A stretch of 64,000 bases of DNA, from contig JAGWIK010000004.1 in assembly GCA_028866275.1 (NCBI GenBank), positions 1 through 64,000 of the forward strand, in the 5' to 3' direction. This stretch comes from Alphaproteobacteria bacterium (GTDB taxonomy: Bacteria; Pseudomonadota; Alphaproteobacteria; UBA9219). A program made the translations under genes and the position numbers. Below the pieces are notes generated by a model. The model was not told the DNA's origin, did not search any database, and saw nothing but the letters and a program-made list of their open reading frames with translations. Within the stretch, counting starts at the first letter, position 1. Each line of letters opens with the position of its first letter. Below, piece by piece: positions 1 through 64,000 of the stretch.

Positions 1-1
1 C

Positions 2-481
2 AGCGGCGATGAAAACGCCGCCGTGCCGCCGCTTTATGCCGTGGGATGCGCCGGACGGATTACGTCATTCAGCGAAACCGACGACGGGCGCATGATGATC
101 GTGTTGACCGGCCTGTGCCGTTTCCGCGTCGCGGCGGAGCTGCCGTCGACGCGTCTGTATCGCAGCGTGACGCCCGATTGGACGCCTTATCATCATGATC
201 TTGTCGAGGACGACGCGACGGCGGTCAATCGCGACAGGTTGTTCGGGTTGTTGCAGATTTATTTCAAGAAACACGGCATCGGCGTCGATTGGAAGATGGT
301 GCAGAACGCGCCCGATGATGTTTTGGTGTCGACGGCCATTATGATAAGCCCGCTGCCGGTTGCGGAAAAACAGGCCTTGCTGGAAGCCATGACTTTTGCC
401 GACCGCGCCAAGATGCTGGAAGCCTTGCTGGAAATGGCGGTGATGCCGCAGGGCGACGCCGAAGGCGAGATGCGGCATTAG
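2..481 (+). CDS. LON substrate-binding domain protein (5' partial)
   Basis: The reading frame is open to the window edge, so the true start lies upstream; a GTG at 23 is internal. The visible 159 residues match the second part of a stand-alone LON N-terminal (substrate-binding) domain: the YAVGCAGRI block followed by TSFSETDDGR and a strand ending in CRFRV is the family hallmark, and the C-terminal half is the helical bundle. No AAA or protease domain follows, so this is not Lon itself. Such proteins are common in alphaproteobacteria and have no settled role; recognition of substrates for proteolysis is the usual suggestion. It converges on rpiB, with 7 bases between the stops. Confidence 0.85.
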   Translation, partial: SGDENAAVPPLYAVGCAGRITSFSETDDGRMMIVLTGLCRFRVAAELPSTRLYRSVTPDWTPYHHDLVEDDATAVNRDRLFGLLQIYFKKHGIGVDWKMVQNAPDDVLVSTAIMISPLPVAEKQALLEAMTFADRAKMLEALLEMAVMPQGDAEGEMRH

Positions 482-488
482 CCTTCTG

Positions 489-938
489 TTACAGTCCGCC
501 CATCGCGGTGAGTTTGGCGCAGCGATCGGCGTAACGTCCGCCGAGGAAGTCGGTGGTCAGGAAGGCGTCCAGGCAGTCGAGCGCGACTTCTTGCCCCGTG
601 ATATGCGCGCCGAGAACCAGAATATTGGCGTCGTTATGCGCGCGCGCCAATCGCGCCATTGTCGTATTCAGGCACAAAGCCGCGCGGATGTGGGAAAAAC
701 GGTTGGCCGTCATGGTCATGGCCTGACCGGATCCGCAGATGAGGATGCCCTTGCGGTCGGGGTGGGCGCGCAGGTCGGCGGCGACGCGCTGGGCGAAATC
801 GCCGGCGTCGCAGCTGGCGTCGTCGGCCGGGCCGAAATCATGAACCATATGGCCCTGTTCCCTGAGGCGCGTGACCAGCAGCGTTTTCAGGACAAAACCG
901 CGATGGTCGGAAGCGATATTTAGCGTCAAATTTTTCAT
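489..938 (-). CDS. rpiB: Ribose-5-phosphate isomerase B
   Basis: RpiB interconverts ribose 5-phosphate and ribulose 5-phosphate in the cytoplasm (non-oxidative pentose phosphate pathway). Family marks are the N-terminal SDHRGF phosphate-binding segment, ILICGSG with the catalytic cysteine (Cys69), and the ALCLNTTMARLARAHNDANILVLG block typical of the RpiB/LacA/LacB fold. Length (149 aa) is normal. Start codons at 950, 947 and a TTG at 956 are also possible; 938 gives the shortest N-terminus before the first strand and best matches relatives. None has a clear ribosome-binding site. Related sugar isomerases of the LacAB group cannot be excluded from sequence alone. Confidence 0.92.
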   Translation of the reverse strand: MKNLTLNIASDHRGFVLKTLLVTRLREQGHMVHDFGPADDASCDAGDFAQRVAADLRAHPDRKGILICGSGQAMTMTANRFSHIRAALCLNTTMARLARAHNDANILVLGAHITGQEVALDCLDAFLTTDFLGGRYADRCAKLTAMGGL

Positions 939-1042
939 AAAATGCATCATATACAATGCGACCGATAGTTAAAAGCCCTTTAAACAAAAAAGACTAAAGT
1001 CAAAGGATACCACCCGGCATTTTTATGCAAGCAGGCATAGAT

Positions 1043-1510
1043 ATGATGGATTTTATCCGCAAAAACAGGCTGAGCGTCTTTATCGCTTCCTATACCGTGC
1101 TGTTTGCGTTGCTGGCGGTATGCGGCGCGTTGCTGGCCAAGGAAAGGGTGGAAAACCAGCGCCTGCAGGCCGGATTTGGCACAGGGCAGCGCGGTCTGGT
1201 CACCGACATGGCTTATTGCGATTTGCCGCGTATGACCGTATCGATGCACAATCCGTCCAGCGCGTCGGCGCCTTATTTGCGCGCCGATTTGTCGCTGGAG
1301 GTTTCACGCGCCGACGAAGCCATCATCGAAGGCTATCAGCCGCGCATTATGGAAAAACTGAATATCCTGCTGTCCAATGTCGACATGGCGGAAATTCAGC
1401 GCGATCATGCTTTGCCGCAATTGCGCGCGGCGATGTTGAAGGCCGTGAACAGTTCGGGAATCCCCGTGCCGGTTCACGACCTGTTGTTCCGCGAGCTTGT
1501 CATCATGTAG
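1043..1510 (+). CDS. FliL-like membrane protein
   Basis: Protein of 155 aa with a short cytoplasmic N-terminus, one membrane helix (about residues 11-31) and a periplasmic domain. The C-terminal pattern, LRADLSLEV, then an acidic helix with PRIMEKLNILLS, LRAAMLKAVN and a final FRELVIM, resembles the flagellar basal-body protein FliL, which stabilises stators. No other flagellar gene is nearby, so a flagellar job is inference only; stand-alone FliL-like proteins occur outside flagellar operons. An AGCAGG seven bases upstream favours the ATG at 1043; ATGs at 1025 and 1046 are alternatives. It ends 54 bases before clpB. Confidence 0.55.
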   Translation: MMDFIRKNRLSVFIASYTVLFALLAVCGALLAKERVENQRLQAGFGTGQRGLVTDMAYCDLPRMTVSMHNPSSASAPYLRADLSLEVSRADEAIIEGYQPRIMEKLNILLSNVDMAEIQRDHALPQLRAAMLKAVNSSGIPVPVHDLLFRELVIM

Positions 1511-1511
1511 C

Positions 1512-1539
1512 CTTGAAATTCCGGCGGCCCTGCCCACAT
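1512..1539 (+). promoter_or_regulatory. Candidate heat-shock (RpoH) promoter of clpB
   Basis: CTTGAAA at 1512-1518 and CCCACAT at 1533-1539 are separated by 14 bases, close to the sigma-32 consensus CTTGAAA / CCCCATNT. Transcription would begin near 1546-1550, leaving a leader of about 15-19 bases that still contains a GAAAGG/GGCGGG ribosome-binding segment. clpB is a classical sigma-32 target, so position and sequence agree. Confidence 0.6.
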
Positions 1540-1564
1540 ATTGAGGGTAGAAAGGCAGGCGGGC

Positions 1565-4159
1565 ATGGATTTCGAAAATTTCACCGACCGTTCCAAAGGC
1601 TTTATTCAGGCGGCGCAGATGGTCGCGCTGAACCGGCGTCACCAGACATTGCAGGTCGACCATTTGCTGAAGGCTTTGCTGGACGACAGCGAGGGTATGG
1701 CCGCGCAGTTGATCCGTGCGGCGGGCGGCGATGCCGCGAAGGCGGAAAAGGCCGTCGATGCCGTTTTGGAAAAAGTCCCCGCCGTTTACGCCTCGGGCAG
1801 TGCCGATCAATTGCGCATGACGCCCGAATTCGCGCGGCTGGTCGCCGCCGCCATTGATATCGCCAAAAAAGCAGGGGACAATTATGTGACCGTCGAACGG
1901 TTGTTGCTGGCCATCGCGCTGGCGGCGGGAACGACGGCGCAGAAAGCGCTGGCCGATGCCGGCGTGACGCCTGACGCTTTGAATAAAGCCATCGAAGCCA
2001 TGCGCGGCGGGCGCAAGGCCGACAGCGCGGGCGCGGAAAGCGGCTATGACGCGTTGAAAAAATATGCCCGCGATCTGACGCAGGCGGCCAAGGATGGCAA
2101 GCTCGATCCCGTGATCGGGCGCGACGAGGAAATTCGCCGCACGATTCAGGTGCTGGCGCGGCGCACCAAAAACAACCCGGTTCTGATCGGCGAGCCCGGC
2201 GTGGGCAAGACGGCGATTGTCGAAGGGTTGGCGCAGCGCATCGTGCGCGGCGACGTGCCGGAAAGCCTGAAAGACAAGCGGTTATTGGCGCTCGATCTCG
2301 GTTCGTTGATCGCGGGCGCGAAATATCGCGGCGAATTCGAAGAACGGCTGAAAGCGGTCTTGCAGGAAATTTCCGCGGCGGCGGGGGAAGTCGTCGTCTT
2401 TATTGATGAATTGCACACGCTGGTCGGCGCGGGCAAGACCGACGGCGCGATGGATGCGTCGAATATGCTGAAACCTGCGCTGGCGCGCGGCGAATTGCAT
2501 TGCGTTGGCGCGACGACGCTCGACGAATATCGCAAATATATCGAAAAAGACGCGGCGCTGGCGCGGCGGTTCCAGCCCGTGTTCGTCAGCCAGCCCACGG
2601 TCGAGGATACGATTTCCATCTTGCGCGGGTTGAAGGAAAAATACGAACTGCATCACGGCGTGCGCATTACCGACGGCGCGATTGTCGCGGCGGCGACCTT
2701 GTCGAACCGGTATATCACCGACAGGTTTTTGCCGGACAAAGCCATCGATCTGGTCGACGAGGCTGCGGCGCGGCTGCGCATGGAAGTCGACAGCAAGCCC
2801 GAGGAAATCGACGAAATCGATCGCAAGGTCATTCAGTTGAAGATCGAGCGCGAAGCGTTGAAGCGCGAATCCGACGCGGCGTCGATCGACCGTCTGGGCA
2901 GGCTGGATGCTGAACTGGCGGGGCTGGAAAAACAATCGGCCGACCTGACCTCGCGCTGGCGCGCGGAAAAGGAACAGCTGGGCAGCGCACAGAAGATCAA
3001 GGAAAGGCTGGAACAGGCGCGCGCCGAGTTGGCGACGGCGCAACGCAAGGGCGATTTCACCCGCGCGGGCGAATTGACCTATAGCGTTATTCCCGACCTT
3101 GAACGCCGTCTGGGCGAGGCGCAGCAGCAATCGGCCAATGCCATGCTGGACGAGGTGGTGAAGGAAAGCGACATCGCGTCGATCGTCAGCCGCTGGACCG
3201 GCGTGCCGGTCGACCGCATGCTGGAAGGCGAACGCGACAAATTGCTGAAGATGGAAGAGCATCTGCGCACCCGCGTGATCGGGCAGGACGAAGCCGTGGT
3301 TGCGGTGGCCAATGCCGTGCGCCGCGCGCGGGCCGGGTTGCAGGATCCCAACCGCCCTATCGGGTCGTTTTTGTTCCTCGGCCCCACGGGGGTCGGCAAG
3401 ACGGAACTGACCAAGGCTTTGGCCGCGTTTCTGTTCGACGACGAACAGGCGATGCATCGCATCGATATGTCGGAATATATGGAAAAACACGCGGTGGCGC
3501 GGTTGATCGGCGCGCCCCCGGGCTATGTCGGCTATGAAGAAGGCGGCAGCCTGACCGAAGCCGTGCGGCGGCGGCCCTATCAGGTCGTTTTGTTCGACGA
3601 GGTGGAAAAAGCGCATCCGGACGTGTTCAATGTGTTGTTGCAGGTGCTGGACGATGGCCGTCTGACCGACGGGCAAGGCCGCGTGGTGGATTTCAAGAAC
3701 ACGATTATCATCCTGACGTCGAATCTGGGGTCGGATTTCATCGCGGCGGACGAAAACGCCGACCTGTCGCCGCAGACGCGGTACAGCGTGATGGATGTCG
3801 TGCGCACCCATTTCCGGCCTGAATTCCTGAACCGGCTCGACGAGATTTTGATTTTCCGCCGTCTGTCGCGCGACAATATGGCGGCCATTGTCAAAACCCA
3901 GCTGCAGCGTTTGTACAAACTGCTGGCCGACCGCAAGATTACGCTGGATCTGACGCCCGCGGCTCTGGCGTGGCTGGCCGAGGCGGGGTATGACCCCGTT
4001 TACGGCGCGCGGCCGTTGAAGCGCGTCATTCAGCGGTCGCTGCAGAACCCGTTGGCGGAAGGTATTCTGGCCGGACGCATTCCGGACGGGCAGACGGTCG
4101 CCGTCGATGCCGGGGCGGACGGGCTGGTTTTGGCGGGCAGGGCGGCAAAAGCGGCGTAA
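1565..4159 (+). CDS. clpB: ATP-dependent chaperone ClpB
   Basis: Hexameric cytoplasmic disaggregase that works with DnaK to extract polypeptides from aggregates. Order of domains: Clp N-terminal repeats (about 1-145), AAA-1 with Walker A GEPGVGKT at 209-216 and Walker B VVVFIDE, the long coiled-coil middle domain (about 400-530) that separates ClpB from ClpA, AAA-2 with GPTGVGKT at 606-613 and Walker B VVLFDE, then the small C-terminal D2 domain. The length of 864 aa is normal. The start at 1565 is preferred over an in-frame TTG at 1541 because it sits behind a ribosome-binding segment, gives the standard [10 protein letters not shown]-like N-terminus and lies downstream of the heat-shock promoter. 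Confidence 0.98.
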
Positions 4160-4207
4160 AGGCGCGATATTTTTGGGTTGGAGAATCGGGCCGTGTCGGG
4201 GATAATG

Positions 4208-4232
4208 GGCTCCCTTCCCGCGGAGCCTTTTT
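4208..4232 (+). terminator. Stem-loop plus T-run between clpB and the thyX-like gene
   Basis: GGCTCC (4208-4213) pairs with GGAGCC (4222-4227) across an 8-base loop and is followed by five T residues. It could be a weak intrinsic terminator for clpB. The right arm contains the only ribosome-binding sequence (GGAG) for the gene starting at 4233, so the hairpin may also mask translation initiation. Confidence 0.4.
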
Positions 4233-5639
4233 ATGTCCTTTGACCTTCAAGAAATTTTTGTCATCGACGACCAGCATCCCGAAGATCTGGCGATGTTGCA
4301 GTCTTTGTATTCGCGCAGCCCTGCCAGCGTGGTGACGCATCTGGACCGGCTGCAAAAATCGGGCAGCGGCAAGTTTATGGATCAGTATTATGTCGGGTAC
4401 GGCCACGCCTCGATCGGCGATTGCGGGTCGACGACCTTGTTCATCGAACAGGTATCGATGCTGGTGGCCAAGGCGGTGCAGGACAACCCGTTATATAACG
4501 GGCAGGAAGCGTCGACGCGCTATCTGGATTTTTCCAAACAAACGGTGGTCGATCCTTATAACAATCCCGCCAGCGCGGCCATTCAGGCGCGCTGGATGGA
4601 GATTTACAACCGCGTTCTGCCGTTGCTGGTCGAGGGGCTGCAAAAACAATATCCGTTCGACCCTGCGGCGTATAAATCGGAAAAAGTCTGGAGCAATGCG
4701 TTGCATGCCCGCGCTTTTGACATCGCCCGCGCCTTGTTGCCGCTGGGTACGACGACGTTGCTAAGCTGGACGACGTCGTTGCGCGCCGCGCGCGATAATC
4801 TGCGGCGGTTGAAGCATCATCCGCTGGACGAAGTGCGGACGGCGGCGCGCAACATGTTCGATGAACTGGTCAAGAAATATCCGCACAGTTTCAAGGGCGA
4901 CGAGCTGGACGACGCCGCAACGCCGCGGGACGCCTATGCCCGCCAATTCGCGACGCGTAACCATTTTGTCGGCGCGGCGGATATGGAATATCGTTTCGCG
5001 CCGTTGTCGCACGAAATGGACAGCTTGGCGCGCGGCGAGATTCTGGCCTATGCCGACGCCGTCGATCTGGGCGGGTTGCGCGCGTGCGAAGCGGCGACCT
5101 TGTCCGAACGGCCCAAAGGCGCGCATCTGCCGTGGCGGCTTGAATCCTACGGGCGGTATAATTTCCTGTTCCTGCTGGATTTCGGGTCGTTCCGCGATTT
5201 GCAACGCCACAGGAACGGCGTGTGCCAGATTCCGTTGATCGATGCGCGGTTCGGCATGAACCCGTGGTATATGGGCCAATGCGCCGCCCATTTGCCGCCC
5301 GCGGAATATGCGCGTTTGCAGGATGATATTGCGGCGCAAATCGCGGCGATTGCCGATCTGCCGAAACAGGGCGTGTCCACCGCCGCCGTGACCGATCAAT
5401 ATCTGTACCCCATGGGGATGCAGGCTTTGGTGCATGCGTCCTATTCCGTGCCGGAAACGGTGTATATCGGCGAATTGCGGTCGGCCAAGACGGTGCATCC
5501 TTCCCTGCGGCCCGTGGCGCAGAAGATGCTGCAGATTCTCGAACGCGATCTGCCCGGCATCGCGCTGTATGGCGACCGTGACGAAGAAAGCTGGAGCGCC
5601 AAGCGCGGCGAACAGACAATTGCAGCCAAGACGGCGTGA
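4233..5639 (+). CDS. Double-domain ThyX-like flavin-dependent thymidylate synthase
   Basis: ThyX makes dTMP from dUMP using FAD, NADPH and methylene-THF; canonical subunits are about 220-250 aa with the motif RHRxxSxNxxSxRY. This protein is 468 aa and contains two ThyX-like halves. The first (about 1-225) has GHAS at 57-60 and QEASTRY at 91-97 but QDN where RHR should be; the second (about 245-455) has RHR at 325-327 but no SxRY after it. Each half is followed by a helical segment resembling the ThyX C-terminus (LPLGTTTLLSWTTSLR; YPMGMQALVHASYS). The family assignment is fairly safe; whether the protein is catalytic is inference. No thyA is in the window. The AUG follows CGGAG with a 7-base gap. 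Confidence 0.75.
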   Translation: MSFDLQEIFVIDDQHPEDLAMLQSLYSRSPASVVTHLDRLQKSGSGKFMDQYYVGYGHASIGDCGSTTLFIEQVSMLVAKAVQDNPLYNGQEASTRYLDFSKQTVVDPYNNPASAAIQARWMEIYNRVLPLLVEGLQKQYPFDPAAYKSEKVWSNALHARAFDIARALLPLGTTTLLSWTTSLRAARDNLRRLKHHPLDEVRTAARNMFDELVKKYPHSFKGDELDDAATPRDAYARQFATRNHFVGAADMEYRFAPLSHEMDSLARGEILAYADAVDLGGLRACEAATLSERPKGAHLPWRLESYGRYNFLFLLDFGSFRDLQRHRNGVCQIPLIDARFGMNPWYMGQCAAHLPPAEYARLQDDIAAQIAAIADLPKQGVSTAAVTDQYLYPMGMQALVHASYSVPETVYIGELRSAKTVHPSLRPVAQKMLQILERDLPGIALYGDRDEESWSAKRGEQTIAAKTA

Positions 5640-5676
5640 CCGGCGCGCTTTATCTGTCCGGAAAAGGAGGCGTGTT

Positions 5677-5916
5677 ATGACATCACCCCAGGCTATCTTG
5701 ATCGGCGCGGCGATGATCGCCGCCAGCATCCTTGTCGTCAACAGCGTGCGTCCCGCCGAGGCGCAACGTTTGGGCGCCGGTCTGTTTGAATTAATGCATC
5801 ACAGCAATACCGCCGCCAATGCCGGGGTGTTTCGCCTCAACACCGAAACCGGCGAAGTCAGCTATTGCTATATTACCGGCGACCAGAATCTGACCTGCAG
5901 CGCGGCGGTGAAATAA
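5677..5916 (+). CDS. Small secreted or membrane-anchored protein, unknown
   Basis: A 79-residue protein preceded by a strong AAGGAGG (5664-5670). Residues 7-24 are hydrophobic and end in VRPAEAQ, which looks like a cleavable signal peptide or a single membrane anchor. The remainder carries FRLNTETGEVSYCYITGDQ and two cysteines, a pattern seen in small proteobacterial exported proteins in which a conserved tryptophan or phenylalanine precedes LDTRTG. It is read in the same direction as the thyX-like gene 37 bases upstream and may be co-transcribed. No function is assigned. Confidence 0.7.
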   Translation: MTSPQAILIGAAMIAASILVVNSVRPAEAQRLGAGLFELMHHSNTAANAGVFRLNTETGEVSYCYITGDQNLTCSAAVK

Positions 5917-5920
5917 GGAT

Positions 5921-6481
5921 TCACCGCGTTTCCGGCGGCTGGCCCGGCGGTTGATCCGGCGACGGCATCATCGGGCCGTGGTCGGGGCCGGCTTGCGGCA
6001 TGTCGGGGGCGTCGGCCAGCCGGCGCGCGAAGGACATCCGGTCGGCGTCGGACATTGTGCTGATTTTCTCGGCGGCCTTTTCCTGCGTTTCTTTTTTGAC
6101 GGCATCCATCACCTGATCGATGGCGGCGAAATTTTGCAGGACATCATCCTTGCTGACGGGGCCGGCCGCCAGTTTTGCGGCGAAACCGGCGCGCAGGGCC
6201 GCGATCTTGGCGAAATCGGCGCGCATGTCGTGTTGCTGCGCGCGCATTTCATCGGCGCTGAACAGAAGTTCCGGGCCGAAAAAGGGCGGGTGCATGCCGT
6301 GGCGATGGGCATTGTCGCCATACATGCCCGGCGGCGGCGGGCCAAAGCCGTCGAAACCGTGCGGCGGCCCGTAGGGGTGGTCGCTGAAACGCCCGAGCGT
6401 AAAGGCGACAAGAAAGATATTGGCCGCGACGGAAACGAACAGGGCCGTGCGGGTTTTGGAGGATGCGCATGTGCCGGTCAT
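5921..6481 (-). CDS. Periplasmic heavy-metal-sensor-like protein (CnrX/ZraP type)
   Basis: 186 aa: one N-terminal membrane helix (about 13-31), a Gly/Pro/His/Met-rich linker, a long charged helical region (about 75-165) and a proline-rich tail. The helical part, with RADFAKIAALRAGFAAKLA followed by MSDADRMSFARRL, fits the heavy-metal-resistance/CnrX-ZraP family, whose members sense metals or envelope stress. It is the third gene of a sigma/anti-sigma/sensor cassette and overlaps the anti-sigma gene by 4 bases (ATGA), implying coupled translation. Histidines and methionines at 59-66 could bind metal (inference). The metal, if any, is not determinable. Confidence 0.72.
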   Translation of the reverse strand: MTGTCASSKTRTALFVSVAANIFLVAFTLGRFSDHPYGPPHGFDGFGPPPPGMYGDNAHRHGMHPPFFGPELLFSADEMRAQQHDMRADFAKIAALRAGFAAKLAAGPVSKDDVLQNFAAIDQVMDAVKKETQEKAAEKISTMSDADRMSFARRLADAPDMPQAGPDHGPMMPSPDQPPGQPPETR

Positions 6482-6813
6482 AGGATAATCTCCTTCCAGT
6501 TATTGGCTCCGAAAATAAGCGTATTCATATAGGTATTGCCAGACGACGAAATTTGCGTCGCCGGTGTTGCGGTTGTGGCCGGCGCCAGCGCGTTGCCGCC
6601 CCAATAGCCGAGCAGGGCGAGGCAGGCCAGCATTGCCACCTGCATGCGCCAAGCCGGATCGAAGACCGGCAGAAACAGGCGGGTTTTGCGTTGTTGCGGC
6701 GTTGCCGCGGCATTGAAGAGGACAGCGTCCAGAAGGCCGGCATTGTCGCGGTCCTGTATTTTACAGGCGTCAAGCGCGGCGCGCAGGCGGTTGTCGTCGT
6801 CATGTATCGTCAT
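6478..6813 (-). CDS. Putative anti-sigma factor
   Basis: A 111-residue protein with a cytoplasmic N-terminal half, one membrane helix (about 57-75) and a short periplasmic tail. Sequence similarity to a named family is weak; the call rests on topology and position directly downstream of an ECF sigma gene (32-base gap) and overlapping the sensor gene. The layout matches CnrY in the CnrYXH system, where a small membrane protein holds the sigma factor until the periplasmic partner signals. The start follows TTTAGGAGAGAG, an excellent ribosome-binding site that is a copy of the sequence spanning the sigma gene's stop codon. Confidence 0.6.
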   Translation of the reverse strand: MTIHDDDNRLRAALDACKIQDRDNAGLLDAVLFNAAATPQQRKTRLFLPVFDPAWRMQVAMLACLALLGYWGGNALAPATTATPATQISSSGNTYMNTLIFGANNWKEIIL

Positions 6814-6845
6814 GGTTTCTCTCTCCTAAAGTTTTTCGCTTTCTC

Positions 6846-7418
6846 CTAAAGCGAGGTTTCGGAAATCAGGCTCGTTTTCAAACTTTGTTTGGCGCGGAAC
6901 AGCAATTGCTGGAACGCGCCCAGCCGGATGCCCATCGCATCGGCTGAATCCTGATTGCTCATATTCTCATAATAACTAAGCACAATCGCGGCGCGTTGGC
7001 GATCAGGCAGGTCTTGCAATGCTTTTTGCACCTGCGCCGCCTGTTGCGCTTCGATCAGCCTGTCTTCGGCCAGCGGCGCGTCGTCGGCGATATGGTCGGC
7101 CCAGTCTTCGTCCGCGGGGGCCGCGGCCATGTGCGCCGTCGTCGTGCCGTTCTTGCGCCGCCGGTCGAGGCAGGCATTCAACACGATGCGGTAGAGCCAT
7201 GTCGAAAATTTGGCCCGCGGTTGCCAGCGCGGCGCTTCGACCCAGATTTTCAGGCACGCCTCTTGCATAACGTCTTCCGCATCCTGCCGGTTGCCGAGCA
7301 TGCGCTCGGCAACCTTGACGCTCCTGTTCAAATGCTTGCCCATCAATTCACGATAGGCGCGCATGTCCCCCAGCGCCACGCGCCCCATCAAATCGTGATC
7401 TGCGTCGCGTTGTTCCAA
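6846..7418 (-). CDS. ECF RNA polymerase sigma factor
   Basis: Region 2 is clear: DLMGRVALGDMRAYRELM, then DAEDVMQEACLKIWV and FSTWLYRIVLNACLDRRRK. Region 4 follows: LPDRQRAAIVLSYYENMSNQDSADAMGI with LLFRAKQSLK. About 190 aa, normal for an ECF sigma. The frame stays open far upstream, but that part is unlike any sigma N-terminus; a TTG at 7418 preceded by AAGGA with a 7-base gap is the most sensible start. It leads the cassette sigma - anti-sigma - sensor, so it is probably held inactive at the membrane and released by an envelope or metal signal. Targets are unknown; the divergent serine-rich EF-hand gene is a candidate. Confidence 0.85.
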   Translation of the reverse strand: MEQRDADHDLMGRVALGDMRAYRELMGKHLNRSVKVAERMLGNRQDAEDVMQEACLKIWVEAPRWQPRAKFSTWLYRIVLNACLDRRRKNGTTTAHMAAAPADEDWADHIADDAPLAEDRLIEAQQAAQVQKALQDLPDRQRAAIVLSYYENMSNQDSADAMGIRLGAFQQLLFRAKQSLKTSLISETSL

Positions 7419-7512
7419 TTCCCTGTCCTTGATGTCGTCTTGTGTATCGTTAAACGCGATGCGCGGCGCAAACTTATGCGGGGGTGGCAAGAATTGCCGG
7501 GTCGGCGGGCAA

Positions 7513-7518
7513 ATTATA
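7513..7518 (-). promoter_or_regulatory. Possible -10 element of the ECF sigma operon
   Basis: An exact TATAAT on the minus strand lies about 95 bases before the proposed TTG start, inside a 60-base AT-rich patch (about 7505-7570) that contrasts with the GC-rich surroundings. A second TATAAT points the other way at 7537-7542, toward the EF-hand gene. Neither has a good -35 partner, so these are only suggestive of a divergent promoter region. Confidence 0.3.
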
Positions 7519-7595
7519 CCTAATAAGTTTTTGAAATATAATACGTTTAATGATGCGGATGGATAATTTTCATCCCCGGCCCGGGCATCGATTTC

Positions 7596-7613
7596 GCCCG
7601 TTCCGGAACGGGC
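7596..7613. repeat. Perfect 18-bp palindrome in divergent promoter region
   Basis: GCCCGTTCCGGAACGGGC is its own reverse complement. It lies 51 bases before the EF-hand start and between that gene and the divergent sigma gene. No T-run follows on either strand, so an operator is more likely than a terminator. Confidence 0.55.
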
Positions 7614-7663
7614 GTGGAGGCAGGATGCACCCCCTCTGACCCCCAGAAAAGGAGTGCCTGCCG

Positions 7664-8695
7664 ATGTCTTCCGTATCCAGTACCTCACAGTCGTCGCAGA
7701 TTTTGGCGATGATGCAACGCATAGAAAACGAACGTCGCGCGGCGATGGCCGCCGCGGAAAGTTCGAGCACGTCAACTTCGTCAAGCAGCGTATCAAGTTC
7801 CAGCAGCACATCGACGTCCAGCAGTTCCCTGATCGACGCCCTGTCTTCTTCGACATCCGGCACGGGCGTGACCCAGCTGGGGCAGGATTTGATGGCTTTG
7901 CTGTTCAATTTGCAGGCGCTGTCGGGAACAGGCGCCGCCGCGATGACATCGTGCGACGCGGCGTCGAGTTCCAGCACCGATGCCGTGTCGGCGTCGTCAT
8001 CCGGCACGTCATCCAGCACGGCGTCGGATATGGCGTCGTCGATGTTTGCAAGCATCGACAGCAACGGCGACGGCACGATTACCAAGGCCGAATGGGAAGC
8101 CGCCGCCCCGCCCGGCACGACCAAGGCGCAGTCGGACGCGTTGTTCGATGCCATAGACACGTCGGGCAGCGGCAGCATTACCGAAAGCCAGCTGGCAACC
8201 GCGATCAGCAACGGCACGCTCAGCCCGCCTTCATCGGATGCATCCGCATCGGCGGCGGCTGCGTCTTTGTCTTCATCCCCGGCATCCAGCGCCTCGGCGG
8301 ATTCGACATCGTCTTCGACCAGCAGCGATCTGGCCTCGCTGACAACAATTCTGGAAGAGGATATGCAGAATTTGCTGAGCGCATTGAGCAGCTCAATCGC
8401 GTCGAGCAGTTCGTCGAGCAGCGACAGCCAGACGGCGTCGGAATCGGGCGGCGTGTCGGGGGTGGCTGATGTTTCGTCGGGCAGTTCGACGACCGCCGAT
8501 GCCAGCTCGAGCAGCGCGTCGGCGTCATCGTCCAGTACATCGTCCAGCGCGTCCTCCAGCGCGTCGGCCAGCGCCACGACGGGTTCGGACACGTTGTCCA
8601 CAGATATGGCCGCGCTGATTCAGGCGATCGATGCCTATCTGTCGTCATCATCCTCGACGATGGCCAGCGATATTACTGCGTCGTCTTTGGTATAG
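7664..8695 (+). CDS. Serine-rich low-complexity protein with EF-hand pair
   Basis: 343 aa. The first 20 residues are a short helix, then long tracts of Ser with Thr, Ala and Asp alternate with two EF-hand helices. The first loop, DSNGDGTITKAE (132-143), has canonical calcium ligands at positions 1, 3, 5, 7, 9 and 12. The second, DTSGSGSITESQ (165-176), has Ser at positions 3 and 5 and Gln at 12, so it is probably weak or dead. No signal peptide or membrane helix is evident; export by a leaderless route is possible but not shown. The ribosome-binding site AAAAGGA and ATG are clear. It is divergent from the ECF sigma gene and ends before an intrinsic terminator. Function unknown. Confidence 0.8.
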   Translation: MSSVSSTSQSSQILAMMQRIENERRAAMAAAESSSTSTSSSSVSSSSSTSTSSSSLIDALSSSTSGTGVTQLGQDLMALLFNLQALSGTGAAAMTSCDAASSSSTDAVSASSSGTSSSTASDMASSMFASIDSNGDGTITKAEWEAAAPPGTTKAQSDALFDAIDTSGSGSITESQLATAISNGTLSPPSSDASASAAAASLSSSPASSASADSTSSSTSSDLASLTTILEEDMQNLLSALSSSIASSSSSSSDSQTASESGGVSGVADVSSGSSTTADASSSSASASSSSTSSSASSSASASATTGSDTLSTDMAALIQAIDAYLSSSSSTMASDITASSLV

Positions 8696-8732
8696 GCCGG
8701 GAAAGCGTGAAGCACTGAAGTCCATGGTGGGG

Positions 8733-8763
8733 AGGGGCGGGTTCCAATGGATCCGCCCCTTTC
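8733..8763 (+). terminator. Rho-independent terminator after the EF-hand gene
   Basis: AGGGGCGG (8733-8740) pairs with CCGCCCCT (8753-8760); the 12-base interior can pair further, and the stem ends in a short T-run. It lies 37 bases after the stop codon. Confidence 0.65.
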
Positions 8764-8790
8764 ACCAGCTTTGTTTCGGGAGAGAAGGTG

Positions 8791-9459
8791 ATGCCTTTGC
8801 CTTTGTTTGCGGATACGCAAATCCATCATTTGTTTGCCACGCCGTTGGTCGTTGCGTCTTTGCCGCCCGAATTGGCGGCGCGCATCAATGCCGGTATCCG
8901 CGCCATGCTGTTGGGCAAAGAGGCCGTGACGCCCAGCGTTCAGGCCAGCAATTATGGCGGGTGGCAATCGGACGACAAAATAGTGGAATGGGGCGGCGAC
9001 GGCGTTGCTTTGGTCGTCGAGGCTTTGCGCGAACAAATCGACAGCCTGACAATACGGTTGCATCGCGACGGCGCGACGCGCGGCGGCATTCCGTGGAAAA
9101 TAAACGGGTGGGCCAATATCAACCGGCGCGGCGATTCCAACGTGCCGCATATTCACCCCGGCGCCTATTGGAGCGCGGCCTATTACGTCGCGGTCGACGG
9201 CGGCGGTGGTGTTGGTGATGATGCTGGCGGCGATGTTGGCGGCGCGTTCAAGGCGTTCGATCCGCGCGGCGGCCTGCCTTTGATGTATTGTCCGGTTCTG
9301 CGCGCCGGCATCGACGGCCATATGACGGCGGGCAATGCCGAATTGGTGCATCCGCGTCCCGGCCAGTGCGTGATTTTTCCGTCATGGATGTCGCATGCGG
9401 TCGGCGCCTATCGCGGCGACGGGGTGCGCATATCGTTGGCGTTCAATTTTTCGGTGTGA
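8791..9459 (+). CDS. Putative 2OG-Fe(II) oxygenase (TIGR02466-like)
   Basis: 222 aa with the features of the small 2-oxoglutarate/Fe(II) oxygenase family TIGR02466: an LFATPLVV-like start, iron ligands His120 and/or His122 in NVPHIHPGAYWS, then FPSWMSHAV with His202, and Arg213 in RISLAFNF for the 2OG carboxylate. Relatives have a HxH rather than HxD iron motif. Substrate unknown; several relatives lie near prolyl-hydroxylase-like genes. An insertion of Gly/Asp repeats (about 134-150) is probably a surface loop. The ATG at 8791 follows GGAGAGAAGG; a GTG at 8788 is directly adjacent. Confidence 0.8.
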   Translation: MPLPLFADTQIHHLFATPLVVASLPPELAARINAGIRAMLLGKEAVTPSVQASNYGGWQSDDKIVEWGGDGVALVVEALREQIDSLTIRLHRDGATRGGIPWKINGWANINRRGDSNVPHIHPGAYWSAAYYVAVDGGGGVGDDAGGDVGGAFKAFDPRGGLPLMYCPVLRAGIDGHMTAGNAELVHPRPGQCVIFPSWMSHAVGAYRGDGVRISLAFNFSV

Positions 9460-9654
9460 CCTGTCTGCCGGCGGCGGCGCGCTCGCGGCGTCAAGCCCCT
9501 GTTCCGACTCATGAAATAGGGAAGCGGGGCGCGATGGCGGCGGGGCGCGGGCGCGGCGTGAAAAAAAATCGCGCAAGTCTCTTGCGAATCAAGCCGCGCT
9601 GACTCACACTCAGCCCTCGAGATTCTCGCCTGTTTTCCGTTATGGGGCCATTCC

Positions 9655-10110
9655 GTGTCAGCTCAATTGCAATCCCTTGAATTATGGCGTCACGCTTTGG
9701 TCGCCAGCGTGCGCGGCGATGCCCCCGATCTTTCCGCCCGCCAGATGGCCCTGATGCTTCTGGTTTATCTGGGCGAAGCGCCGCACACCGTGCGCGGGCT
9801 GGCGCAATCGCTGAAAATTTCCAAACCCGCCGTCAGCCGCGCGCTCGACCGGCTGGGCGAACTGGGCTATATCCGCCGCCAGCGCGACGACCTCGACCGC
9901 CGCAATGTGCTGGTGCAGAAAACCGCGGCGGGCGGCGTGTTTCTGACCGAATTTTCCGCGCTGATCGACCAGGCTAAAATTCATGTCGCAGCTATTCCGG
10001 CGCAGGTCATCGACTTTGCCGCCGACGCCGTTGCCGCTGTCGAAGAGGCGACCTCTTCCTCTTACGCGCCGGTGTGGGGCGAACAGGCGGCGCAGCCCGC
10101 CGTGCGGTGA
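9655..10110 (+). CDS. MarR-family transcriptional regulator
   Basis: 151 aa winged-helix protein. The MarR core is visible: LSARQMALMLLVYL, then TVRGLAQSLKISKPAVSRALDRLGELGYIRRQRDDLDRRNVLV with recognition helix and wing. The wing motif DDLDRRN corresponds to the usual D-x-R-D/R pattern. It overlaps the NlpC/P60 gene by a TGATG junction, so the two are translated together, an arrangement seen in other alphaproteobacteria. What it senses is unknown. The start here is GTG (context CCGTGTCAGC) with little ribosome-binding sequence. Confidence 0.85.
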   Translation: MSAQLQSLELWRHALVASVRGDAPDLSARQMALMLLVYLGEAPHTVRGLAQSLKISKPAVSRALDRLGELGYIRRQRDDLDRRNVLVQKTAAGGVFLTEFSALIDQAKIHVAAIPAQVIDFAADAVAAVEEATSSSYAPVWGEQAAQPAVR

Positions 10111-10982
10111 TGCTCGACGCGCGCGTGCATGCGTACCGCCCCGATCTGGCGGATGTGGCGTTGCGCGATCAGGTCACGGCCGGCCGCTATGTCGAACCCG
10201 TTTTGCGTCAATGCCTGCGCGGCGTTTTGCCGATGCTGCAGGCTCCGGCCCCCGACGCGCGGCAAATCAGCCAGATTCGCTATGGCGAATTCGTCGATAT
10301 GTTCGAAATGCGGGATGACGGTTTCGTCTGGGTGCAGAATCGCAGCGACCGCTATGTCGGTTATGTTCCCGCCACCGCGGATGATCTGGGCGATTCCATT
10401 GCCATGCTGTCGAACCGCGTCGCGGCGTTGCGCACTTTCGTTTATCCCGAACCGGACATCAAGGCGGCGCCGGTCGACGAATTGACGCTGGGGTCCTATG
10501 CCAGCGTGGCGCGGCAGGACGGGCGGTTTCTGGAATTGATTAATGGCGGGTTCGTGGTCGCCGACCATGTCATGGCCACCGAATATACCTATGCGCCGGA
10601 TTATGTTTTTACCGCCGGACGCATGCTGCACACGCCTTATCTGTGGGGCGGGCGCACGCCCAAAGGCATTGATTGTTCGGGGTTGGTGCAGCTGGCGCTG
10701 GAAATGGCGGGCATCGACGCGCCGCGCGACAGCGACCAGCAGCGCGAAGCCTTGGGGCGGCCGCTGGACGGCCATTGGCGCGACCGCGCATGGGCGCGCG
10801 GGGATATTGTGTTTTTTCCGGGTCATGTCGGGTTCATGACGGGTGTCGACCACATCATTCATGCCAATGCGCATACGATGGATGTGACGGTCGAGCCTTT
10901 GGCCGACCTTGTCGGCCGCGGGGTTGACGTCATTGCCGTCGCCGCGCACGAGGATGTTATGAAATTTATGGCGCCGGTTTAA
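10110..10982 (+). CDS. NlpC/P60 family peptidoglycan hydrolase
   Basis: 290 aa. The N-terminal half holds SH3-like segments (about 60-150), the C-terminal half an NlpC/P60 cysteine peptidase: GIDCSGLVQ with nucleophile Cys189, FPGHVGF with His239, and a third polar site in HANAH (His251/His255). Such enzymes cut the gamma-D-Glu-meso-Dap bond in wall peptides. No signal peptide is apparent, so it may act on recycled muropeptides in the cytoplasm, or use another route. The start overlaps the stop of the MarR gene. Its 3' end overlaps that of the acid phosphatase by 17 bases on the opposite strand. Confidence 0.9.
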   Translation: MLDARVHAYRPDLADVALRDQVTAGRYVEPVLRQCLRGVLPMLQAPAPDARQISQIRYGEFVDMFEMRDDGFVWVQNRSDRYVGYVPATADDLGDSIAMLSNRVAALRTFVYPEPDIKAAPVDELTLGSYASVARQDGRFLELINGGFVVADHVMATEYTYAPDYVFTAGRMLHTPYLWGGRTPKGIDCSGLVQLALEMAGIDAPRDSDQQREALGRPLDGHWRDRAWARGDIVFFPGHVGFMTGVDHIIHANAHTMDVTVEPLADLVGRGVDVIAVAAHEDVMKFMAPV

Positions 10983-11691
10983 CCGCGGCGATTTCCGCGC
11001 GGGCGGCGGCGAGGTCGGCGCGGAAATCCGCGTCATTCATCAACGCCCCGATCATCATCATGGCCAGCGCGCGCCCCGCCGCGATATCGACCGGATAATG
11101 CGCGCCCGCCTTGATGCGGTCTGTCGCGATTTGATCGGCGCGGGCGCGCAGCGCGTCGCGTTTTTCCGGGAACAACATGCCCAGAACTTCGGCCACCGTG
11201 CGTGATTCCGAGGTGTGGCCGCTGGGGTAGGACGGGCTGTCGTCGAGCCGGTCGACATATAATTTGACATGGTTGTCGGTCAGATAGGGGCGGCGCGTGT
11301 GCCAGAATTGTTTGTCGGTTTCGGTCACCGCCGTGACGTTGGCGAAAACGCGGTTCAGAAGCGCGAAGGTTTTGGGAAAACGCGCCGGCGTGAAAGCGGG
11401 CTCCAGCACGGATGTGACGAGCCCGACGCGGATATGTTGTTCGTTCCGGATATCGGCGATGGTGCCGGCGGACAGGAGGCGTTGCGCCGCGATGACGCCG
11501 TCGGTTTGCAGGCGCCATGCGGGGCTGCCTTCGGCGGGCGGCGGCGGCAACAGCGCGGGCGGCAACAGGGCCGGATCGACATAAGGGTTGGGGTCCGTCC
11601 ACCACGCCGCGGCGGCGGGCGCGGTCAAGCCGCAGGACAGGGCGGCGCAGAACAGGGCGGCGGTAAGGAAAAGGGGCAGGCGGCGGGTCAT
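10966..11691 (-). CDS. PAP2-family class A acid phosphatase
   Basis: 241 aa with a signal peptide (about 1-29, ending in APAAAA). The three phosphatase motifs are present in order: KQFWHTRRP (KxxxxxxRP), YPSGHTSE (PSGH) and DRIKAGAHYPVD (SRxxxxxHxxxD type). This is the periplasmic non-specific acid phosphatase/PAP2 pattern (PhoN-like). The third motif begins with Asp rather than Ser, otherwise intact. It likely releases phosphate from organic esters in the periplasm. The gene stands alone, convergent with the NlpC/P60 gene. Confidence 0.9.
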   Translation of the reverse strand: MTRRLPLFLTAALFCAALSCGLTAPAAAAWWTDPNPYVDPALLPPALLPPPPAEGSPAWRLQTDGVIAAQRLLSAGTIADIRNEQHIRVGLVTSVLEPAFTPARFPKTFALLNRVFANVTAVTETDKQFWHTRRPYLTDNHVKLYVDRLDDSPSYPSGHTSESRTVAEVLGMLFPEKRDALRARADQIATDRIKAGAHYPVDIAAGRALAMMMIGALMNDADFRADLAAARAEIAAVKPAP

Positions 11692-11826
11692 GGGGGTCTC
11701 CTCGCTGTGCGGTGCGGGTATATTGCTTTGCTTTTGCCGGAAGGCAAGGGGGCTAAGGAAGAATCCCCGGCGGCAAACCGCAAGATTTTCTTGCTAAGCG
11801 CCGGCTGCTAATGGCTAATAGCCGTC

Positions 11827-13089
11827 ATGACAGTTTTTCAAACCACGGCCATTTTGTTGACCTTTGCGGCGTTGGGATCTTTCATCAACACGCGGTTTTT
11901 GCGCCTGCCCGCCAGCATCGGCATGATGTTGTTCGCGTTATTGCTGTCGTGGGGCGGTATGGGGCTGGCGCGTCTGGGGTGGCTCGATCTGGGCCCCGCC
12001 AGCAATTTTATCGCCGATATCGATTTTTCCCATGTGTTTTTGCACGGCATGCTGTCGTTTTTGCTGTTCGCCGGCGCGTTGCAGGTCGATTTCGCCGAAT
12101 TGAAGAAATATAAAGTGGTCGTTGCCGTGCTGGCGACGATCGGCGTGCTGATCGCGACCGCCGTGACCGGGTCATTGGTCTGGCTGGCGGCGGCGGCGAT
12201 GGGGCTGGCTTTGCCTTATACCTTTGCCTTGCTGTTCGGCGCGCTGATCGCGCCGACGGATCCTATCGCCGTGCTGTCGATTCTGAAAGGCGCGCCTTTG
12301 GGTAAAGGCTTGCGCGTCAAGATCGCCTGCGAAAGCCTGTTGAATGACGGCGTCGGCGTCGTGGTGTTTCTGGCCTTGCTGGGGCTGGCCGCCGCGACGC
12401 AGGACGCGCACATGTCATGGAGCGTCATTGGCTTGCTGTTTTTGTGGGCGGGGGCCGGAGGCGTTATTTTGGGGCTGGCGCTGGGCTGGCTGGCATTGAT
12501 GCTGTTGCGCCGCGTTGACGATTACAAGACGGAGATTCTGATCACGCTGGCGCTGGCGGCGGGCGGCTATGCGCTGGCCGAGGCGGTTTATGTTTCCGCC
12601 CCCATCACCATGGTCGTGGCGGGGCTGGTCATCGGCAATCATGGACGTCTGTTTTCGATGACCGATAAGACACGCAAACATATGGACATGTTCTGGGAGC
12701 TGTTCGACGACATCTTGAACGCGGTTTTGTTCTTGCTGATCGGGCTGGAAATTATGGTCATGCCTTTTTCCCCGGCCTATCTGACGGTCGGGGCGGCTGC
12801 CGTCGCGGCGGTTCTGGCCGGACGGTTTGTCAGCGTTGCCGTGCCGATCGGCGCAATGCAGTTCGTGCCGGGGCGGTGGCGCACGCGGTTCGAACGCCAT
12901 ACCGTGCCGTTGATGACTTGGGGCGGGTTGCGCGGCGGCATTTCGGTGGCGCTGGCCCTGTCGTTGCCGCCGTCGCCTTATAAAAACACGATTCTGGAAA
13001 TGACGTATCTGACGGTGGTGTTTTCGGTGCTGTTTCAGGGCACGACTTTCGCCCTGTTGATCGACCGGCTGGGCAAGCAGGCAAAATAG
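11827..13089 (+). CDS. CPA1-family Na+/H+ antiporter
   Basis: 420 aa, 12-13 membrane helices, matching the monovalent cation:proton antiporter-1 family. The core exchange helices are recognisable: LIAPTDPIAVLSILK (TM5 unwound segment) and ESLLNDGVGVVVF with the Asn-Asp pair that binds the ion. TWGGLRGGISVALAL near the C-terminus is the family's final conserved block. There is no C-terminal regulatory extension. It would exchange cytoplasmic Na+ (or K+) for protons. The gene is monocistronic by spacing (135 bases before, 174 after). Confidence 0.92.
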   Translation: MTVFQTTAILLTFAALGSFINTRFLRLPASIGMMLFALLLSWGGMGLARLGWLDLGPASNFIADIDFSHVFLHGMLSFLLFAGALQVDFAELKKYKVVVAVLATIGVLIATAVTGSLVWLAAAAMGLALPYTFALLFGALIAPTDPIAVLSILKGAPLGKGLRVKIACESLLNDGVGVVVFLALLGLAAATQDAHMSWSVIGLLFLWAGAGGVILGLALGWLALMLLRRVDDYKTEILITLALAAGGYALAEAVYVSAPITMVVAGLVIGNHGRLFSMTDKTRKHMDMFWELFDDILNAVLFLLIGLEIMVMPFSPAYLTVGAAAVAAVLAGRFVSVAVPIGAMQFVPGRWRTRFERHTVPLMTWGGLRGGISVALALSLPPSPYKNTILEMTYLTVVFSVLFQGTTFALLIDRLGKQAK

Positions 13090-13263
13090 AGATTACCTTT
13101 TTTCGTTAACCATAATAACGGGTTGACGAATCCGGTTCGGTTTCGTAACGACGGGGGGACGAAAAAGGAAAATAACTTCCTGCTTGCCGGGTAAGATGCG
13201 AGCCGTTATTGACGAAACCATAAACACAAACAAACATCGCGTTCAAACGCGGGGCGGCGAGAA
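13090..13263. other. Intergenic region with possible promoter
   Basis: Contains TTAACCAT at 13106-13113 (identical to a CtrA half-site) and TTGACG at 13122-13127, a fair -35 with no convincing -10 at normal spacing. It is the presumed promoter region of the HEPN-like gene that follows. No hairpin with a T-run was seen. Confidence 0.3.
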
Positions 13264-14226
13264 ATGAAACAGCTTAATTCCTATCGTTTTTATGAACTTG
13301 GCGCCAAGCTTCATGCGTTATTTGGCGCCGAAAGCGGCGCGCGCGCGACGGCATTGTTCGCGCCATTGAGCGAGGCGCAGGCGTTGCTCGACAGCTTTAT
13401 CAAAGGCGATGTCATTTCCTTGTCGACGTCGAAATCGGACGCGGTCAAGCTGCTGAACAAAATCGGCGCAATCTTTAACCGTTATTTCATCGACCCTGCG
13501 ACGCGCCAGTTGAAAGCGGTCGAGGGCGAAGAACGCATCGACACGCATGAATTGGCGATGCTGCACGCGCTGGTGGAAAAATTCGAACATGCGCTGGCGG
13601 CGGAATTGAACCGCGCCCCGACTTATGTCGCGGGCAAGCGCGGCATTTATTCGACCTATGATCTGGCCGAAAATGCCGAGGAAATTTTCTCGGAAAGCCT
13701 GCGCGCCGCTATCCCCGTCGCGTCGCAGAATGAATTCACCGCGGCCGGACGCGCTCTGGCCTATGGGCTTGGCACGGCGGCAACCATGCATGTATTGCGC
13801 GCGGTCGAAGCGATGCTGCGGGGCTATTATGAAAATTTTGCGGGCGCGTCGCCGGCCAAGAACGAACGTAACTACGCGGCTTATCTGAAAAAACTGGCGG
13901 CGATGGCCGAAGAAGACGACCGCGCGGTGCGTCCCGACCGTCGCGTCGTGCAGATGCTGGCGCAGTTGAAGGATCATTATCGCAATCCGCTGGTTGCGGC
14001 CGACGCGACCGTGTCGATCGACGAAGCGACGCAGGTATTCGGCATGGCCAGCGCGATTATTTCCCTGATGGCCGAAGCCGTTGCGGCAGGCCGCCGCAGC
14101 GCGGGCGGTTCGGCTGGCGAAGGCGTCGGCGGCGGAGCTTCGTCTTCGGTGCCGCCGGCTTCCGCGGTGCCGCCGATGATCGATGAAGACCGGTTGTACG
14201 ATTTTCGTATGAAAGAAGCGGGATAA
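13264..14226 (+). CDS. HEPN-like helical protein, unknown
   Basis: 320 aa, almost entirely helical, with a low-complexity Ser/Gly/Ala/Pro tail (about 275-305) and a short conserved-looking end. The segment TMHVLRAVEAMLRGYYENFAG, then NYAAYLKKLA, then LKDHYRNPLVA resembles a widespread family in which HYRNPxxH carries a HEPN-type R-x4-H motif. Here Arg240 is followed by Ala, not His, at the catalytic position. The assignment is based on remembered pattern, not a search. No toxin or antitoxin partner is adjacent; the previous gene is the antiporter and the next a pilus gene. Could be a binding-only relative. Confidence 0.5.
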   Translation: MKQLNSYRFYELGAKLHALFGAESGARATALFAPLSEAQALLDSFIKGDVISLSTSKSDAVKLLNKIGAIFNRYFIDPATRQLKAVEGEERIDTHELAMLHALVEKFEHALAAELNRAPTYVAGKRGIYSTYDLAENAEEIFSESLRAAIPVASQNEFTAAGRALAYGLGTAATMHVLRAVEAMLRGYYENFAGASPAKNERNYAAYLKKLAAMAEEDDRAVRPDRRVVQMLAQLKDHYRNPLVAADATVSIDEATQVFGMASAIISLMAEAVAAGRRSAGGSAGEGVGGGASSSVPPASAVPPMIDEDRLYDFRMKEAG

Positions 14227-14403
14227 CAAGGCGGGACGCGCGGTTCCGTCTTTCTGCTTCGAAACTGGTTCGAATTTCGAAATTCCTCAAATTTTAATAA
14301 ATGTCCGGCAAACTTAACGGCCTGTAAAGCCCACGGTGCGATAATGACCGTGGGAAGAGTCTGGTTTTTCGCAGACATTCGGCGCGTTGTACGGGGCTTG
14401 GAA

Positions 14404-14913
14404 ATGGCCGGGGACATGGTATGGCTGAAACGGACGGCGCGCTGGCGGCACGCGGCGCGGCGCGGCGCGACCGCCGTTGAAATGGCGATAATCGCCCCTG
14501 TGTTTTTCATGATGCTGATGGGCACGGTTGAAATGTGCCTGATGATGGGCGCGCAACAGATACTGGAAAATGCCGCCTTTAACACCGCGCGCCTCGCCAA
14601 GACCGGCTATACCGGCAGCGGGGAGACCCAGGCGCAGACCGTGACGCAAATTCTCGACAACGAATTGAAAGCCTACGGGTCGATGCTCGACCCTAACAAC
14701 GTGACGGTCACCGAAACCGCCTACAGTGATTTTTCGAACGCCGGCACGAACACCGGCGGCACGTCGGGTTACGGGACGCAGCAGCAGATCGTCGCCTACA
14801 CCTTTACCTATCCGTGGAAATTGTTCACGCCGATGATGTCGGAGATCATCGGCACCAACGGCATCGTCAACCTGACATCGACCATCGTGGTGCGCAATGA
14901 GCCTTATGGCTGA
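14404..14913 (+). CDS. TadE-like pseudopilin
   Basis: About 169 aa. The RRGATAVEMAIIAPVFFMMLMGTVEM segment (about residues 20-45) is the TadE prepilin-type signature: basic stretch, Gly at the processing site, Glu five residues later, then one membrane helix. The rest is a periplasmic domain. TadE is a minor pseudopilin of the Tad/Flp tight-adherence pilus, processed by TadV. ATGs at 14344 and 14419 are alternatives; none has a strong ribosome-binding site. It overlaps the next gene by 17 bases. The remainder of the tad machinery is not in this window. Confidence 0.82.
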   Translation: MAGDMVWLKRTARWRHAARRGATAVEMAIIAPVFFMMLMGTVEMCLMMGAQQILENAAFNTARLAKTGYTGSGETQAQTVTQILDNELKAYGSMLDPNNVTVTETAYSDFSNAGTNTGGTSGYGTQQQIVAYTFTYPWKLFTPMMSEIIGTNGIVNLTSTIVVRNEPYG

Positions 14914-15475
14914 CATATGGACGCCGTTGCGCCGCTGCGCCCGCCGTGCCCGCCGCGGCGTGGCGGCGGTGGAATTCGCGCTGACATTGCCGATATGGAC
15001 GGCGTTGATTTTGGGGGCGTCGGGGGGGACTTATGCGCTTCTGGTCAGCGAAAGATGCGACCGTATCGCCTATACCGTCACCGACGTGGTGACGCAGTAC
15101 CAGACCATCACCTTGGCCGATCTGTCGGACATCGTGCAGGCTGCGGGCCAGTTGATGAGTCCGATCGCTTTCGGCGCAAGCGGCATGGTCATTGTGACAT
15201 CGGTTTACCAGCCCTCGACCGGGCAACCGGTGGTCGAATGGCAATATCAGGGCGGCGGCACATTGACCGCGGTCAGCCGTATCGGCACGACGGGCGGCGT
15301 GGCGACGCTGCCCAACGGGTTGACGCTCAATGCCGGCGATAACGTGATTATCTCGGAAGTGTTTTACAATTTCACGCCGTTGTTTCCGTCCAGCGGCTTG
15401 TTCGATATCGGCCAGATTTATCGCACCGCGATTTACAAACCGCGGCTGAGCCCGCTGGTCACGCCGCCGACGTAA
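14897..15475 (+). CDS. TadE/TadF-like pseudopilin
   Basis: 192 aa with RRGVAAVEFALTLPIWTALILGASGG near the N-terminus (Gly, then Glu at +5, then a membrane helix), the same prepilin-like class as the preceding gene. The periplasmic part includes SERCDRIAYTVTDVVTQYQTI and a C-terminal beta-rich segment, typical of alphaproteobacterial second pseudopilins that pair with TadG. It starts within the preceding gene (ATG at 14897, another at 14906), so translation is probably coupled, and it ends 12 bases before the TadG-like gene. Confidence 0.82.
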   Translation: MSLMADIWTPLRRCARRARRGVAAVEFALTLPIWTALILGASGGTYALLVSERCDRIAYTVTDVVTQYQTITLADLSDIVQAAGQLMSPIAFGASGMVIVTSVYQPSTGQPVVEWQYQGGGTLTAVSRIGTTGGVATLPNGLTLNAGDNVIISEVFYNFTPLFPSSGLFDIGQIYRTAIYKPRLSPLVTPPT

Positions 15476-15487
15476 AAGAGGGATGCC

Positions 15488-17089
15488 ATGAACAGGATGA
15501 CGACATTCGGGGGTTTGACGGCGCGCGGGGCGGCTTTGCGCCGCGCCATTGCGCGATTCCTGCGCGGCGATTCCGGCATGACGTTGCCGTTGCTGGCGTT
15601 TTCCCTGATCGCCTTGACGGGCTTCACCGGTTTGGCGATTGATACCGCGCGCACCCAGATGGTGCAGTCCAAGCTGCAATTCTCGCTCGACGCCGCGGGG
15701 CTTGCCGCGGGATCGACCGTCAGCACGACAAATATCAATTCGGAAGTGACCAAATATCTCGACGCCAATTTCAACGGCTATCTGGGCGCGGTCGTCACCA
15801 ATATCGGCGTTCAGGCCAACAGCACCAACACCGTGTTCAACCTGTCGGCGACGGCGACGCTGCCCACCACTTTCATGACCACGCTGGGCATCGATCAGGT
15901 CACCGTGTCGGCGACGTCGCAGATTTCACGGTCGGTCACGGGGCTGGAACTGGTCATGGTTCTGGACAATACCGGGTCGATGAGCCAGTCGGCCGGCGGC
16001 AGCACCAGCAAGATTCAGGCTTTGCAGACGGCGGCGAATACGCTTGTCAATAATCTGTTCGGCGGGCAGACGACGTCGACCAACGGCAAATTGTGGGTCG
16101 GCATTGTGCCGTTTTCCCAAGCCGTCAATATCGGTACCGGCCATCCGACATGGATGAATGACACCTATGACACGGCGTTGGCCAGCATGCCGGCGGCGCA
16201 GGGGCCGGGTTGGGGGCCGACCAGCTGGTTCGGGTGCGTCGATGCGCGCCAGAACGGGTACGACATCACCGACGACCCGCCGTCGCAAAGCGACACCAAT
16301 ACGTTGTTCGACCAATATTACTGGCCGACTGACAATATCAATTACGGCAGCCCGTACAACAATACGCCCAATTACAATTACAACGACTGGGCGACGCCGA
16401 TTTACAAGAAATGTACGACTTGGTACGGGCGGACATATTGTTCGACGACGTCGAGATGTTCGCCGAGCAGTTCCACCACTTGCACGCTGACGGGATATAA
16501 TTACGCATCGCCGCTGGACGAAACCAGCCGCGGCCCCAATTTGCTGTGCCCGCAGCAGGTGACGCCGATGACCAACGATTCGACTGTATTGACCAGCGCC
16601 ATTAATTCCATGACGGCGCAGGGCGATACGCTGATCAATCAGGGGCTGGTATGGGGATGGCGCATGCTGTCGCCGCGCTGGCGCGGCGAATGGGGCGGTG
16701 CGATGGACGCCAACGGCTTGCCTTTGGATTATAATTCGCCGGGCATGGCCAAGGCGATTGTGTTGGTCACCGACGGTGAAAATACCATCGATGATCTGTC
16801 GCATGGCGCCTATTGGTTCCTGCATAACGGCCGCGCGGGATCGACCAACGGCACGACCGCCGTCAACGATCTTGATGCCAAGGCTTTGGATGTCTGTACG
16901 GCGATGAAAAATCAGGGTATTTACATTTATACCATCGGGCTCGGCACCAATGGCGGCATTAACACCGCCGAACTGCAAAGCTGTGCCACGGCGGTGAATT
17001 ATTACTTTGCGTCGCCGACGACGGACCAGCTGAACACGATTTTCAGCGCGATCGGCGACTCGCTGGCCAGCTTGCGCGTCAGCCAGTAG
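15488..17089 (+). CDS. TadG-like protein with von Willebrand A domain
   Basis: 533 aa. The N-terminus has FLRGDSGMTLPLLAFSLIALTGFTGLAIDTAR, the TadG-type membrane segment, followed by the AAGLAAG helix. A vWA domain begins near residue 155 with the MIDAS motif DNTGSMS (Asp160) and continues to IVLVTDGENT. A large insert between the first strand and the Thr-containing loop (about 230-360) is rich in Asn, Tyr and Thr and has several cysteines, likely disulfide-bonded outside the cell. TadG is needed for Tad pilus assembly or adhesion. It is the third gene of a tight three-gene set. Confidence 0.88.
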   Translation: MNRMTTFGGLTARGAALRRAIARFLRGDSGMTLPLLAFSLIALTGFTGLAIDTARTQMVQSKLQFSLDAAGLAAGSTVSTTNINSEVTKYLDANFNGYLGAVVTNIGVQANSTNTVFNLSATATLPTTFMTTLGIDQVTVSATSQISRSVTGLELVMVLDNTGSMSQSAGGSTSKIQALQTAANTLVNNLFGGQTTSTNGKLWVGIVPFSQAVNIGTGHPTWMNDTYDTALASMPAAQGPGWGPTSWFGCVDARQNGYDITDDPPSQSDTNTLFDQYYWPTDNINYGSPYNNTPNYNYNDWATPIYKKCTTWYGRTYCSTTSRCSPSSSTTCTLTGYNYASPLDETSRGPNLLCPQQVTPMTNDSTVLTSAINSMTAQGDTLINQGLVWGWRMLSPRWRGEWGGAMDANGLPLDYNSPGMAKAIVLVTDGENTIDDLSHGAYWFLHNGRAGSTNGTTAVNDLDAKALDVCTAMKNQGIYIYTIGLGTNGGINTAELQSCATAVNYYFASPTTDQLNTIFSAIGDSLASLRVSQ

Positions 17090-17096
17090 GCGGAAC

Positions 17097-17573
17097 TTAC
17101 GGCATGATGCGCCATGTGCCGTCGGGTTGCAGGCAGGCGGTGCCATAGCTTTCCTGCGGGCGGCCGTCGATGATGATCTGTTGCGAAAATTCGCGGCAAT
17201 AGGCCCCTGTCGATTGATCGGTATAAATCGGCGGCGGGGCGGGCGGCGCGACGTAATTGGGCGCGTAAGGCGTTGTAAAAGCGGGTTCGACGGCGGGGTC
17301 ATAGAAGTCGGTGCCGGATGCCGCATAGCTATCGCGGTTGGCGTTGTCGATAGATTGGCCGATCATATTGCCGGCGACCGCGCCGCCGACGATGCCCAGC
17401 CCCGTGGCCGTGCCCCATCCGCCGCCGCGGCCCAGCTGGCTGCCCAGCAAGCCGCCCATCGCCGCGCCGATGCCCGTGCCCAGCACTTCGCCATCGCCCG
17501 CGCGCGCGGGCGATGCGGCCGTTATCAGGCACAAAACGACGGCAAAGGCGGCGATGAAACGCATAATGGTCAT
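17097..17573 (-). CDS. 17-kDa-surface-antigen-like glycine-zipper protein
   Basis: About 158 aa: signal peptide (about 1-25, ending SPARA), a glycine-zipper segment (GTGIGAAMGGLLGSQLGRGGG ... GGAVAGNMIGQSI, about 32-75), a Pro/Tyr-rich linker and a C-terminal domain YCREFSQQIIIDGRPQ ... YGTACLQPDGTWRI. That last block is the same as in the rickettsial 17-kDa surface antigen. There is no lipobox cysteine, so it is probably soluble in the periplasm or inserts through the zipper. It converges on the TadG-like gene (7 bases between stops). The ATG at 17564 is also possible. Confidence 0.85.
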   Translation of the reverse strand: MTIMRFIAAFAVVLCLITAASPARAGDGEVLGTGIGAAMGGLLGSQLGRGGGWGTATGLGIVGGAVAGNMIGQSIDNANRDSYAASGTDFYDPAVEPAFTTPYAPNYVAPPAPPPIYTDQSTGAYCREFSQQIIIDGRPQESYGTACLQPDGTWRIMP

Positions 17574-17667
17574 TGTAGATATTCGCTGTGGCAAGATTTT
17601 GGCAATAGGATTACACAGTCTTATCAACCCTGTTTACCAAGCCTGATGGCAATTCGGACATGATGAC

Positions 17668-18612
17668 ATGTTAAGTCTTGGCGATCAAATTCTGACGATA
17701 GCGGCCGTGCTGGAAGCCGTCGTTCTGTTGCCTATCCTTTTGGAATTCATCATCGAACGGCGCAAGCGCAAACATGCCGTGGATTTGAGCCTGGAAATTA
17801 TCGACACCGCCGGGTTGAAGGTGCAATTGGCGGGTGTTGACGATCTGCTGGCTGATATTCGTCCTCTGATCGACCGCGCGCGGTATCCCGAAGCCTATGA
17901 AGATTTGCGGCTGGGTAATGAAATCCTGATCGCCGGGCCGCCTTTGTCGGGCAAAAAGGCTTTGGCCAAGCATATCGCCGTGGCGGCAAAATTCGACCGG
18001 GTCATTATTGTGCATAATCCGCGCAATGTCGACGCGCTGGCGCGGGCGCGCCATCTGGCGGTGCGGGCGCGGCACGAAAAGATTATGCTGCTGCTGCCGC
18101 GCCTCGATTTGATCGATGACCGCGAAGATGAAGAATTGCTGGCCGAACTTGACGCGGTGATCGAGGCGATATCGGAACGCAGCCACGCGCTGGTGGTCGG
18201 GACGACCAATCGCCTGGTCGCAGGCGGCGAAGTCGATCATCTGTTCGGCGCGACATTGACATTGCCCGGCGCGCCCGTGGTGCCCGTGCCGCAACATGCC
18301 CTGCAGGCCGATGTGCACCGCATGCTGGCGGGCGTGGCGGAATTTTATCTGGACGGGGCGTTGCGGGCGGGGTACCGGCTGGCCGACATGTCACGCGAAG
18401 GGTTTCTGGCGCGCGTGCTGTTAAGCGTGACCAATCCGGCGCAGATCGAAGATGCGATTGTGTTGTGCCAGACGGCGTCGATTTTTCGCCAGCGCGAAGC
18501 GGCGGCACGCGACGGCAATAAAGGCAAAGGCGGCAAATCATCCGCCGACCGCGTCATCACGCCCGATATGCTGGAACTGGCGATGCGCTATGTCGTGGTC
18601 GGCGGGTATTGA
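17668..18612 (+). CDS. Membrane-anchored AAA-like protein with degenerate motifs
   Basis: 314 aa. One N-terminal membrane helix (about 8-28), a basic stop-transfer RRKRK, then an AAA-type domain. A Walker-A-like GPPLSGKK (90-97) has Lys where Ser/Thr normally coordinates magnesium. The Walker B position reads IMLLLPRLDLID (139-150), so the usual Asp-Glu pair is absent. VVGTTNR (about 177-182) fits sensor 1. The layout resembles FtsH's anchor and ATPase without the protease. It may be a pseudo-ATPase that binds but does not hydrolyse ATP. It converges exactly on argG with no gap. Biological role unknown. Confidence 0.6.
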   Translation: MLSLGDQILTIAAVLEAVVLLPILLEFIIERRKRKHAVDLSLEIIDTAGLKVQLAGVDDLLADIRPLIDRARYPEAYEDLRLGNEILIAGPPLSGKKALAKHIAVAAKFDRVIIVHNPRNVDALARARHLAVRARHEKIMLLLPRLDLIDDREDEELLAELDAVIEAISERSHALVVGTTNRLVAGGEVDHLFGATLTLPGAPVVPVPQHALQADVHRMLAGVAEFYLDGALRAGYRLADMSREGFLARVLLSVTNPAQIEDAIVLCQTASIFRQREAAARDGNKGKGGKSSADRVITPDMLELAMRYVVVGGY

Positions 18613-19842
18613 TTAGACCTGTCCTGCTTTGGCGATCGCGCGGGCATGGACGCCAAGGACGCCGAGGAAGCCTTCGGAATCCTTGTGGTCGAACGATCCT
18701 TCGGCTTCCATCGAGCCGTCATTGGTGAAAAGGGAATGCGGCGCGTCGGTGGCGTTGACGTACGAAACATTGCCCTTGTACACCGCGACGGTGATGGTGC
18801 CGGTAGCCAGCGCCGTGACTTCGGCAATGGCTTTGCGGGCCATGCGCGTGGCAACGTCGTTCCAATAGCCTTGATACAGCTGCTTGGTGATTTCGGCGGA
18901 CAATTTCGTGAATAATTCGTGGGCGCGGCGGTCCATGATTAATTGCAACAGGAACCCATAGGCCGTGCCCAGCAATTCCATGCCCGGCGCTTCGTACACG
19001 CCGCGCGATTTGACGCCGACGAAACGGTTTTCGACCAGATGCAGCCCGATGCCGATGCCGTGCTTGCCGCCGATTTGGTTGGCTATCAATATGGCTTTCA
19101 GCGCGTCGACCGGCGCGCCGTTGATGGCAACCGGTTGGCCTTTTTCAAAACGCACGGTGAATTGTTCCGGCGCGTCGGGGGCTTGTTCCGCCCATACGCC
19201 CATTTCCGGCGTGACGAAATGCGCGGGCGTTTGCAACGATTCCAGCTTGCCGCCTTCGTGGGTCAGGCCCAACAGATTGGCATCGGTGGAATAGGGCTTG
19301 TCGCGCGTCGCCTTGATGGGCAGGCCGTGCTGTTCGCAATAATCGATCATTTGCAAACGGCCGCCGAAGCGGTTCAAAAACGCTTCGTCGCGCCACGGGG
19401 CGTAGACGCCGAAAGACGGTTCCAGCATGTTGGTGATGAGCTGGAACCGCACCTGATCGTTGCCGCGTCCGGTCGCGCCGTGGCTGAAGATGCTGATCCC
19501 GCGTTTTTTCATTTCCGGCAGGATGCCCGCCGTTGTGACCTGACGGCCCAAAGGTGTGGTCGTCCAGTACCGGCTTTCGTAACAGGTTTGCGCCTGTATG
19601 CCTTCGATGCCGATATCGGCCATTTGTTTTTGCAAGGGGATACCGACGAAGTCGACGGCGCCGCAGGCGCGCATGCGTTTTTCAATCGCCCCGAAATCGC
19701 TTTCGTCGGGCTGCGCCAGATCCGCCGTGCAGGCCACGACCTTGACACCCTGTTCGGTCAGCCAGTGGGTGATGGTGCAGCTGTCGAGGCCGCCCGATGC
19801 GGCAAAAGCGATGGTTTTTCCTTTAAGGTCTTGGATGTTCAT
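18613..19842 (-). CDS. argG: Argininosuccinate synthase
   Basis: Joins citrulline and aspartate with ATP to form argininosuccinate, the penultimate step of arginine synthesis. The ATP-pyrophosphatase loop SGGLDS (16-21), the TADLAQPDE segment, NDQVRFQ and the conserved SRGVYEAPGMELL block identify it. 409 aa. TTPLGR and the EAPGM-type C-terminus look closer to the Escherichia-type enzyme than to the form most usual in alphaproteobacteria (inference from memory). AAGGA lies 8 bases before the ATG. An acetyltransferase gene lies 48 bases upstream on the same strand and is probably in the same transcript. Confidence 0.95.
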   Translation of the reverse strand: MNIQDLKGKTIAFAASGGLDSCTITHWLTEQGVKVVACTADLAQPDESDFGAIEKRMRACGAVDFVGIPLQKQMADIGIEGIQAQTCYESRYWTTTPLGRQVTTAGILPEMKKRGISIFSHGATGRGNDQVRFQLITNMLEPSFGVYAPWRDEAFLNRFGGRLQMIDYCEQHGLPIKATRDKPYSTDANLLGLTHEGGKLESLQTPAHFVTPEMGVWAEQAPDAPEQFTVRFEKGQPVAINGAPVDALKAILIANQIGGKHGIGIGLHLVENRFVGVKSRGVYEAPGMELLGTAYGFLLQLIMDRRAHELFTKLSAEITKQLYQGYWNDVATRMARKAIAEVTALATGTITVAVYKGNVSYVNATDAPHSLFTNDGSMEAEGSFDHKDSEGFLGVLGVHARAIAKAGQV

Positions 19843-19890
19843 TGTCGTTTTCCTTGTGCGAGTGTAAGAGATAAATTTTAAGGCCGTGAT

Positions 19891-20388
19891 TTATGTGTGG
19901 GTGTAGCCCCATAGTGGGTGAACGGGCGCGTCGCGGTTTGCAAGGTGCGAAAACTTTCGTCGAAGATACCCCCACCCCATATATTCCCAAAAAGAAAAAC
20001 CGGGCTTGTTGCCGTTATCGACAAAAATATTGCATTTGCCGATGCCCTGTTCGTGGAGCGCGTCCATTACTTTGTTAACCAGCTGTTTTCCCACGCCGGA
20101 TTGACGATGGTCTCTGGCGACGGCCAAGTGCCGCAGGAAGCCGCGCCGCCCGTCATGGCCGCACAGGACGGCCCCGACGATGCCGTTTCCTGTTTCGGCG
20201 ACAAAGCATAGGCCGGGGTTGCGCCGCAGATACAGATCGATGCCGTCGCGCGTGTCGCATTCGTTCAGATTGACATATTCGGTTTGTTGCCACAACGCGA
20301 TGACGGCATCGTAATCGTCGATGGTCATATCGCGAAGGGTTGCCGTTTGCGAAACGGGAAAAACGCCTTGAGCAGGACTGATAGACAT
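19891..20388 (-). CDS. GNAT-family N-acetyltransferase (YpeA-like)
   Basis: 165 aa. The GNAT core is visible: a central strand VGAVLCGHDGRRGFLRHLAVARDHRQSGVGKQLV, with acetyl-CoA-binding RQSGVG (Q/RxxGxG/A), then a helix and FVDNGNKPGFSFWEYMGW. This resembles the YpeA group. The start at 20388 follows CGGAGA; an in-frame upstream extension is not supported. Its place immediately before argG raises the possibility that it acetylates glutamate or another arginine precursor, as small GNAT-type ArgA enzymes do elsewhere, but nothing in the sequence proves the substrate. Confidence 0.85.
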   Translation of the reverse strand: MSISPAQGVFPVSQTATLRDMTIDDYDAVIALWQQTEYVNLNECDTRDGIDLYLRRNPGLCFVAETGNGIVGAVLCGHDGRRGFLRHLAVARDHRQSGVGKQLVNKVMDALHEQGIGKCNIFVDNGNKPGFSFWEYMGWGYLRRKFSHLANRDAPVHPLWGYTHT

Positions 20389-20460
20389 AAAGTCTCCGTG
20401 ATTATGGTCAAAATTCGCCTGTACGCAGGCAGACATGATTTATTTATGGGAGCGGAACCG

Positions 20461-20483
20461 AAAAAATACGCGCCTAGGCGCGT
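20461..20483 (-). terminator. Rho-independent terminator of rdgB
   Basis: ACGCGCCTAGGCGCGT (20468-20483) is a perfect 16-base palindrome; with a CTAG loop it forms a 6-bp GC-rich stem. On the minus strand it is followed by ATTTTTT. It lies about 85 bases after the rdgB stop and before the next minus-strand gene. Confidence 0.75.
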
Positions 20484-20566
20484 CGCGTGGCGCGGCGACG
20501 GAAAGAAGCAAAAAGGGCGAAAGCGCGGTTCATGAATTTGATCCTACACAAACTTTGCGCGATGCG

Positions 20567-21169
20567 TCAACTCTTGCGATGGGCGAAAAATTTTTCGACC
20601 AGAATGCGGGCGGCGACGGCGCGGTGGCTGATGGCGTTTTTTTCGTCGTCATGCATTTCGGCGAAAGTCCGCGTATCGCCGTTGGGCACAAAGATCGGGT
20701 CATAGCCGTGGCCGCCTGTGCCGCGCGGCGCGGGGGCGATGGTGCCGTCGACGCGGCCCGCCACGGTTTCGTGATAGCCGTCGGGCCAGCACAAAGCCAG
20801 CACGGTGATGAAATGCGCGGCGCGGTCGGGATTGGCGCCGATTTCGCGGTTGATGCGTTCCATGGCGGGATAGAAATCGCCGTTGTCGCTCCATCGCGCG
20901 GAATAAATGCCGGGGCTTCCGTCCAGCGCCGATACGCACAGCCCGCTGTCGTCGGCCAGCGCGACCATGCCGGTTTCCTGCGCCGCGATGCGCGCCTTAA
21001 GGATGGCATTTTCGGCGAATGTCGATCCCGTTTCATCGGGCGCGGCCAGCCCCATTTGGCCCGACGATATCAGCGCGCAGCCATAAGGCGCGAGCAAGGC
21101 CTGAAATTCCCGCAATTTGCCCTGATTATGGGTGGCGATGACGATGCGGTCGGGGATGGTGTGGGGCAT
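20567..21169 (-). CDS. rdgB: XTP/dITP diphosphatase (HAM1 family)
   Basis: Hydrolyses non-canonical purine triphosphates (ITP, XTP) to protect DNA and RNA. Diagnostic segments are IATHNQGKLREF at the N-terminus, STFAENAILKARIAA, ALADDSGLCVSALDGSPGIYSARW and GHGYDPIF, ending in the usual SHRAVAAR helix. 200 aa, normal length. It is read away from the response-regulator gene with 77 bases between starts and is followed by an intrinsic terminator, so it is probably its own transcript. In many alphaproteobacteria it sits beside hemW and rph; here it does not. Confidence 0.95.
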   Translation of the reverse strand: MPHTIPDRIVIATHNQGKLREFQALLAPYGCALISSGQMGLAAPDETGSTFAENAILKARIAAQETGMVALADDSGLCVSALDGSPGIYSARWSDNGDFYPAMERINREIGANPDRAAHFITVLALCWPDGYHETVAGRVDGTIAPAPRGTGGHGYDPIFVPNGDTRTFAEMHDDEKNAISHRAVAARILVEKFFAHRKS

Positions 21170-21246
21170 GATGCGGTCTCTTTAAGAATTCCTAAGTTAT
21201 TTTATGGCGGTAATAAGTCGAGTTGTCACGTCGTTCGAGAGAATTT

Positions 21247-21681
21247 ATGGATATCACCGCCCGCACCGTCAGAATTCTGGTTGCAGAGGATCATGCGCTG
21301 TCGCGGCAGATTGTGGCCAATGCCTTGCGCGATTGCGGCGTCGTTGATATCGAAATCGTCCTTGACGGCACGCAGGCCTGCGCCGCCATCGACGCCGCGC
21401 GTCTGGCGGGCAAGCCGTTTCAGATCGTGTTTCTGGACTGGGAAATGCCCGGCATGACGGGGGTGGATATTTTGCGCCGCTATCGCGCCAGACCCGATTT
21501 CGACAATGTCGCTTTTATCATGGCCACGGCTGTGTCTGAACAAAAGCACGTGATCGATGCCGTCAGGGCGGGCGCGACCGCCTATATCATCAAGCCGACA
21601 TCGCAAAACGCCATCGCGCGCAAATTCGACGAGATGCTGCAATGGGTGCGGCAAAAGAACAAGCCGGCGGGCGCGGATTAG
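21247..21681 (+). CDS. Single-domain response regulator (CheY-like)
   Basis: 144 aa with only a receiver domain. The acidic pair is in VAEDHALS, the phospho-acceptor is Asp64 in FLDWEMPGMTG, the switch Thr is in MATAVSE and the conserved Lys is in YIIKPTS. No output domain, so it must act by protein contact or as a phospho-relay carrier. No histidine kinase is adjacent. ATG at 21247 follows GAGAGAA; a GTG at 21223 would add 8 residues but lacks a ribosome-binding site. Confidence 0.92.
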   Translation: MDITARTVRILVAEDHALSRQIVANALRDCGVVDIEIVLDGTQACAAIDAARLAGKPFQIVFLDWEMPGMTGVDILRRYRARPDFDNVAFIMATAVSEQKHVIDAVRAGATAYIIKPTSQNAIARKFDEMLQWVRQKNKPAGAD

Positions 21682-21703
21682 GGGCAGGGCTTTTGGCCCG
21701 ATC

Positions 21704-22657
21704 TTAGGCCAACGCTTTTTGCCCCATATCCAGAAACTTATCGCGCCGCGCGGCGAGCAGGGCTTTTTTGTCGAGCTTGGCGACATCGTCCAAAGCCTTG
21801 GCCAGCGCGTCGCCGACGGCGGCGATAGCCTCGTCGGGGTTACGATGCGCGCCGCCCAGCGGTTCCGGGATGATGCGGTCGATGATGCCGAGTTGCAGCA
21901 GATCCTGCGCGGTGAGGCGCAAGGCGGCGGCAGCTTCGGCGGCGTTGGCGGCGCTGCGCCACAGGATGGACGCGCAGCCTTCGGGTGAAATTACCGAATA
22001 AATGGCATGTTCCAGCATCAGGATACGGTCGCCGGTGGCAAGGGCTATGGCGCCGCCCGACCCGCCTTCGCCGATGATGCAGGTGACCAGCGGCACGGCG
22101 ACCTGCAAACAGGTTTCGATCGACCGCGCGATGGCCTCGGCCTGACCGCGCGCTTCGGCGTCGACGCCGGGGAACGCGCCCGCGGTATCGACCAGCGTGA
22201 TGATGGGCAGGCCGAAATGGTCGGCCAGCCGCATCAGCCGTTGCGCCTTGCGGTAGCCTTCGGGTTTGGCCATGCCGAAATTATGTTTGATGCGGCTGTC
22301 GGTGTCGTGGCCGCGTTCCTGTCCGATGATGACGCAGGGCGTGCCGCGGAAACGGCCCAGGCCGCCGATGATGGCCTGATCTTCGGCAAAGGCGCGGTCG
22401 CCCGCCAATGGCGTGAATTCGTCGATCAGCGCGGCGATGTAATCGAGGCAATGCGGGCGGTCGGCGTGGCGCGCGACCTGCACCTTCTGCGCCGGGGTCA
22501 GCTTGGCATAGAGGCCTTGCAATTGCTTGTTGACCTTGTCCCGCAATTTGCCGATTTCAGAGGCGATATTGACATGGCCGCCATCGGATAAATGGCGCAG
22601 TTCTTCGATCTTGGCTTCCAGATCGGCGACCGATTTTTCGAATTCGAGCGTTTGCAT
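21704..22657 (-). CDS. accA: Acetyl-CoA carboxylase carboxyltransferase subunit alpha
   Basis: One half of the carboxyltransferase that moves CO2 from biotin to acetyl-CoA, making malonyl-CoA for fatty acid synthesis; works with AccD (not in the window). The 317 aa sequence matches throughout: [17 protein letters not shown] at the N-terminus, [41 protein letters not shown], and [12 protein letters not shown] forming the acyl-CoA oxyanion region. It follows the outer-membrane efflux gene on the same strand after a 92-base gap, but functional linkage is not implied. Confidence 0.97.
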
Positions 22658-22749
22658 CGTTAACTTTATGTTGTGGCAAAGACTGGATGCTTACCACGGG
22701 ATGCGACGGGGTGCAAATGGGGCATCGACACCGCTTCCCTTTGATTTTG

Positions 22750-24144
22750 CTACATCTTCGGCAATTGCGACGCGTCCCAGCCGCCGCCCAGCGCTTCGAT
22801 CAGGGCAACGCTGGCCGACAACCGGTCGCCGGTGACGGTCAAGGCGGCCTGGTCGTCGGTCAGGCGTTGAATCTGCGCGTTCAGGACGGATTCGTAAGAC
22901 GCCACGCCCTGTTTGTATTGGTTGACCGTGATCTGTTCGGCTTTGTCGGCGTCGCGGGCGGCGGCTTTTTGCGCCTTTTCCTGCGCGATCAGGAAATGCT
23001 GGGCCGCCAGATTGTCTTCGACATTCTGGAACGCGGTCAGCACCGTCTGGCGATAGGTGGCGAGGCTTTGGTCGAATGTCGCGCGGGCTTCCTCGGTCGC
23101 GGCATCGCGCGCGCCGAAATCAATCGCGGTTTCGCTGGCCGAGGCGCCGAACGACCACAACGTGCTGGCGGCGTTGAAAAGCTGGTTCGCCATCGACGCT
23201 GAAAATCCGTAGGAAGCCGACAATGTCAGCGACGGATAATAGGCCGCTTCGGCAACGCCGATATCGGCATTGGCCGCGGCCATTTGCCGTTCGGCCGAGG
23301 CGATGTCGGGGCGGCGTTCCAGAAGTTGCGACGGAAGGCCCGCCGGGATCAACGGCACGCGGTCGAGCGTCGGCGCGGGCGGCAGGGCGAAATCGGCGGG
23401 CTGCTGGCCGACCAGAACGGCGATGGCATGTTCAAGCTGGTCGCGTTTCAGGCGCGACGCGGCGGCCTGGCTTTGCGCGCTTTCCAGCGTTGCCTGCGCC
23501 GACAGCATGTCGGATTGGGCCGCGACGCCGGATTTATACTGGTTCTGCACGATGGTCAGGATTTTCTGATCGTCTTTGACGGTTTCGTCCAGCAGCCGTT
23601 GCTGTTCGTCCTGCACGCGCAGCGCGAAATAATCGGTGGCGAGTTCGGCCTGCGCCGACAAACGGGCGTTGGCGAGATCGGCGGCGCTGGCTTGCGCGGT
23701 GCTTTCGGCATTTTCCACCTCGCGGCGGATTTTGCCCCACAGATCGACGGTCCAGCTGGCATCGGCCGATAAATCATAGGCGTTGGCCGCGGTGTGCGTG
23801 CCCGTGCCGGTGCGCGTCGCCGATTTGCCCAGCGCGACGGTGGGGAACAGGCCGGCGCGCGTCTGGTCTGCGGATGCCTTGGCGGCGCGATAGGCGGCTT
23901 CGAACGATTTCAGATTTTCGTTGGAAACATCGACCTGTTTTTCCAGCGCGTTGAGGATGGGGTCTTGGTAAACCGTCCACCATTGACCGCGATCGATCGC
24001 GTCCATCGGTTGCGCCGGGTTCCAGTCGTTGGATTCTTTATAGGCGACGGCGGCGTCGGTCGCGGGTTTTTGATAGTCGGGCCCGACCTCGCAGGCGGCC
24101 AGCAAAGCGAGCAGAAGAACAGGGGCATAGGCTGTTTTTTTCAC
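22750..24144 (-). CDS. NodT/OprM-family outer-membrane efflux lipoprotein
   Basis: 464 aa. The N-terminus MKKTAYAPVLLLALLAAC is a lipoprotein signal with Cys18 as the acylated residue. CEVGPDYQKPA and WWTVYQDPILNALEKQV are hallmark openings of the RND-associated outer-membrane channel family; two OEP repeats follow, each with long coiled helices, and the LLERRPDIASAERQMAAANADIGVAEAAYYPSL block is diagnostic. The protein would form the TolC-like trimeric exit duct. No inner-membrane pump or adaptor gene lies beside it, so its partners are encoded elsewhere. Confidence 0.93.
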   Translation of the reverse strand: MKKTAYAPVLLLALLAACEVGPDYQKPATDAAVAYKESNDWNPAQPMDAIDRGQWWTVYQDPILNALEKQVDVSNENLKSFEAAYRAAKASADQTRAGLFPTVALGKSATRTGTGTHTAANAYDLSADASWTVDLWGKIRREVENAESTAQASAADLANARLSAQAELATDYFALRVQDEQQRLLDETVKDDQKILTIVQNQYKSGVAAQSDMLSAQATLESAQSQAAASRLKRDQLEHAIAVLVGQQPADFALPPAPTLDRVPLIPAGLPSQLLERRPDIASAERQMAAANADIGVAEAAYYPSLTLSASYGFSASMANQLFNAASTLWSFGASASETAIDFGARDAATEEARATFDQSLATYRQTVLTAFQNVEDNLAAQHFLIAQEKAQKAAARDADKAEQITVNQYKQGVASYESVLNAQIQRLTDDQAALTVTGDRLSASVALIEALGGGWDASQLPKM

Positions 24145-24179
24145 GGGCGAATCCTTGAGGCGGGATTTTATTCACTCTG

Positions 24180-24668
24180 TCATGACTCTAAACCGCGATA
24201 ACGTCCATGAAAATAAACTAACGGTTCTTTGGCGCCGGGGCGTTTGCGCAAATCGACGACTTCGCCGACGATAATGGTATGGTCGCCGCCCGCGTATAAT
24301 TTATGGCGGCGGCATAGGAGCCAGCCCAGCGTGCCGCGCAGAATGGGGGTTTCGCCTTGCGGCTTGTCCCATATTTTTTTCGGCTGGCCGTGATGGTGGC
24401 GGCTGGCGAAATGGCGGGATACGTCTTCCTGTCCCGCGGCCAGAATATTGACGGCGAACCTGTCGGCGCGGCGAAACGCGGCGTGCAGCGACGCGTTTTT
24501 GTCGATGCAGAACAGGATCAGCGGCGGGTCAAGGGATACCGAAGTCAATGAATTGACCGTCAGGCCGAAGGCGCCGAATTTATCGTTATGCGCCGTGACG
24601 ACGGCGATGCCGGTGGCAAAGCACCCCATCGTCTGGCGGAAAATATGGCTGTCTATGGTTTTTGTCAT
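24180..24668 (-). CDS. Flavin reductase-like (DIM6/NTAB) domain protein
   Basis: 162 aa. The fold's conserved elements are present: FRQTMGCFATGIAVVTAHN, GLTVNSLTSVSLDPPLILFCID, FAVNILAAGQEDVSRHFAS and the final GGDHTIIVGEVVDL. Such NAD(P)H:flavin oxidoreductases supply reduced FMN to two-component monooxygenases. No oxygenase partner is adjacent. The RHHHG stretch near residue 92 is unusual and may be part of the substrate loop. It is divergent from the COQ9/TetR-like gene; the 58 bases between hold both promoters. Confidence 0.88.
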   Translation of the reverse strand: MTKTIDSHIFRQTMGCFATGIAVVTAHNDKFGAFGLTVNSLTSVSLDPPLILFCIDKNASLHAAFRRADRFAVNILAAGQEDVSRHFASRHHHGQPKKIWDKPQGETPILRGTLGWLLCRRHKLYAGGDHTIIVGEVVDLRKRPGAKEPLVYFHGRYRGLES

Positions 24669-24726
24669 GCGCCCACAGAAACAGAAATACCGCTGCCATT
24701 CAAGCGGATTTCGGGTATAAATTCTT

Positions 24727-25305
24727 ATGGCCAAAGCTGAAAAACAACATGATGACGCCCGGATTGCCGCGGCCGCGCTGCGCCTCGCCGCGGCCAAAGG
24801 CTGGGAACGGGTAACGCTGGACGCCGTGGCCCGCGCGGCAAAAATGCCCGTGGCAGGGTTGCGCGCGCGTCTTGTTACGGTTAATGCGCTTGTGCCCATG
24901 ATTGCCAAGGCTATCGACCACGAGGCATTTGTCGCAGTGGGGGCTGGCGGTGCGGGGCCGCTGCATGACCGGTTGTTCGACCTTCTTATGGCGCGGTTCG
25001 ACATTTTGCAAAAACATCGCCAAGCGATTGAAAGCATGGAATCCGCGGCACGGCATGACCGCGCTTTGGCTTGCGTTCTGATGCGGGCGGTAATGGACGG
25101 AGCCTATCGCGTTATTGACGCGGCGCGGGTTGATTCCATATCACCGCCGCGCGCCGTTGTCGCCATGGGGCTTGTCGCGATTTACGCCTATGCCTTCTGC
25201 GCGTGGCGGGCCGACGACAGCCGCGATATGGCTAAAACAATGGCGGCGCTTGATAAAGCGTTGCGTTGGGCCGGTAAAACCGTCGCGCTGGTGACCAAGT
25301 CCTGA
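24727..25305 (+). CDS. TetR-fold / COQ9-like protein
   Basis: 192 aa. The N-terminal helices (RIAAAALRLAAAKGWERVTLDAVARAAKMPVAGLRARLVTVNALVPMIAKAID) form a TetR-type helix-turn-helix. The second half, DRLFDLLMARFDILQKHRQAI and WRADDSRDMAKTMAALDKALRWA, matches the alphaproteobacterial branch that resembles the ubiquinone-biosynthesis lipid binder COQ9. It could be a DNA-binding regulator or a COQ9-like accessory factor; the DMAKTMAALD ending favours the latter relationship. Its divergent partner is a flavin reductase. Confidence 0.65.
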   Translation: MAKAEKQHDDARIAAAALRLAAAKGWERVTLDAVARAAKMPVAGLRARLVTVNALVPMIAKAIDHEAFVAVGAGGAGPLHDRLFDLLMARFDILQKHRQAIESMESAARHDRALACVLMRAVMDGAYRVIDAARVDSISPPRAVVAMGLVAIYAYAFCAWRADDSRDMAKTMAALDKALRWAGKTVALVTKS

Positions 25306-25307
25306 CC

Positions 25308-26051
25308 CTAAACCACGCTTCTGACCCGCGACAGGGTCAGGACGTGCACTTCCCGCGCACCCGCTTTTAACAACACGCGGCTGCATTCCTCGACCGTCGC
25401 GCCCGTTGTCAGCACATCGTCGATCAATACCAGAATTTTGCCCGTGACGTCGTGCCCCGCCGCCAAAGCGAAGGCGTTATGGACGTTATCCTGACGTTCC
25501 TTGCGTTTGCGGTGGCCCTGGCTGGGGGTTGCGCGGATGCGGCGCAGCACGTCGACCCAGACCGGTTTTTGCGCCAGATCGCCTATATGTTGCGCCAACA
25601 ATGCCGATTGATTGTATCGCCGTCCCCATAACCGCCAGCGATGCAGCGGCACGGGCAAAAGCGCATCGGCCCTGGCCAGCATGTCGCCGCCGGCGCGATG
25701 CATCCAGACCGCCAGCGCGCGCGCGCCGTGGGTGCGGTCGCCGTGTTTGAAGCCCAGAACGAGGGCGCGGCTGGCATCGTCATACAGCATGGCGGCCCGC
25801 GCCGAGGTAAAACGCGGCGGCGTGGCCAGACAATGGCCGCACAGCATGCCGTCGCCGACCGGAATGTCGAAAACCGCCCCGCAACAGGCGCAAAAAGGCG
25901 TGGCGATAAAATGGATTTGCCCCCAGCAGGCGGGACACAGGCTGGCCGTGCCGCCTACGGGGTCGTCGCAACGCAGGCACAAAGGCGGCAGCAGGATGTC
26001 GAGCGCGCGGGCGGCAAGGGATATGGCGGGATTTACCATAAGGCGCATCAT
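25308..26051 (-). CDS. ComF family phosphoribosyltransferase-like protein
   Basis: 247 aa. An N-terminal zinc-ribbon-like region (CLRCDD, CPACWG, CACCGA, CGHC) is followed by a type I phosphoribosyltransferase fold with the PRPP motif VLIDDVLTTGATVEE. LLPVPLHRWRLWGRRYNQSALLA and RRIRATPSQGHRKRKERQDNV are standard ComF blocks. In naturally competent bacteria ComF helps handle incoming single-stranded DNA; here no competence gene is nearby. The ATGs at 26051 and 26048 are adjacent; either could start it. It converges on the COQ9-like gene, with 2 bases between stops. Confidence 0.92.
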   Translation of the reverse strand: MMRLMVNPAISLAARALDILLPPLCLRCDDPVGGTASLCPACWGQIHFIATPFCACCGAVFDIPVGDGMLCGHCLATPPRFTSARAAMLYDDASRALVLGFKHGDRTHGARALAVWMHRAGGDMLARADALLPVPLHRWRLWGRRYNQSALLAQHIGDLAQKPVWVDVLRRIRATPSQGHRKRKERQDNVHNAFALAAGHDVTGKILVLIDDVLTTGATVEECSRVLLKAGAREVHVLTLSRVRSVV

Positions 26052-26104
26052 TGCATTTTCCGGCCAAAAAGCCTATAAAAACCCAACACATAACGGAGGA
26101 AACC

Positions 26105-26416
26105 ATGACCGGCCTCAACGAAGAAGATTTGAAGAAACATGTCAAGGACAAGGATACGTGGTTGCGTTTCGTGTATCTGGTCGTGTTCGGCGTGGCGTTT
26201 TACCTGTCGATTTTGCTGACTTTCGCCACGTCGGTGTTCCAGTTTCTGGCCAAATTGTTCAGCGGCGCGGCTTTCGGCGGGCTGGCCCAGTTCGGCGAAA
26301 ATCTCGCGGCCTATCAGGCGCAGGTGACGCGGTTCCTGACTTTCTCGTCGGATGAAAAACCGTTCCCCTTCGCGCCGTTTCCGGGGCAGGATAACCCGAC
26401 GCTGCCGTCGCCCTGA
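26105..26416 (+). CDS. DUF4389 family membrane protein
   Basis: 103 aa. The start is set by CGGAGGAAACC directly before ATG. A charged N-terminus (LNEEDLKKHVKDKDTWLRFVY) precedes a first membrane helix (about 22-45), a second hydrophobic amphipathic segment (about 46-65) and a polar tail. This pattern, with TWLRFVYLVVFGVAFYL and a QF-LAKLFSG segment, corresponds to DUF4389. Function unknown. It is 31 bases upstream of metG on the same strand and divergent from comF. Confidence 0.75.
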   Translation: MTGLNEEDLKKHVKDKDTWLRFVYLVVFGVAFYLSILLTFATSVFQFLAKLFSGAAFGGLAQFGENLAAYQAQVTRFLTFSSDEKPFPFAPFPGQDNPTLPSP

Positions 26417-26447
26417 TCGCCGCTTTTCATAAAACCGAGGATTTCGC

Positions 26448-27992
26448 GTGAAAAATTATTACATCACGACGCCGATTTACTATGTCAACGATGTGCCGCA
26501 TATCGGCCACGCTTATACCTCGCTGGCCTGCGATGTCATGGCGCGGTTCAAGCGGCTGGACGGCTATGACGTGATGTTTTTGTCGGGCACCGACGAACAC
26601 GGCCAGAAGATCGAAAAATCGGCGGTCAAGGCGGGCATGGACCCGCAGGCTTTTACCGACAAGGTTTCGCAAAATTTCCGCGATTTGCTGAAAACGCTTA
26701 ACGTGTCGAATGACGATTTCATTCGCACCACCGAAGCGCGGCATAAAAAAGCCTGTCAGGCTTTGTGGGACGCATTGCTGGCGCGGGGTGAAATATATCT
26801 GGGCAAATATGCCGGCTGGTATGCCGTGCGCGACGAAGCCTATTACGGCGAAGACGAATTGAAAGACGGCCCCGGCGGCAAGAAAATCGCGCCCAGCGGC
26901 GCGGAATGCGAATGGGTCGAAGAACCCAGTTATTTCTTTAAATTATCGGCGTGGGCCGACCGGCTTTTGGCGTTTTACGACCAAAATCCCGATTTCATCC
27001 TGCCGCACACGCGCCGCAACGAGGTTGTCAGCTTCGTCAAGTCCGGCATGCGCGATTTGTCGGTGTCGCGCACCGCGCTCAGCTGGGGCGTGCCGGTGCC
27101 GAACGAACCCGCGCATGTCATGTATGTGTGGCTTGATGCGTTGACCAATTACATCACTGCGGTCGGGTATCCCGACATGCAGGCCGACGGGTACAAAAAA
27201 TTCTGGCCCGCCGACGTCCATATGGTGGGCAAGGATATTTTGCGTTTCCATGCCGTTTATTGGCCGGCTTTTTTAATGGCCGCCGGGCTTGAACCGCCGA
27301 AACGCGTGTTCGCCCATGGCTGGTGGACGAACGAAGGCCAGAAAATTTCCAAATCGCTGGGCAATGTCATTGATCCTTACGAAGTGATCGCAACCTATGG
27401 GCTTGACCAGACGCGGTATTTTTTGATGCGTGAAGTGCCGTTCGGCAATGACGGCGACTTTTCGCGTGAAGCCATGGTGCGCCGTATCAACAGCGATCTG
27501 GCCAATGGTATCGGCAATCTGGCGCAACGGACTTTGTCGCAGATTGCCAAAAATTGCGGCGGCAAAGTCCCCGCGCACGGTGCATTTACCGACGCCGACG
27601 AGGCGTTGTTGTCGCGCGCCCGCGGGCTTGTCCCGCAACTGCGTTCATTGTTCGATGCGCAGGGTTTTTCCCGCGCGCTCGATCACATTTGGGACGTTAT
27701 CGGCGCGGCCGATCGCTATGTCGATGAACAGGCGCCGTGGGCGTTGAAGAAAACCGACATCGCGCGCATGGAAACCGTGCTTTATGTGCTGGCGGAAACG
27801 CTGCGCCATCTGGGCGTCGTGCTGCAACCCTTTATGCCCGACGCGGCGGCGCGGTTGCTCGACCAGCTGGCCGTGCCTGCCGATGCGCGCGCGTTCGAAC
27901 ATATCGAAGGCGACGCTTATGCGTTGCAATCCGGCACGCCCTTGCCCGCGCCGCAGGGCATTTTCCCGCGTTATATCGAAAACGCGGCCTGA
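26448..27992 (+). CDS. metG: Methionyl-tRNA synthetase
   Basis: Charges tRNA-Met. Class I signatures are HIGH at residues 18-21 (VPHIGHAYTS) and KISKS near residue 299. LSGTDEHGQKIEKSA, WLDALTNYITAVGYP and VGKDILRFHAVYWPAFL are the other canonical blocks. 514 aa with no C-terminal tRNA-binding (EMAP) domain, i.e. the short form common in alphaproteobacteria. Start is GTG at 26448 with CGAGGA upstream; no earlier in-frame start makes sense since MKNYYITTPIYYVND is the standard N-terminus. The next gene starts 5 bases after the stop. Confidence 0.97.
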   Translation: MKNYYITTPIYYVNDVPHIGHAYTSLACDVMARFKRLDGYDVMFLSGTDEHGQKIEKSAVKAGMDPQAFTDKVSQNFRDLLKTLNVSNDDFIRTTEARHKKACQALWDALLARGEIYLGKYAGWYAVRDEAYYGEDELKDGPGGKKIAPSGAECEWVEEPSYFFKLSAWADRLLAFYDQNPDFILPHTRRNEVVSFVKSGMRDLSVSRTALSWGVPVPNEPAHVMYVWLDALTNYITAVGYPDMQADGYKKFWPADVHMVGKDILRFHAVYWPAFLMAAGLEPPKRVFAHGWWTNEGQKISKSLGNVIDPYEVIATYGLDQTRYFLMREVPFGNDGDFSREAMVRRINSDLANGIGNLAQRTLSQIAKNCGGKVPAHGAFTDADEALLSRARGLVPQLRSLFDAQGFSRALDHIWDVIGAADRYVDEQAPWALKKTDIARMETVLYVLAETLRHLGVVLQPFMPDAAARLLDQLAVPADARAFEHIEGDAYALQSGTPLPAPQGIFPRYIENAA

Positions 27993-27997
27993 TCATC

Positions 27998-28495
27998 ATG
28001 ACCGATGCCGTCAGGCTGCGCTGGCACCATGTGTTGTGCATTCTCAATCACGGCGGCGACAGCCATACGCCGGCCCATGCCGCCCATATCGGCCGCATTA
28101 TCCGCAAGATCGAAGGCGGCGCGGCGATCAAGATTACCGCCGGCGCCGATGACATTTGCGGCGGCTTTGCCGCCGGTGATGCTATCCGGTGCAATCATGC
28201 CATGTCCTGCGACAGAAATAGAACCCTGCGCATGCTCGATCAGTGGGCGCGCGCCGACATCTGCGCCGCTTTGCAAATTCCCGCTTTGCAGGCGGGCGGC
28301 GATCTTGTGCTGAAAACCGGCGAAATCAAGCAGCTGCGTCTGGCCTATGCGGCAGGCAGGGCGCGCACCGCGTGCGGCGCATGCCGATGGAAAGACGCCT
28401 GCGCCGAAATGGCCGGAAAGAATTATCAGGGCGCGCGTTTGTGGCCCGATGCCGTGCCGGGGCGTTGGCCTTTCGTGGCTTCTTTATTGCCGTGA
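27998..28495 (+). CDS. DUF1284 family cysteine-rich protein (copy 1)
   Basis: 165 aa. It opens with VRLRWHHVLCILNHGGDS, the DUF1284 hallmark (RxHHxLC), then ITAGADDICGG, RCNHAMSC and ACGACRWKDAC. Eight or more cysteines fall in positions shared with the second copy (LC, DDIC, CxxxxxC, CxxCxxxxxC), which suggests a bound metal or Fe-S cluster; that is inference. The start lies 5 bases after the metG stop. There is no signal peptide, so it is cytoplasmic. It lies 18 bases before the biotin-ligase-like gene. The other copy is at 29412-29879. Confidence 0.8.
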   Translation: MTDAVRLRWHHVLCILNHGGDSHTPAHAAHIGRIIRKIEGGAAIKITAGADDICGGFAAGDAIRCNHAMSCDRNRTLRMLDQWARADICAALQIPALQAGGDLVLKTGEIKQLRLAYAAGRARTACGACRWKDACAEMAGKNYQGARLWPDAVPGRWPFVASLLP

Positions 28496-28513
28496 CCTAA
28501 GGGACAAACCGCT

Positions 28514-29419
28514 ATGTTTTTGCCGTATGAACAGGCTTTTTCGACCGCCATGGGCGGCGAGAATTATGAGAGCGAAACGCTGCGTTTTCTGGCGTCGACC
28601 GAAACGACAATCGGCGATATTGCCGCCGCCATCGCGCAAGGCAAACCGGCCGGATTCAGTATCTTCGCCCTCGAACAAACCAAAGGCCGCGGCGGCGGCG
28701 TCGACAAGGCGACCGGGCAAGTGCGCCAATGGTTTTCGGCCCCCGGCAATCTGATGCTCAGCTATGTCATCGACGCCGATATGGATTATCCTAAAGAGGT
28801 CGAATTTACCGACATGCTCGCCGTCGGCGAAATCGTTGCGGCGCTGGTGCCGCGCGGGCGCACGGTTTACAAATTTGCCAATGATATTCTGGTCGATGAT
28901 TGCAAGATCGCGGGCGGTCTTTATTTGCCGCATCCGTTTCCGTCCCGTGCCGCGCCGTTGGCCAGCATGAGCGTCGGTCTTAATATCGTGACCCCGCCGC
29001 CCGCTGCGGCGATGCGCGACAAATCGGTGGCGGTTGCGGGCACCTGTTTTGCGGATCACGGCGTTGATATCGATATTCCCCGTTTTATGCGGCTTTTTGA
29101 CGCGAAACGGGACGAGCTTGGCCGCATCCACCGCCAGCAGGGCTTTACCGCCATCCTGCAACGCATCGGATTTGCCGACAGCACAGGGCTTGTGACATTA
29201 TATGGTCGGGACGGCGCGCCCGTTTGTGGATCTTATGCAGGATTCGACGCGCAGCAAATCAGGCCCGACACTTATGCCAACTTTATCAGGCTCCGCATGG
29301 ACGACGGAAATATCAAGGCGCTTGCTTTCACCGATTATTGTGCCGCCGCCGTGATCAGGCCGATGGCGGCGGTGGGCGGTTATGCGCCGCGCCCGCCCGA
29401 TCGGGGGCCGCATGCCTGA
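28514..29419 (+). CDS. Biotin/lipoate protein ligase-like (BirA-type) enzyme
   Basis: 301 aa. The BPL/LplA/LipB catalytic fold is recognisable: EQTKGRGGGVDKATGQVRQWFSAPGNLMLSYVID corresponds to the BirA adenylation loop (GRGRRGR..W.SP..NL..S), and VYKFANDILVDDCKIAGGLYLP to KWPND...KxAGxL, keeping the catalytic Lys. BirA's Trp is Phe here and the loop reads GRGGG instead of GRGRRG. There is no N-terminal helix-turn-helix. The C-terminal part (about 205-301) is not the usual SH3-like lobe. It could ligate biotin, lipoate or another acyl group; its flanking DUF1284 genes suggest a specialised job. Overlaps the second DUF1284 gene by 8 bases. Confidence 0.68.
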   Translation: MFLPYEQAFSTAMGGENYESETLRFLASTETTIGDIAAAIAQGKPAGFSIFALEQTKGRGGGVDKATGQVRQWFSAPGNLMLSYVIDADMDYPKEVEFTDMLAVGEIVAALVPRGRTVYKFANDILVDDCKIAGGLYLPHPFPSRAAPLASMSVGLNIVTPPPAAAMRDKSVAVAGTCFADHGVDIDIPRFMRLFDAKRDELGRIHRQQGFTAILQRIGFADSTGLVTLYGRDGAPVCGSYAGFDAQQIRPDTYANFIRLRMDDGNIKALAFTDYCAAAVIRPMAAVGGYAPRPPDRGPHA

Positions 29420-29879
29420 GGGCGTCGTACGCCTGCGCGGGCATCATTTCCTGTGCATTCTGTCCTTTGTCGGCAAAGGCTATACCGACGATTTTGTCGA
29501 CAATATGCGCGCCGTCGTCGCTAAAATCGGGCGCGGCGCCGAAATCGAAATTATCGCCGGGCCGGACGATATCTGCGACGCCTTGCGCCGCGGGGCGGCC
29601 ATTTCCTGCGCGCATGCGCGCGTTTGCCGCGCGCCAAAGCCGCGGCACGAAGACAGGCTGGCCCTGCGGGACGCCGGACGCATTCTGCATCGACATTTGA
29701 AAATCGGCGACAGGCTGGTATTGACGCCGCGCGACATTGCGGCGCTGCGGCTGCATTTTGCGCATGGCGCCATTCGCCGCGCCTGCACATTATGCCCGTG
29801 GAAAAATATGTGTACCGGCATTGCCGAAAGCGGATTTGCCGGCGCGGTGCTTTTTCCGCCGGAAAAGATCACCTCTTAA
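29412..29879 (+). CDS. DUF1284 family cysteine-rich protein (copy 2)
   Basis: 155 aa, the more typical of the two copies: VRLRGHHFLCILSFVGKGYTDDFVDNM, IIAGPDDICDAL, SCAHARVC and CTLCPWKNMC. The cysteine positions match copy 1. The start is inside the end of the ligase-like gene (8-base overlap), so the two are translationally coupled. The gene ends 4 bases from the convergent cyclophilin gene. It has no membrane segment. I know of no established biochemical role for this family. Confidence 0.85.
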   Translation: MPEGVVRLRGHHFLCILSFVGKGYTDDFVDNMRAVVAKIGRGAEIEIIAGPDDICDALRRGAAISCAHARVCRAPKPRHEDRLALRDAGRILHRHLKIGDRLVLTPRDIAALRLHFAHGAIRRACTLCPWKNMCTGIAESGFAGAVLFPPEKITS

Positions 29880-29883
29880 AGCG

Positions 29884-30435
29884 TTACCCCTTAACGTCGG
29901 CGGCGACTTGCATTCTGACGATGCGGGTGGGGTCGGAAACCGTGCCGTTATTGGCGGCGCTGCCCTGTTTGATCTGGTCGACATAGTCCATGCCCGACAC
30001 CACCTGTCCCCAGATGGTATATTGGCCGTCCAGCCACGGCGCGGCGGCAAGGCAGATGAAAAACTGGCTGTCGGCGCTGTCGGGGCTGGCGGCGCGCGCC
30101 ATCGACACCGTGCCGCGAACGTGATGCGCGTCGGAAAATTCGGCTTTCAGCTTCTGTCCCGAACCGCCCATGCCGGTGCCGGTGGGGTCGCCGGTTTGCG
30201 CCATGAAATCGGGAATGACGCGGTGGAAAGCCAGCCCGTCATAGAAATGCTGCCGCACCAGTTCCTTGATGCGCGCGACGGTGTGCGGCGCCAGATCGGG
30301 ACGCATTTCGATGACGACGCGGCCGGCGGGCAGGTCGAGATAGAGCGTGTTTTCGGGGTCGAGGGCGGCGGCATCGGCGGGCATGGAAAAAACTCCGGTT
30401 GCGAGGGTCATAAGAAGGGCGAGAAGGCGGAACAT
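29884..30435 (-). CDS. Cyclophilin-type peptidyl-prolyl isomerase, periplasmic
   Basis: 183 aa. A signal peptide (about 1-23, ending MPADAAA) precedes a compact cyclophilin domain: GLAFHRVIPDFMAQTGDPTGTGMGGSG holds the catalytic Arg and the active-site loop, and MARAASPDSADSQFFICLAAAPWLDGQYTIWGQVVSGMD is the second signature. It resembles PpiA. It catalyses cis-trans isomerisation of proline bonds in exported proteins. ATG at 30456 is in frame but a start at 30435 gives a normal signal peptide. Convergent with the DUF1284 operon. Confidence 0.92.
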   Translation of the reverse strand: MFRLLALLMTLATGVFSMPADAAALDPENTLYLDLPAGRVVIEMRPDLAPHTVARIKELVRQHFYDGLAFHRVIPDFMAQTGDPTGTGMGGSGQKLKAEFSDAHHVRGTVSMARAASPDSADSQFFICLAAAPWLDGQYTIWGQVVSGMDYVDQIKQGSAANNGTVSDPTRIVRMQVAADVKG

Positions 30436-30528
30436 GATAAAAACCCAATAGGTCATTGAGGGCGGGTTGCAAGGCGACTATAAAAGATTGTCAAAGGAAC
30501 ACAACGGACAAAACATGACGGGGCAAGC

Positions 30529-31071
30529 ATGACCGGAAACCGCGCCCTTCTTCTCGACCGCGATGGGGTTATCAATATCGACTGCGGCTATGTCGGCGAT
30601 GTCGCGCGGTTTGAATTCATGCCGGGGCTGTTTCCGTTCCTGCGTGCCGTGCGCGATCGCGGGTTCAGGCTGGCTGTTTTGACCAATCAATCGGGCGTCG
30701 CGCGCGGTTTATACGGCGCGGCCGACCACGCCGCCGTCACCGCCCATATGCTGACGGCGTTAAAACGCGAAGGCATCGATATCGATCTGAATTTGGCGTG
30801 TTTCGAGCATCCCGAAGGCACGGTCGCGCCCTACGCCCGCGAAAGTTTCTGGCGCAAGCCTCATCCGGGCATGGTGCTGGAAGCCGTGCGGCGGCTTGAT
30901 CTCGATGCGTCGCGGTCGGCATTTCTGGGCGATAATTTACGCGATATGCAGGCGGCGCAAGGCGGTGGTATCGGCGCGTGCCTGTGGTTGACGCAGAAAA
31001 AACCCGTCCCGCCGCCGGGGGTGCGCGTTGTCACCGGTTTCGACGAAGCTTTGATCAATCTGTCTGTCTGA
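30529..31071 (+). CDS. gmhB: GmhB-like HAD phosphatase (heptose-bisphosphate type)
   Basis: 180 aa HAD-IIIA phosphatase. DRDGVIN (Asp10/Asp12 as nucleophile and acid), TNQSGVARG, WRKPHPGM and FLGDNLRDM are the four HAD motifs, in the HisB-N/GmhB subgroup. GmhB removes the 7-phosphate of D-glycero-D-manno-heptose 1,7-bisphosphate for LPS core synthesis. The zinc loop of the family (C-x-H ... C-x-C) is mostly lost: Cys91 stays, but the others read Glu93, Ser106 and Trp108. The 3' end overlaps lptD by 17 bases, consistent with an envelope context. Confidence 0.8.
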   Translation: MTGNRALLLDRDGVINIDCGYVGDVARFEFMPGLFPFLRAVRDRGFRLAVLTNQSGVARGLYGAADHAAVTAHMLTALKREGIDIDLNLACFEHPEGTVAPYARESFWRKPHPGMVLEAVRRLDLDASRSAFLGDNLRDMQAAQGGGIGACLWLTQKKPVPPPGVRVVTGFDEALINLSV

Positions 31072-33568
31072 ATTCGGTGGGGAATTGGACGCCGCTGGCT
31101 GAATCCGTGCCGATGCCGCCCAGATTTTTCAGGAACAGATGGAACGTCACCGATGTGCCCGAACTGATATCCAGCCGGTTGGTATCGTCGCGCGACAGGG
31201 TCATGCCATAGCCCAGGCATTCGTCGACATAGTCCAACGATATGGTGCTGATACGCGGCCCCGGCTGCGGGTCGAAGGCCTGCGTATGCGATCCGGACAG
31301 ATTCCAGTATTTGTCGAAAGTCGACGAAAAGCCAAAGGTGATCTGTCTGACCTGATCGATCAGGTTGGTGACAGGATCGGTTTGATAGGCCTGGATATAG
31401 CGAATGGACGGGCGGAACACCGGCGCGCCAAAGCTGGTCAGCACGTCCTGCCGTTGCGGCGACAGGTTGCTGGACGCAAGGCGGAAACCGTAATTGGCGT
31501 CGAACCACGGCGCGGGGGAAAAATCGATGCGTCCGACATAATCCGACGCGCGCTGGCCGAGGCCCGATTGCTGAGTGAATTGGTTGTCCTGAGTGAAGTC
31601 GTAGCTTTGGCCGGCGAATGTATCGATATGCGCGCCGTTATTCGCGGTGATGACGTTGCGCAAACCGTATGTGGCGCGGCTGCCCCCTTCGACCTGATCG
31701 GAGCCGGTAAAGCGGTTGGGCGAAAACAGGTTGGTTTCGTCGAATTCGGTGTCGAGGCTGTCCAGATTGACCTGTTTGGCGATGTTGCGCACGGTGGGGG
31801 CTGCCGTCAGGGCGACGATGGGTTCGGTCAATTGCTGATATCCGTCGCCGCCGCGGCTTAGGGGGTAACGCATCACGGCGTTTGCCTGTTCGAAAGGCCG
31901 CGTATACATGGCCTGATTGTAAAGGGTCGTGCCATCGGCGCCGACCACGTTATTGGCCCAATAACTGTCGGTGCGCAGCAGGCCCGACACCGTGGTGACA
32001 AGGCCGGTATTCGAAATCAATTGCCGTTCCCATCCGCCATTCAGCGACAGGCGCCGCGTATCCGGCGTTTGCGTCGATAGGGGCTGGCCGGTGTTATTGG
32101 TCGTCGTGAGCAAAGTGTTGCCGTCGAAAGACCATCGCCCGCCGAAGGTCTGGCCAGGGTCGCCCAGCGCGCTGACGGTCACTGACGGCAGAACCAGCGG
32201 TTCGTTGACGTAAATGCCGGGGCGCAGATCCTGGAAGTGATAGGAATCGACCGACATATAATCGCGGCCCTGAAAACCCTGGACAAAGGCGTGGCTGACA
32301 GTCTGGTCGAGCGACGAGATCTGATAGCGGTCCAGATAGCTTTTATCCGACACGTATTGAATGTCGGTGCCGGCGCGCCATGTCGGATTGATGTCGTACA
32401 GGAAATTGCCGAATAAATCGCCGCGCCATTTGACGCCTTTATCGATGCCCTGATCGTCGATCAGATCGGCTTGCGTGATCGAGCCCGTCAATTGCAACTG
32501 GCCGTTGGTGAAGCGTTCGCGATATTGGCCGGCCATTTGCACTTTGTCGTTGACGCTGAAGGTCGGGGTCAGTGTCGCGTCTTTGTCGGGGGCGATGTCG
32601 ATGTAATAGGGCGTACGGACATAGGCGCCCAGATTGGGGTTATAGCCCGGCTGCGGCGACAAAAAGCCTTGCAACCGTTTGACGGTGGGGTCCGGCCCCG
32701 ACATATAGGGGGTATAGGCGACAGGAACGCCGCCGATATCGAGCGTCGCATTGTGGTAATAAATTTCATGATCGACATTGTCGTGGGTGATGCTGTCGGC
32801 CCGCATCTGCCATAAAGGCGGCTTGTCCGGATTCTTGGCGCAGACGTTACAGGCGGTATAGGCGGCTTTGTCGGCGACGCTGTACCGTTCGTCGAAACGT
32901 TGCACCGTTTTGGCCGCCATACGGGAATTGTCGGTGAATAAAATGCCGGCATTTTCGGCAAAGGCCTGTTTCAGGTCGCCGGTGATTTCCTGATGATCGG
33001 CGAATTCGACTTCGCCCGTTGGCGTCAACAGGGCGACATGGCCGTCCGCCGTCATGACCCCTGTTTTCTGGTTATAGGTCACTTTGTCGGCATGCAGGAT
33101 ATAGTCGTTATGGACGATCTCGACCTTGCCTGTCGCCGTCGTGATGCCTGTCGCACTGTCGGTGTGCATTTGTTGCGCGCTGATCAGCGTTTCCCCGCTA
33201 TGGGCGTTGGGCGACACAGGCGTGAGGGCAGGCACGGGGGCAGGCGCGGCGGCGGATGCGGATTGCGGCGGCGAACGCGGTACCGGCCCGACATAGCCGA
33301 CAGGCGGGGGTGCCGGGGCGGGGGCAGCGGTTTGAGCCGTCATAGGCGCATCGTCCCCGCGCGCGACGGGGCCGGTGTAACCCGCGGGCGGCGGCAAGGG
33401 CGCAGCCGGTATCGGTGTTGCGCTTTGTTCCTGGGGCGCGGGGCCGGTATAGCCGATGGGAGGTGCCCCGGCGCGCGCGGAGGCGGTCGCCGCCAACAGG
33501 CAGGCGACGCTCCAGAAAAGCCAGCTTGAGAACCGGCCGAATCGCTGCGAGGAGAAAGTCGAACCCAT
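31055..33568 (-). CDS. lptD: LPS-assembly protein LptD
   Basis: Outer-membrane beta-barrel that inserts lipopolysaccharide into the outer leaflet with LptE. 837 aa. A signal peptide (about 1-33) is followed by a Pro/Ala-rich segment with three PPxGYxGP repeats (36-43, 60-67, 88-95), then an OstA/LptA-like beta-jellyroll (about 110-250) that contains CNVC, then a barrel. The last part, DYVDECLGYGMTLSRD, holds the cysteine paired with the N-terminal ones in the Escherichia enzyme. In alphaproteobacteria lptD often sits with surA and pdxA; here neither is adjacent. Start chosen for the ATG before GSTFSSQR; no strong ribosome-binding site. Confidence 0.92.
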   Translation of the reverse strand: MGSTFSSQRFGRFSSWLFWSVACLLAATASARAGAPPIGYTGPAPQEQSATPIPAAPLPPPAGYTGPVARGDDAPMTAQTAAPAPAPPPVGYVGPVPRSPPQSASAAAPAPVPALTPVSPNAHSGETLISAQQMHTDSATGITTATGKVEIVHNDYILHADKVTYNQKTGVMTADGHVALLTPTGEVEFADHQEITGDLKQAFAENAGILFTDNSRMAAKTVQRFDERYSVADKAAYTACNVCAKNPDKPPLWQMRADSITHDNVDHEIYYHNATLDIGGVPVAYTPYMSGPDPTVKRLQGFLSPQPGYNPNLGAYVRTPYYIDIAPDKDATLTPTFSVNDKVQMAGQYRERFTNGQLQLTGSITQADLIDDQGIDKGVKWRGDLFGNFLYDINPTWRAGTDIQYVSDKSYLDRYQISSLDQTVSHAFVQGFQGRDYMSVDSYHFQDLRPGIYVNEPLVLPSVTVSALGDPGQTFGGRWSFDGNTLLTTTNNTGQPLSTQTPDTRRLSLNGGWERQLISNTGLVTTVSGLLRTDSYWANNVVGADGTTLYNQAMYTRPFEQANAVMRYPLSRGGDGYQQLTEPIVALTAAPTVRNIAKQVNLDSLDTEFDETNLFSPNRFTGSDQVEGGSRATYGLRNVITANNGAHIDTFAGQSYDFTQDNQFTQQSGLGQRASDYVGRIDFSPAPWFDANYGFRLASSNLSPQRQDVLTSFGAPVFRPSIRYIQAYQTDPVTNLIDQVRQITFGFSSTFDKYWNLSGSHTQAFDPQPGPRISTISLDYVDECLGYGMTLSRDDTNRLDISSGTSVTFHLFLKNLGGIGTDSASGVQFPTEFRQTD

Positions 33569-33764
33569 GCCCCAAGACTTGCCAGAGGCAAGAGTCGGCG
33601 GCAAGGGTTTTGGCGGGATAATGTTGCGGCGCTTGCGTTTTTCTTCGCGCCTGCGGCCTGTCGGGGGGAGCCGCGCTGGCGGAGTTAACGGATTGCCAAA
33701 GATTCTGACCAGCGCAGAAACCTTGAAATTAATAGGTCCTGACCCTAGAAAATAAAAATACTGA

Positions 33765-33781
33765 AAGAGCCGCAGAAAGGC
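33765..33781 (+). other. Hairpin upstream of unknown membrane-protein gene
   Basis: GAGCC and GGCTC flank GCAGAAA, 17-33 bases before the next start codon. No T-run. It may affect translation, or mean nothing. The 229-base region between lptD and this gene otherwise shows no identifiable element. Confidence 0.25.
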
Positions 33782-33797
33782 TCGCCTGAGAGGGACA

Positions 33798-34724
33798 ATG
33801 CCCATTTTTCCATGGATGCGCCGTCTGGCGTCGGTGCTGGCAGCGCTTTATTGCCTTTCCTATTTTGTCGCCGTGATCTGGATCGGCTGCACGCATACGG
33901 CCTTTTATGATTCCACGACGCCCTTTTGGGCGCTTGTCGGGTTTGTTGTCTGGTATCTCCCTTTGCGCTATTTGCGCAAAAAATCATGGGACGGTTCGCC
34001 GTGCATGCAAGAAGCGCAAAAGACGGTCAATGCGTTCTTGGGGAGCAGAATGCGCCAGCCGGCGACGACGACGGCGCGAAACGCGGCGGCAGCCCGCCTT
34101 CTGTTCATTCTGGCGCTTTTCTTTCTGTTGGCGACGGTCGCGGGATTGTGGGCGATCGACACCATCGGCAATCGGGGCGCGGGGCGTCCATTGCCCGTTT
34201 ATACGCTCGACAGTTTGCAAGAGGCTAATCCCGATGATCTTCCTCATTATATCAGGCTGAACGGAACGGTCGCCCATCCCGACCTCGCCTGGGCAAACCA
34301 TTACCACCTCAGGTCGGGCAGCGGCTATATCGACTACTATATGCCGCGGACGGCGGCGGGGTGGGTGCAGGACAGCCCCGATGCTTCGGGTTACGCGCCG
34401 GTGTCCCTGATCGAATTGGATAACGCTTTTGCCGATGATTCGGATGACCCCTTTTACCGCCTCGACCCGCCGGGGCCTGTCGAGGGGCGTTTATCGATTG
34501 AAACCATGCCGGACTGGATGGCGGACGAAATGCGCGCCAAAGGCTGGCACATCACCGCCAATGTCTTTCTGTTGAAGCGGGAAGATTTGTCGGGAACCGT
34601 TCCCGGCGTCGATCCGATGACATTGTATTTCGTTGGCGCCTGGGGCGGTCTTATGAGTTTCGTCTTTGCGCTAGCCGGATTGCTGGCGCGCCGGCGGATG
34701 AAACGCCAGAATGTCGATTCGTAA
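33798..34724 (+). CDS. Unknown integral membrane protein
   Basis: 308 aa. Two membrane helices near the N-terminus (about 10-30, 42-58), a third at about 97-120, a long soluble segment (about 125-270) and a fourth helix at about 278-300. The soluble part starts with YIRLNGTVAHPDLAW and includes HYHLRSGSGYIDYYMP, reminiscent of small beta-barrel (OB-like) domains in membrane-attached proteins, but I do not recognise a family. The start follows GAGAGGG. It is divergent from lptD and convergent with rhlE. No function is assigned. Confidence 0.65.
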   Translation: MPIFPWMRRLASVLAALYCLSYFVAVIWIGCTHTAFYDSTTPFWALVGFVVWYLPLRYLRKKSWDGSPCMQEAQKTVNAFLGSRMRQPATTTARNAAAARLLFILALFFLLATVAGLWAIDTIGNRGAGRPLPVYTLDSLQEANPDDLPHYIRLNGTVAHPDLAWANHYHLRSGSGYIDYYMPRTAAGWVQDSPDASGYAPVSLIELDNAFADDSDDPFYRLDPPGPVEGRLSIETMPDWMADEMRAKGWHITANVFLLKREDLSGTVPGVDPMTLYFVGAWGGLMSFVFALAGLLARRRMKRQNVDS

Positions 34725-34741
34725 GATGCCTGTCTAAACTT

Positions 34742-36163
34742 TTATTTTAAGGCTGCGGGCGGGCGCCGTAAAAAAGCGGGCAGGTCGTTGTCGAAACGGT
34801 CGTTGCCGGCGGCCGGTTCTTCGCGCGTTCTGGCCGGCGCTGCGTTGTTTGCGGGCGCAGGGTGCGGCGCGGTTTCATGCCTGCGGTCGGTCACGTTCGC
34901 CTTGTTGCCGTCATGACGCCGGTTACTGTCGCGGCTGCCGCCTTGCCGCGGGCCGCGCCCGTCACCTCGCCCGCCGCGTCTGCCGTCGTCACGGCGATGG
35001 CGGTGACGCGTTGTGGACTCGTCCACCGTCGGCAGGTCGGGGATGGTTTCGCGGTCGATCGTTTTTTTGATCAGCGTTTCGATGGCGGCAACGCATTTGG
35101 CGTCGTCCGGCGTCACCAGCGTATAGGCCGTACCCGTCAATCCTGCGCGGCCGGTGCGGCCGATGCGGTGGACGTAATCGTCGGCATGGAACGGCACGTC
35201 GAAATTGAAAACATGGCTGACCGCGTCGATATCCAGCCCGCGCGCCGCGACATCTGAACAGACCAGAAGGGCGATTTCATCGCGGCGGAATTTATCCAGC
35301 GTCGCCGTGCGTTCCGATTGTTCCATATCGCCGTGCAGCGCGCCGGCGTTGAAGCCGTGCTTGACCAGCGATTTATGCAGCAGCGCGACGTCTTTCTTGC
35401 GGTTGCAGAAGATGAAAGCGTTTTTGACGCCTTCCTGTTTCAAAAGCATGCGCAACGCTTCGCGTTTCAGCCAGTCGTTATTCTGCGGCAGCGTGACGAA
35501 TTTCTGCGTCACATTGGCCGACGTCGTCGCGGGCGGGGCCACGGTGACGGTTTTCGGGTTGCTTAAAAACCGGTCGGCCAATTTGCGGATTTCCGGCGGC
35601 ATGGTCGCCGAGAAGAACAGGGTTTGTTTCAGCGGCGGCAACAGCCCGGCGATACGGTCGATATCGGGGATAAAGCCCATATCCAGCATGCGGTCGGCTT
35701 CGTCGATGACGAAAATCTTGATGTCGTTCAAAAGGATTTTGCCGCGTTCGAACAGATCGATCATGCGGCCCGGCGTGGCGATCAACACATCGACGCCGCG
35801 ATCCAGCGCCCTGATCTGTTCGTCCATCATTTCGCCGCCGGTCAGGCGCGCCATCGAAAGCTTGTGATATTTGCCGTAAATTTCGAAATTTTCCGCGACC
35901 TGCGCCGCCAGTTCGCGCGTCGGTTCCAGAATCAACGACCGCGGCATGCGCGCGCGCGCGCGGCCCGCGCCCAGAATTTCCAGCATCGGCAGGACAAAGC
36001 CCGCCGTCTTGCCCGTGCCGGTTTGCGCGCAGGCCAGCAAATCGCGGCCCTGCAGCACATAGGGAATGGCTTTTTCCTGAACGGGGGTTGGGGATGTATA
36101 TCCGACGTCCTGAATGGCCTTGAGGATATCGTCGCTAAGCCCTAAATCGGCAAATGTCGTCAC
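34742..36163 (-). CDS. rhlE: DEAD-box RNA helicase (RhlE-like)
   Basis: 473 aa. The motifs are in order: Q-motif FADLGLSDDILKAIQDVGYTSPTPVQ, Walker A AQTGTGKT, PTREL, TPGR, DEAD, SAT, ARGLDIDAVSHVFNFDVP and HRIGRTGRAG. The tail from about 380 is Arg/Gly/Asp-rich (DDGRRGGRGDGRGPRQGG), a typical low-complexity RNA-binding extension. RhlE-type helicases help ribosome assembly and RNA decay at low temperature. The gene is monocistronic with a divergent hydrolase gene 83 bases away. Confidence 0.95.
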   Translation of the reverse strand: MTTFADLGLSDDILKAIQDVGYTSPTPVQEKAIPYVLQGRDLLACAQTGTGKTAGFVLPMLEILGAGRARARMPRSLILEPTRELAAQVAENFEIYGKYHKLSMARLTGGEMMDEQIRALDRGVDVLIATPGRMIDLFERGKILLNDIKIFVIDEADRMLDMGFIPDIDRIAGLLPPLKQTLFFSATMPPEIRKLADRFLSNPKTVTVAPPATTSANVTQKFVTLPQNNDWLKREALRMLLKQEGVKNAFIFCNRKKDVALLHKSLVKHGFNAGALHGDMEQSERTATLDKFRRDEIALLVCSDVAARGLDIDAVSHVFNFDVPFHADDYVHRIGRTGRAGLTGTAYTLVTPDDAKCVAAIETLIKKTIDRETIPDLPTVDESTTRHRHRRDDGRRGGRGDGRGPRQGGSRDSNRRHDGNKANVTDRRHETAPHPAPANNAAPARTREEPAAGNDRFDNDLPAFLRRPPAALK

Positions 36164-36246
36164 GTCTTCTTTAAACTCAGTTGTTTATTTCCGGCCCTGC
36201 TTGTAGCAGAAAGACCCAAGGTAATGCAAATAAGAGCTGAAAACCA

Positions 36247-36945
36247 ATGTCCGACCGATTGCCGTTAATCTTTGTGCCCGGCCTGCTGTGCGATGCGGCC
36301 TTGTGGCAGAATCAGTCTAATGCATTGAAAGACTTGATTGATCCCGTGTTTGCCGACACCACGCGGCATGACGATATTGCCGCTATCGCGCGCGATGTGC
36401 TGGCGACTGCGCCGCGCCGGTTCGCGTTGGCCGGGTTGTCGATGGGGGGATATGTCGCGCTGGAAATCATGCGCCAAGCACCCGAACGTGTCGTCAAACT
36501 GGCCCTGTTCAACACGTCGGCGCGCGCGGATACGCCGGAACAGCAGGAGAAACGCCGGTTGTTGATCGCGATGTCGAAAGCGGGGCAATTCAAGGGCGTG
36601 ACGCCGCGCCTGCTGCCGATGCTGATTCACCCCGACCGCATTCACGATGTCGCATTGACCGGTGTCGTGACCGCCATGGCCGAACGCGTCGGTCGCGACG
36701 CGTTTTTTAACCAACAAACCGCCATTATGAACCGCATCGACAGCCGCGCGTTTTTAAAAGACATCCGTTGCCCGACGCTGGTGGTGGCAGGGGCGCAGGA
36801 CGCGCTGACGCCGCCTGAATTGCTGCGCGAAATTGCCGGCGGCATTGCGGGCGCGCGGCTGGAAATTATCGACCATTGCGGCCATTTGTCGCCGCTGGAA
36901 CAGCCGGATGCCGTGACCGCTTTATTGCGGGGCTGGATAGGATAG
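36247..36945 (+). CDS. Alpha/beta-hydrolase
   Basis: 232 aa. The nucleophile elbow GLSMGG, Asp in AGAQDALTPP and His in CGHLSPLEQP make the catalytic triad, and FVPGLLCD is the oxyanion region. The sequence is like the RsbQ/MenH-type single-domain hydrolases common in proteobacteria. Natural substrate unknown; ester or lactone hydrolysis is likely. It lies 60 bases before murA on the same strand but is probably a separate unit. Confidence 0.88.
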   Translation: MSDRLPLIFVPGLLCDAALWQNQSNALKDLIDPVFADTTRHDDIAAIARDVLATAPRRFALAGLSMGGYVALEIMRQAPERVVKLALFNTSARADTPEQQEKRRLLIAMSKAGQFKGVTPRLLPMLIHPDRIHDVALTGVVTAMAERVGRDAFFNQQTAIMNRIDSRAFLKDIRCPTLVVAGAQDALTPPELLREIAGGIAGARLEIIDHCGHLSPLEQPDAVTALLRGWIG

Positions 36946-37005
36946 GGCTGGTTTTATCGGCGTAATTCATTTATTTTCCATGGAAATCATTTTCAAAGGT
37001 TTGGC

Positions 37006-38295
37006 ATGGACAGCATACGCATCAAAGGCGGGCAGGCGCTCAAAGGCAAAATTCATATCAGCGGCGCGAAAAACGCCGCGTTGCCGCTGCTGGCCGCCAG
37101 CCTGTTGACCGATGAAGCGTTGACGCTGTCGAACGTGCCGCATCTGGCCGATATCGTCACCATGTCGAATTTGCTGGGCCAGCTTGGCGTCGGCATCAGC
37201 CTTAACGGCCACGCGCCAGGGGGGCATACGGGCCGCGTGGTGGAATTGAAGGCCGCGACCCTGACCGATGTTGTGGCGCCTTACGAACTGGTGCGCAAAA
37301 TGCGCGCCAGCATTTTGGTGCTGGGGCCGCTTCTGGCCCGCGCGGGCGAGGCCAAGGTGTCGTTGCCCGGCGGTTGCGCCATCGGCACGCGGCCGGTCGA
37401 CCTGCATATCGCGGCGTTACAGAAACTCGGCGCCGATATCACGCTCGACAACGGTTATATCCATGCGCGCGCGCCGCGCGGCTTGCGCGGGGCGGAAATC
37501 ATTTTTCCGATGGTTACCGTCACCGGCACGGAAAATATCATGATGGCGGCGACGCTGGCCGCGGGCGAGACGACGATCGTCAATGCCGCGCGCGAACCCG
37601 AAGTGGTCGATCTGGCCCACTGTCTGGTCGCGATGGGCGCGCGCATCGAGGGTATCGGCTCCGACCGTATGGTCATTGCGGGCAGCGCGAAACTGCACGG
37701 TGCGGCACATAACGTCGTGCCCGACCGTATCGAAGCGGGGACTTTTGCGATGGCTGCTGCCATTACCGATGGCGATCTGGAACTGATCGGCGCCAAGATG
37801 GATCATCTGAACAGCGTCGCGACCATCCTGGCCGCCGCCGGCATCGACATGACGGAAACCGCCGACGGGTTGCGCGCGCGCCGGGCCAATGGCGCGTTGC
37901 GCGGCGTCGACGTCATGACCGAACCCTATCCCGGTTTTCCGACCGATTTGCAGGCGCAGATGATGGCCCTGATGTGCGTGGCCGACGGCGCGTCGATGAT
38001 CACCGAAACCATTTTTGAAAACCGCTTCATGCATGTGCCGGAACTGAAACGCATGGGGGCGAATATCACCGTGCATAACGCCTCGGCTCTGGTGCGCGGC
38101 GTGCCGATGCTGACCGGCGCGCCGGTGATGGCGACCGATTTGCGCGCGTCGGTGTCGCTGGCGCTGGCGGGGCTGGCGGCGCGCGGTGAAACGATGCTGA
38201 ACCGCATCTATCACCTCGACCGCGGCTATGAACGGCTCGAAGAAAAACTGGCGGCGTGCGGCGCGCATATCGAACGCGTCAAGGAAGCCGCCTAG
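37006..38295 (+). CDS. murA: UDP-N-acetylglucosamine 1-carboxyvinyltransferase
   Basis: First committed step of peptidoglycan synthesis: adds enolpyruvate to UDP-GlcNAc. 429 aa in the two-domain inside-out barrel pattern. [25 protein letters not shown] at the N-terminus, the fosfomycin-target cysteine Cys124 in [30 protein letters not shown], and [16 protein letters not shown] are diagnostic. Stop and the next ATG are one base apart, giving a murA-DUF2948 pair that is characteristic of alphaproteobacteria. Confidence 0.98.
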
Positions 38296-38296
38296 C

Positions 38297-38731
38297 ATGA
38301 CGCAGCCCCTTAAACTGCGCGCGCGCGACGGCGAAGACATGCAGGTCATCTCGGCCATGATGCAGGATGCCATCGCGCCGGTGTGCGACATGGCCTATCG
38401 GGCGGCGGACGGTTCTTTCGTGATGGTGGTGCAGCGGTTGCGCCGCGAGGCCGGCAAGGCCGACGAACGCATTTGTTGCGCCCTGACGATATCGGGCGTG
38501 ACGGCGGCACACACCCACGGCATCGATTTGCGCGCGCAAGACCGTATTCTGGAATTGCTCGCTTTGATGCTGGATGCGCAGGATGGCCGTCCTTCGTTAA
38601 ACCTCATTTTCGCGGGCGGCGCGCAAATCCGGCTGGCTTTGGGCGCGTGGGGCGCGGTGGTCGAGGATTTCGGCGAGTCCTGGCCGGCTTTGTGCAACCC
38701 GTGCCATGACGAAGCCGTCGGCACGTCATGA
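38297..38731 (+). CDS. DUF2948 family protein
   Basis: 144 aa. It begins LKLRARDGEDMQVISAMMQDAI, then FVMVVQRLRRE, CCALTISGV and NLIFAGGAQIRL, the usual sequence of this small alphaproteobacterial family, which in most genomes follows murA and precedes hisD. hisD is not here: infA comes next. The function is unknown. The start is one base after the murA stop, so it is almost certainly co-transcribed. Confidence 0.9.
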   Translation: MTQPLKLRARDGEDMQVISAMMQDAIAPVCDMAYRAADGSFVMVVQRLRREAGKADERICCALTISGVTAAHTHGIDLRAQDRILELLALMLDAQDGRPSLNLIFAGGAQIRLALGAWGAVVEDFGESWPALCNPCHDEAVGTS

Positions 38732-38800
38732 CTTGACGAAAGCCGCGAAAAAGCCCATTTTCCGCGCGTAAACATTTAAAAAGACCAAGAAAGAAGCCTC

Positions 38801-39019
38801 ATGGCGAAAGAAGATCTGCTCGAATTCGAAGGCGTCGTCACCGAAATCCTGCCCAACGCGATGTTCCGCGTCACGCTGGACAACGGCCACGAAGTGCTGG
38901 CGCATACCTCGGGCAAAATGCGCAAAAACCGCATCCGCGTTTTGACCGGCGACAAGGTCAATGTCGAAATGACGCCCTATGATCTCAGCAAGGGACGCAT
39001 TACGTTCCGTCACAAATGA
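38801..39019 (+). CDS. infA: Translation initiation factor IF-1
   Basis: 72 aa OB-fold protein that occupies the ribosomal A site during initiation. [70 protein letters not shown] is the near-invariant family sequence. The start follows AAGAAAGAAG. It shares 4 bases with maf (ATGA), making an infA-maf-yacG operon typical of alphaproteobacteria. Confidence 0.98.
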
Positions 39020-39591
39020 CGAAATCCCTTTTTATTCTTGCCTCGTCCTCGCCGCGCCGGTTGGCGCTGCTGGCGGATATTGGCATTGTGCCGGATAAAG
39101 TCATCGCCGCCGATATCGATGAAACCCCGCGCAAGGGCGAGACGCCGCGCGAGCTGGCGCAACGGCTGGCGCTGGAAAAACTTCAGGCTGTCGCCGCGCG
39201 CGAACCGCAAGGGGTCATTCTGGCCGCCGACACGGTGGTCGGGGTCGGGCGGCGGATTTTGCCGAAAGCCGGAAACGACGCCGATGTGCGCGCCTGCCTG
39301 CGTTTAGTGTCGGGGCGGCGGCATCATGTTTATACCGGTGTAGCTATACGCGCGCCGGAAGGCAGAATTTTGCGCCGCGTCGCCGACAGCACGGTGATTT
39401 TCCGGCAATTGTCCGACGCCGATATGGAATCTTATGTGGCATGCGGCGAAGGCGTGGGCAAAGCGGGCGGCTATGCCATTCAGGGCCGCGCGGCGGCGAT
39501 GATACGTTTTATATCGGGGTCTTATTCCAATATCGTCGGGTTGCCGTTGTTCGACGTCGCGCAAATGCTGCGCGGAAACGGGGGGCTCTGA
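39016..39591 (+). CDS. maf: Maf/YceF nucleotide pyrophosphatase
   Basis: 191 aa. [14 protein letters not shown] at the start (nucleotide-binding S/T-SPRR), [12 protein letters not shown] with the catalytic Asp, KAGGYAIQG and [10 protein letters not shown] identify the Maf family of nucleoside triphosphate diphosphatases, which act on modified or canonical nucleotides and have been linked to control of septation. Overlaps infA (ATGA) and yacG (TGATG). Confidence 0.95.
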
Positions 39592-39779
39592 TGGCCGGCG
39601 CGTGTGCAATCTGCGGCAAACCGGCCGCGGAAAAATTCAAACCTTTTTGTTCGGCGCGGTGCGCCCATGTCGATTTGGGACGCTGGCTGGGTGAAAGCTA
39701 CAAGGTTCCTGCCGCCGCCATCGACGAAGATACCGAAGACATGCCGTCATTGAAACAGGATGACCGCGAGGACGCGTAG
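39591..39779 (+). CDS. yacG: DNA gyrase inhibitor YacG
   Basis: 62 aa zinc protein. CAICGKPA gives CxxC (Cys5, Cys8) and FCSARCAHVDLGRWL gives CxxxC (Cys20, Cys24), which together bind one zinc; the acidic tail (EDTEDM) is normal. YacG binds GyrB and reduces supercoiling. The start codon overlaps the maf stop by one base. It ends the infA-maf-yacG unit. Confidence 0.95.
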   Translation: MAGACAICGKPAAEKFKPFCSARCAHVDLGRWLGESYKVPAAAIDEDTEDMPSLKQDDREDA

Positions 39780-39859
39780 CCCCGGGTGCGTCAATCATTC
39801 CTTAACCATGATATGAAACCCTTATCAGGCTGATTCGCTTCTTATTTCAGGAGGGATGA

Positions 39860-40054
39860 ATGCCGTTAGGGCTTGGGCCGCACACGTTGCACAGACCTGA
39901 TTATTCCCTTCGCATTCAGCATCTCGACGGGCCCGTGTCGCTCCGGCGTAAAGTAACAGCCCCCGGCCTTGCGCCCGTCGTCGCCACCCTTTACCCCAAA
40001 CCAAGGCCATCGTGGCTGTCCCGGCGGGAAGGTTCTAGTGCGCCTGCACCGTGA
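39860..40054 (+). CDS. Possible small protein with strong ribosome-binding site
   Basis: A 64-codon frame begins 5-6 bases after AGGAGGG (39849-39855), the best ribosome-binding sequence in this 255-base interval. The predicted peptide is basic and proline-rich, has no recognisable domain, and its 3' end overlaps a lipoprotein gene on the other strand by 20 bases. TTAACCAT lies upstream at 39802-39809. Translation is plausible but unproven; it may be spurious. Confidence 0.25.
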   Translation: MPLGLGPHTLHRPDYSLRIQHLDGPVSLRRKVTAPGLAPVVATLYPKPRPSWLSRREGSSAPAP

Positions 40055-40364
40055 TGCGGTATTGGTAAACCTTGGCGTCGCCGTCTTCGTCGGTGGCGCG
40101 CACGATCATGTTGGTGTCGCCCGCGCCGGCTTTCGCGGCCAGATTGATGACATCGCCATCCTGTGACGTTGAAACCAGGTCGGTATTGCCGACGACGACC
40201 GATTGCACCCGTTCGTTCGCGGGCAGTTCGACCTGCGTGGCAAGCCCCGCGGTCAGGTCGATATTGGTGGCGCCGGACGATGTTTGGATAACGCGCGGTT
40301 GATCCGACGCGCAAGCGGCGGTGATCAGGCACGCGGCCAATATGGCCAGTTTCTTGTTGGACAT
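40035..40364 (-). CDS. Small lipoprotein with pilus-formation N-terminal-like domain
   Basis: 109 aa. LAACLITAACAS is a lipobox (Cys18). The rest, IDLTAGLATQVELPANERVQSVVVGNTDLVSTSQDGDVINLAAKAGAGDTNMIVRATDEDGDAKVYQYRI, resembles the N-terminal domain of secretin-type pilus proteins (CpaC N-domain) or the VirB9/TrbG beta-domain: LPANERV followed by VVVGN and TNMIVR. It is a free-standing domain without the secretin part. A role in scaffold contact at the outer membrane is inference. It lies 33 bases from the glycine-zipper lipoprotein in the same direction. Confidence 0.65.
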   Translation of the reverse strand: MSNKKLAILAACLITAACASDQPRVIQTSSGATNIDLTAGLATQVELPANERVQSVVVGNTDLVSTSQDGDVINLAAKAGAGDTNMIVRATDEDGDAKVYQYRITVQAH

Positions 40365-40397
40365 GATGATCCCCTTACATGATTGCGAAAACGGTTA

Positions 40398-40955
40398 TTA
40401 CTCGCCCGGATAGACATCGGGGTGCGCGGGCTGTTCATAGATGACGGTCGGCGGCGGCGGTGGCGGTTGCTGGACATAAACCACTGTCGGCGGCGGCGCG
40501 GGCTGCGTGTAAACGACGGTGCGCGGCGGCGGCGCGCGCCGTGCCTCTACGCGGTTGCCTTTGGCGACCATGCATTGGGTATAGGCGTCGTTATATTGTT
40601 GTTGAATGCTTTTTTGTTCGTGGCCCGACGTGCCGGCCCCCACGGCGGTGCCCGCCAGCGCGCCGCCCGCGGCGCCGATGGCCGCCCCATGCCCGCCGCC
40701 GATGGCCGCGCCCAGACCTGCGCCCAGAATTGTGCCGCCGACGCCTTCCAGCAGGCCGGTGCTGTTGGCGCGATCAGCCTGTCCTTGAACCTGTTGATCG
40801 GCATAGGACTTACACGTCATCTGATCCATCTGGAACTGGTCGAAAGATTTGCCTTGGGCGGGCAATGCCAGAACAGTCGGGCCCATCGGGGTGCTGGCGC
40901 AGGCCGCCAGCATCAAGGCGGGGGCGCAAAGGCCAAGAAATTTCAAGCGTGTCAT
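40398..40955 (-). CDS. YMGG-like glycine-zipper lipoprotein
   Basis: 185 aa. LGLCAPALMLAACAS is a lipobox. FDQFQMDQMTCKSYADQQVQGQ is the conserved front of the YMGG-type glycine-zipper family, followed by GGTILGAGLGAAIGGGHGAAIGAAGGALAGTAVGAG and NDAYTQCMVAKGN with a second Cys. The tail is a run of Pro/Val/Tyr repeats (PPPTVVY type). ATG at 40955 follows AAGGA by 9 bases. Likely outer-membrane associated. Upstream lie two copies of TTATACTGCC. Confidence 0.85.
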   Translation of the reverse strand: MTRLKFLGLCAPALMLAACASTPMGPTVLALPAQGKSFDQFQMDQMTCKSYADQQVQGQADRANSTGLLEGVGGTILGAGLGAAIGGGHGAAIGAAGGALAGTAVGAGTSGHEQKSIQQQYNDAYTQCMVAKGNRVEARRAPPPRTVVYTQPAPPPTVVYVQQPPPPPPTVIYEQPAHPDVYPGE

Positions 40956-40989
40956 GCGGACAGTTCCTTGAGGCTGAAAGGGAAAGCAC

Positions 40990-41015
40990 GGCAGTATAAA
41001 AGCAGGGCAGTATAA
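40990..41015 (-). repeat. Tandem TTATACTGCC pair
   Basis: On the minus strand TTATACTGCC occurs at 41015-41006 and again at 40999-40990, with a 16-base period. The pair is 35-60 bases before the YMGG lipoprotein start, where a regulator could bind two turns or a promoter element could be duplicated. Confidence 0.4.
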
Positions 41016-41110
41016 GTGTCTTGTCCGCATTCAGTCTATCAGGTTTTTCTGGGCGGAATTATGGCAATCATATCACGGGCTTTTTCCATTTATCGGCCCC
41101 GTTATGGTTC

Positions 41111-41124
41111 TTGATATGGATCAA
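41111..41124 (+). promoter_or_regulatory. FNR/FixK-type box of the cytochrome bd operon
   Basis: TTGATATGGATCAA is an exact TTGAT-N4-ATCAA. TAGATT at 41146-41151 could be the -10, putting the start of transcription near 41158 and the centre of the box near -41, the class II activator position. The gene set downstream (cytochrome bd) is a known FNR-family target. The 282-base region between 40956 and 41237 contains nothing else recognised apart from the TTATACTGCC repeat. Confidence 0.75.
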
Positions 41125-41237
41125 ATACATGCGCGGCGAGGCTGTTAGATTGACGCCTCGTTAACCTGCGTGTATCTTGCGAATGGCTACTTTCGAAACC
41201 GGCTCTTTCCAAGTCGGCTCAAGGCGATAGGTCGCTC

Positions 41238-41429
41238 ATGTCTTTGCCGAAAACCATTATCCCGGAAACATCCGACCGCGCGTTGGTCGTGAAGCTTGTC
41301 GCTGCCGTTTGCGTCAAGCTGGTGGTGTTGGCGGGCATTTGGATGTTTTTCTTCAAGGACTATCACGTCAATGTCGACGCCGCGACCGTGACATCCCATC
41401 TGCAAGACCAGATTCAAGACCGTTCCTGA
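41238..41429 (+). CDS. cydP: CydP-like small subunit of cytochrome bd oxidase
   Basis: 63 aa: a short N-terminus, one membrane helix (about 18-38, LVAAVCVKLVVLAGIWMFFF) and a charged tail. Small proteins of this shape directly upstream of cydA are called CydP. It is 33 bases before cydA in the same direction and lies behind the FNR box, so it is expected to be made with the oxidase. The DYHVNVDAATVTSHL segment follows the helix. Assignment rests on position and shape more than on motif. Confidence 0.75.
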   Translation: MSLPKTIIPETSDRALVVKLVAAVCVKLVVLAGIWMFFFKDYHVNVDAATVTSHLQDQIQDRS

Positions 41430-41462
41430 CCCCTTTCCTTCCTCGATCAACCGGATTTATCC

Positions 41463-42992
41463 ATGATTAGCAACCAACTCGTCGACCTGTCCCGCCTGCA
41501 ATTCGCCGCCACGGCGTTGTACCATTTCCTGTTCGTGCCGCTGACGCTGGGCATGACATGGATACTGGTCATTATGGAAAGCGTCTATGTCATGACCAAT
41601 AAACCGGTCTATCGCGACATGACCAAATTCTGGGGCAAGCTGTTCGGCATCAATTTCGCGCTCGGCGTTACCACCGGCATCACGATGGAATTCCAGTTCG
41701 GCACCAACTGGGCCTATTATTCGCATTATGTCGGCGACATTTTCGGCGCGCCGCTGGCGATCGAAGGGCTGATGGCGTTCTTCCTCGAATCGACCTTTAT
41801 CGGCCTGTTTTTCTTTGGCTGGGGCCGGTTGCCCAAGGCGCAGCATCTGATGGTCACTATTTTGATGGCTATCGGCACCAACCTGTCGGCTTTGTGGATT
41901 CTGATCGCCAACGGCTGGATGCAGAACCCTGTCGGCTCCGATTTCAGCTATGTCACCATGCGCATGGAAATGACCGATTTCTGGGCTGTTTTGTTCAACC
42001 CGGTGGCGCAGGCCAAATTCGTGCATACGGTTTCCGCCGGTTATGTCACGGGATCGATGTTCGTTTTATCGATTTCATCATGGTATCTGCTGAAAGGCCG
42101 CCATATCGAAATTGCGCGCCGCAGTTTCCGCATCGCGGCGGCATTTGGTTTCGCCGCTGCCTGTTCGGCCATCGTGCTGGGCGACGAGTCGGGCTATACT
42201 GTCGGCGATGCGCAGCAATCGAAAATCGCGGCGATGGAGGCGATGTGGCACACCGAACCCGCGCCCGCGCCGTTGACGCTGATCGCCGACATCGACGAAA
42301 AGAACCAGAAAAATGATTGGCAAATCGACATGCCCTATGTTCTGGGGATCATCGGCACGCGTTCGCTTGACAAGCAATTGCCGGGTATCATCGAAATCAA
42401 GGCCAAGAACCGCGAACGCATCGTCAATGGCATTGACGCCGTCAAGACGCTGGAAGCGTTGCGTGCCGACCCCAATAACGACGCGTTGAAGGCTAAATTC
42501 GCGACGGAAAAGGCCGATCTGGGCTATGGGCTTTTGTTGCGCAAATATGTGTCGAACATGGATGATGTGACGCCGGCCATTATCGATCAGGCCGTCAATG
42601 ACACCGTTCCCCATGTCGCGCCTTTGTTCTGGGGCTTCCGCGCCATGGTTGGGCTCGGCTTTTCCTTCTTTTTCCTGTTCGGGTCGGCTTTGTACGCCAG
42701 CATCAGGGGGAATTTTGAAAAGAAGAAATGGCTGCTGAAATGGGCCCTGTTATGGCTGCCGTTTCCGTGGATTGCCTGCGAACTGGGCTGGTTCGTGGCG
42801 GAATATGGCCGCCAGCCCTGGACGATCTTCGGCGTGTTGCCGACCCATATGTCGGTGTCGGCTTTGTCGGTCGGGTCGCTGTACGGATCTATCGCCGGGT
42901 TTCTGGGTTTCTATACCGTGCTGTTGGTCGTCGAAATGTATCTGATGATCAAATTCGCGCGTCTCGGCCCCGTTTCGCATGACCATCACTAA
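41463..42992 (+). CDS. cydA: Cytochrome bd ubiquinol oxidase subunit I
   Basis: Carries hemes b558, b595 and d and the quinol site; reduces O2 to water with high affinity without pumping protons. 509 aa. ATALYHFLFVPLTLG holds the first heme His, FLESTFIGLFFFGW and the GFRAMVGLGF segment hold other heme-associated residues, and EYGRQPWTIFGVLPT is the conserved GRQPW quinol-loop signature. The central Q-loop (about 255-375) is long and charged, as in the Escherichia-type enzymes. First large gene of an operon with cydB, cydX and ybgE. Confidence 0.97.
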   Translation: MISNQLVDLSRLQFAATALYHFLFVPLTLGMTWILVIMESVYVMTNKPVYRDMTKFWGKLFGINFALGVTTGITMEFQFGTNWAYYSHYVGDIFGAPLAIEGLMAFFLESTFIGLFFFGWGRLPKAQHLMVTILMAIGTNLSALWILIANGWMQNPVGSDFSYVTMRMEMTDFWAVLFNPVAQAKFVHTVSAGYVTGSMFVLSISSWYLLKGRHIEIARRSFRIAAAFGFAAACSAIVLGDESGYTVGDAQQSKIAAMEAMWHTEPAPAPLTLIADIDEKNQKNDWQIDMPYVLGIIGTRSLDKQLPGIIEIKAKNRERIVNGIDAVKTLEALRADPNNDALKAKFATEKADLGYGLLLRKYVSNMDDVTPAIIDQAVNDTVPHVAPLFWGFRAMVGLGFSFFFLFGSALYASIRGNFEKKKWLLKWALLWLPFPWIACELGWFVAEYGRQPWTIFGVLPTHMSVSALSVGSLYGSIAGFLGFYTVLLVVEMYLMIKFARLGPVSHDHH

Positions 42993-43022
42993 CAGACGCC
43001 AAGTTTAACCGGAGGAATCGAA

Positions 43023-44162
43023 ATGTTGTCCTATGTCGCGCTCAAGGTGATTTGGTGGGTTCTGGTCGGCGTTCTGTTGATCGGTTTCGCCATCATGGAC
43101 GGCCACGATATGGGGGTCGGTACGTTGCTGCCCTTCGTTGGCAAAGGCGATGTCGAACGGCGCGTTGTCATCAACAGCGTCGCGCCGCATTGGGACGGCA
43201 ATCAGGTGTGGTTCATCACCGCCGGCGGCGCGATCTTCGCGGCGTGGCCGGCCGTTTACGCCACGGCTTTTTCCGGTTTTTACTGGGCGATGCTGGCCGT
43301 GTTGTGGTCGTTGTTTTTCCGTCCCGTCGGTTTTGATTATCGCAGCAAGATCAATAATCAGGTCTGGCGCAAGACGTGGGATATCGGGTTGTTTATCGGC
43401 GGGTTCGTGCCGCCGGTGATTTTCGGCGTGGCCTTCGGCAACCTGCTGGAAGGCGTGCCGTTCCATTTCGATGAAAACCTGATGCCGTATTACACCGGCA
43501 CTTTCTGGGCCTTGCTCAACCCGTTCGCGCTGGTGTGCGGTCTTGTCAGCAGCGCCATGATTACCTGCCACGGCGCCGTTTATCTGTCGCACCGTACCGA
43601 AGGCGACATCCAGCGGCGCGCCAAAATGGCGGCGACCGTTTTTGGCCTCGTCGCTTTGGTGTTGTTCGCGGTGGCCGGCGTGTGGCTGGCGATGGGCATT
43701 GACGGCTATACCATTACCTCGGCTCTCAACCCCGGCGAATTGCCCAACCCGCTGGGCAAAACCGTGGCGCAAACACCCGGCGCGTGGCTGGAAAATTACC
43801 ACCGTATGCCGATCGCCATGGCGGTTCCTGCGCTGGCTTTTGTTGCCGGATTGGGTGCCATCGCTTTGGTGCGGTCGGGCCGCACCTTGCTGGGCTTTGT
43901 CGCATCGAGCCTGATGCTGGCCGGTATTATCGGCACGGCGGGCGTGTCGATGTTTCCTTTTGTCATGCCGTCCTCGTCCGATCCGACGTCGAGCCTGACG
44001 GTATGGGACAGCACGTCCAGCCATTTGACGCTGAACATCATGTTCTGGGCCGCTGTGATCTTTGTGCCCATCATCATATTTTATACGCGTTGGGCCTATA
44101 ACGTGATGTCGGGCAAAGTGACGGTTGACTATATCGTGAAAAATCAGGACACCTTGTATTAA
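43023..44162 (+). CDS. cydB: Cytochrome bd ubiquinol oxidase subunit II
   Basis: 379 aa, about 9 membrane helices. VLLIGFAIMDGHDMGVGTLLPF, PHWDGNQVWFITAGGAIFAAWP and FRSKINNQVWR-type sequence (here YRSKINNQVWRKTWD) are CydB signatures; WDSTSSHLTLNIM near the end is the last conserved block. It stabilises CydA and provides the scaffold for heme insertion. Thirty bases after cydA, with AACCGGAGGAA before the start. Confidence 0.97.
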   Translation: MLSYVALKVIWWVLVGVLLIGFAIMDGHDMGVGTLLPFVGKGDVERRVVINSVAPHWDGNQVWFITAGGAIFAAWPAVYATAFSGFYWAMLAVLWSLFFRPVGFDYRSKINNQVWRKTWDIGLFIGGFVPPVIFGVAFGNLLEGVPFHFDENLMPYYTGTFWALLNPFALVCGLVSSAMITCHGAVYLSHRTEGDIQRRAKMAATVFGLVALVLFAVAGVWLAMGIDGYTITSALNPGELPNPLGKTVAQTPGAWLENYHRMPIAMAVPALAFVAGLGAIALVRSGRTLLGFVASSLMLAGIIGTAGVSMFPFVMPSSSDPTSSLTVWDSTSSHLTLNIMFWAAVIFVPIIIFYTRWAYNVMSGKVTVDYIVKNQDTLY

Positions 44163-44187
44163 GGGCCGATAGGAAAGGAGCCGCGAC

Positions 44188-44295
44188 ATGTGGTATTTGA
44201 CTTGGGTTCTTGGCACTGGCTTTGCCCTTCTTCTGGCCGTGCTTAACGCCATGTGGGGCGAAAACGAAGATGCCCGCAGCCATGACGAAGGCTGA
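44188..44295 (+). CDS. cydX: Cytochrome bd small subunit CydX
   Basis: Only 35 codons. The peptide starts MWYLTWVLGTGFALLLAVLN and continues AMWGENEDARSHDEG: one membrane helix, the conserved MWY-TW-LG opening and an acidic tail with WGE, the CydX family pattern. AGGAAAGGAG lies just upstream. It is 25 bases after cydB and overlaps ybgE by 14 bases. CydX binds next to the heme pocket and is required for stable, active oxidase. Confidence 0.93.
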   Translation: MWYLTWVLGTGFALLLAVLNAMWGENEDARSHDEG

Positions 44296-44569
44296 GGCCG
44301 CGCCGGCCTCTACGGCTATTGCGTGGGGGCCGTTGCTGGTGGCCATCATTCTGGTGGGGTTTATCACCGTTTATCCGCCCGCTTTTTCCAGACCCGACGG
44401 CAAGCCCGACGAAGGCTTTGCGATGATTTTGATGTGGGCTATTATGGCAGGGCTGGTGCGCGGCGTCGGCTTTGTACCGCGTTTCAAATTGTGGCGGTGG
44501 CTGTTTTCGTCCTGGTCATGCTATGCCGCCTGTGCGGTCGCGGTTCTGGTCAAATTAACGCATGCTTAA
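44282..44569 (+). CDS. ybgE: Cyd operon protein YbgE
   Basis: 95 aa with three predicted helices. LMWAIMAGLVRGVGFVPRFKLWRWLFSSWSCY is the family motif (W-x3-GLxxGVGFxP...WRxLFS). It follows cydABX in many proteobacteria; its biochemical role is not settled. The start overlaps the end of cydX by 14 bases, so translation is coupled. The 3' end overlaps the next gene on the other strand by 15 bases. Confidence 0.88.
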   Translation: MTKAEAAPASTAIAWGPLLVAIILVGFITVYPPAFSRPDGKPDEGFAMILMWAIMAGLVRGVGFVPRFKLWRWLFSSWSCYAACAVAVLVKLTHA

Positions 44570-45037
44570 AAGAGCCGGCATTTTACCGCGCGAGGCCTGA
44601 AGGAAGGCTTCGTGCATGATGGCGGCAGGCGAGGCCGTCTTTTTTGTTTTGGCTGCGCGTTCATCGGTTTGATACAGCTTTGTGCTGTGAAGGTCGGTCA
44701 GGATAACGACCGCTTCCTGCGCGTCGGGGTGGCGGTTGTTTTCCAGATCGCGCAACGACACCAGCATTTCAATTTCGGCAAAGGCGCCGTCCAGCGTTTC
44801 GTCGTTCAAAACCATGCGCGCGACCAAACCGCGGCGACGTAAAATATGTCCTGCTTCGTCTTTCTTGCTGATGGTGGCCAGCGTCGCGCCCATGAATTGA
44901 TAATGGGCAAAATCGCGCGGCGCCTTGCCGATCAACGCGGGGATTTCAAGCGGCGGCAACAGGCTGTTGGATTCGCGGCGCGGCCGGCTGGCCGGCCGTC
45001 CGGCCAGTGATGCTTTCAGGGTTTGCAAAAAAGACAT
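44555..45037 (-). CDS. Hypothetical protein, cytoplasmic
   Basis: 160 aa. A basic N-terminus (LKASLAGRPASRPRRE) precedes a helical region with RDFAHYQFMGATLATISKKDEAGHILRRRGLVARMVL and a C-terminal Lys-rich stretch (DERAAKTKKT). No membrane helix or signal. I do not recognise a family. The 3' end overlaps ybgE. Upstream is an AT-rich region. Confidence 0.55.
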   Translation of the reverse strand: MSFLQTLKASLAGRPASRPRRESNSLLPPLEIPALIGKAPRDFAHYQFMGATLATISKKDEAGHILRRRGLVARMVLNDETLDGAFAEIEMLVSLRDLENNRHPDAQEAVVILTDLHSTKLYQTDERAAKTKKTASPAAIMHEAFLQASRGKMPALLSMR

Positions 45038-45186
45038 GATTGAAATCGCCCGCTAAAAAAATATGTGCAAAATCGGATTTTATGTATCAATCATTTATGC
45101 CATGCCTCATTGTGAACAAAATCATTAAAAATTGAGTTAATTTTTAACGTGCCATTTTATTGTTTTTTATCAATGTGTTGTTCGTT
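45038..45186. other. AT-rich intergenic region with inverted repeat
   Basis: About 150 bases, much richer in A and T than its surroundings. It contains TTAAAAATT (45125-45133) and AATTTTTAA (45139-45147) separated by GAGTT, a perfect 9-bp-arm repeat. It must hold the promoter for the hypothetical gene that starts at 45037. qmcA ends on the other side. No gene or terminator T-run pattern with a GC stem was seen. Confidence 0.4.
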
Positions 45187-46044
45187 CTATCCGGCGCGTT
45201 TGCCTAGCAATCCACGCACGGTGTCCTGAATATCGGCGGGCAGGACGACGAATTTGCCATTTTGCGACGCCGTCATTTTCTCCAGCATCTTGATGTATTT
45301 TTCGCCCAGCAGATAGGCCATCGGCCCTTCACGGTCGCCCAGCGTTTCGGTGACCAGTTTGATCGCCTGTGCCGACGCGTTGGCCAGCGTGACTTGCGCT
45401 TCGGCATCGCGCTTGGCGGCTTCCAGCCGCGCTTCGGCTTGCAGAATCATGGATTGCTTGTCGCCCTCGGCCGTGGTGACGGTGGCTTTGCGCTGGCGTT
45501 CGGCGGCGGCTTGCATTTCCATCGCTTTTTGCATCGACGGCGACGGCTTGATGTCCTGAATTTCGACCGATTTGACGGTCAGGCCCCAATCAAGGACTTC
45601 GTTGGCGATGCTTTCGCGCAAACGCGCCTTGATCTGGTCGCGCGACGACAAAGCCTGATCCAGTTCCATTTCGCCGATGATCGACCGCAGCGCGGTCATG
45701 ACCAGATTGCGAATGCCGTCGGCGAAATTGACGATGCCGTAAACCGCTTTGACCGGGTTGGTGATTTTGACGAAGGTAATGGCGTTGACGACCAGAAGCG
45801 CGTTGTCGCGTGTGATGACTTCCTGTTGCGGCACGTCCAGCATGATGTCCTTGGTCACGACGCGCTGCGCGACATTGTCGATATAGGGGATCATGAAATT
45901 CAGGCCGGGCATGAAGGTGGCGAAATATTTGCCCAGCCGTTCGATGACCCATTCTTCGCCCTGCGGCACGATGCGCACGCCGCGCATGACGGTGACGACG
46001 GCAAAGAGAACGACAAGAATGGTAAAAATCTGTCCGCCGGTCAT
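45187..46044 (-). CDS. qmcA: SPFH/stomatin-like protein (QmcA type)
   Basis: 285 aa. One N-terminal membrane helix (about 4-21), then RIVPQGEEWVIERLGKYFATFMPGLNFMIPYID, the stomatin/SPFH opening, DVPQQEVITRDNALLVVNAI, and a coiled-coil (QAAAERQRKATVTTAEGDKQSMILQAEARLEAAKRDAEAQ). The protein forms ring-like membrane scaffolds. It overlaps nfeD by 4 bases; the stomatin-nfeD pair is a classic one in bacteria. Confidence 0.95.
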   Translation of the reverse strand: MTGGQIFTILVVLFAVVTVMRGVRIVPQGEEWVIERLGKYFATFMPGLNFMIPYIDNVAQRVVTKDIMLDVPQQEVITRDNALLVVNAITFVKITNPVKAVYGIVNFADGIRNLVMTALRSIIGEMELDQALSSRDQIKARLRESIANEVLDWGLTVKSVEIQDIKPSPSMQKAMEMQAAAERQRKATVTTAEGDKQSMILQAEARLEAAKRDAEAQVTLANASAQAIKLVTETLGDREGPMAYLLGEKYIKMLEKMTASQNGKFVVLPADIQDTVRGLLGKRAG

Positions 46045-46493
46045 GGGTTTTTCTCCTTTTTGACTTTCAAAATGCTGCCGTCGACACTGACGATTTCCAC
46101 GCGCGTTCCGGCGTCGATATTTTCATCGGCGACGCAGTCCCAGACATCCGACCCGATGACGGGTTGTTGAAACCGCACCTGCGCCTTGGCAAACGGCGTG
46201 ATGGCGCCGGTCAGGATGCCGACTTCGCCGATGGCTCCGGCCTGCGACCGGCCCGACAGGGTTCTGGTCAGGCCGGGTTTGAAGATTTTGAACCACACAA
46301 TGACCAGCGCGACGGAACAGACCGTCCATACCAATAATTGGATGTTGAAATCGGTTGCGGGCGCAATGGCCAGCAGCGCGGCCACGGCCAGCGCGCCAAG
46401 CCCGAACCACACCAGAACGAAAGCCGGAACCGCGAGTTCCGACACGACCAGCGCGATGCCAAGAATGGCCCAATGGTGCCACTGTAGATTCAT
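46041..46493 (-). CDS. NfeD-like membrane protein
   Basis: 150 aa. Two or three membrane helices in the first half (WAILGIALVVSELAVPAFVLVWFGLGALAVAALL; LLVWTVCSVALVIVWF) and a C-terminal OB-type soluble domain (GEVGILTGAITPFAKAQVRFQQPVIGSDVWDCVADENIDAGTRVEIVSVDGSILKVKK). This is the short NfeD type (YbbK), partner of the stomatin gene with which it overlaps by 4 bases. It likely anchors or tunes the SPFH scaffold. Confidence 0.92.
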   Translation of the reverse strand: MNLQWHHWAILGIALVVSELAVPAFVLVWFGLGALAVAALLAIAPATDFNIQLLVWTVCSVALVIVWFKIFKPGLTRTLSGRSQAGAIGEVGILTGAITPFAKAQVRFQQPVIGSDVWDCVADENIDAGTRVEIVSVDGSILKVKKEKNP

Positions 46494-46540
46494 GGGCGCA
46501 GACTAAAAGACGTGGTTTAAAATTTGATGAAGATGATAGG

Positions 46541-47026
46541 ATGGACGGCATGACATCTCCGCGCCTTATCCTTGGTATCGATCCCGGCTTGCGCCATACC
46601 GGCTGGGGCGTCGTCGCGCAAAACGGCAATCGCCTGTCCTTTGTCGCGGCAGGCCGTATCAGCCCGCCGGCCGACGCGCCGATGGCCGCGCGGTTGCTGG
46701 TGCTGGCCGAAGGCATTCAGGATGTCATTCGCCGCCACAGGCCGGACGAAGCCGCGATTGAAGAAACTTTTGTCAATAAAAACGCGCGGTCGGCCTTGTT
46801 GCTGGGGCAGGCGCGGGGCAGCGCGATGCTGGCCTGCGCGCAAAACGGCCTGACCGTCGCCGAATATGCGGCCAACCGCATTAAACAATCCGTGACGGGA
46901 TACGGCCACGCCGAAAAAACGCAAATTCAGGCGATGATCGGGATTTTATTGCCGGGGTCGGGCAAACTGGCCGCCGACGCCGCCGACGCGCTGGCTGTGG
47001 CGATTACCCATGCGCATCACAGGTGA
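46541..47026 (+). CDS. ruvC: Holliday-junction resolvase RuvC
   Basis: 161 aa. Catalytic acids are in LGIDPGLRHTGWG (Asp), AIEETFVNKN (Glu) and AADAADALAVAI (Asp pair), with the ARSALLLGQARG helix between. It cuts crossed strands of Holliday junctions bound by RuvAB. ATG at 46541 is favoured; the next ATG at 46550 is also possible. Divergent from nfeD (47 bases). Normally followed directly by ruvA; here 433 bases and a small opposite-strand gene intervene. Confidence 0.95.
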   Translation: MDGMTSPRLILGIDPGLRHTGWGVVAQNGNRLSFVAAGRISPPADAPMAARLLVLAEGIQDVIRRHRPDEAAIEETFVNKNARSALLLGQARGSAMLACAQNGLTVAEYAANRIKQSVTGYGHAEKTQIQAMIGILLPGSGKLAADAADALAVAITHAHHR

Positions 47027-47058
47027 TGCGCATGGGCGATAGGCTTTAGGGATTCTTT

Positions 47059-47223
47059 TTATCCGTGACTCAGCTTGCCGGCGGCAGCGCGGGCAAAAAA
47101 ATCTTCCCGATTTTCCTGTCTGATGGCGATGATGGTTTGGACTGTTCTATCGCAGGCTTTTCGCCACAAAATGCTGGCGGGTGTTTCGTTTGTAGTTGCC
47201 GGGACGGCATCCTGATTTTCCAT
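47059..47223 (-). CDS. Small protein between ruvC and ruvA, unknown
   Basis: 54 codons preceded by AAGGAGG (47230-47236 region on the minus strand), the strongest ribosome-binding site nearby. The peptide is hydrophilic: an acidic start (MENQDAVPATTNETP), then WRKACDRTVQTIIAIRQENREDFFARAAAGK, likely one amphipathic helix. No known domain. It is on the strand opposite to ruvC and ruvA, and its upstream region holds a perfect palindrome. Confidence 0.6.
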   Translation of the reverse strand: MENQDAVPATTNETPASILWRKACDRTVQTIIAIRQENREDFFARAAAGKLSHG

Positions 47224-47329
47224 TATTGCCTCCTTACATAAGTTAAAAACGAATCGAGAAACCCAACCGTAAGCCGACCCACAGCGCCGGCGCAAGAAAA
47301 TAAACTGTTAACCATTTGAAATAAAACAA

Positions 47330-47352
47330 TATTTTGTGCGATGCACAAAATA
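47330..47352. promoter_or_regulatory. Perfect 23-bp palindrome upstream of ruvA
   Basis: TATTTTGTGC (47330-47339) and GCACAAAATA (47343-47352) are perfect 10-base arms around GAT. The site lies 108 bases before ruvA and 107 bases before the small minus-strand gene, in their shared promoter region. It lacks a T-run in a terminator position. It looks like a dimeric regulator's operator; it does not match the alphaproteobacterial LexA box (GTTC-N7-GTTC). Confidence 0.6.
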
Positions 47353-47459
47353 CCATATCGGAAGTACGGGAAAAATCGCTGTGCCGGTTATGTGACGGCC
47401 CTTGTCAGACAGGCGGGATAAAGAGTACAAATAGAGAACTTTCATTCATAAGGTTCCTT

Positions 47460-48089
47460 ATGATCGGCAAACTCAGCGGCAGAATCGACAGTCTTTCCGG
47501 CGCGCAGATCATCGTCGATGTCGGCGGCGTCGGCTATGTCGTGACCTGTTCCGCGCGTACGTTGCGGCAGGCGGGCGCGGTGGGCGACGCCCTTTCCTTG
47601 CGTATCGAAACGCAGGTGCGCGAAGATTCCATCAGCCTGTTCGGATTCATTGATGCGGCGGAACAGGACTGGTTCCGGCTGTTGACGACGGTGCAGGGGG
47701 TGGGCGCGCGGGTTGCCTTGTCCATTCTCGGCACGGTTTCGCCCGACCAGCTGATGCATGCCATTGCCGCGCAGGATAAAACCGCGTTGACACAGGCCGA
47801 CGGCGTCGGGCCGAAGCTGGCCTTGCGGCTTGTGACGGAATTAAAGGACAAAGTTCCGGCCTTTATGGCCTCGCCCGCGCGGCTGGCGGCGGGAACGGAT
47901 ATGGCGGCGTCGCCCGTGCCGCCCAGCCTCGCGGGCGATGCCTTGTCGGCGCTGGTCAATCTTGGCTATCGCCGCGCCGAAGCCTTTGCCGTGGTGGCCG
48001 CCGTCGCGCAGAAAAACCCGGTGGCGAAACTGGATGAACTTATCCGGTCAAGCCTCGCCGAATTGGGGCGGAAGGACAGCGCGGCATGA
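47460..48089 (+). CDS. ruvA: Holliday-junction branch-migration subunit RuvA
   Basis: 209 aa. [28 protein letters not shown] opens the OB-fold domain, two helix-hairpin-helix motifs ([39 protein letters not shown]) bind DNA, and the C-terminal three-helix domain ([19 protein letters not shown]) contacts RuvB. Shares 4 bases with ruvB. The upstream 236 bases contain a palindrome and no other gene on this strand. Confidence 0.96.
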
Positions 48090-49165
48090 ACGCAACGCCT
48101 CCCCGTCTCGTCGCGCGTGAAGAATTGCCGCAGGATGCGCATGACGCCCATGGCGCCGCGCCGGATGTCGCGCTGCGCCCGCAGATGCTGGATGATTTTA
48201 TCGGCCAGCCCGCGTTGCGCGCCAATTTGAAAGTGTTTATCGAGGCCGCCAAGGCGCGCGCGCAGGCGCTCGACCATACATTGTTGTTCGGCCCGCCGGG
48301 TTTGGGAAAAACAACGCTGGCGCAGATTATCGCGCGTGAACTCGGCGTCGGTTTTCGCGGCACATCGGGGCCGGTTATCGCCCGCGCCGGCGATCTGGCC
48401 GCCCTGCTGACCAATTTGCAGCCGCATGACGTGTTGTTCATCGATGAAATCCATCGCCTCAGCCCGCAGGTCGAGGAAGTGTTGTATCCGGCGATGGAGG
48501 ATTTTCAGCTCGACCTGATGATCGGCGAAGGGCCGGCGGCGCGGTCGGTACGCATTGATTTGCCGCCCTTCACATTGATCGGCGCGACGACGCGCAGCGG
48601 CCTTATCACCCGGCCTCTGCGCGAACGGTTCGGCATACCTTTAAGGTTGCAATTTTATTCGCCCGACGAGTTGCAAGGCATCGTCGCGCGCGCCGCCGCC
48701 AAGCTTGACATGCCCCTGACGCCCGACGGCGCGGCGGAAGTCGCGCGCCGCGCCCGCGGCACGCCGCGCATCGCGGGACGGTTGTTGCGCCGTGTGCGCG
48801 ATTTCGCCGCCGTGGCCAGATGCGTGTCGATCGACGCCGCCGCCGCGGATGATGCGTTGACGCGGCTCGAAGTCGACCGTTTGGGTTTCGACGCGATGGA
48901 CCGGAAATATATGGGATTGATTGCCAGCCATTACGGCGGCGGCCCCGTGGGGGTTGAAACGCTGGCGGCGGCCTTGTCGGAACAGCGCGACGTTCTGGAA
49001 GAAGTCATCGAACCCTATCTTATCCAGCAGGGCCTGTTGCAACGCACGCCGCGCGGACGCATGTTGACGGATGCCGGATATCGGCATATCGGTCTTGCGG
49101 CCCCCGCCGGACGGCAGGGCGACTGGTTCGCCGATATGCAGGATAAAAATGACGAAACCGACTGA
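48086..49165 (+). CDS. ruvB: Holliday-junction DNA helicase RuvB
   Basis: 359 aa AAA+ motor that drives branch migration with Ruv[46 protein letters not shown] (Walker A), [39 protein letters not shown] (Walker B and hairpin), [11 protein letters not shown] (sensor 1) and the winged-helix domain are all intact. Start overlaps ruvA's stop (ATGA); its end overlaps ybgC by 17 bases. Confidence 0.97.
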
Positions 49166-49595
49166 AATACCCGCCACCCCGTCCCCCTTTGTTCATCGCA
49201 TTCAGGCGCGGGTTTATTACGAAGACACTGATGCGGGCGGCATCGTTTATCACGCCAATTTCCTGCGCTTCGCCGAACGCGGCCGCACGGAATATCTGCG
49301 CGCGCTGGGGTTCGATCATCATCAGGTGCGCGCCGACCACAATTTGATGCTGGTGGTGCGGCATATCGAAATCGACTATCGCGCGTCGGGGCTTCTGGAC
49401 GATAGGCTGGATATCGCCACCGAGGTTGTCGAGTACGGCAATACGTCCCTGACGATGAAACAGGTGGTCAGTCGCGGCGATACAATTCTGGCGGCGATGA
49501 AGGTTATCGTCGTCGCCGTCAGCGGTATCGGCAAACCGGTGCGCATTCCGCCGCAATTACGCCAGATTTTCGGTTCACATAAAGGCTTGGAATAG
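49149..49595 (+). CDS. ybgC: Acyl-CoA thioesterase YbgC
   Basis: 148 aa hot-dog-fold protein. [34 protein letters not shown] is the 4-hydroxybenzoyl-CoA thioesterase signature with the conserved Asp. YbgC hydrolyses acyl-CoA and is the first gene of tol-pal clusters. It starts inside ruvB, which links ruv and tol expression. tolQ follows after 89 bases. Confidence 0.93.
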
Positions 49596-49684
49596 CTATA
49601 GCTTTGATGCTGCGAATCGACCCTTTGCCGCGCGGCGATGGGAAAAACAAACTTTTGTTATAAAAATCAAGGAGTTCAGAATCT

Positions 49685-50476
49685 ATGGACGCCCAGCCCG
49701 CCATCGCCGTTGCCGCCAATCAGTTGGCCGGCTCCGTTGCCAACAACGATATGTCCCTGATGGGATTGTTCGGCCATGCCGATATTATCGGCCAGACCGT
49801 CATTGCCGGTTTGTTGATGATCTCGATCCTGACATGGGCCGTGATATTCGACAAAATGGTCAAATTGAAAAAGCTGAAAGGCAAGGCCGAATATTTCGAA
49901 GAACGGTTCTGGTCCGCCGGATCGCTTGACATGCTGTATGACAAAATCAAACGCCCGGCCGACCCGATGCAGGCGGTGTTCGTGGCGGGCATGAAGGAAT
50001 GGCGCGGCGCGCAGGACAAGGGTTTGTTTTTAAACCCCGCCAGCCGCGCCAATGTGCAGTCGCGCGTCGATCGCATGTTGCAGGTGACTATCGGTCGCGA
50101 AATGGCGATGGTCGAAACATGGATGACGTTTCTGGCGTCTGTCGGTTCGGTCGCGCCCTTTATCGGGCTGTTCGGCACGGTGTGGGGCATCATGCACAGC
50201 TTTATCGGCATCGCCCAGCAGCAGAATACCAGCCTTGCGGTCGTCGCGCCGGGCATTGCGGAATCGCTGCTGGCCACCGCGGTCGGTCTTGTCGCCGCCA
50301 TTCCCGCCACCACGGCCTATAATAAATTTTCGACCGAAATCGGCCGTTACGGCGCGCGGCTTGACAATTTCGCCAATGATTTCATGGCCACCCTGTCGCG
50401 CAATCTGGAAGACGCGCGCGGCGCCAGCGCAACCCCGGCTGGCGGCGAAGGAGACGTGGCATGGCGGCGCAAATGA
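49685..50476 (+). CDS. tolQ: Tol-Pal system protein TolQ
   Basis: 263 aa with three membrane helices (about 32-52, 155-180, 195-215) and a large cytoplasmic loop between the first two. SVAPFIGLFGTVWGIMHSFIGI and LLATAVGLVAAIPATTAYN are the ExbB/TolQ signatures. TolQ and TolR form a proton-driven motor that energises TolA. It overlaps tolR by 16 bases. Confidence 0.96.
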   Translation: MDAQPAIAVAANQLAGSVANNDMSLMGLFGHADIIGQTVIAGLLMISILTWAVIFDKMVKLKKLKGKAEYFEERFWSAGSLDMLYDKIKRPADPMQAVFVAGMKEWRGAQDKGLFLNPASRANVQSRVDRMLQVTIGREMAMVETWMTFLASVGSVAPFIGLFGTVWGIMHSFIGIAQQQNTSLAVVAPGIAESLLATAVGLVAAIPATTAYNKFSTEIGRYGARLDNFANDFMATLSRNLEDARGASATPAGGEGDVAWRRK

Positions 50477-50913
50477 TGAATAACGGCGGCGGGTCGCGCA
50501 GCCGCCGCCGCTTTAACCGTCCGGTTTCCGAGATCAACATCACGCCGTTCGTCGACGTCATGCTGGTGTTGCTGGTGGTGTTTATGGTCACCGCGCCGCT
50601 GTTGACGGTGGCCGTACCGGTCGATTTGCCGAAAACGCAGGCGCATACTCTTAATCAGGATAAAGAACCGCTGGTCGTCAGCATTGGCGCCGACGGCAAG
50701 GTTTATTTGCAGGACAAGGAAATCAAGCTTGAGGACCTTGTCCCCAAGCTTGCTTCGGTAACGCACCAAAACCCCGACGCGCGGATTTTCGTGCGCGGCG
50801 ATAAAAGCGTCGATTACGGCAAGGTGATGCAGGTGATGGGCGCGTTGAACGAAGCCGGGTTCACCAAGGTCGCGCTGGTGGCCGACCTGCCGAAACCGGG
50901 CGCGCGCGAATAA
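50461..50913 (+). CDS. tolR: Tol-Pal system protein TolR
   Basis: 150 aa. A basic N-terminus, then INITPFVDVMLVLLVVFMVTAPLL with the membrane Asp that conducts protons, and a periplasmic ExbD/TolR domain (VDLPKTQ, VSIGADGKVYL, GDKSVDYGKVMQVM, VALVAD). It opens inside the tolQ gene. tolA begins after one intergenic base. Confidence 0.96.
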   Translation: MAAQMMNNGGGSRSRRRFNRPVSEINITPFVDVMLVLLVVFMVTAPLLTVAVPVDLPKTQAHTLNQDKEPLVVSIGADGKVYLQDKEIKLEDLVPKLASVTHQNPDARIFVRGDKSVDYGKVMQVMGALNEAGFTKVALVADLPKPGARE

Positions 50914-50914
50914 C

Positions 50915-51772
50915 ATGCAATATGTGGCCACAGTCAACGATGACAGCCTGAAAACCAGCCTGAAAGTTTCGGCGGGTTTGCATATTTTGCTGTTTTTGTT
51001 CCTGTATTTCGGCCTGCCGCATTTGCTCCCGCCTTTGCCCGAACATCACGATCCCGTGCCGTTTGAAATCGTCACGGTTGCGGACATCACGAATACGCGC
51101 ATCAAGCACGAAGACGAACCCAAGCAGCAGCCGACACCGCCGCCGCCGAAACCCCAGCCCAAACCCGCGCCGACCCCGCCGCCGCAGCAACAGCCGCCGG
51201 CGCCGGAAAAGCCGCAACCGCCGACGCCCAAACCGCCGGAGCCGCCCAAGCCTGAAGAAAAGGCCGAAGCGATCAAGCCCAAAATCGACAAAAAGCCCAA
51301 GCCGGTGGAAAAGCCGAAGCCGCAGCCCGATTTGATGGCCAGCGTGCTGAAAAATGTCGAACAGCTGAAAAACACGCCGCAGGTCAAGGCCCCCGACCAG
51401 AAAACGCCGGTAAAAACGCAAACCCAGCCGACGCCCGCCGTCGCGCCGTCTTTGTCCGACCGGTTGACGATTACGCAGGAAGATCTGCTGCGCCGTCAGA
51501 TCGAACAATGCTGGAATCCGCCCATCGGCGCGCGCGACGCGCAAAGCCTGATCGTCGAGTTGATTATCACCGTCAATCCCGACCGCACGGTGGCCAGCGC
51601 CGACATTGTTGACAAGGCGCGCTATAACTCGGATTCTTTCTTCCGCGCCGCGGCCGACGCCGCCGTGCGCGCCGTGCGCAACCCGCAATGCAGCCCGTTG
51701 CAATTGCCGCCTGATAAATACGACCAATGGAAGACCATCGACTTCACCTTTGATCCGAGGGACATGCTATGA
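50915..51772 (+). CDS. tolA: TolA-like energy-coupling protein
   Basis: 285 aa. One N-terminal membrane helix (about 15-35, [17 protein letters not shown]), a long Pro/Lys-rich linker (about 65-145: [10 protein letters not shown] type) and a C-terminal TonB/TolA domain with [30 protein letters not shown] and [29 protein letters not shown]. The proline-rich spacer replaces the alanine-rich coil of the Escherichia TolA. Spans the periplasm to contact TolB and Pal. Overlaps tolB by 4 bases. Confidence 0.92.
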
Positions 51773-53127
51773 GCCAGAACAGGAAAGCCAAGCGGTTTGG
51801 ATGGCGCGGACAGCGCGTCGCGGCACTGTGCGCCGTTTTCTTTCTTTGTTTGTCGGTCTTTTCCGTTCCGGCGCACGCGGATGTTAAAATCGACATTACG
51901 CGGGGCGTCGTTCAACCCATTCCGGTCGCCATTCCGTCCTTTTTCGGCGCGTCGCCGACCGAACAGCAGTACGGGCAGGATATCGCGCAGGTCATCACCG
52001 ACGATCTGGTTCATTCGGGCCTGTTTTCGGCGGTCGATCCGCGTTCCTTTGTGCAGGACGCCAATTCCTTGCTGGTGCAGCCGCATTTCGCCGACTGGCG
52101 CGTCTTGAACGCGCAGGCTCTGGTGGTGGGCAAGGTCGAAGCCCAGCCCGACGGCAGGTTGAAGGTCGAATTCCGTTTGTGGGACGTTTTCTCGCAACAG
52201 CAAATGGCGGGATTTGCCTACTTTACCGTGCCGTCAAACTGGCGGCGCGTCGCGCATATTGTGGCCGACGCGATTTATAAACGCATCACCGGCGAAGACG
52301 GGTATTTCGACACGCGCATCGTTTATATCGCGGAAACAGGACCCGCCACGCATCGCATCAAACGGCTGGCCATTATGGATCAGGACGGCGCCAACAACCG
52401 CATCCTGTCCGATGGACGCGCCTTGGTGTTGACGCCGCGTTTTTCGCCGACCATGCAGATGATCACCTATATGGCCTATTATCATGACAAGCCGCGGGTT
52501 TATCTGTTCAACATCGACACCGGGGCGCAGACGGTTCTGGGCGATTTCGATCACATGACCTTTGCGCCGCGCTTTTCGCCCGACGGCCAGCATGTGATCT
52601 TCTCGTTGTCCAACGGCGGCGGGTCGAACATCTTTGTCATGGACCTGCGCACCCACCGCATCACGCAATTGACCAATGGCAGTTCCATCAGCGATGCGCC
52701 ATGTTATTCGCCTGACGGCCAATATATTACCTTTGAATCCGATCGCGGCGGGTCGCAGCAGATTTATGTGATGAATGCCGACGGCAGCAACCCCCATCGC
52801 ATCAGCTTTGGCGAAGGCACATACGGTACGCCGGTCTGGTCGCCGCGCGGCGATTTGATCGCTTTTACCAAATTGCATGGCGGCGAATTCTATATCGGCG
52901 TCATGCATCCCGACGGTTCGGGCGAACGCCAATTGGTCGAATCCTGGCATGCCGAAGGCCCGACCTGGGCGCCGAACGGCCGCGTCTTGATGTATTTCAA
53001 GGAATCGCCGTCCAGCACAGGGTCCCACCCGCATTTGTATTCGATCGACCTGACCGGCATGAACGAACGCGAAATTCCGACGCCGACCGATGCGTCCGAC
53101 CCCGCCTGGTCGCCTTTGTTGCCGTGA
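51769..53127 (+). CDS. tolB: Tol-Pal system protein TolB
   Basis: 452 aa periplasmic protein. A signal peptide (about 1-38, ending VPAHAD) precedes an N-terminal domain and a six-bladed WD40-like beta-propeller: repeats with [65 protein letters not shown] and [12 protein letters not shown]. TolB links TolA to Pal. The gene is followed by cmk after 4 bases rather than pal. Confidence 0.96.
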
Positions 53128-53131
53128 TACG

Positions 53132-53788
53132 ATGCCCATAATCATCGCTATCGACGGGCCTTCGGCCAGCGGCAAGGGCACGATCGCGCGCAAGCTGGCG
53201 GCGCATCTGGGCTTTGCCTATCTGGACACCGGCTTGCTGTATCGGGCTACGGGTATGGCGGTGTTGCGTACGGGCGGCGATCCGTCCGACCCTGTTCTGG
53301 CCGAACGCGCGGCGCGCGCGCTTGATGCCGCCGGTTTGATACAGGGCGATGTTGACGCCTTGCGTTCCGACGAAGCCGGCGTCGCGGCGTCGAAAGTGGC
53401 AGCTGTTCCCGCCGTGCGCGCGGCTTTGTTAAAATTCCAACAGGATTTTTGCGCCCACCCGCCGGCCGGCGCGGCGGGTGCCGTGCTGGACGGGCGCGAT
53501 ATCGGCACGGTCATAGCACCCCATGCGCAGGTAAAAATTTTCGTGACCGCCAGCGCCGAGGCGCGCGCCGAAAGGCGGTTCAGGGAATTGCAAAATCGCG
53601 GCCTTGCGACGACTTATGATGCCGTTTTGGCCGATATGAAGGCCCGCGACGCCCGCGATGCCGAACGCGCCGCGGCGCCCACCAAGCCGGCGGCGGATGC
53701 GGTTTTGCTGGACACCACGGACTTGAACGCCGAACGGGCGCTGGCGGCGGCGATAAGAATTGTGGAAGAACAAAGGGATGGCGACTGA
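53132..53788 (+). CDS. cmk: (d)CMP kinase
   Basis: 218 aa. IAIDGPSASGKGTIARKLAAHLGFAYLDTGLLYR is the P-loop and NMP-binding opening; DGRDIGTVIAPHAQVKIFVTASAEARAERRFREL is the second signature (LID). Phosphorylates CMP and dCMP. In alphaproteobacteria it usually precedes rpsA, as here. The start is four bases after the tolB stop. Confidence 0.96.
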   Translation: MPIIIAIDGPSASGKGTIARKLAAHLGFAYLDTGLLYRATGMAVLRTGGDPSDPVLAERAARALDAAGLIQGDVDALRSDEAGVAASKVAAVPAVRAALLKFQQDFCAHPPAGAAGAVLDGRDIGTVIAPHAQVKIFVTASAEARAERRFRELQNRGLATTYDAVLADMKARDARDAERAAAPTKPAADAVLLDTTDLNAERALAAAIRIVEEQRDGD

Positions 53789-54066
53789 CGGCCGATGTCG
53801 GGTCGTGGCGGCGGATCGGCATTCTTGCCTGCGGGCACCCTCTTTCTTTCTTGCATCCCGTCGCCGATTATCATAGAAAACCGCGTCCGGCATGGTGTCG
53901 GGCGCGGTGATTGACCCGGATGCGCGAGCCTTGCTTTCAGCTCTTTTCCGGCTTTCGTCCCCGTTTTGTATCCAAGGCGCGCCGAAAACGCGTTGTTAAA
54001 AGAGAAAGCACGCAGGAAACGGGGGCAAGCCCTCCTTCCTGACACCCCATGAAAGAGAAAAACCAA
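53789..54066 (+). other. rpsA leader region
   Basis: 278 bases without a gene. It has GC-rich patches, an 8-bp GGCGCGCC palindrome and pyrimidine-rich stretches. A promoter and a leader that S1 protein could bind for autoregulation are expected from known rpsA biology, but no convincing -35/-10 pair or conserved structure could be picked out by eye. Confidence 0.3.
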
Positions 54067-55827
54067 ATGGCCAAAACCGCCACCAAACGCGTCGTGAACG
54101 CGAAACATTCCCCTATTCCTGCCAATGCCGCGGCTCCCGCAGGCGGCGACAGCTTTGCCGCGATGCTCGACGAAGCGTTCGGCAAAACCGGCAGCATGGA
54201 AGGCAAAGTCGTCAAGGGCAAAGTCGTCGCCATCGACGGCGATAACGCCGTGATCGATGTCGGGTTGAAATCGGAAGGCCGCGTGGCCTTGCGCGAATTC
54301 GCGCTGCCCGGTCAGGATGCCGACATCAATGTCGGCGACATGGTCGAAGTGTTTCTGGAACGCATGGAAGGCCGCGACGGCGAAGCTTCGCTGTCCCGCG
54401 AAAAAGCCAAGCGCGAAGAAAGCTGGGTCGTGCTGCAACAAAGCTTCGACAAGCAGGCCCATGTCACCGGCATTATCTTTGGCCGCGTCAAGGGCGGCTT
54501 TACCGTCGACCTTAACGGCGCGACGGCATTTTTGCCCGGCTCGCAGGTCGATATCCGTCCGGTCAAGGATGTCACGCCGTTGATGGGCACGCCGCAACCG
54601 TTCCAGATTTTGAAAATGGATCGCGCCCGCGGCAATATCGTCGTGTCGCGCCGCGCCGTTCTGGAAGAAAGCCGCGCCGAAGCGCGCGGCGAACTGGTCG
54701 CCAACCTCAAGGAAGGCCAGATTCTGCAAGGCGTCGTCAAGAACATCACCGATTACGGCGCGTTCGTCGATCTGGGCGGCGTCGACGGTCTGTTGCACGT
54801 CACCGATATCGCGTGGAAGCGCGTCAACCACCCGTCGGAAGTTCTGCAAATAGGCCAGCAGGTCAATGTGCAGGTCATCCGCTTTAACGCCGAAACGCAG
54901 CGTATTTCGTTGGGCATGAAGCAGCTGGAAGCCGATCCGTGGGAAGGCGTCGTCGCCAAATATCCCGTCGGGCTCAAGATGAAGGGCCGCGTCACCAACA
55001 TCACCGATTACGGCGCGTTCGTCGAACTGGAACCCGGCATCGAAGGTCTGGTGCATGTGTCCGAAATGTCATGGACCAAGAAGAACGTTCATCCCGGCAA
55101 GATCGTGTCGCAAAGCCAGGAAGTCGAAGTCGTCGTTCTGGACATCGACATGCAGAAACGCCGCATTTCGTTGGGCATCAAGCAATGCATGGAAAATCCG
55201 TGGACGCAGTTCCGCGCCGACCATTCCATCGGCACGGTGTTGTCGGGCGAAATCCGCAACATTACGGAATTCGGCCTGTTCGTCGGTTTGCCCGGCGATA
55301 TCGACGGCATGGTCCACATGTCCGACCTGTCCTGGAGCGAAGCCGGCGAAGAAGCGATCAAGGCCTATCAAAAGGGCCAGACCGTCGAAGTCAAGATTCT
55401 GGACATCGACAGCGACAAGGAACGCATCAGCCTCGGCGTCAAGCAGCTTACCAATGATCCGTTCGAAGGCGTGTCGGTTGGCTTCAAGAAGGGCGACATC
55501 GTCACCTGCACCGTCAGCGCGGTTCAGGATGCCGGCATCGACGTCACCTTGGGCGGCGACAGCGGCTTCACCGGCTTCATCAAGCGCGGCGATCTGGCCC
55601 GCGACCGTTCGGAACAACGCGCGGATCGTTTCGCCGTCGGCGAAAAGGTCGACGCCAAGATCATGACCGTCGAAAAGGGCAGCAAGAAAGTGACCCTGTC
55701 GATCAAGGCGCGCGAAGTCGAAGAAGAAAAGCAGGCGATGGCCGAATACGGGTCGAGCGATTCGGGCGCGAGCCTGGGCGACATCCTCGGCGCCGCCATC
55801 AAGAAAGCGCAGAAGAAGGAAGACTAA
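54067..55827 (+). CDS. rpsA: 30S ribosomal protein S1
   Basis: 586 aa, six S1 OB-fold repeats: the first two (about 45-115, 130-200) bind the ribosome, the remainder bind mRNA. Recurrent motifs are [57 protein letters not shown] and [25 protein letters not shown]. It brings mRNA to the small subunit. A start at 54067 (MAKTATKR) is favoured over the in-frame ATG at 54049, which has no ribosome-binding site. A strong terminator follows. Confidence 0.96.
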
Positions 55828-55851
55828 GCCTTTTCCTGTGTGGAAAAAAAG

Positions 55852-55887
55852 AACCGCCGGGGCGCAAGCTCCGGCGGTTTTGTTTTG
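55852..55887 (+). terminator. Rho-independent terminator of rpsA
   Basis: AACCGCCGG (55852-55860) pairs with CCGGCGGTT (55871-55879). The interior GGC/GCT bases extend the stem with one wobble and enclose a GCAA tetraloop. TTTGTTTT follows. It begins 25 bases after the rpsA stop. Confidence 0.9.
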
Positions 55888-56002
55888 GGCGATATGGCAA
55901 AAATCCATAGACGCCAAAGGGTTAAATATGGCGGGGCTTGACTTGGATGGCCTTGGTTGGCATTGTCATTTTACGAATCGCGTTCACTGCCGGAGATTCC
56001 CG

Positions 56003-56299
56003 ATGACAAAATCCGACCTGATTTTGCGCCTTGCCGAAAAATATCCGCATTTATTGCAGCGCGATATCGAACGCATCGTCAACACCGTGTTCGATGAAAT
56101 TTCGAATGCTTTGGCCCGCAACAGCCGCGTTGAATTGCGCGGGTTTGGTGCGTTTTCGGTCAAGCAGCGCGAAGCGCGACAGGGGCGCAACCCCCGCACC
56201 GGCGAAAGCGTTTCCGTTGCCGAGAAATTCGTGCCTTTCTTCAAGACCGGCAAGCAATTGCGCGACCGGCTGAACGGGGTCGAGGGAACGGAAGATTAG
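56003..56299 (+). CDS. ihfB: Integration host factor subunit beta
   Basis: 98 aa DNA-bending protein. [34 protein letters not shown], then [49 protein letters not shown]. The RNPRTG beta-arm with the Pro that intercalates DNA is intact. It pairs with IhfA. The start follows CGGAG. It lies after the rpsA terminator, so has its own promoter in the 115 bases between. Confidence 0.95.
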
Positions 56300-56307
56300 A
56301 TCCGACC

Positions 56308-56763
56308 CTAATCCCGATGATAGGGATGCCCGGCGATAATCTGTTTCGCGCGGTAAATCTGCTCCAGCAACATAACGCGAACCAGCCGGTGCGGCCAGGT
56401 CAGGCGGCCGAAACCAATCGTGAAATCGCCTTTGGCGCGCAGATCGTCGGTTAAACCGTCCGCGCCACCGATGATAAATATCAGCTCTGCCACGCCGCTA
56501 TCCTGCCATGCCGACAATTTGGCGGCGAAATCGCGGCTTGGCATATCGCGGCCGCGTTCGTCCAGCAATACGACCGTGCTTTTGGCCGGAATGGCCTTAA
56601 GGAGCAATTGCGTTTCGGCGGCTTGCGTCGCCGCAGGGGGCAGGGATTTCGGCGCGGCAAATTCGCGCACGGCGACATCGCGGCCCAGCCGTTTCAGATA
56701 TTCGTCGGCCCATTCGGCTTCGACGCCGCGGGCCTTGCCGATCGCCAGAATGGTGATTTTCAT
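56308..56763 (-). CDS. rlmH: 23S rRNA pseudouridine-1915 N3-methyltransferase RlmH
   Basis: 151 aa SPOUT methyltransferase. MKITILAIGKARGVEAEWADEYLKRL opens it; IIGGADGLTDDLRAKGDF and GRLTWPHRLVRVMLLEQIYRAKQIIAGHPYHRD form the knotted SAM pocket and the C-terminal signature. It methylates the pseudouridine in helix 69. Convergent with ihfB (8 bases). Often next to rsfS; not here. Confidence 0.96.
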   Translation of the reverse strand: MKITILAIGKARGVEAEWADEYLKRLGRDVAVREFAAPKSLPPAATQAAETQLLLKAIPAKSTVVLLDERGRDMPSRDFAAKLSAWQDSGVAELIFIIGGADGLTDDLRAKGDFTIGFGRLTWPHRLVRVMLLEQIYRAKQIIAGHPYHRD

Positions 56764-56869
56764 GTCCTGCCTAGAAATAAGCTTCAAAGAATGTTGCGCG
56801 CGGCGATTAAATATTCGTAAATCGGAGTTGCCGACTCACTTTTCACCTCTTTTGCGGAAATTTTCCCAT

Positions 56870-57688
56870 ATGGCTTTTGACCAAAAAATCCTGATGTGCG
56901 CGCCGACCTATTTCGGCGTTTCCTATGTCATCAACCCGTGGATGGAAAGCCATTTCAACGATACCGACCGCGATCTGGCGCAAAAACAATGGGACAATCT
57001 GCGCACCCATATCGCACAACATGCCGATGTCGTGCTGATGCCGCCGCAGCCGGGCTTGCCCGATATCGTTTTTACCGCCAATGCCGGGCTGGTGTTGGGC
57101 AAATCCGCCATTGTCAGCCGTTTTCGCAGCAAGGAACGGCAGGGCGAAGAACCGTATTTCGACGTGGCGTTCAAGGAAAACGGCTTCGATATCGTCGATT
57201 GGCCGCAAGACGTGCCGTTCGAAGGCGCGGGCGATGCCTTGTTCGACCGCGCGCATGAATTATTATGGGTTGGACACGGATTCCGCACCCATGCGTCCGT
57301 GCCCGGGTTGCTGGAACAAAAACTGGGGCGGGCGACGGCGGCGTTGAATCTCGTTGACCCGTGTTTTTATCATCTCGATACCTGCCTGTGCCCGTTGACG
57401 GGCGGATATTTGCTGTATTTCCCGGCGGCATTCGATGCGGCATCGAACACGTTGATCGAAAGCAAGGTTCCGGCAGATAAACGCATCCCCGTGGATGCGG
57501 ACGATGCGGTCAAATTCTGTTGCAACGCCGTCGATCTTGGCGGTCATGTTTACATGAACGGCGCGTCGGACGCGTTGCAGGCGCGGCTGCGCGCGGCGGG
57601 ATTCACGCCTGTTATCACGCCTTTGTCCGAATTTATGAAAGCGGGCGGGGCGGCGAAATGCTTGACCCTTAAATTGGTTGAGGCATAA
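56870..57688 (+). CDS. ArgZ-like arginine dihydrolase / amidinotransferase-superfamily enzyme
   Basis: 272 aa, one amidinotransferase-fold domain. [18 protein letters not shown] is the opening of the cyanobacterial ArgZ/AgrE catalytic domain. Asn71 (FTANAGLV), His168 (CFYHLD) and Cys264 (AKCLTL) fall at the same residue numbers I recall for ArgZ, where Cys and His are catalytic and Asn71 is needed for the dihydrolase reaction (arginine to ornithine plus two ammonia and CO2). It has no C-terminal extension. Alternatives are dimethylarginine hydrolase or citrulline-type hydrolases. It lies 34 bases before ahcY and 100 bases from rlmH, divergently. Confidence 0.72.
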
Positions 57689-57722
57689 AGAACCGCCCCC
57701 TTCTTTTTTGAAAGAAAACCCC

Positions 57723-59030
57723 ATGCCCCAACTTGCCGCCATTGCTCAGGATTACAAAATCAAGGATATCGCGCTGGCCGATTGGGGGCGCAAGGAAATC
57801 GCCATTGCCGAAACCGAAATGCCGGGATTGATGGCGGTACGCGCTGAATATGGCGCGTCGCAACCGTTGAAGGGTGCGCGGATTGCCGGCTGCCTGCATA
57901 TGACTATTCAAACCGCGGTGTTGATTGAAACGCTGGTGCAATTGGGCGCGGAAGTGCGCTGGTCGTCGTGCAATATCTTTTCGACGCAAGACCATGCCGC
58001 GGCGGCGATTGCGGCCAAGGGCATCCCCGTGTTTGCGTGGAAGGGGTTGAGCGAGGAAGACTATCTATGGTGCATTGACCAGACCATTACCGGCCGCGAC
58101 GGCTGGCGTCCCAACATGCTGCTGGATGACGGCGGCGATTTGACGCTGCGCGTGCATGAAAATTATCCGGAATTGCTGGCCGATATCCGCGGCGTGTCCG
58201 AAGAAACCACCACCGGCGTGCATCGGTTGTATGCCATGGCGGAAAAAGGCCTGTTGAAAATACCGGCCTTCAACGTCAATGACAGCGTGACCAAATCGAA
58301 ATTCGACAATCTGTATGGCTGCCGCGAAAGTCTGGTCGACGGCATTCGCCGCGCCACCGATGTCATGATGGCGGGCAAGGTCGCCGTGGTGTGCGGTTAT
58401 GGCGATGTCGGCAAAGGCTCGGCGGCGTCGCTGCGCTCGGCCGGCGCGCGGGTGGTCGTCACCGAAATCGACCCCATCAACGCATTGCAGGCGGCGATGG
58501 AGGGCTATCAGGTCGCGACGATGGACCAGATGGCGGGGCAGGGCGATATATTCGTCACTGCCACCGGTAATGTCGATGTCATTACGATCGACCATATGCG
58601 CGCGATGAAAGACCGCGCCATTGTTTGCAATATCGGGCATTTTGATTCGGAAATCCAGATTGACGCGTTGCGCAATCTTAAATGGGAAGAAGTCAAACCG
58701 CAGGTCGACGAAGTCATATTTCCGGATGGCAAGCGCTTGATCGTGTTGGCGCAGGGGCGGCTTGTTAATCTGGGCTGCGCCACGGGCCACCCCAGTTTTG
58801 TGATGAGCGCGTCCTTCACCAACCAGACGCTGGCCCAGATCGAATTATGGACAAACCACGGCAAGTATAAGAACGACGTTTATATTTTGCCCAAAACGCT
58901 TGATGAAAAAGTGGCGCGGCTGCATCTGGCCCGCCTGGGCGCGCAATTGACCACCCTGTCGGCCAAGCAAGCCGATTATCTGGGCGTCGCCGCACAAGGG
59001 CCGTTCAAGCCGGAACGGTACAGATATTAA
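57723..59030 (+). CDS. ahcY: Adenosylhomocysteinase
   Basis: 435 aa. Splits S-adenosylhomocysteine to adenosine and homocysteine with bound [33 protein letters not shown] at the N-terminus, [55 protein letters not shown] (NAD site) and [14 protein letters not shown] identify it. Normal lower-length form for the alphaproteobacteria is slightly longer. The start at 57723 is the standard MPQLAAI-type N-terminus. The DivL-like gene follows after 95 bases. Confidence 0.97.
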
Positions 59031-59125
59031 GGGCCATTATAGTTAACGTGCATTCTTGCGCGTTGCCTATTCCTTTATCGTGCCGGATGCCTTATGGATA
59101 AAAGCGTTCATTACCTTGCGTGCCC

Positions 59126-61612
59126 ATGTCGTCCAAACCGCCTTTATCCGCCGCTTCCTTTGCCGCTATTGCGGCTGTGCTGCTTGCCGTCGTTCTGGTG
59201 GCGGGTTTTAACATGGGGGCCGATACGCCGGAGCTTGTGATCACGCTTTTGGGCGGCGTCACCGCCGTGCTGGCGGGAACCGTTTTTTTCCTCAACGCGC
59301 AATTGCGCCGCCGCGATACCGCGTTTCGCCAATGGCGGTTGCTGGCCGAACGGCTGCAGGCGATAATGGGGGCTGTGCCCGAAGCCTATTGCCTGTTTAC
59401 GCCGCAGGGTATTTTGCGCGAAACCGCGCGGGTCGCCGCGCTGCTTGGCGTCGAAAAAGTGGCGCATTTCGAAAATCTGGTCGCCGCGCTGAAAGACCCC
59501 GAAGGGTTCGTGGCCGCGTTTCGCAAATTGCAATCGACCGGCGAATCTTTTGCTTTTCCTGTCACGGTCGGCGACGGCCGCGTGGTTCAGGTCGCCGGAT
59601 CTCGGATCCGGACCGGCGTGCCCGGCGCGCGTGACGGCATGGTTTTCGACATCGTGTGGTTCAGTGACAACCCTGCGGCGGTGCAGCAGGTCGAGCGCAA
59701 GAATGCGGAATTGACCGAGGCGTTGGGCAAGCTGGAAATGGTGCGGTCGGTGTATGATGCGCTGCCCTTCCCCATCTGGCTGCGCGGGACGGACATGAAT
59801 TTGTTGCGCTGCAATGCCGCCTATGCCAAGGCGGTCGATGCCGCGGCCGAAGACGTTATCCGTAATCAACTGGAATTGATGTCGGCGACGGCGCGCGGCG
59901 GCAGCGGACGCGCGCTGGCGTCCAACGCTTTTTCCACCGGCAAGGCGCAAACCGAACGGCGGCACGTTATCGTTGCCGGCAAGCGCCAATTGCTGGAAAT
60001 CACCGAAGCGCCCTATGAAACGCCGGGTGGCGAAAAGAGCGTGTTCGGTTTTGCCGTTAATGTGACGGCGGAAGAAGACAAGCAAACCGAACTTGAGCGC
60101 CACGCCGCGTCGCAGCGCGAAGTCTTGGAACATCTGGGCAGCGCCATCGCCATTTATGGCCCCGACACGCGGCTGGAATTTTATAACCGCGCCTATCAAA
60201 GGCTGTGGCACGCCGACGAAGCTTTTCTGGATAGCAAGCCGACTTTTGGCGAAGTTCTGGAAGATTCGCGCACCCGCCGCGTGGCACCGGAACAGGCCGA
60301 TTTCCAGCGTTATAAACGCGAGCGCATCGCGCTTTTCACTTCGCTGCTTGAACCGCGCGAAGATTTGATGCATTTGCCCGACGGCACGACCTTGCGCATC
60401 CTGGTGTCGCCGCATCCGATGGGCGGGCTGATTTTCGTTCATGAAGACGTGACGGACAAGCTGGCGCTGGAATCTTCCTACAACACCCTGATCGCGGTGC
60501 AACGCGAAACGCTCGACAATCTGGCCGAAGGCATCGCCGTGTTCGGGCCCGACGGCAAAATCGGGCTGTTCAATCCGGCGGTCGCGGCGATCTGGCAATT
60601 GCCTACGGATTACCTGGCCGGAAGCCCGCACATCGCCGACATTCTTGAAAGAACCCGCGCGCTTCTCGACCATGCCGAGGATTGGGATGAGTTCAAGAAA
60701 GAAGCCGTTGCCTATACGCTTGACCGCAACCCGCGCAAGGGGCGCATCAATCTGAGCAACGGCACGGTTTTGGAATATGTCGCGGTGCCTTTGCCCGATG
60801 GCGCGGTGTTGAACAGCTATCTGGACGTCACCGATTCGATCAAGGCCGAACAGGCGTTGCGCGCCAGCAATATGGCGTTGGCGGCGGCGGACAGGTTGAA
60901 GTCGGAATTCGTCGCCAATGTATCGTATCAACTGCGTACGCCGTTGAACACCATCATGGGTTTTTCGGAGATTCTGACCAACCAGTATTTCGGCACGCTT
61001 AACGACCGCCAGATGGAATATGCGCGCACGATTATGGAAGCCAGCAAGAAACTGCTTTTGCTCATCAATGATGTGCTCGATCTGGCGACGATCGAGGCCG
61101 GGCGCATGGCGTTGGAACAGGAAAGCACGTCGGTGTCGGCGTTGTTGAACGTCGCCAAGCAGATGACCGCCGAATGGGCGCGGCAGCAAAATCTGGATAT
61201 TGTCGTCGATTGCCCGTCGGACACCGGTGCGTTCGATGTCGACGCGCACCGCATGAAACAGGTTTTGTTCAATCTTATCAGCAATGCCATCAAATATACG
61301 CCGTCGGGCGGGCGCATAACGCTGGAAGCGCGGCGCGACGGCGATTGGGTGGCGTTGACGGTTTCCGATACCGGCATCGGTATTCCCGAAGCCGATCTTG
61401 ACCGCGTTTTCGGCAAATTCGAACGCACCAATATGCAGGCGCGGCAATCGGGCGCGGGGTTGGGGCTCAGCCTTGTTAAAAGCTTCGTCGAATTGCATGG
61501 CGGCCGCATCGAAATCGGAAGCCATCCCGATCAGGGCACGCGCGTGACCTGCTTTATCCCCGTGCATCCGCAATCGGCGGATGGCGGGGCCGGTAACCAT
61601 GCCGCGCCTTGA
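59126..61612 (+). CDS. divL: DivL-type atypical histidine kinase (Tyr in the phospho-site)
   Basis: 828 aa. Two N-terminal membrane helices (about 11-30, 36-52), then a series of PAS-type domains (about 70-560), and a HisKA-HATPase core. The dimerisation helix reads SEFVANVSYQLRTPLNTIMGF: the phospho-accepting His is Tyr601, as in Caulobacter DivL. ATP-lid motifs NAIKYTPSGG, VSDTGIGIPEADLDRVFGKFER and GAGLGLSLVKSFVELHGG are intact. DivL binds response regulators and drives the CckA-CtrA cascade. GTG at 59120 is possible as a start. It overlaps tsaE and lies behind ahcY, the usual alphaproteobacterial order. Confidence 0.85.
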   Translation: MSSKPPLSAASFAAIAAVLLAVVLVAGFNMGADTPELVITLLGGVTAVLAGTVFFLNAQLRRRDTAFRQWRLLAERLQAIMGAVPEAYCLFTPQGILRETARVAALLGVEKVAHFENLVAALKDPEGFVAAFRKLQSTGESFAFPVTVGDGRVVQVAGSRIRTGVPGARDGMVFDIVWFSDNPAAVQQVERKNAELTEALGKLEMVRSVYDALPFPIWLRGTDMNLLRCNAAYAKAVDAAAEDVIRNQLELMSATARGGSGRALASNAFSTGKAQTERRHVIVAGKRQLLEITEAPYETPGGEKSVFGFAVNVTAEEDKQTELERHAASQREVLEHLGSAIAIYGPDTRLEFYNRAYQRLWHADEAFLDSKPTFGEVLEDSRTRRVAPEQADFQRYKRERIALFTSLLEPREDLMHLPDGTTLRILVSPHPMGGLIFVHEDVTDKLALESSYNTLIAVQRETLDNLAEGIAVFGPDGKIGLFNPAVAAIWQLPTDYLAGSPHIADILERTRALLDHAEDWDEFKKEAVAYTLDRNPRKGRINLSNGTVLEYVAVPLPDGAVLNSYLDVTDSIKAEQALRASNMALAAADRLKSEFVANVSYQLRTPLNTIMGFSEILTNQYFGTLNDRQMEYARTIMEASKKLLLLINDVLDLATIEAGRMALEQESTSVSALLNVAKQMTAEWARQQNLDIVVDCPSDTGAFDVDAHRMKQVLFNLISNAIKYTPSGGRITLEARRDGDWVALTVSDTGIGIPEADLDRVFGKFERTNMQARQSGAGLGLSLVKSFVELHGGRIEIGSHPDQGTRVTCFIPVHPQSADGGAGNHAAP

Positions 61613-62072
61613 ATTTCCCTTGCCGGATCTGGCGGCGACGCAAGGGCTGGCTTCGCGTCTTGCGCCTCTGCTGCGCGCGGGCGACATGCTGGCGCTGTAT
61701 GGCGATCTGGGGGCGGGAAAAACCGCATTTGCGCGGGCGCTGCTGGGCGCGATGGGCGTTGCCGGCGAGGTGCCAAGCCCGACTTTCACGCTCGTGCAGC
61801 ATTACGATGCGCCGCATATGCGCATCGCGCATTACGATCTTTACCGCCTGCAATCGGCAGACGAACTTGACGAGCTGGGATGGGGTGACGCCTTGGTTGA
61901 CGACGTCGTTATCGTCGAATGGCCACAACGCGCGGCAGGGCGGTTGCCGGCCGACCGGCTGGATATCAATTTTTCTGTCGACGCCGATGGCGCACGGCGC
62001 TGTGTCATAACGCCCTGTGGGGATTGGGCTGTGCGCCTTCAAAATGCCGAGTCGTTAACTGCCGCTTCATAA
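61599..62072 (+). CDS. tsaE: tRNA threonylcarbamoyladenosine biosynthesis ATPase TsaE
   Basis: 157 aa P-loop protein. LYGDLGAGKTAFARALL is the Walker A, VPSPTFTLVQHYD the middle block, and DLYRL and IVEWPQRAAG the Walker-B side. It works with TsaB, TsaD and TsaC to make the t6A modification at tRNA position 37. The ATG at 61581 is also in frame; both lie inside the divL 3' end (overlap). Its 3' end overlaps the alaX pseudogene on the opposite strand by 34 bases. Confidence 0.92.
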   Translation: MPRLEFPLPDLAATQGLASRLAPLLRAGDMLALYGDLGAGKTAFARALLGAMGVAGEVPSPTFTLVQHYDAPHMRIAHYDLYRLQSADELDELGWGDALVDDVVIVEWPQRAAGRLPADRLDINFSVDADGARRCVITPCGDWAVRLQNAESLTAAS

Positions 62073-62714
62073 GATACGCGTAGCCGGTCGCTTTTTTTCT
62101 TAACACTGGTAATAAAGATAGATTTAATTTGCCCCGTGTGCGCGACATGCGTGCCGCCGCATGGAACCTGTTCAGTTTTGCCAAACTGGATACTGCGATT
62201 GACGAAGGGGTCTCCTTGAATGGTAACAGGCCATTGCGCGGCAATGGCCGCGTCTAATGCAGGCTGCAGGAACGCTGTAACCCGTGTGACGACATCATCC
62301 GTAATGGTTCCAGAAAATTCAACCCGGGCTTCGCCGGGCCAATGATGGCCTTGAACGGCTTTTATTTCCGGAAAGGCTGGGTCCACAAGGCTTGCGATCA
62401 AATGACCTGCCGAATGATTAACGGCGTTCAGGCGTCGGGCCGCGGCGTCAACGCGTATGGGGTAGGACTGCCCGACAGTTAAGCCGTCAGAATTCGTAAC
62501 AATATGATCAACTTCACCGCCTTCGGCATGTTTTGTATCCACAACGGCAACGGCCCCGATTGCCCCGCGGTCGCCCTTTTGGCCGCCTCCTTGCGGATGA
62601 AAGTAGGTTGAGTCGAGCCGGATGGCGATTTTTTCTCCTTACAATAATAGCTGTGATGTTGGCGGTGCCTGACAAAATATGAGGTTCGGCTAAATAGGAT
62701 TTATGGACGGGCAT
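62039..62714 (-). pseudogene. Alanyl-tRNA editing protein (AlaX-like), frameshifted
   Basis: The N-terminal part MPVHKSYLAEPHILSGTANITAIIV (start at 62714, after GGAGAAG) and the rest, IRLDSTYFHPQGGGQKGDRGAI ... NHSAGHLIA ... VPCGGTHVAHTG ... (to 62039), are in two frames. They meet at a six-A run on the minus strand (T6 at 62629-62634). Removing one A gives a continuous protein that matches the family from end to end. Zinc-binding His-x3-His and Cys-x3-His are intact. This is a recent frameshift, a read error or a rare recoding. AlaX enzymes deacylate Ser- or Gly-tRNA-Ala. Confidence 0.7.
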
Positions 62715-62772
62715 CGGCTTCTCCACGGCAAAACGCGTACCCTCCAGCAAATGGGGTTTATATTGTTAAAGA

Positions 62773-64000
62773 TCAAGGGCCGTTATTGTTCTTTTTCCTG
62801 CCCTGCCCCCCCGGCGGCGCCAGTGACAATTTGATGTCCTGCGCGCGCAGCCAGTAGGGCGAATTGGGCGGCAAGCCCTTCATGGCGCGGGCGGCCAGTT
62901 GCGAAGCTGCGGCATCGTGGCCTTGTGCCGCCGCTTCCTCGGCCAGCGCATAGCTCGCCAGCGCCGTATATTGCGGGTCGGATGTCAGGTCCCCCTTGCG
63001 GCCCCAGGCCTCGGCCAGAAAACGCCATGTTTCGGGTTCGCGCCCTTCCAGCCGGTTCGATTCCAGTAATTGGGTGATAGCCAGATCGATGCGCGCACCC
63101 ATGCCCGTCGTGTCGTTGCTTTCCAGCAGCGCGTGGCCGTATTCCTGACGCAGTAAGGCGGAATCGGGCAATAACGCATTGGCCTTGGCATAATTGGGTA
63201 TAGCGGCGTCGATACGGCCATCGTCGAACTGCACTTGCGCCTTCATTTCATAGAAAAACGGATCGTCCGGTTTTTGCGCGATAAGCCCGTCGAGAAGGGC
63301 GATGGACGCATCCGGCTTGCCGGTGCGGTACAGGGCGATGGCGCGGGCGTAACGGGCGGGGATTGACGTATCGGCGGCGCTGTAACGCAACAACGCGATG
63401 TCGGGTTGCAGATAGCCCAGCAATTTGGCCTTCATGCGCGCATGCATGTCGTAGAATTTTTGCGGCAGCCGCGCGTTCCGCAGCGACGGCGGCGAATTGT
63501 CCAGATGTTGTTGCACCGCCGCGATGCGGTCTTCGGTCAGGGGGTGGGTCTGGACATATTCGACCTGACGGTCGGCGGGCAGCATTTCCTGTCCTTCCAG
63601 TTTTTTGAAAAATTCCAGCATGCCGCGCGTTGAAATGCCGGCTTTGTCGAGAAACGACATGCCGGCGGCATCGGCGGACGCTTCCACCGAACGGCTAAAA
63701 CCCAGATAGCTGCGTTCCGCGATTTGCGCGCCGCCCGCCATGCCGCCTGCGGCCAGTCCGCCGTCGCCTGACGCCGCGCCTGCGGCTACTGCCAATATCA
63801 TGCCTAAAATGGCTTCGGCCGACGCATTGCGCATTTCTTCCTTGCCGCGGATCAGATGGCCGTCGGCGATGTGGCCGGTTTCGTGGGCGATGACGCCCGC
63901 CAGCTGTTCGGGCGAGTCTGTGAGCTGCAGCAGGCCCGTATAGAAAAATTCGTTCATGCCTTCGGCGACAAAGGCGTTGACCACGCTGCTTTGCACGATG
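62773..64000 (-). CDS. M48 family metalloprotease with TPR region (BepA-like), 5' partial
   Basis: The frame is open to the window edge. The start lies beyond 64000. The visible 409 residues begin SSVVNAFVAEGMNEFFYTGLLQL, then HETGHIADGHL (HExxH zinc site), a Gly/Ala-rich membrane-like loop, RSVEASADAAGMSFLDKAG with the third zinc ligand Glu, HPLTEDRIAAVQQHL, and a C-terminal TPR array (about 210-400). This matches BepA/YfgC-type periplasmic proteases that degrade or help assemble outer-membrane proteins such as LptD. The ATG of the neighbouring alaX is 58 bases downstream. Confidence 0.9.
   Translation of the reverse strand, partial: IVQSSVVNAFVAEGMNEFFYTGLLQLTDSPEQLAGVIAHETGHIADGHLIRGKEEMRNASAEAILGMILAVAAGAASGDGGLAAGGMAGGAQIAERSYLGFSRSVEASADAAGMSFLDKAGISTRGMLEFFKKLEGQEMLPADRQVEYVQTHPLTEDRIAAVQQHLDNSPPSLRNARLPQKFYDMHARMKAKLLGYLQPDIALLRYSAADTSIPARYARAIALYRTGKPDASIALLDGLIAQKPDDPFFYEMKAQVQFDDGRIDAAIPNYAKANALLPDSALLRQEYGHALLESNDTTGMGARIDLAITQLLESNRLEGREPETWRFLAEAWGRKGDLTSDPQYTALASYALAEEAAAQGHDAAASQLAARAMKGLPPNSPYWLRAQDIKLSLAPPGGQGRKKNNNGP

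Follow-up and report, generated by a model that had tools for sequence, protein, structure and literature searches.

Organisation of the locus

The window, a stretch of 64,000 nucleotides from a 2.19 Mb alphaproteobacterial assembly, carries metG followed by a cassette of three genes, in which two members of the DUF1284 family (PF06935) flank a gene resembling a biotin protein ligase (Table 1). Together the four genes form a single operon-like run: DUF1284-A begins after a gap of 5 bases behind metG, the ligase-like gene after a further 18 bases, and DUF1284-B overlaps the end of the ligase-like gene by 8 bases. This spacing and the placement of the cassette after metG had been described in a first-pass annotation of the same DNA and were confirmed from the coordinates. 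The metG gene is probably just the upstream neighbour of the cassette and outside its function.

Table 1. Genes of the metG-cassette run in the window.
Feature	Position	Strand	Basis
metG (methionyl-tRNA synthetase)	26448-27992	+	Identified by reading the ORF; the congeners G006 and G009 have it at this place too
DUF1284-A, extra fast-evolving copy	27998-28495	+	PF06935 31 bits (cut-off 25); alignment; branch 2.26
Divergent biotin-protein-ligase-like gene, 301 aa	28514-29419	+	hhalign against BirA 99.9%; PDB profile matches; own clade 100/100
DUF1284-B, conserved copy	29412 (ATG)-29879	+	PF06935 49 bits; same locus in congeners

The order metG-ligase-DUF1284 recurs at the matching locus in two congeneric genomes, G006 and G009, each with one DUF1284 copy, and in these as in the window an HAD phosphatase gene and lptD lie downstream of the cassette with other genes intervening. 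In genome G007, DUF1284 precedes ppiB, the HAD gene and lptD on a contig that ends just upstream of it. By this position, DUF1284-B matches the single DUF1284 of G006, G009 and G007, and the arrangement with DUF1284-A is peculiar to the window genome, which has exactly two DUF1284 genes, both in the cassette. Two paralogs do flank the ligase in the window, but the idea that both copies belong to the design found no support.

Conservation of the neighbourhood, which the first-pass annotation had proposed to look for in other genomes, was seen in the two congeners and nowhere else. Among the 33 genomes of the order that were searched, no cassette ligase was found besides those of the window, G006 and G009, and outside the genus no biotin protein ligase stands beside DUF1284 in the 80 loci of the scan described below or in 22 other loci. 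The pairing of ligase and DUF1284 belongs to a single lineage, with three genomes of the same genus, and may go back to a single historical event.

The DUF1284 proteins

Both cassette proteins exceed the curated Pfam cut-off of the family, and their alignment recovers the shared cysteine pattern that had been noticed earlier, with HHxLC, DDIC, one more cysteine and ACxxCxWxxxC present in both. Six cysteines and two histidines (HHxLC, DDxC, Cys, ACxxCxWxxxC) are invariant across 55 sequences, the two window copies included, and from these residues DUF1284 is predicted to be a cytoplasmic metal-site protein. The earlier idea of metal handling as the pathway found no support. DUF1284-A retains HHxLC, DDIC and ACxxCxWxxxC and has lost a GKGY motif; in the DUF1284 tree, in which the row G060_bioY was disregarded, its branch length is 2.26 as compared to 0.88 for DUF1284-B. 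The predicted DUF1284 structure is confident (pLDDT 88), and neither Foldseek nor VIA-align returned a counterpart of the fold in the PDB.

A second DUF1284 subfamily with a CxxCP...C pattern was also observed (L055 at 6536-6952, L070, L071 and L153-L155). The L055 member abuts bioY, that of genome G352 (L155) and bioY are convergent at a distance of about 0.4 kb, and others stand alone.

The cassette ligase

Sequence comparison places the cassette ligase among the biotin protein ligases, as a divergent lineage. It aligns with ordinary BirA by hhalign at a probability of 99.9% over residues about 23-275, and its significant matches among NCBIfam and PDB profiles are biotin ligases throughout. 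The canonical C-terminal lobe, reported as lacking in the first-pass annotation, is covered by this profile-profile alignment and is expanded by an insertion. The N-terminal helix-turn-helix of the Group II BirA repressors is absent, with only some 22 residues preceding the catalytic domain. The scores fall below the curated cut-offs of TIGR00121 (43.5 bits, cut-off 83.1) and PF03099 (15.7 bits, cut-off 21), which is why the protein was not classed with ordinary BirA. Whether it would group with ordinary BirA, a question raised at the outset, was answered by the tree, in which the ligases of the window, G006 and G009 fall together in a single clade (100/100), separate from the BirA sequences of related genomes. 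The branch of the window ligase measures 2.44 against 0.65 for that of G006.

The motifs read at first sight were found again: the catalytic lysine (Lys120) is kept, GRGGG replaces GRGRRG and phenylalanine replaces tryptophan. At the GRGRRG position the three cassette ligases have GRGGG, GRGTD and GRGSG, and the residue equivalent to Arg118 of E. coli BirA is absent in all three. The KWPND motif reads KFAND in the window ligase and KYPND in G006 and G009. In E. coli BirA the R118G substitution lowers biotin affinity, leaks biotinyl-AMP and yields promiscuous labelling, while the matching R69A substitution in the Mycobacterium tuberculosis ligase causes neither lower affinity nor promiscuity (PMC3048393). 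Since the two enzymes behave differently, promiscuity of the cassette ligases is not to be assumed; a leaky enzyme may occur and is not predicted.

It may be asked whether the ligase instead uses another acyl substrate (lipoate or some new cofactor), the DUF1284 proteins being its dedicated metal-handling partner. The altered loop (GRG[GTS] for GRGR in 3/3 cassette ligases), the scores under the Pfam and TIGRFAM cut-offs and the degradation of KWPND to KFAND in the window would be in keeping with such a change, but KYPND is kept in the congeners, a biotin/lipoate ligase in the PDB (6jhu) has GRGT as well, and among NCBIfam and PDB profiles significance was reached by biotin ligases only. Moreover, DUF1284 is linked to biotin in other genomes, and AccB would stay unloaded in G006, from which birA has been lost (see below). 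We consider this explanation quite improbable. A lipoate ligase proper was dropped as a candidate, as no match among the NCBIfam and PDB profiles was in its favour.

Probable loss of birA in a congener

The order nuoN-birA is conserved across the order and is found in the window genome too, which has an ordinary birA on contig C69; birA is likewise kept in G009. In G006 no birA follows nuoN (L215, G006:C13, 1-243, minus strand), where about 240 bases with stops in all frames lead to the contig end, and two genome searches returned no ligase other than that of the cassette. The absence of birA from G006 is deduced from these searches and from the empty nuoN site, with about 1.1 Mb of the genome read. 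Because birA is gone from its place, the cassette ligase of G006 is most likely responsible for all loading of AccB and would be a natural BirA replacement, lacking the very arginine that keeps E. coli BirA from leaking. Loss of birA would hold the cassette ligase to this job, and where birA is kept the ligase could drift or adopt a new task.

The latter situation applies to the window genome, and one may speculate that its cassette is a leftover, decaying or redundant, with birA doing the work while the ligase and DUF1284-A drift. The ordinary BirA encoded on C69, the long branches of the window ligase (in comparison with G006) and of DUF1284-A, the KFAND motif and the loss of GKGY are all consistent with this. 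However, drift alone would erode three open frames, their tight spacing and the retained cysteines, histidines and catalytic lysine, and a remnant is in our opinion rather unlikely.

Association of DUF1284 with bioY and BioR

A GTDB-wide profile scan of 84,980 genomes, with a narrow alignment as query, returned 80 DUF1284 loci, which lean to the Rhizobiales because of the query alignment. In 71 of these 80 loci DUF1284 is the gene immediately after bioY, in the same orientation, and the two genes overlap by 4 bases in 40 of the 71. An exact BioR operator, TTATCTATAA, is located within 150 bases before bioY in 62 of the 71, compared to 0.18 expected from shuffles, and most of the bioY-DUF1284 loci are preceded by a BioR-type GntR gene. 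Support independent of the Rhizobiales-leaning scan comes from a class-wide alphaproteobacterial panel, where bioY and DUF1284 are adjacent on one strand in 7 of the 11 genomes having both, and from genome G037, in which a DUF1284 of a distant subfamily overlaps or abuts bioY. Gene order and operator sites taken together place DUF1284 in the biotin regulon, where it is encoded with BioY under the BioR operator in many alphaproteobacteria. A search of 5.39 million papers for DUF1284 or COG3543 gave no mention, and an earlier remark on a gene beside bioY may exist in the BioR papers; it seems that this conserved partner of BioY, under control of the biotin repressor BioR, had escaped notice.

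The bioY-DUF1284 pair is plasmid-borne in five genera (Rhodovulum, Agrobacterium, Roseovarius, Pseudosulfitobacter and, in Dinoroseobacter shibae, Dinoroseobacter), and most bioY-DUF1284 loci overall have no bioM or bioN alongside. On plasmid pDSHI01 of D. shibae (L072, 4435-7272) the pair is convergent to ecfT-ATPase-bioY, which makes up a full ECF transporter operon for biotin. The species is auxotrophic for biotin, and its bioY Dshi_3688 rises in the stationary phase of the algal partner; pDSHI01 determines killing of the algal host, and three mutants in the ecfT-ATPase-bioY operon lose killing (PMC8831719).

A minority of DUF1284 genes are found in unrelated neighbourhoods, and such varied places in some genomes are what would be expected if the genes behind metG in the window were unrelated and merely happened to follow it. 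The recurrence of the gene order in three congeners and the independent link to biotin that bioY and BioR provide across many families argue against chance, which was rejected in the main and is very improbable indeed.

Further neighbourhoods were noted in passing. In a Rhizobiaceae bacterium (L080, 3944-6429), DUF1284 overlaps by 4 bases a gene that was read as coding for a prolyl oligopeptidase-type protein, with no bioY nearby, and a prolyl oligopeptidase gene is also near DUF1284 in Agrobacterium vitis (L068). In the sister genus g2 (L059, L060 and L061), DUF1284 is divergent from an ExeA-like ATPase gene with no biotin gene in sight, and in L059 and L060 this pair lies at the margin of a locus of exopolysaccharide type.

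Biotin in the window genome

The window genome encodes a biotinyl AccB and the ordinary BirA, and neither bioB (above cut-off), bioD nor bioY was found in it; G006 and G009 look alike in this setting. Without bioB and bioD, the organism must scavenge its biotin. No BioY was found in its whole family either, and since this family needs biotin, an importer of an unrecognised kind is to be expected. A BioR box was looked for in the window and not found: there is no exact operator TTATCTATAA, and the two one-mismatch sites at 59 kb are at chance level.

Among 15 DUF1284 carriers in a sample of the class, BioB is absent in 9 and kept in 6, five of these six in one genus. DUF1284 as a strict replacement of BioB was therefore rejected, and the observation that these six carriers keep BioB ties DUF1284 to scavenging and not to the loss of BioB as such.

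Discussion

Synthesis of biotin is missing in many alphaproteobacteria, and scavenging of this vitamin determines which organisms live together in the sea, in soil and in symbiosis. The most plausible explanation of the observations above, to which we assign a probability of about 0.75, is that the cassette forms a module for the salvage of biotin in an organism auxotrophic for it. Biotin or a vitamer would be scavenged from outside, with BioY as importer in the bioY-linked carriers; DUF1284, as an Fe-S-type enzyme, could then convert a scavenged vitamer, e.g. oxidised or incomplete biotin, to biotin, which the cassette ligase would adenylate and attach. Against this explanation stand the lack of a BioR box in the window and of BioY in its whole family, the restriction of the ligase pairing to one genus, the DUF1284 carriers that keep BioB and the minority of DUF1284 genes in unrelated neighbourhoods. 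The first-pass annotation had envisaged an unrecognised cofactor pathway made up of a ligase and metal-type proteins, and its outline is supported, with biotin as the most likely cofactor, but no support was found for the metal-handling part.

The individual steps differ in strength. DUF1284 probably acts on scavenged biotin or its vitamer between uptake and attachment, and may contact the ligase directly. Vitamer-converting Fe-S-type chemistry is the mechanism favoured here, with the odds leaning against it, and catalysis by DUF1284 is a guess in that no likeness to any known enzyme was found in fold or sequence. A precedent is offered by Paracoccus denitrificans, where a second bioB belongs to the bioY operon and was taken by the authors to serve the conversion of imported desthiobiotin (PMC4554459); in that operon a vitamer-converting Fe-S enzyme takes the position that DUF1284 has in its operons. 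The fullest version, in which DUF1284 is a new biotin-salvage enzyme unrelated to BioB that turns a vitamer into biotin after uptake by BioY, and in which the cassette ligase with its rebuilt biotin loop is a natural BirA replacement in one lineage, is on the whole rather unlikely.

Close behind the enzyme reading comes a role for DUF1284 as a non-catalytic carrier, retention factor or transport accessory, which would help BioY trap biotin and hand it to the ligase. The translational coupling to bioY suggested by the 4-base overlaps, the 8-base overlap with a biotin ligase in the genus of the window and the often solitary BioY, mostly without its own bioM and bioN, would all suit such a protein, but six invariant cysteines and two histidines suggest a metal site that is needless in a plain carrier, and we hold this role to be doubtful. 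Under the salvage module as favoured here, DUF1284, a family of unknown function, can be put directly to the test as a component of vitamin B7 uptake.

Comparison with known systems

The BioR-controlled bioY uptake operons, e.g. bioYB2 of P. denitrificans (PMC4554459), resemble the DUF1284 loci in combining an importer with a co-transcribed cytoplasmic partner under a BioR box in an auxotroph or scavenger. They differ in that the partner is bioB and not DUF1284, and the genus of the window departs further by having a biotin ligase in the stead of the importer and, in the window, no BioR box. With Group I biotin protein ligases, which are BirA without the DNA-binding domain, the cassette ligase shares a catalytic domain with GRG and the catalytic lysine as well as the C-terminal lobe, whereas it forms a clade of its own below the curated cut-offs, has no Arg118 equivalent, carries inserted residues in the lobe and, in the window copy, reads KFAND. 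The same arginine of the biotin-binding loop is missing in BirA R118G (BioID) and in the mycobacterial R69A mutant (PMC3048393), but its loss in the cassette ligases is natural and extends across the whole clade. Finally, both cassette proteins are members of PF06935 by its own cut-off, a family for which no role was found in the literature searched and to which a biotin context is added here.
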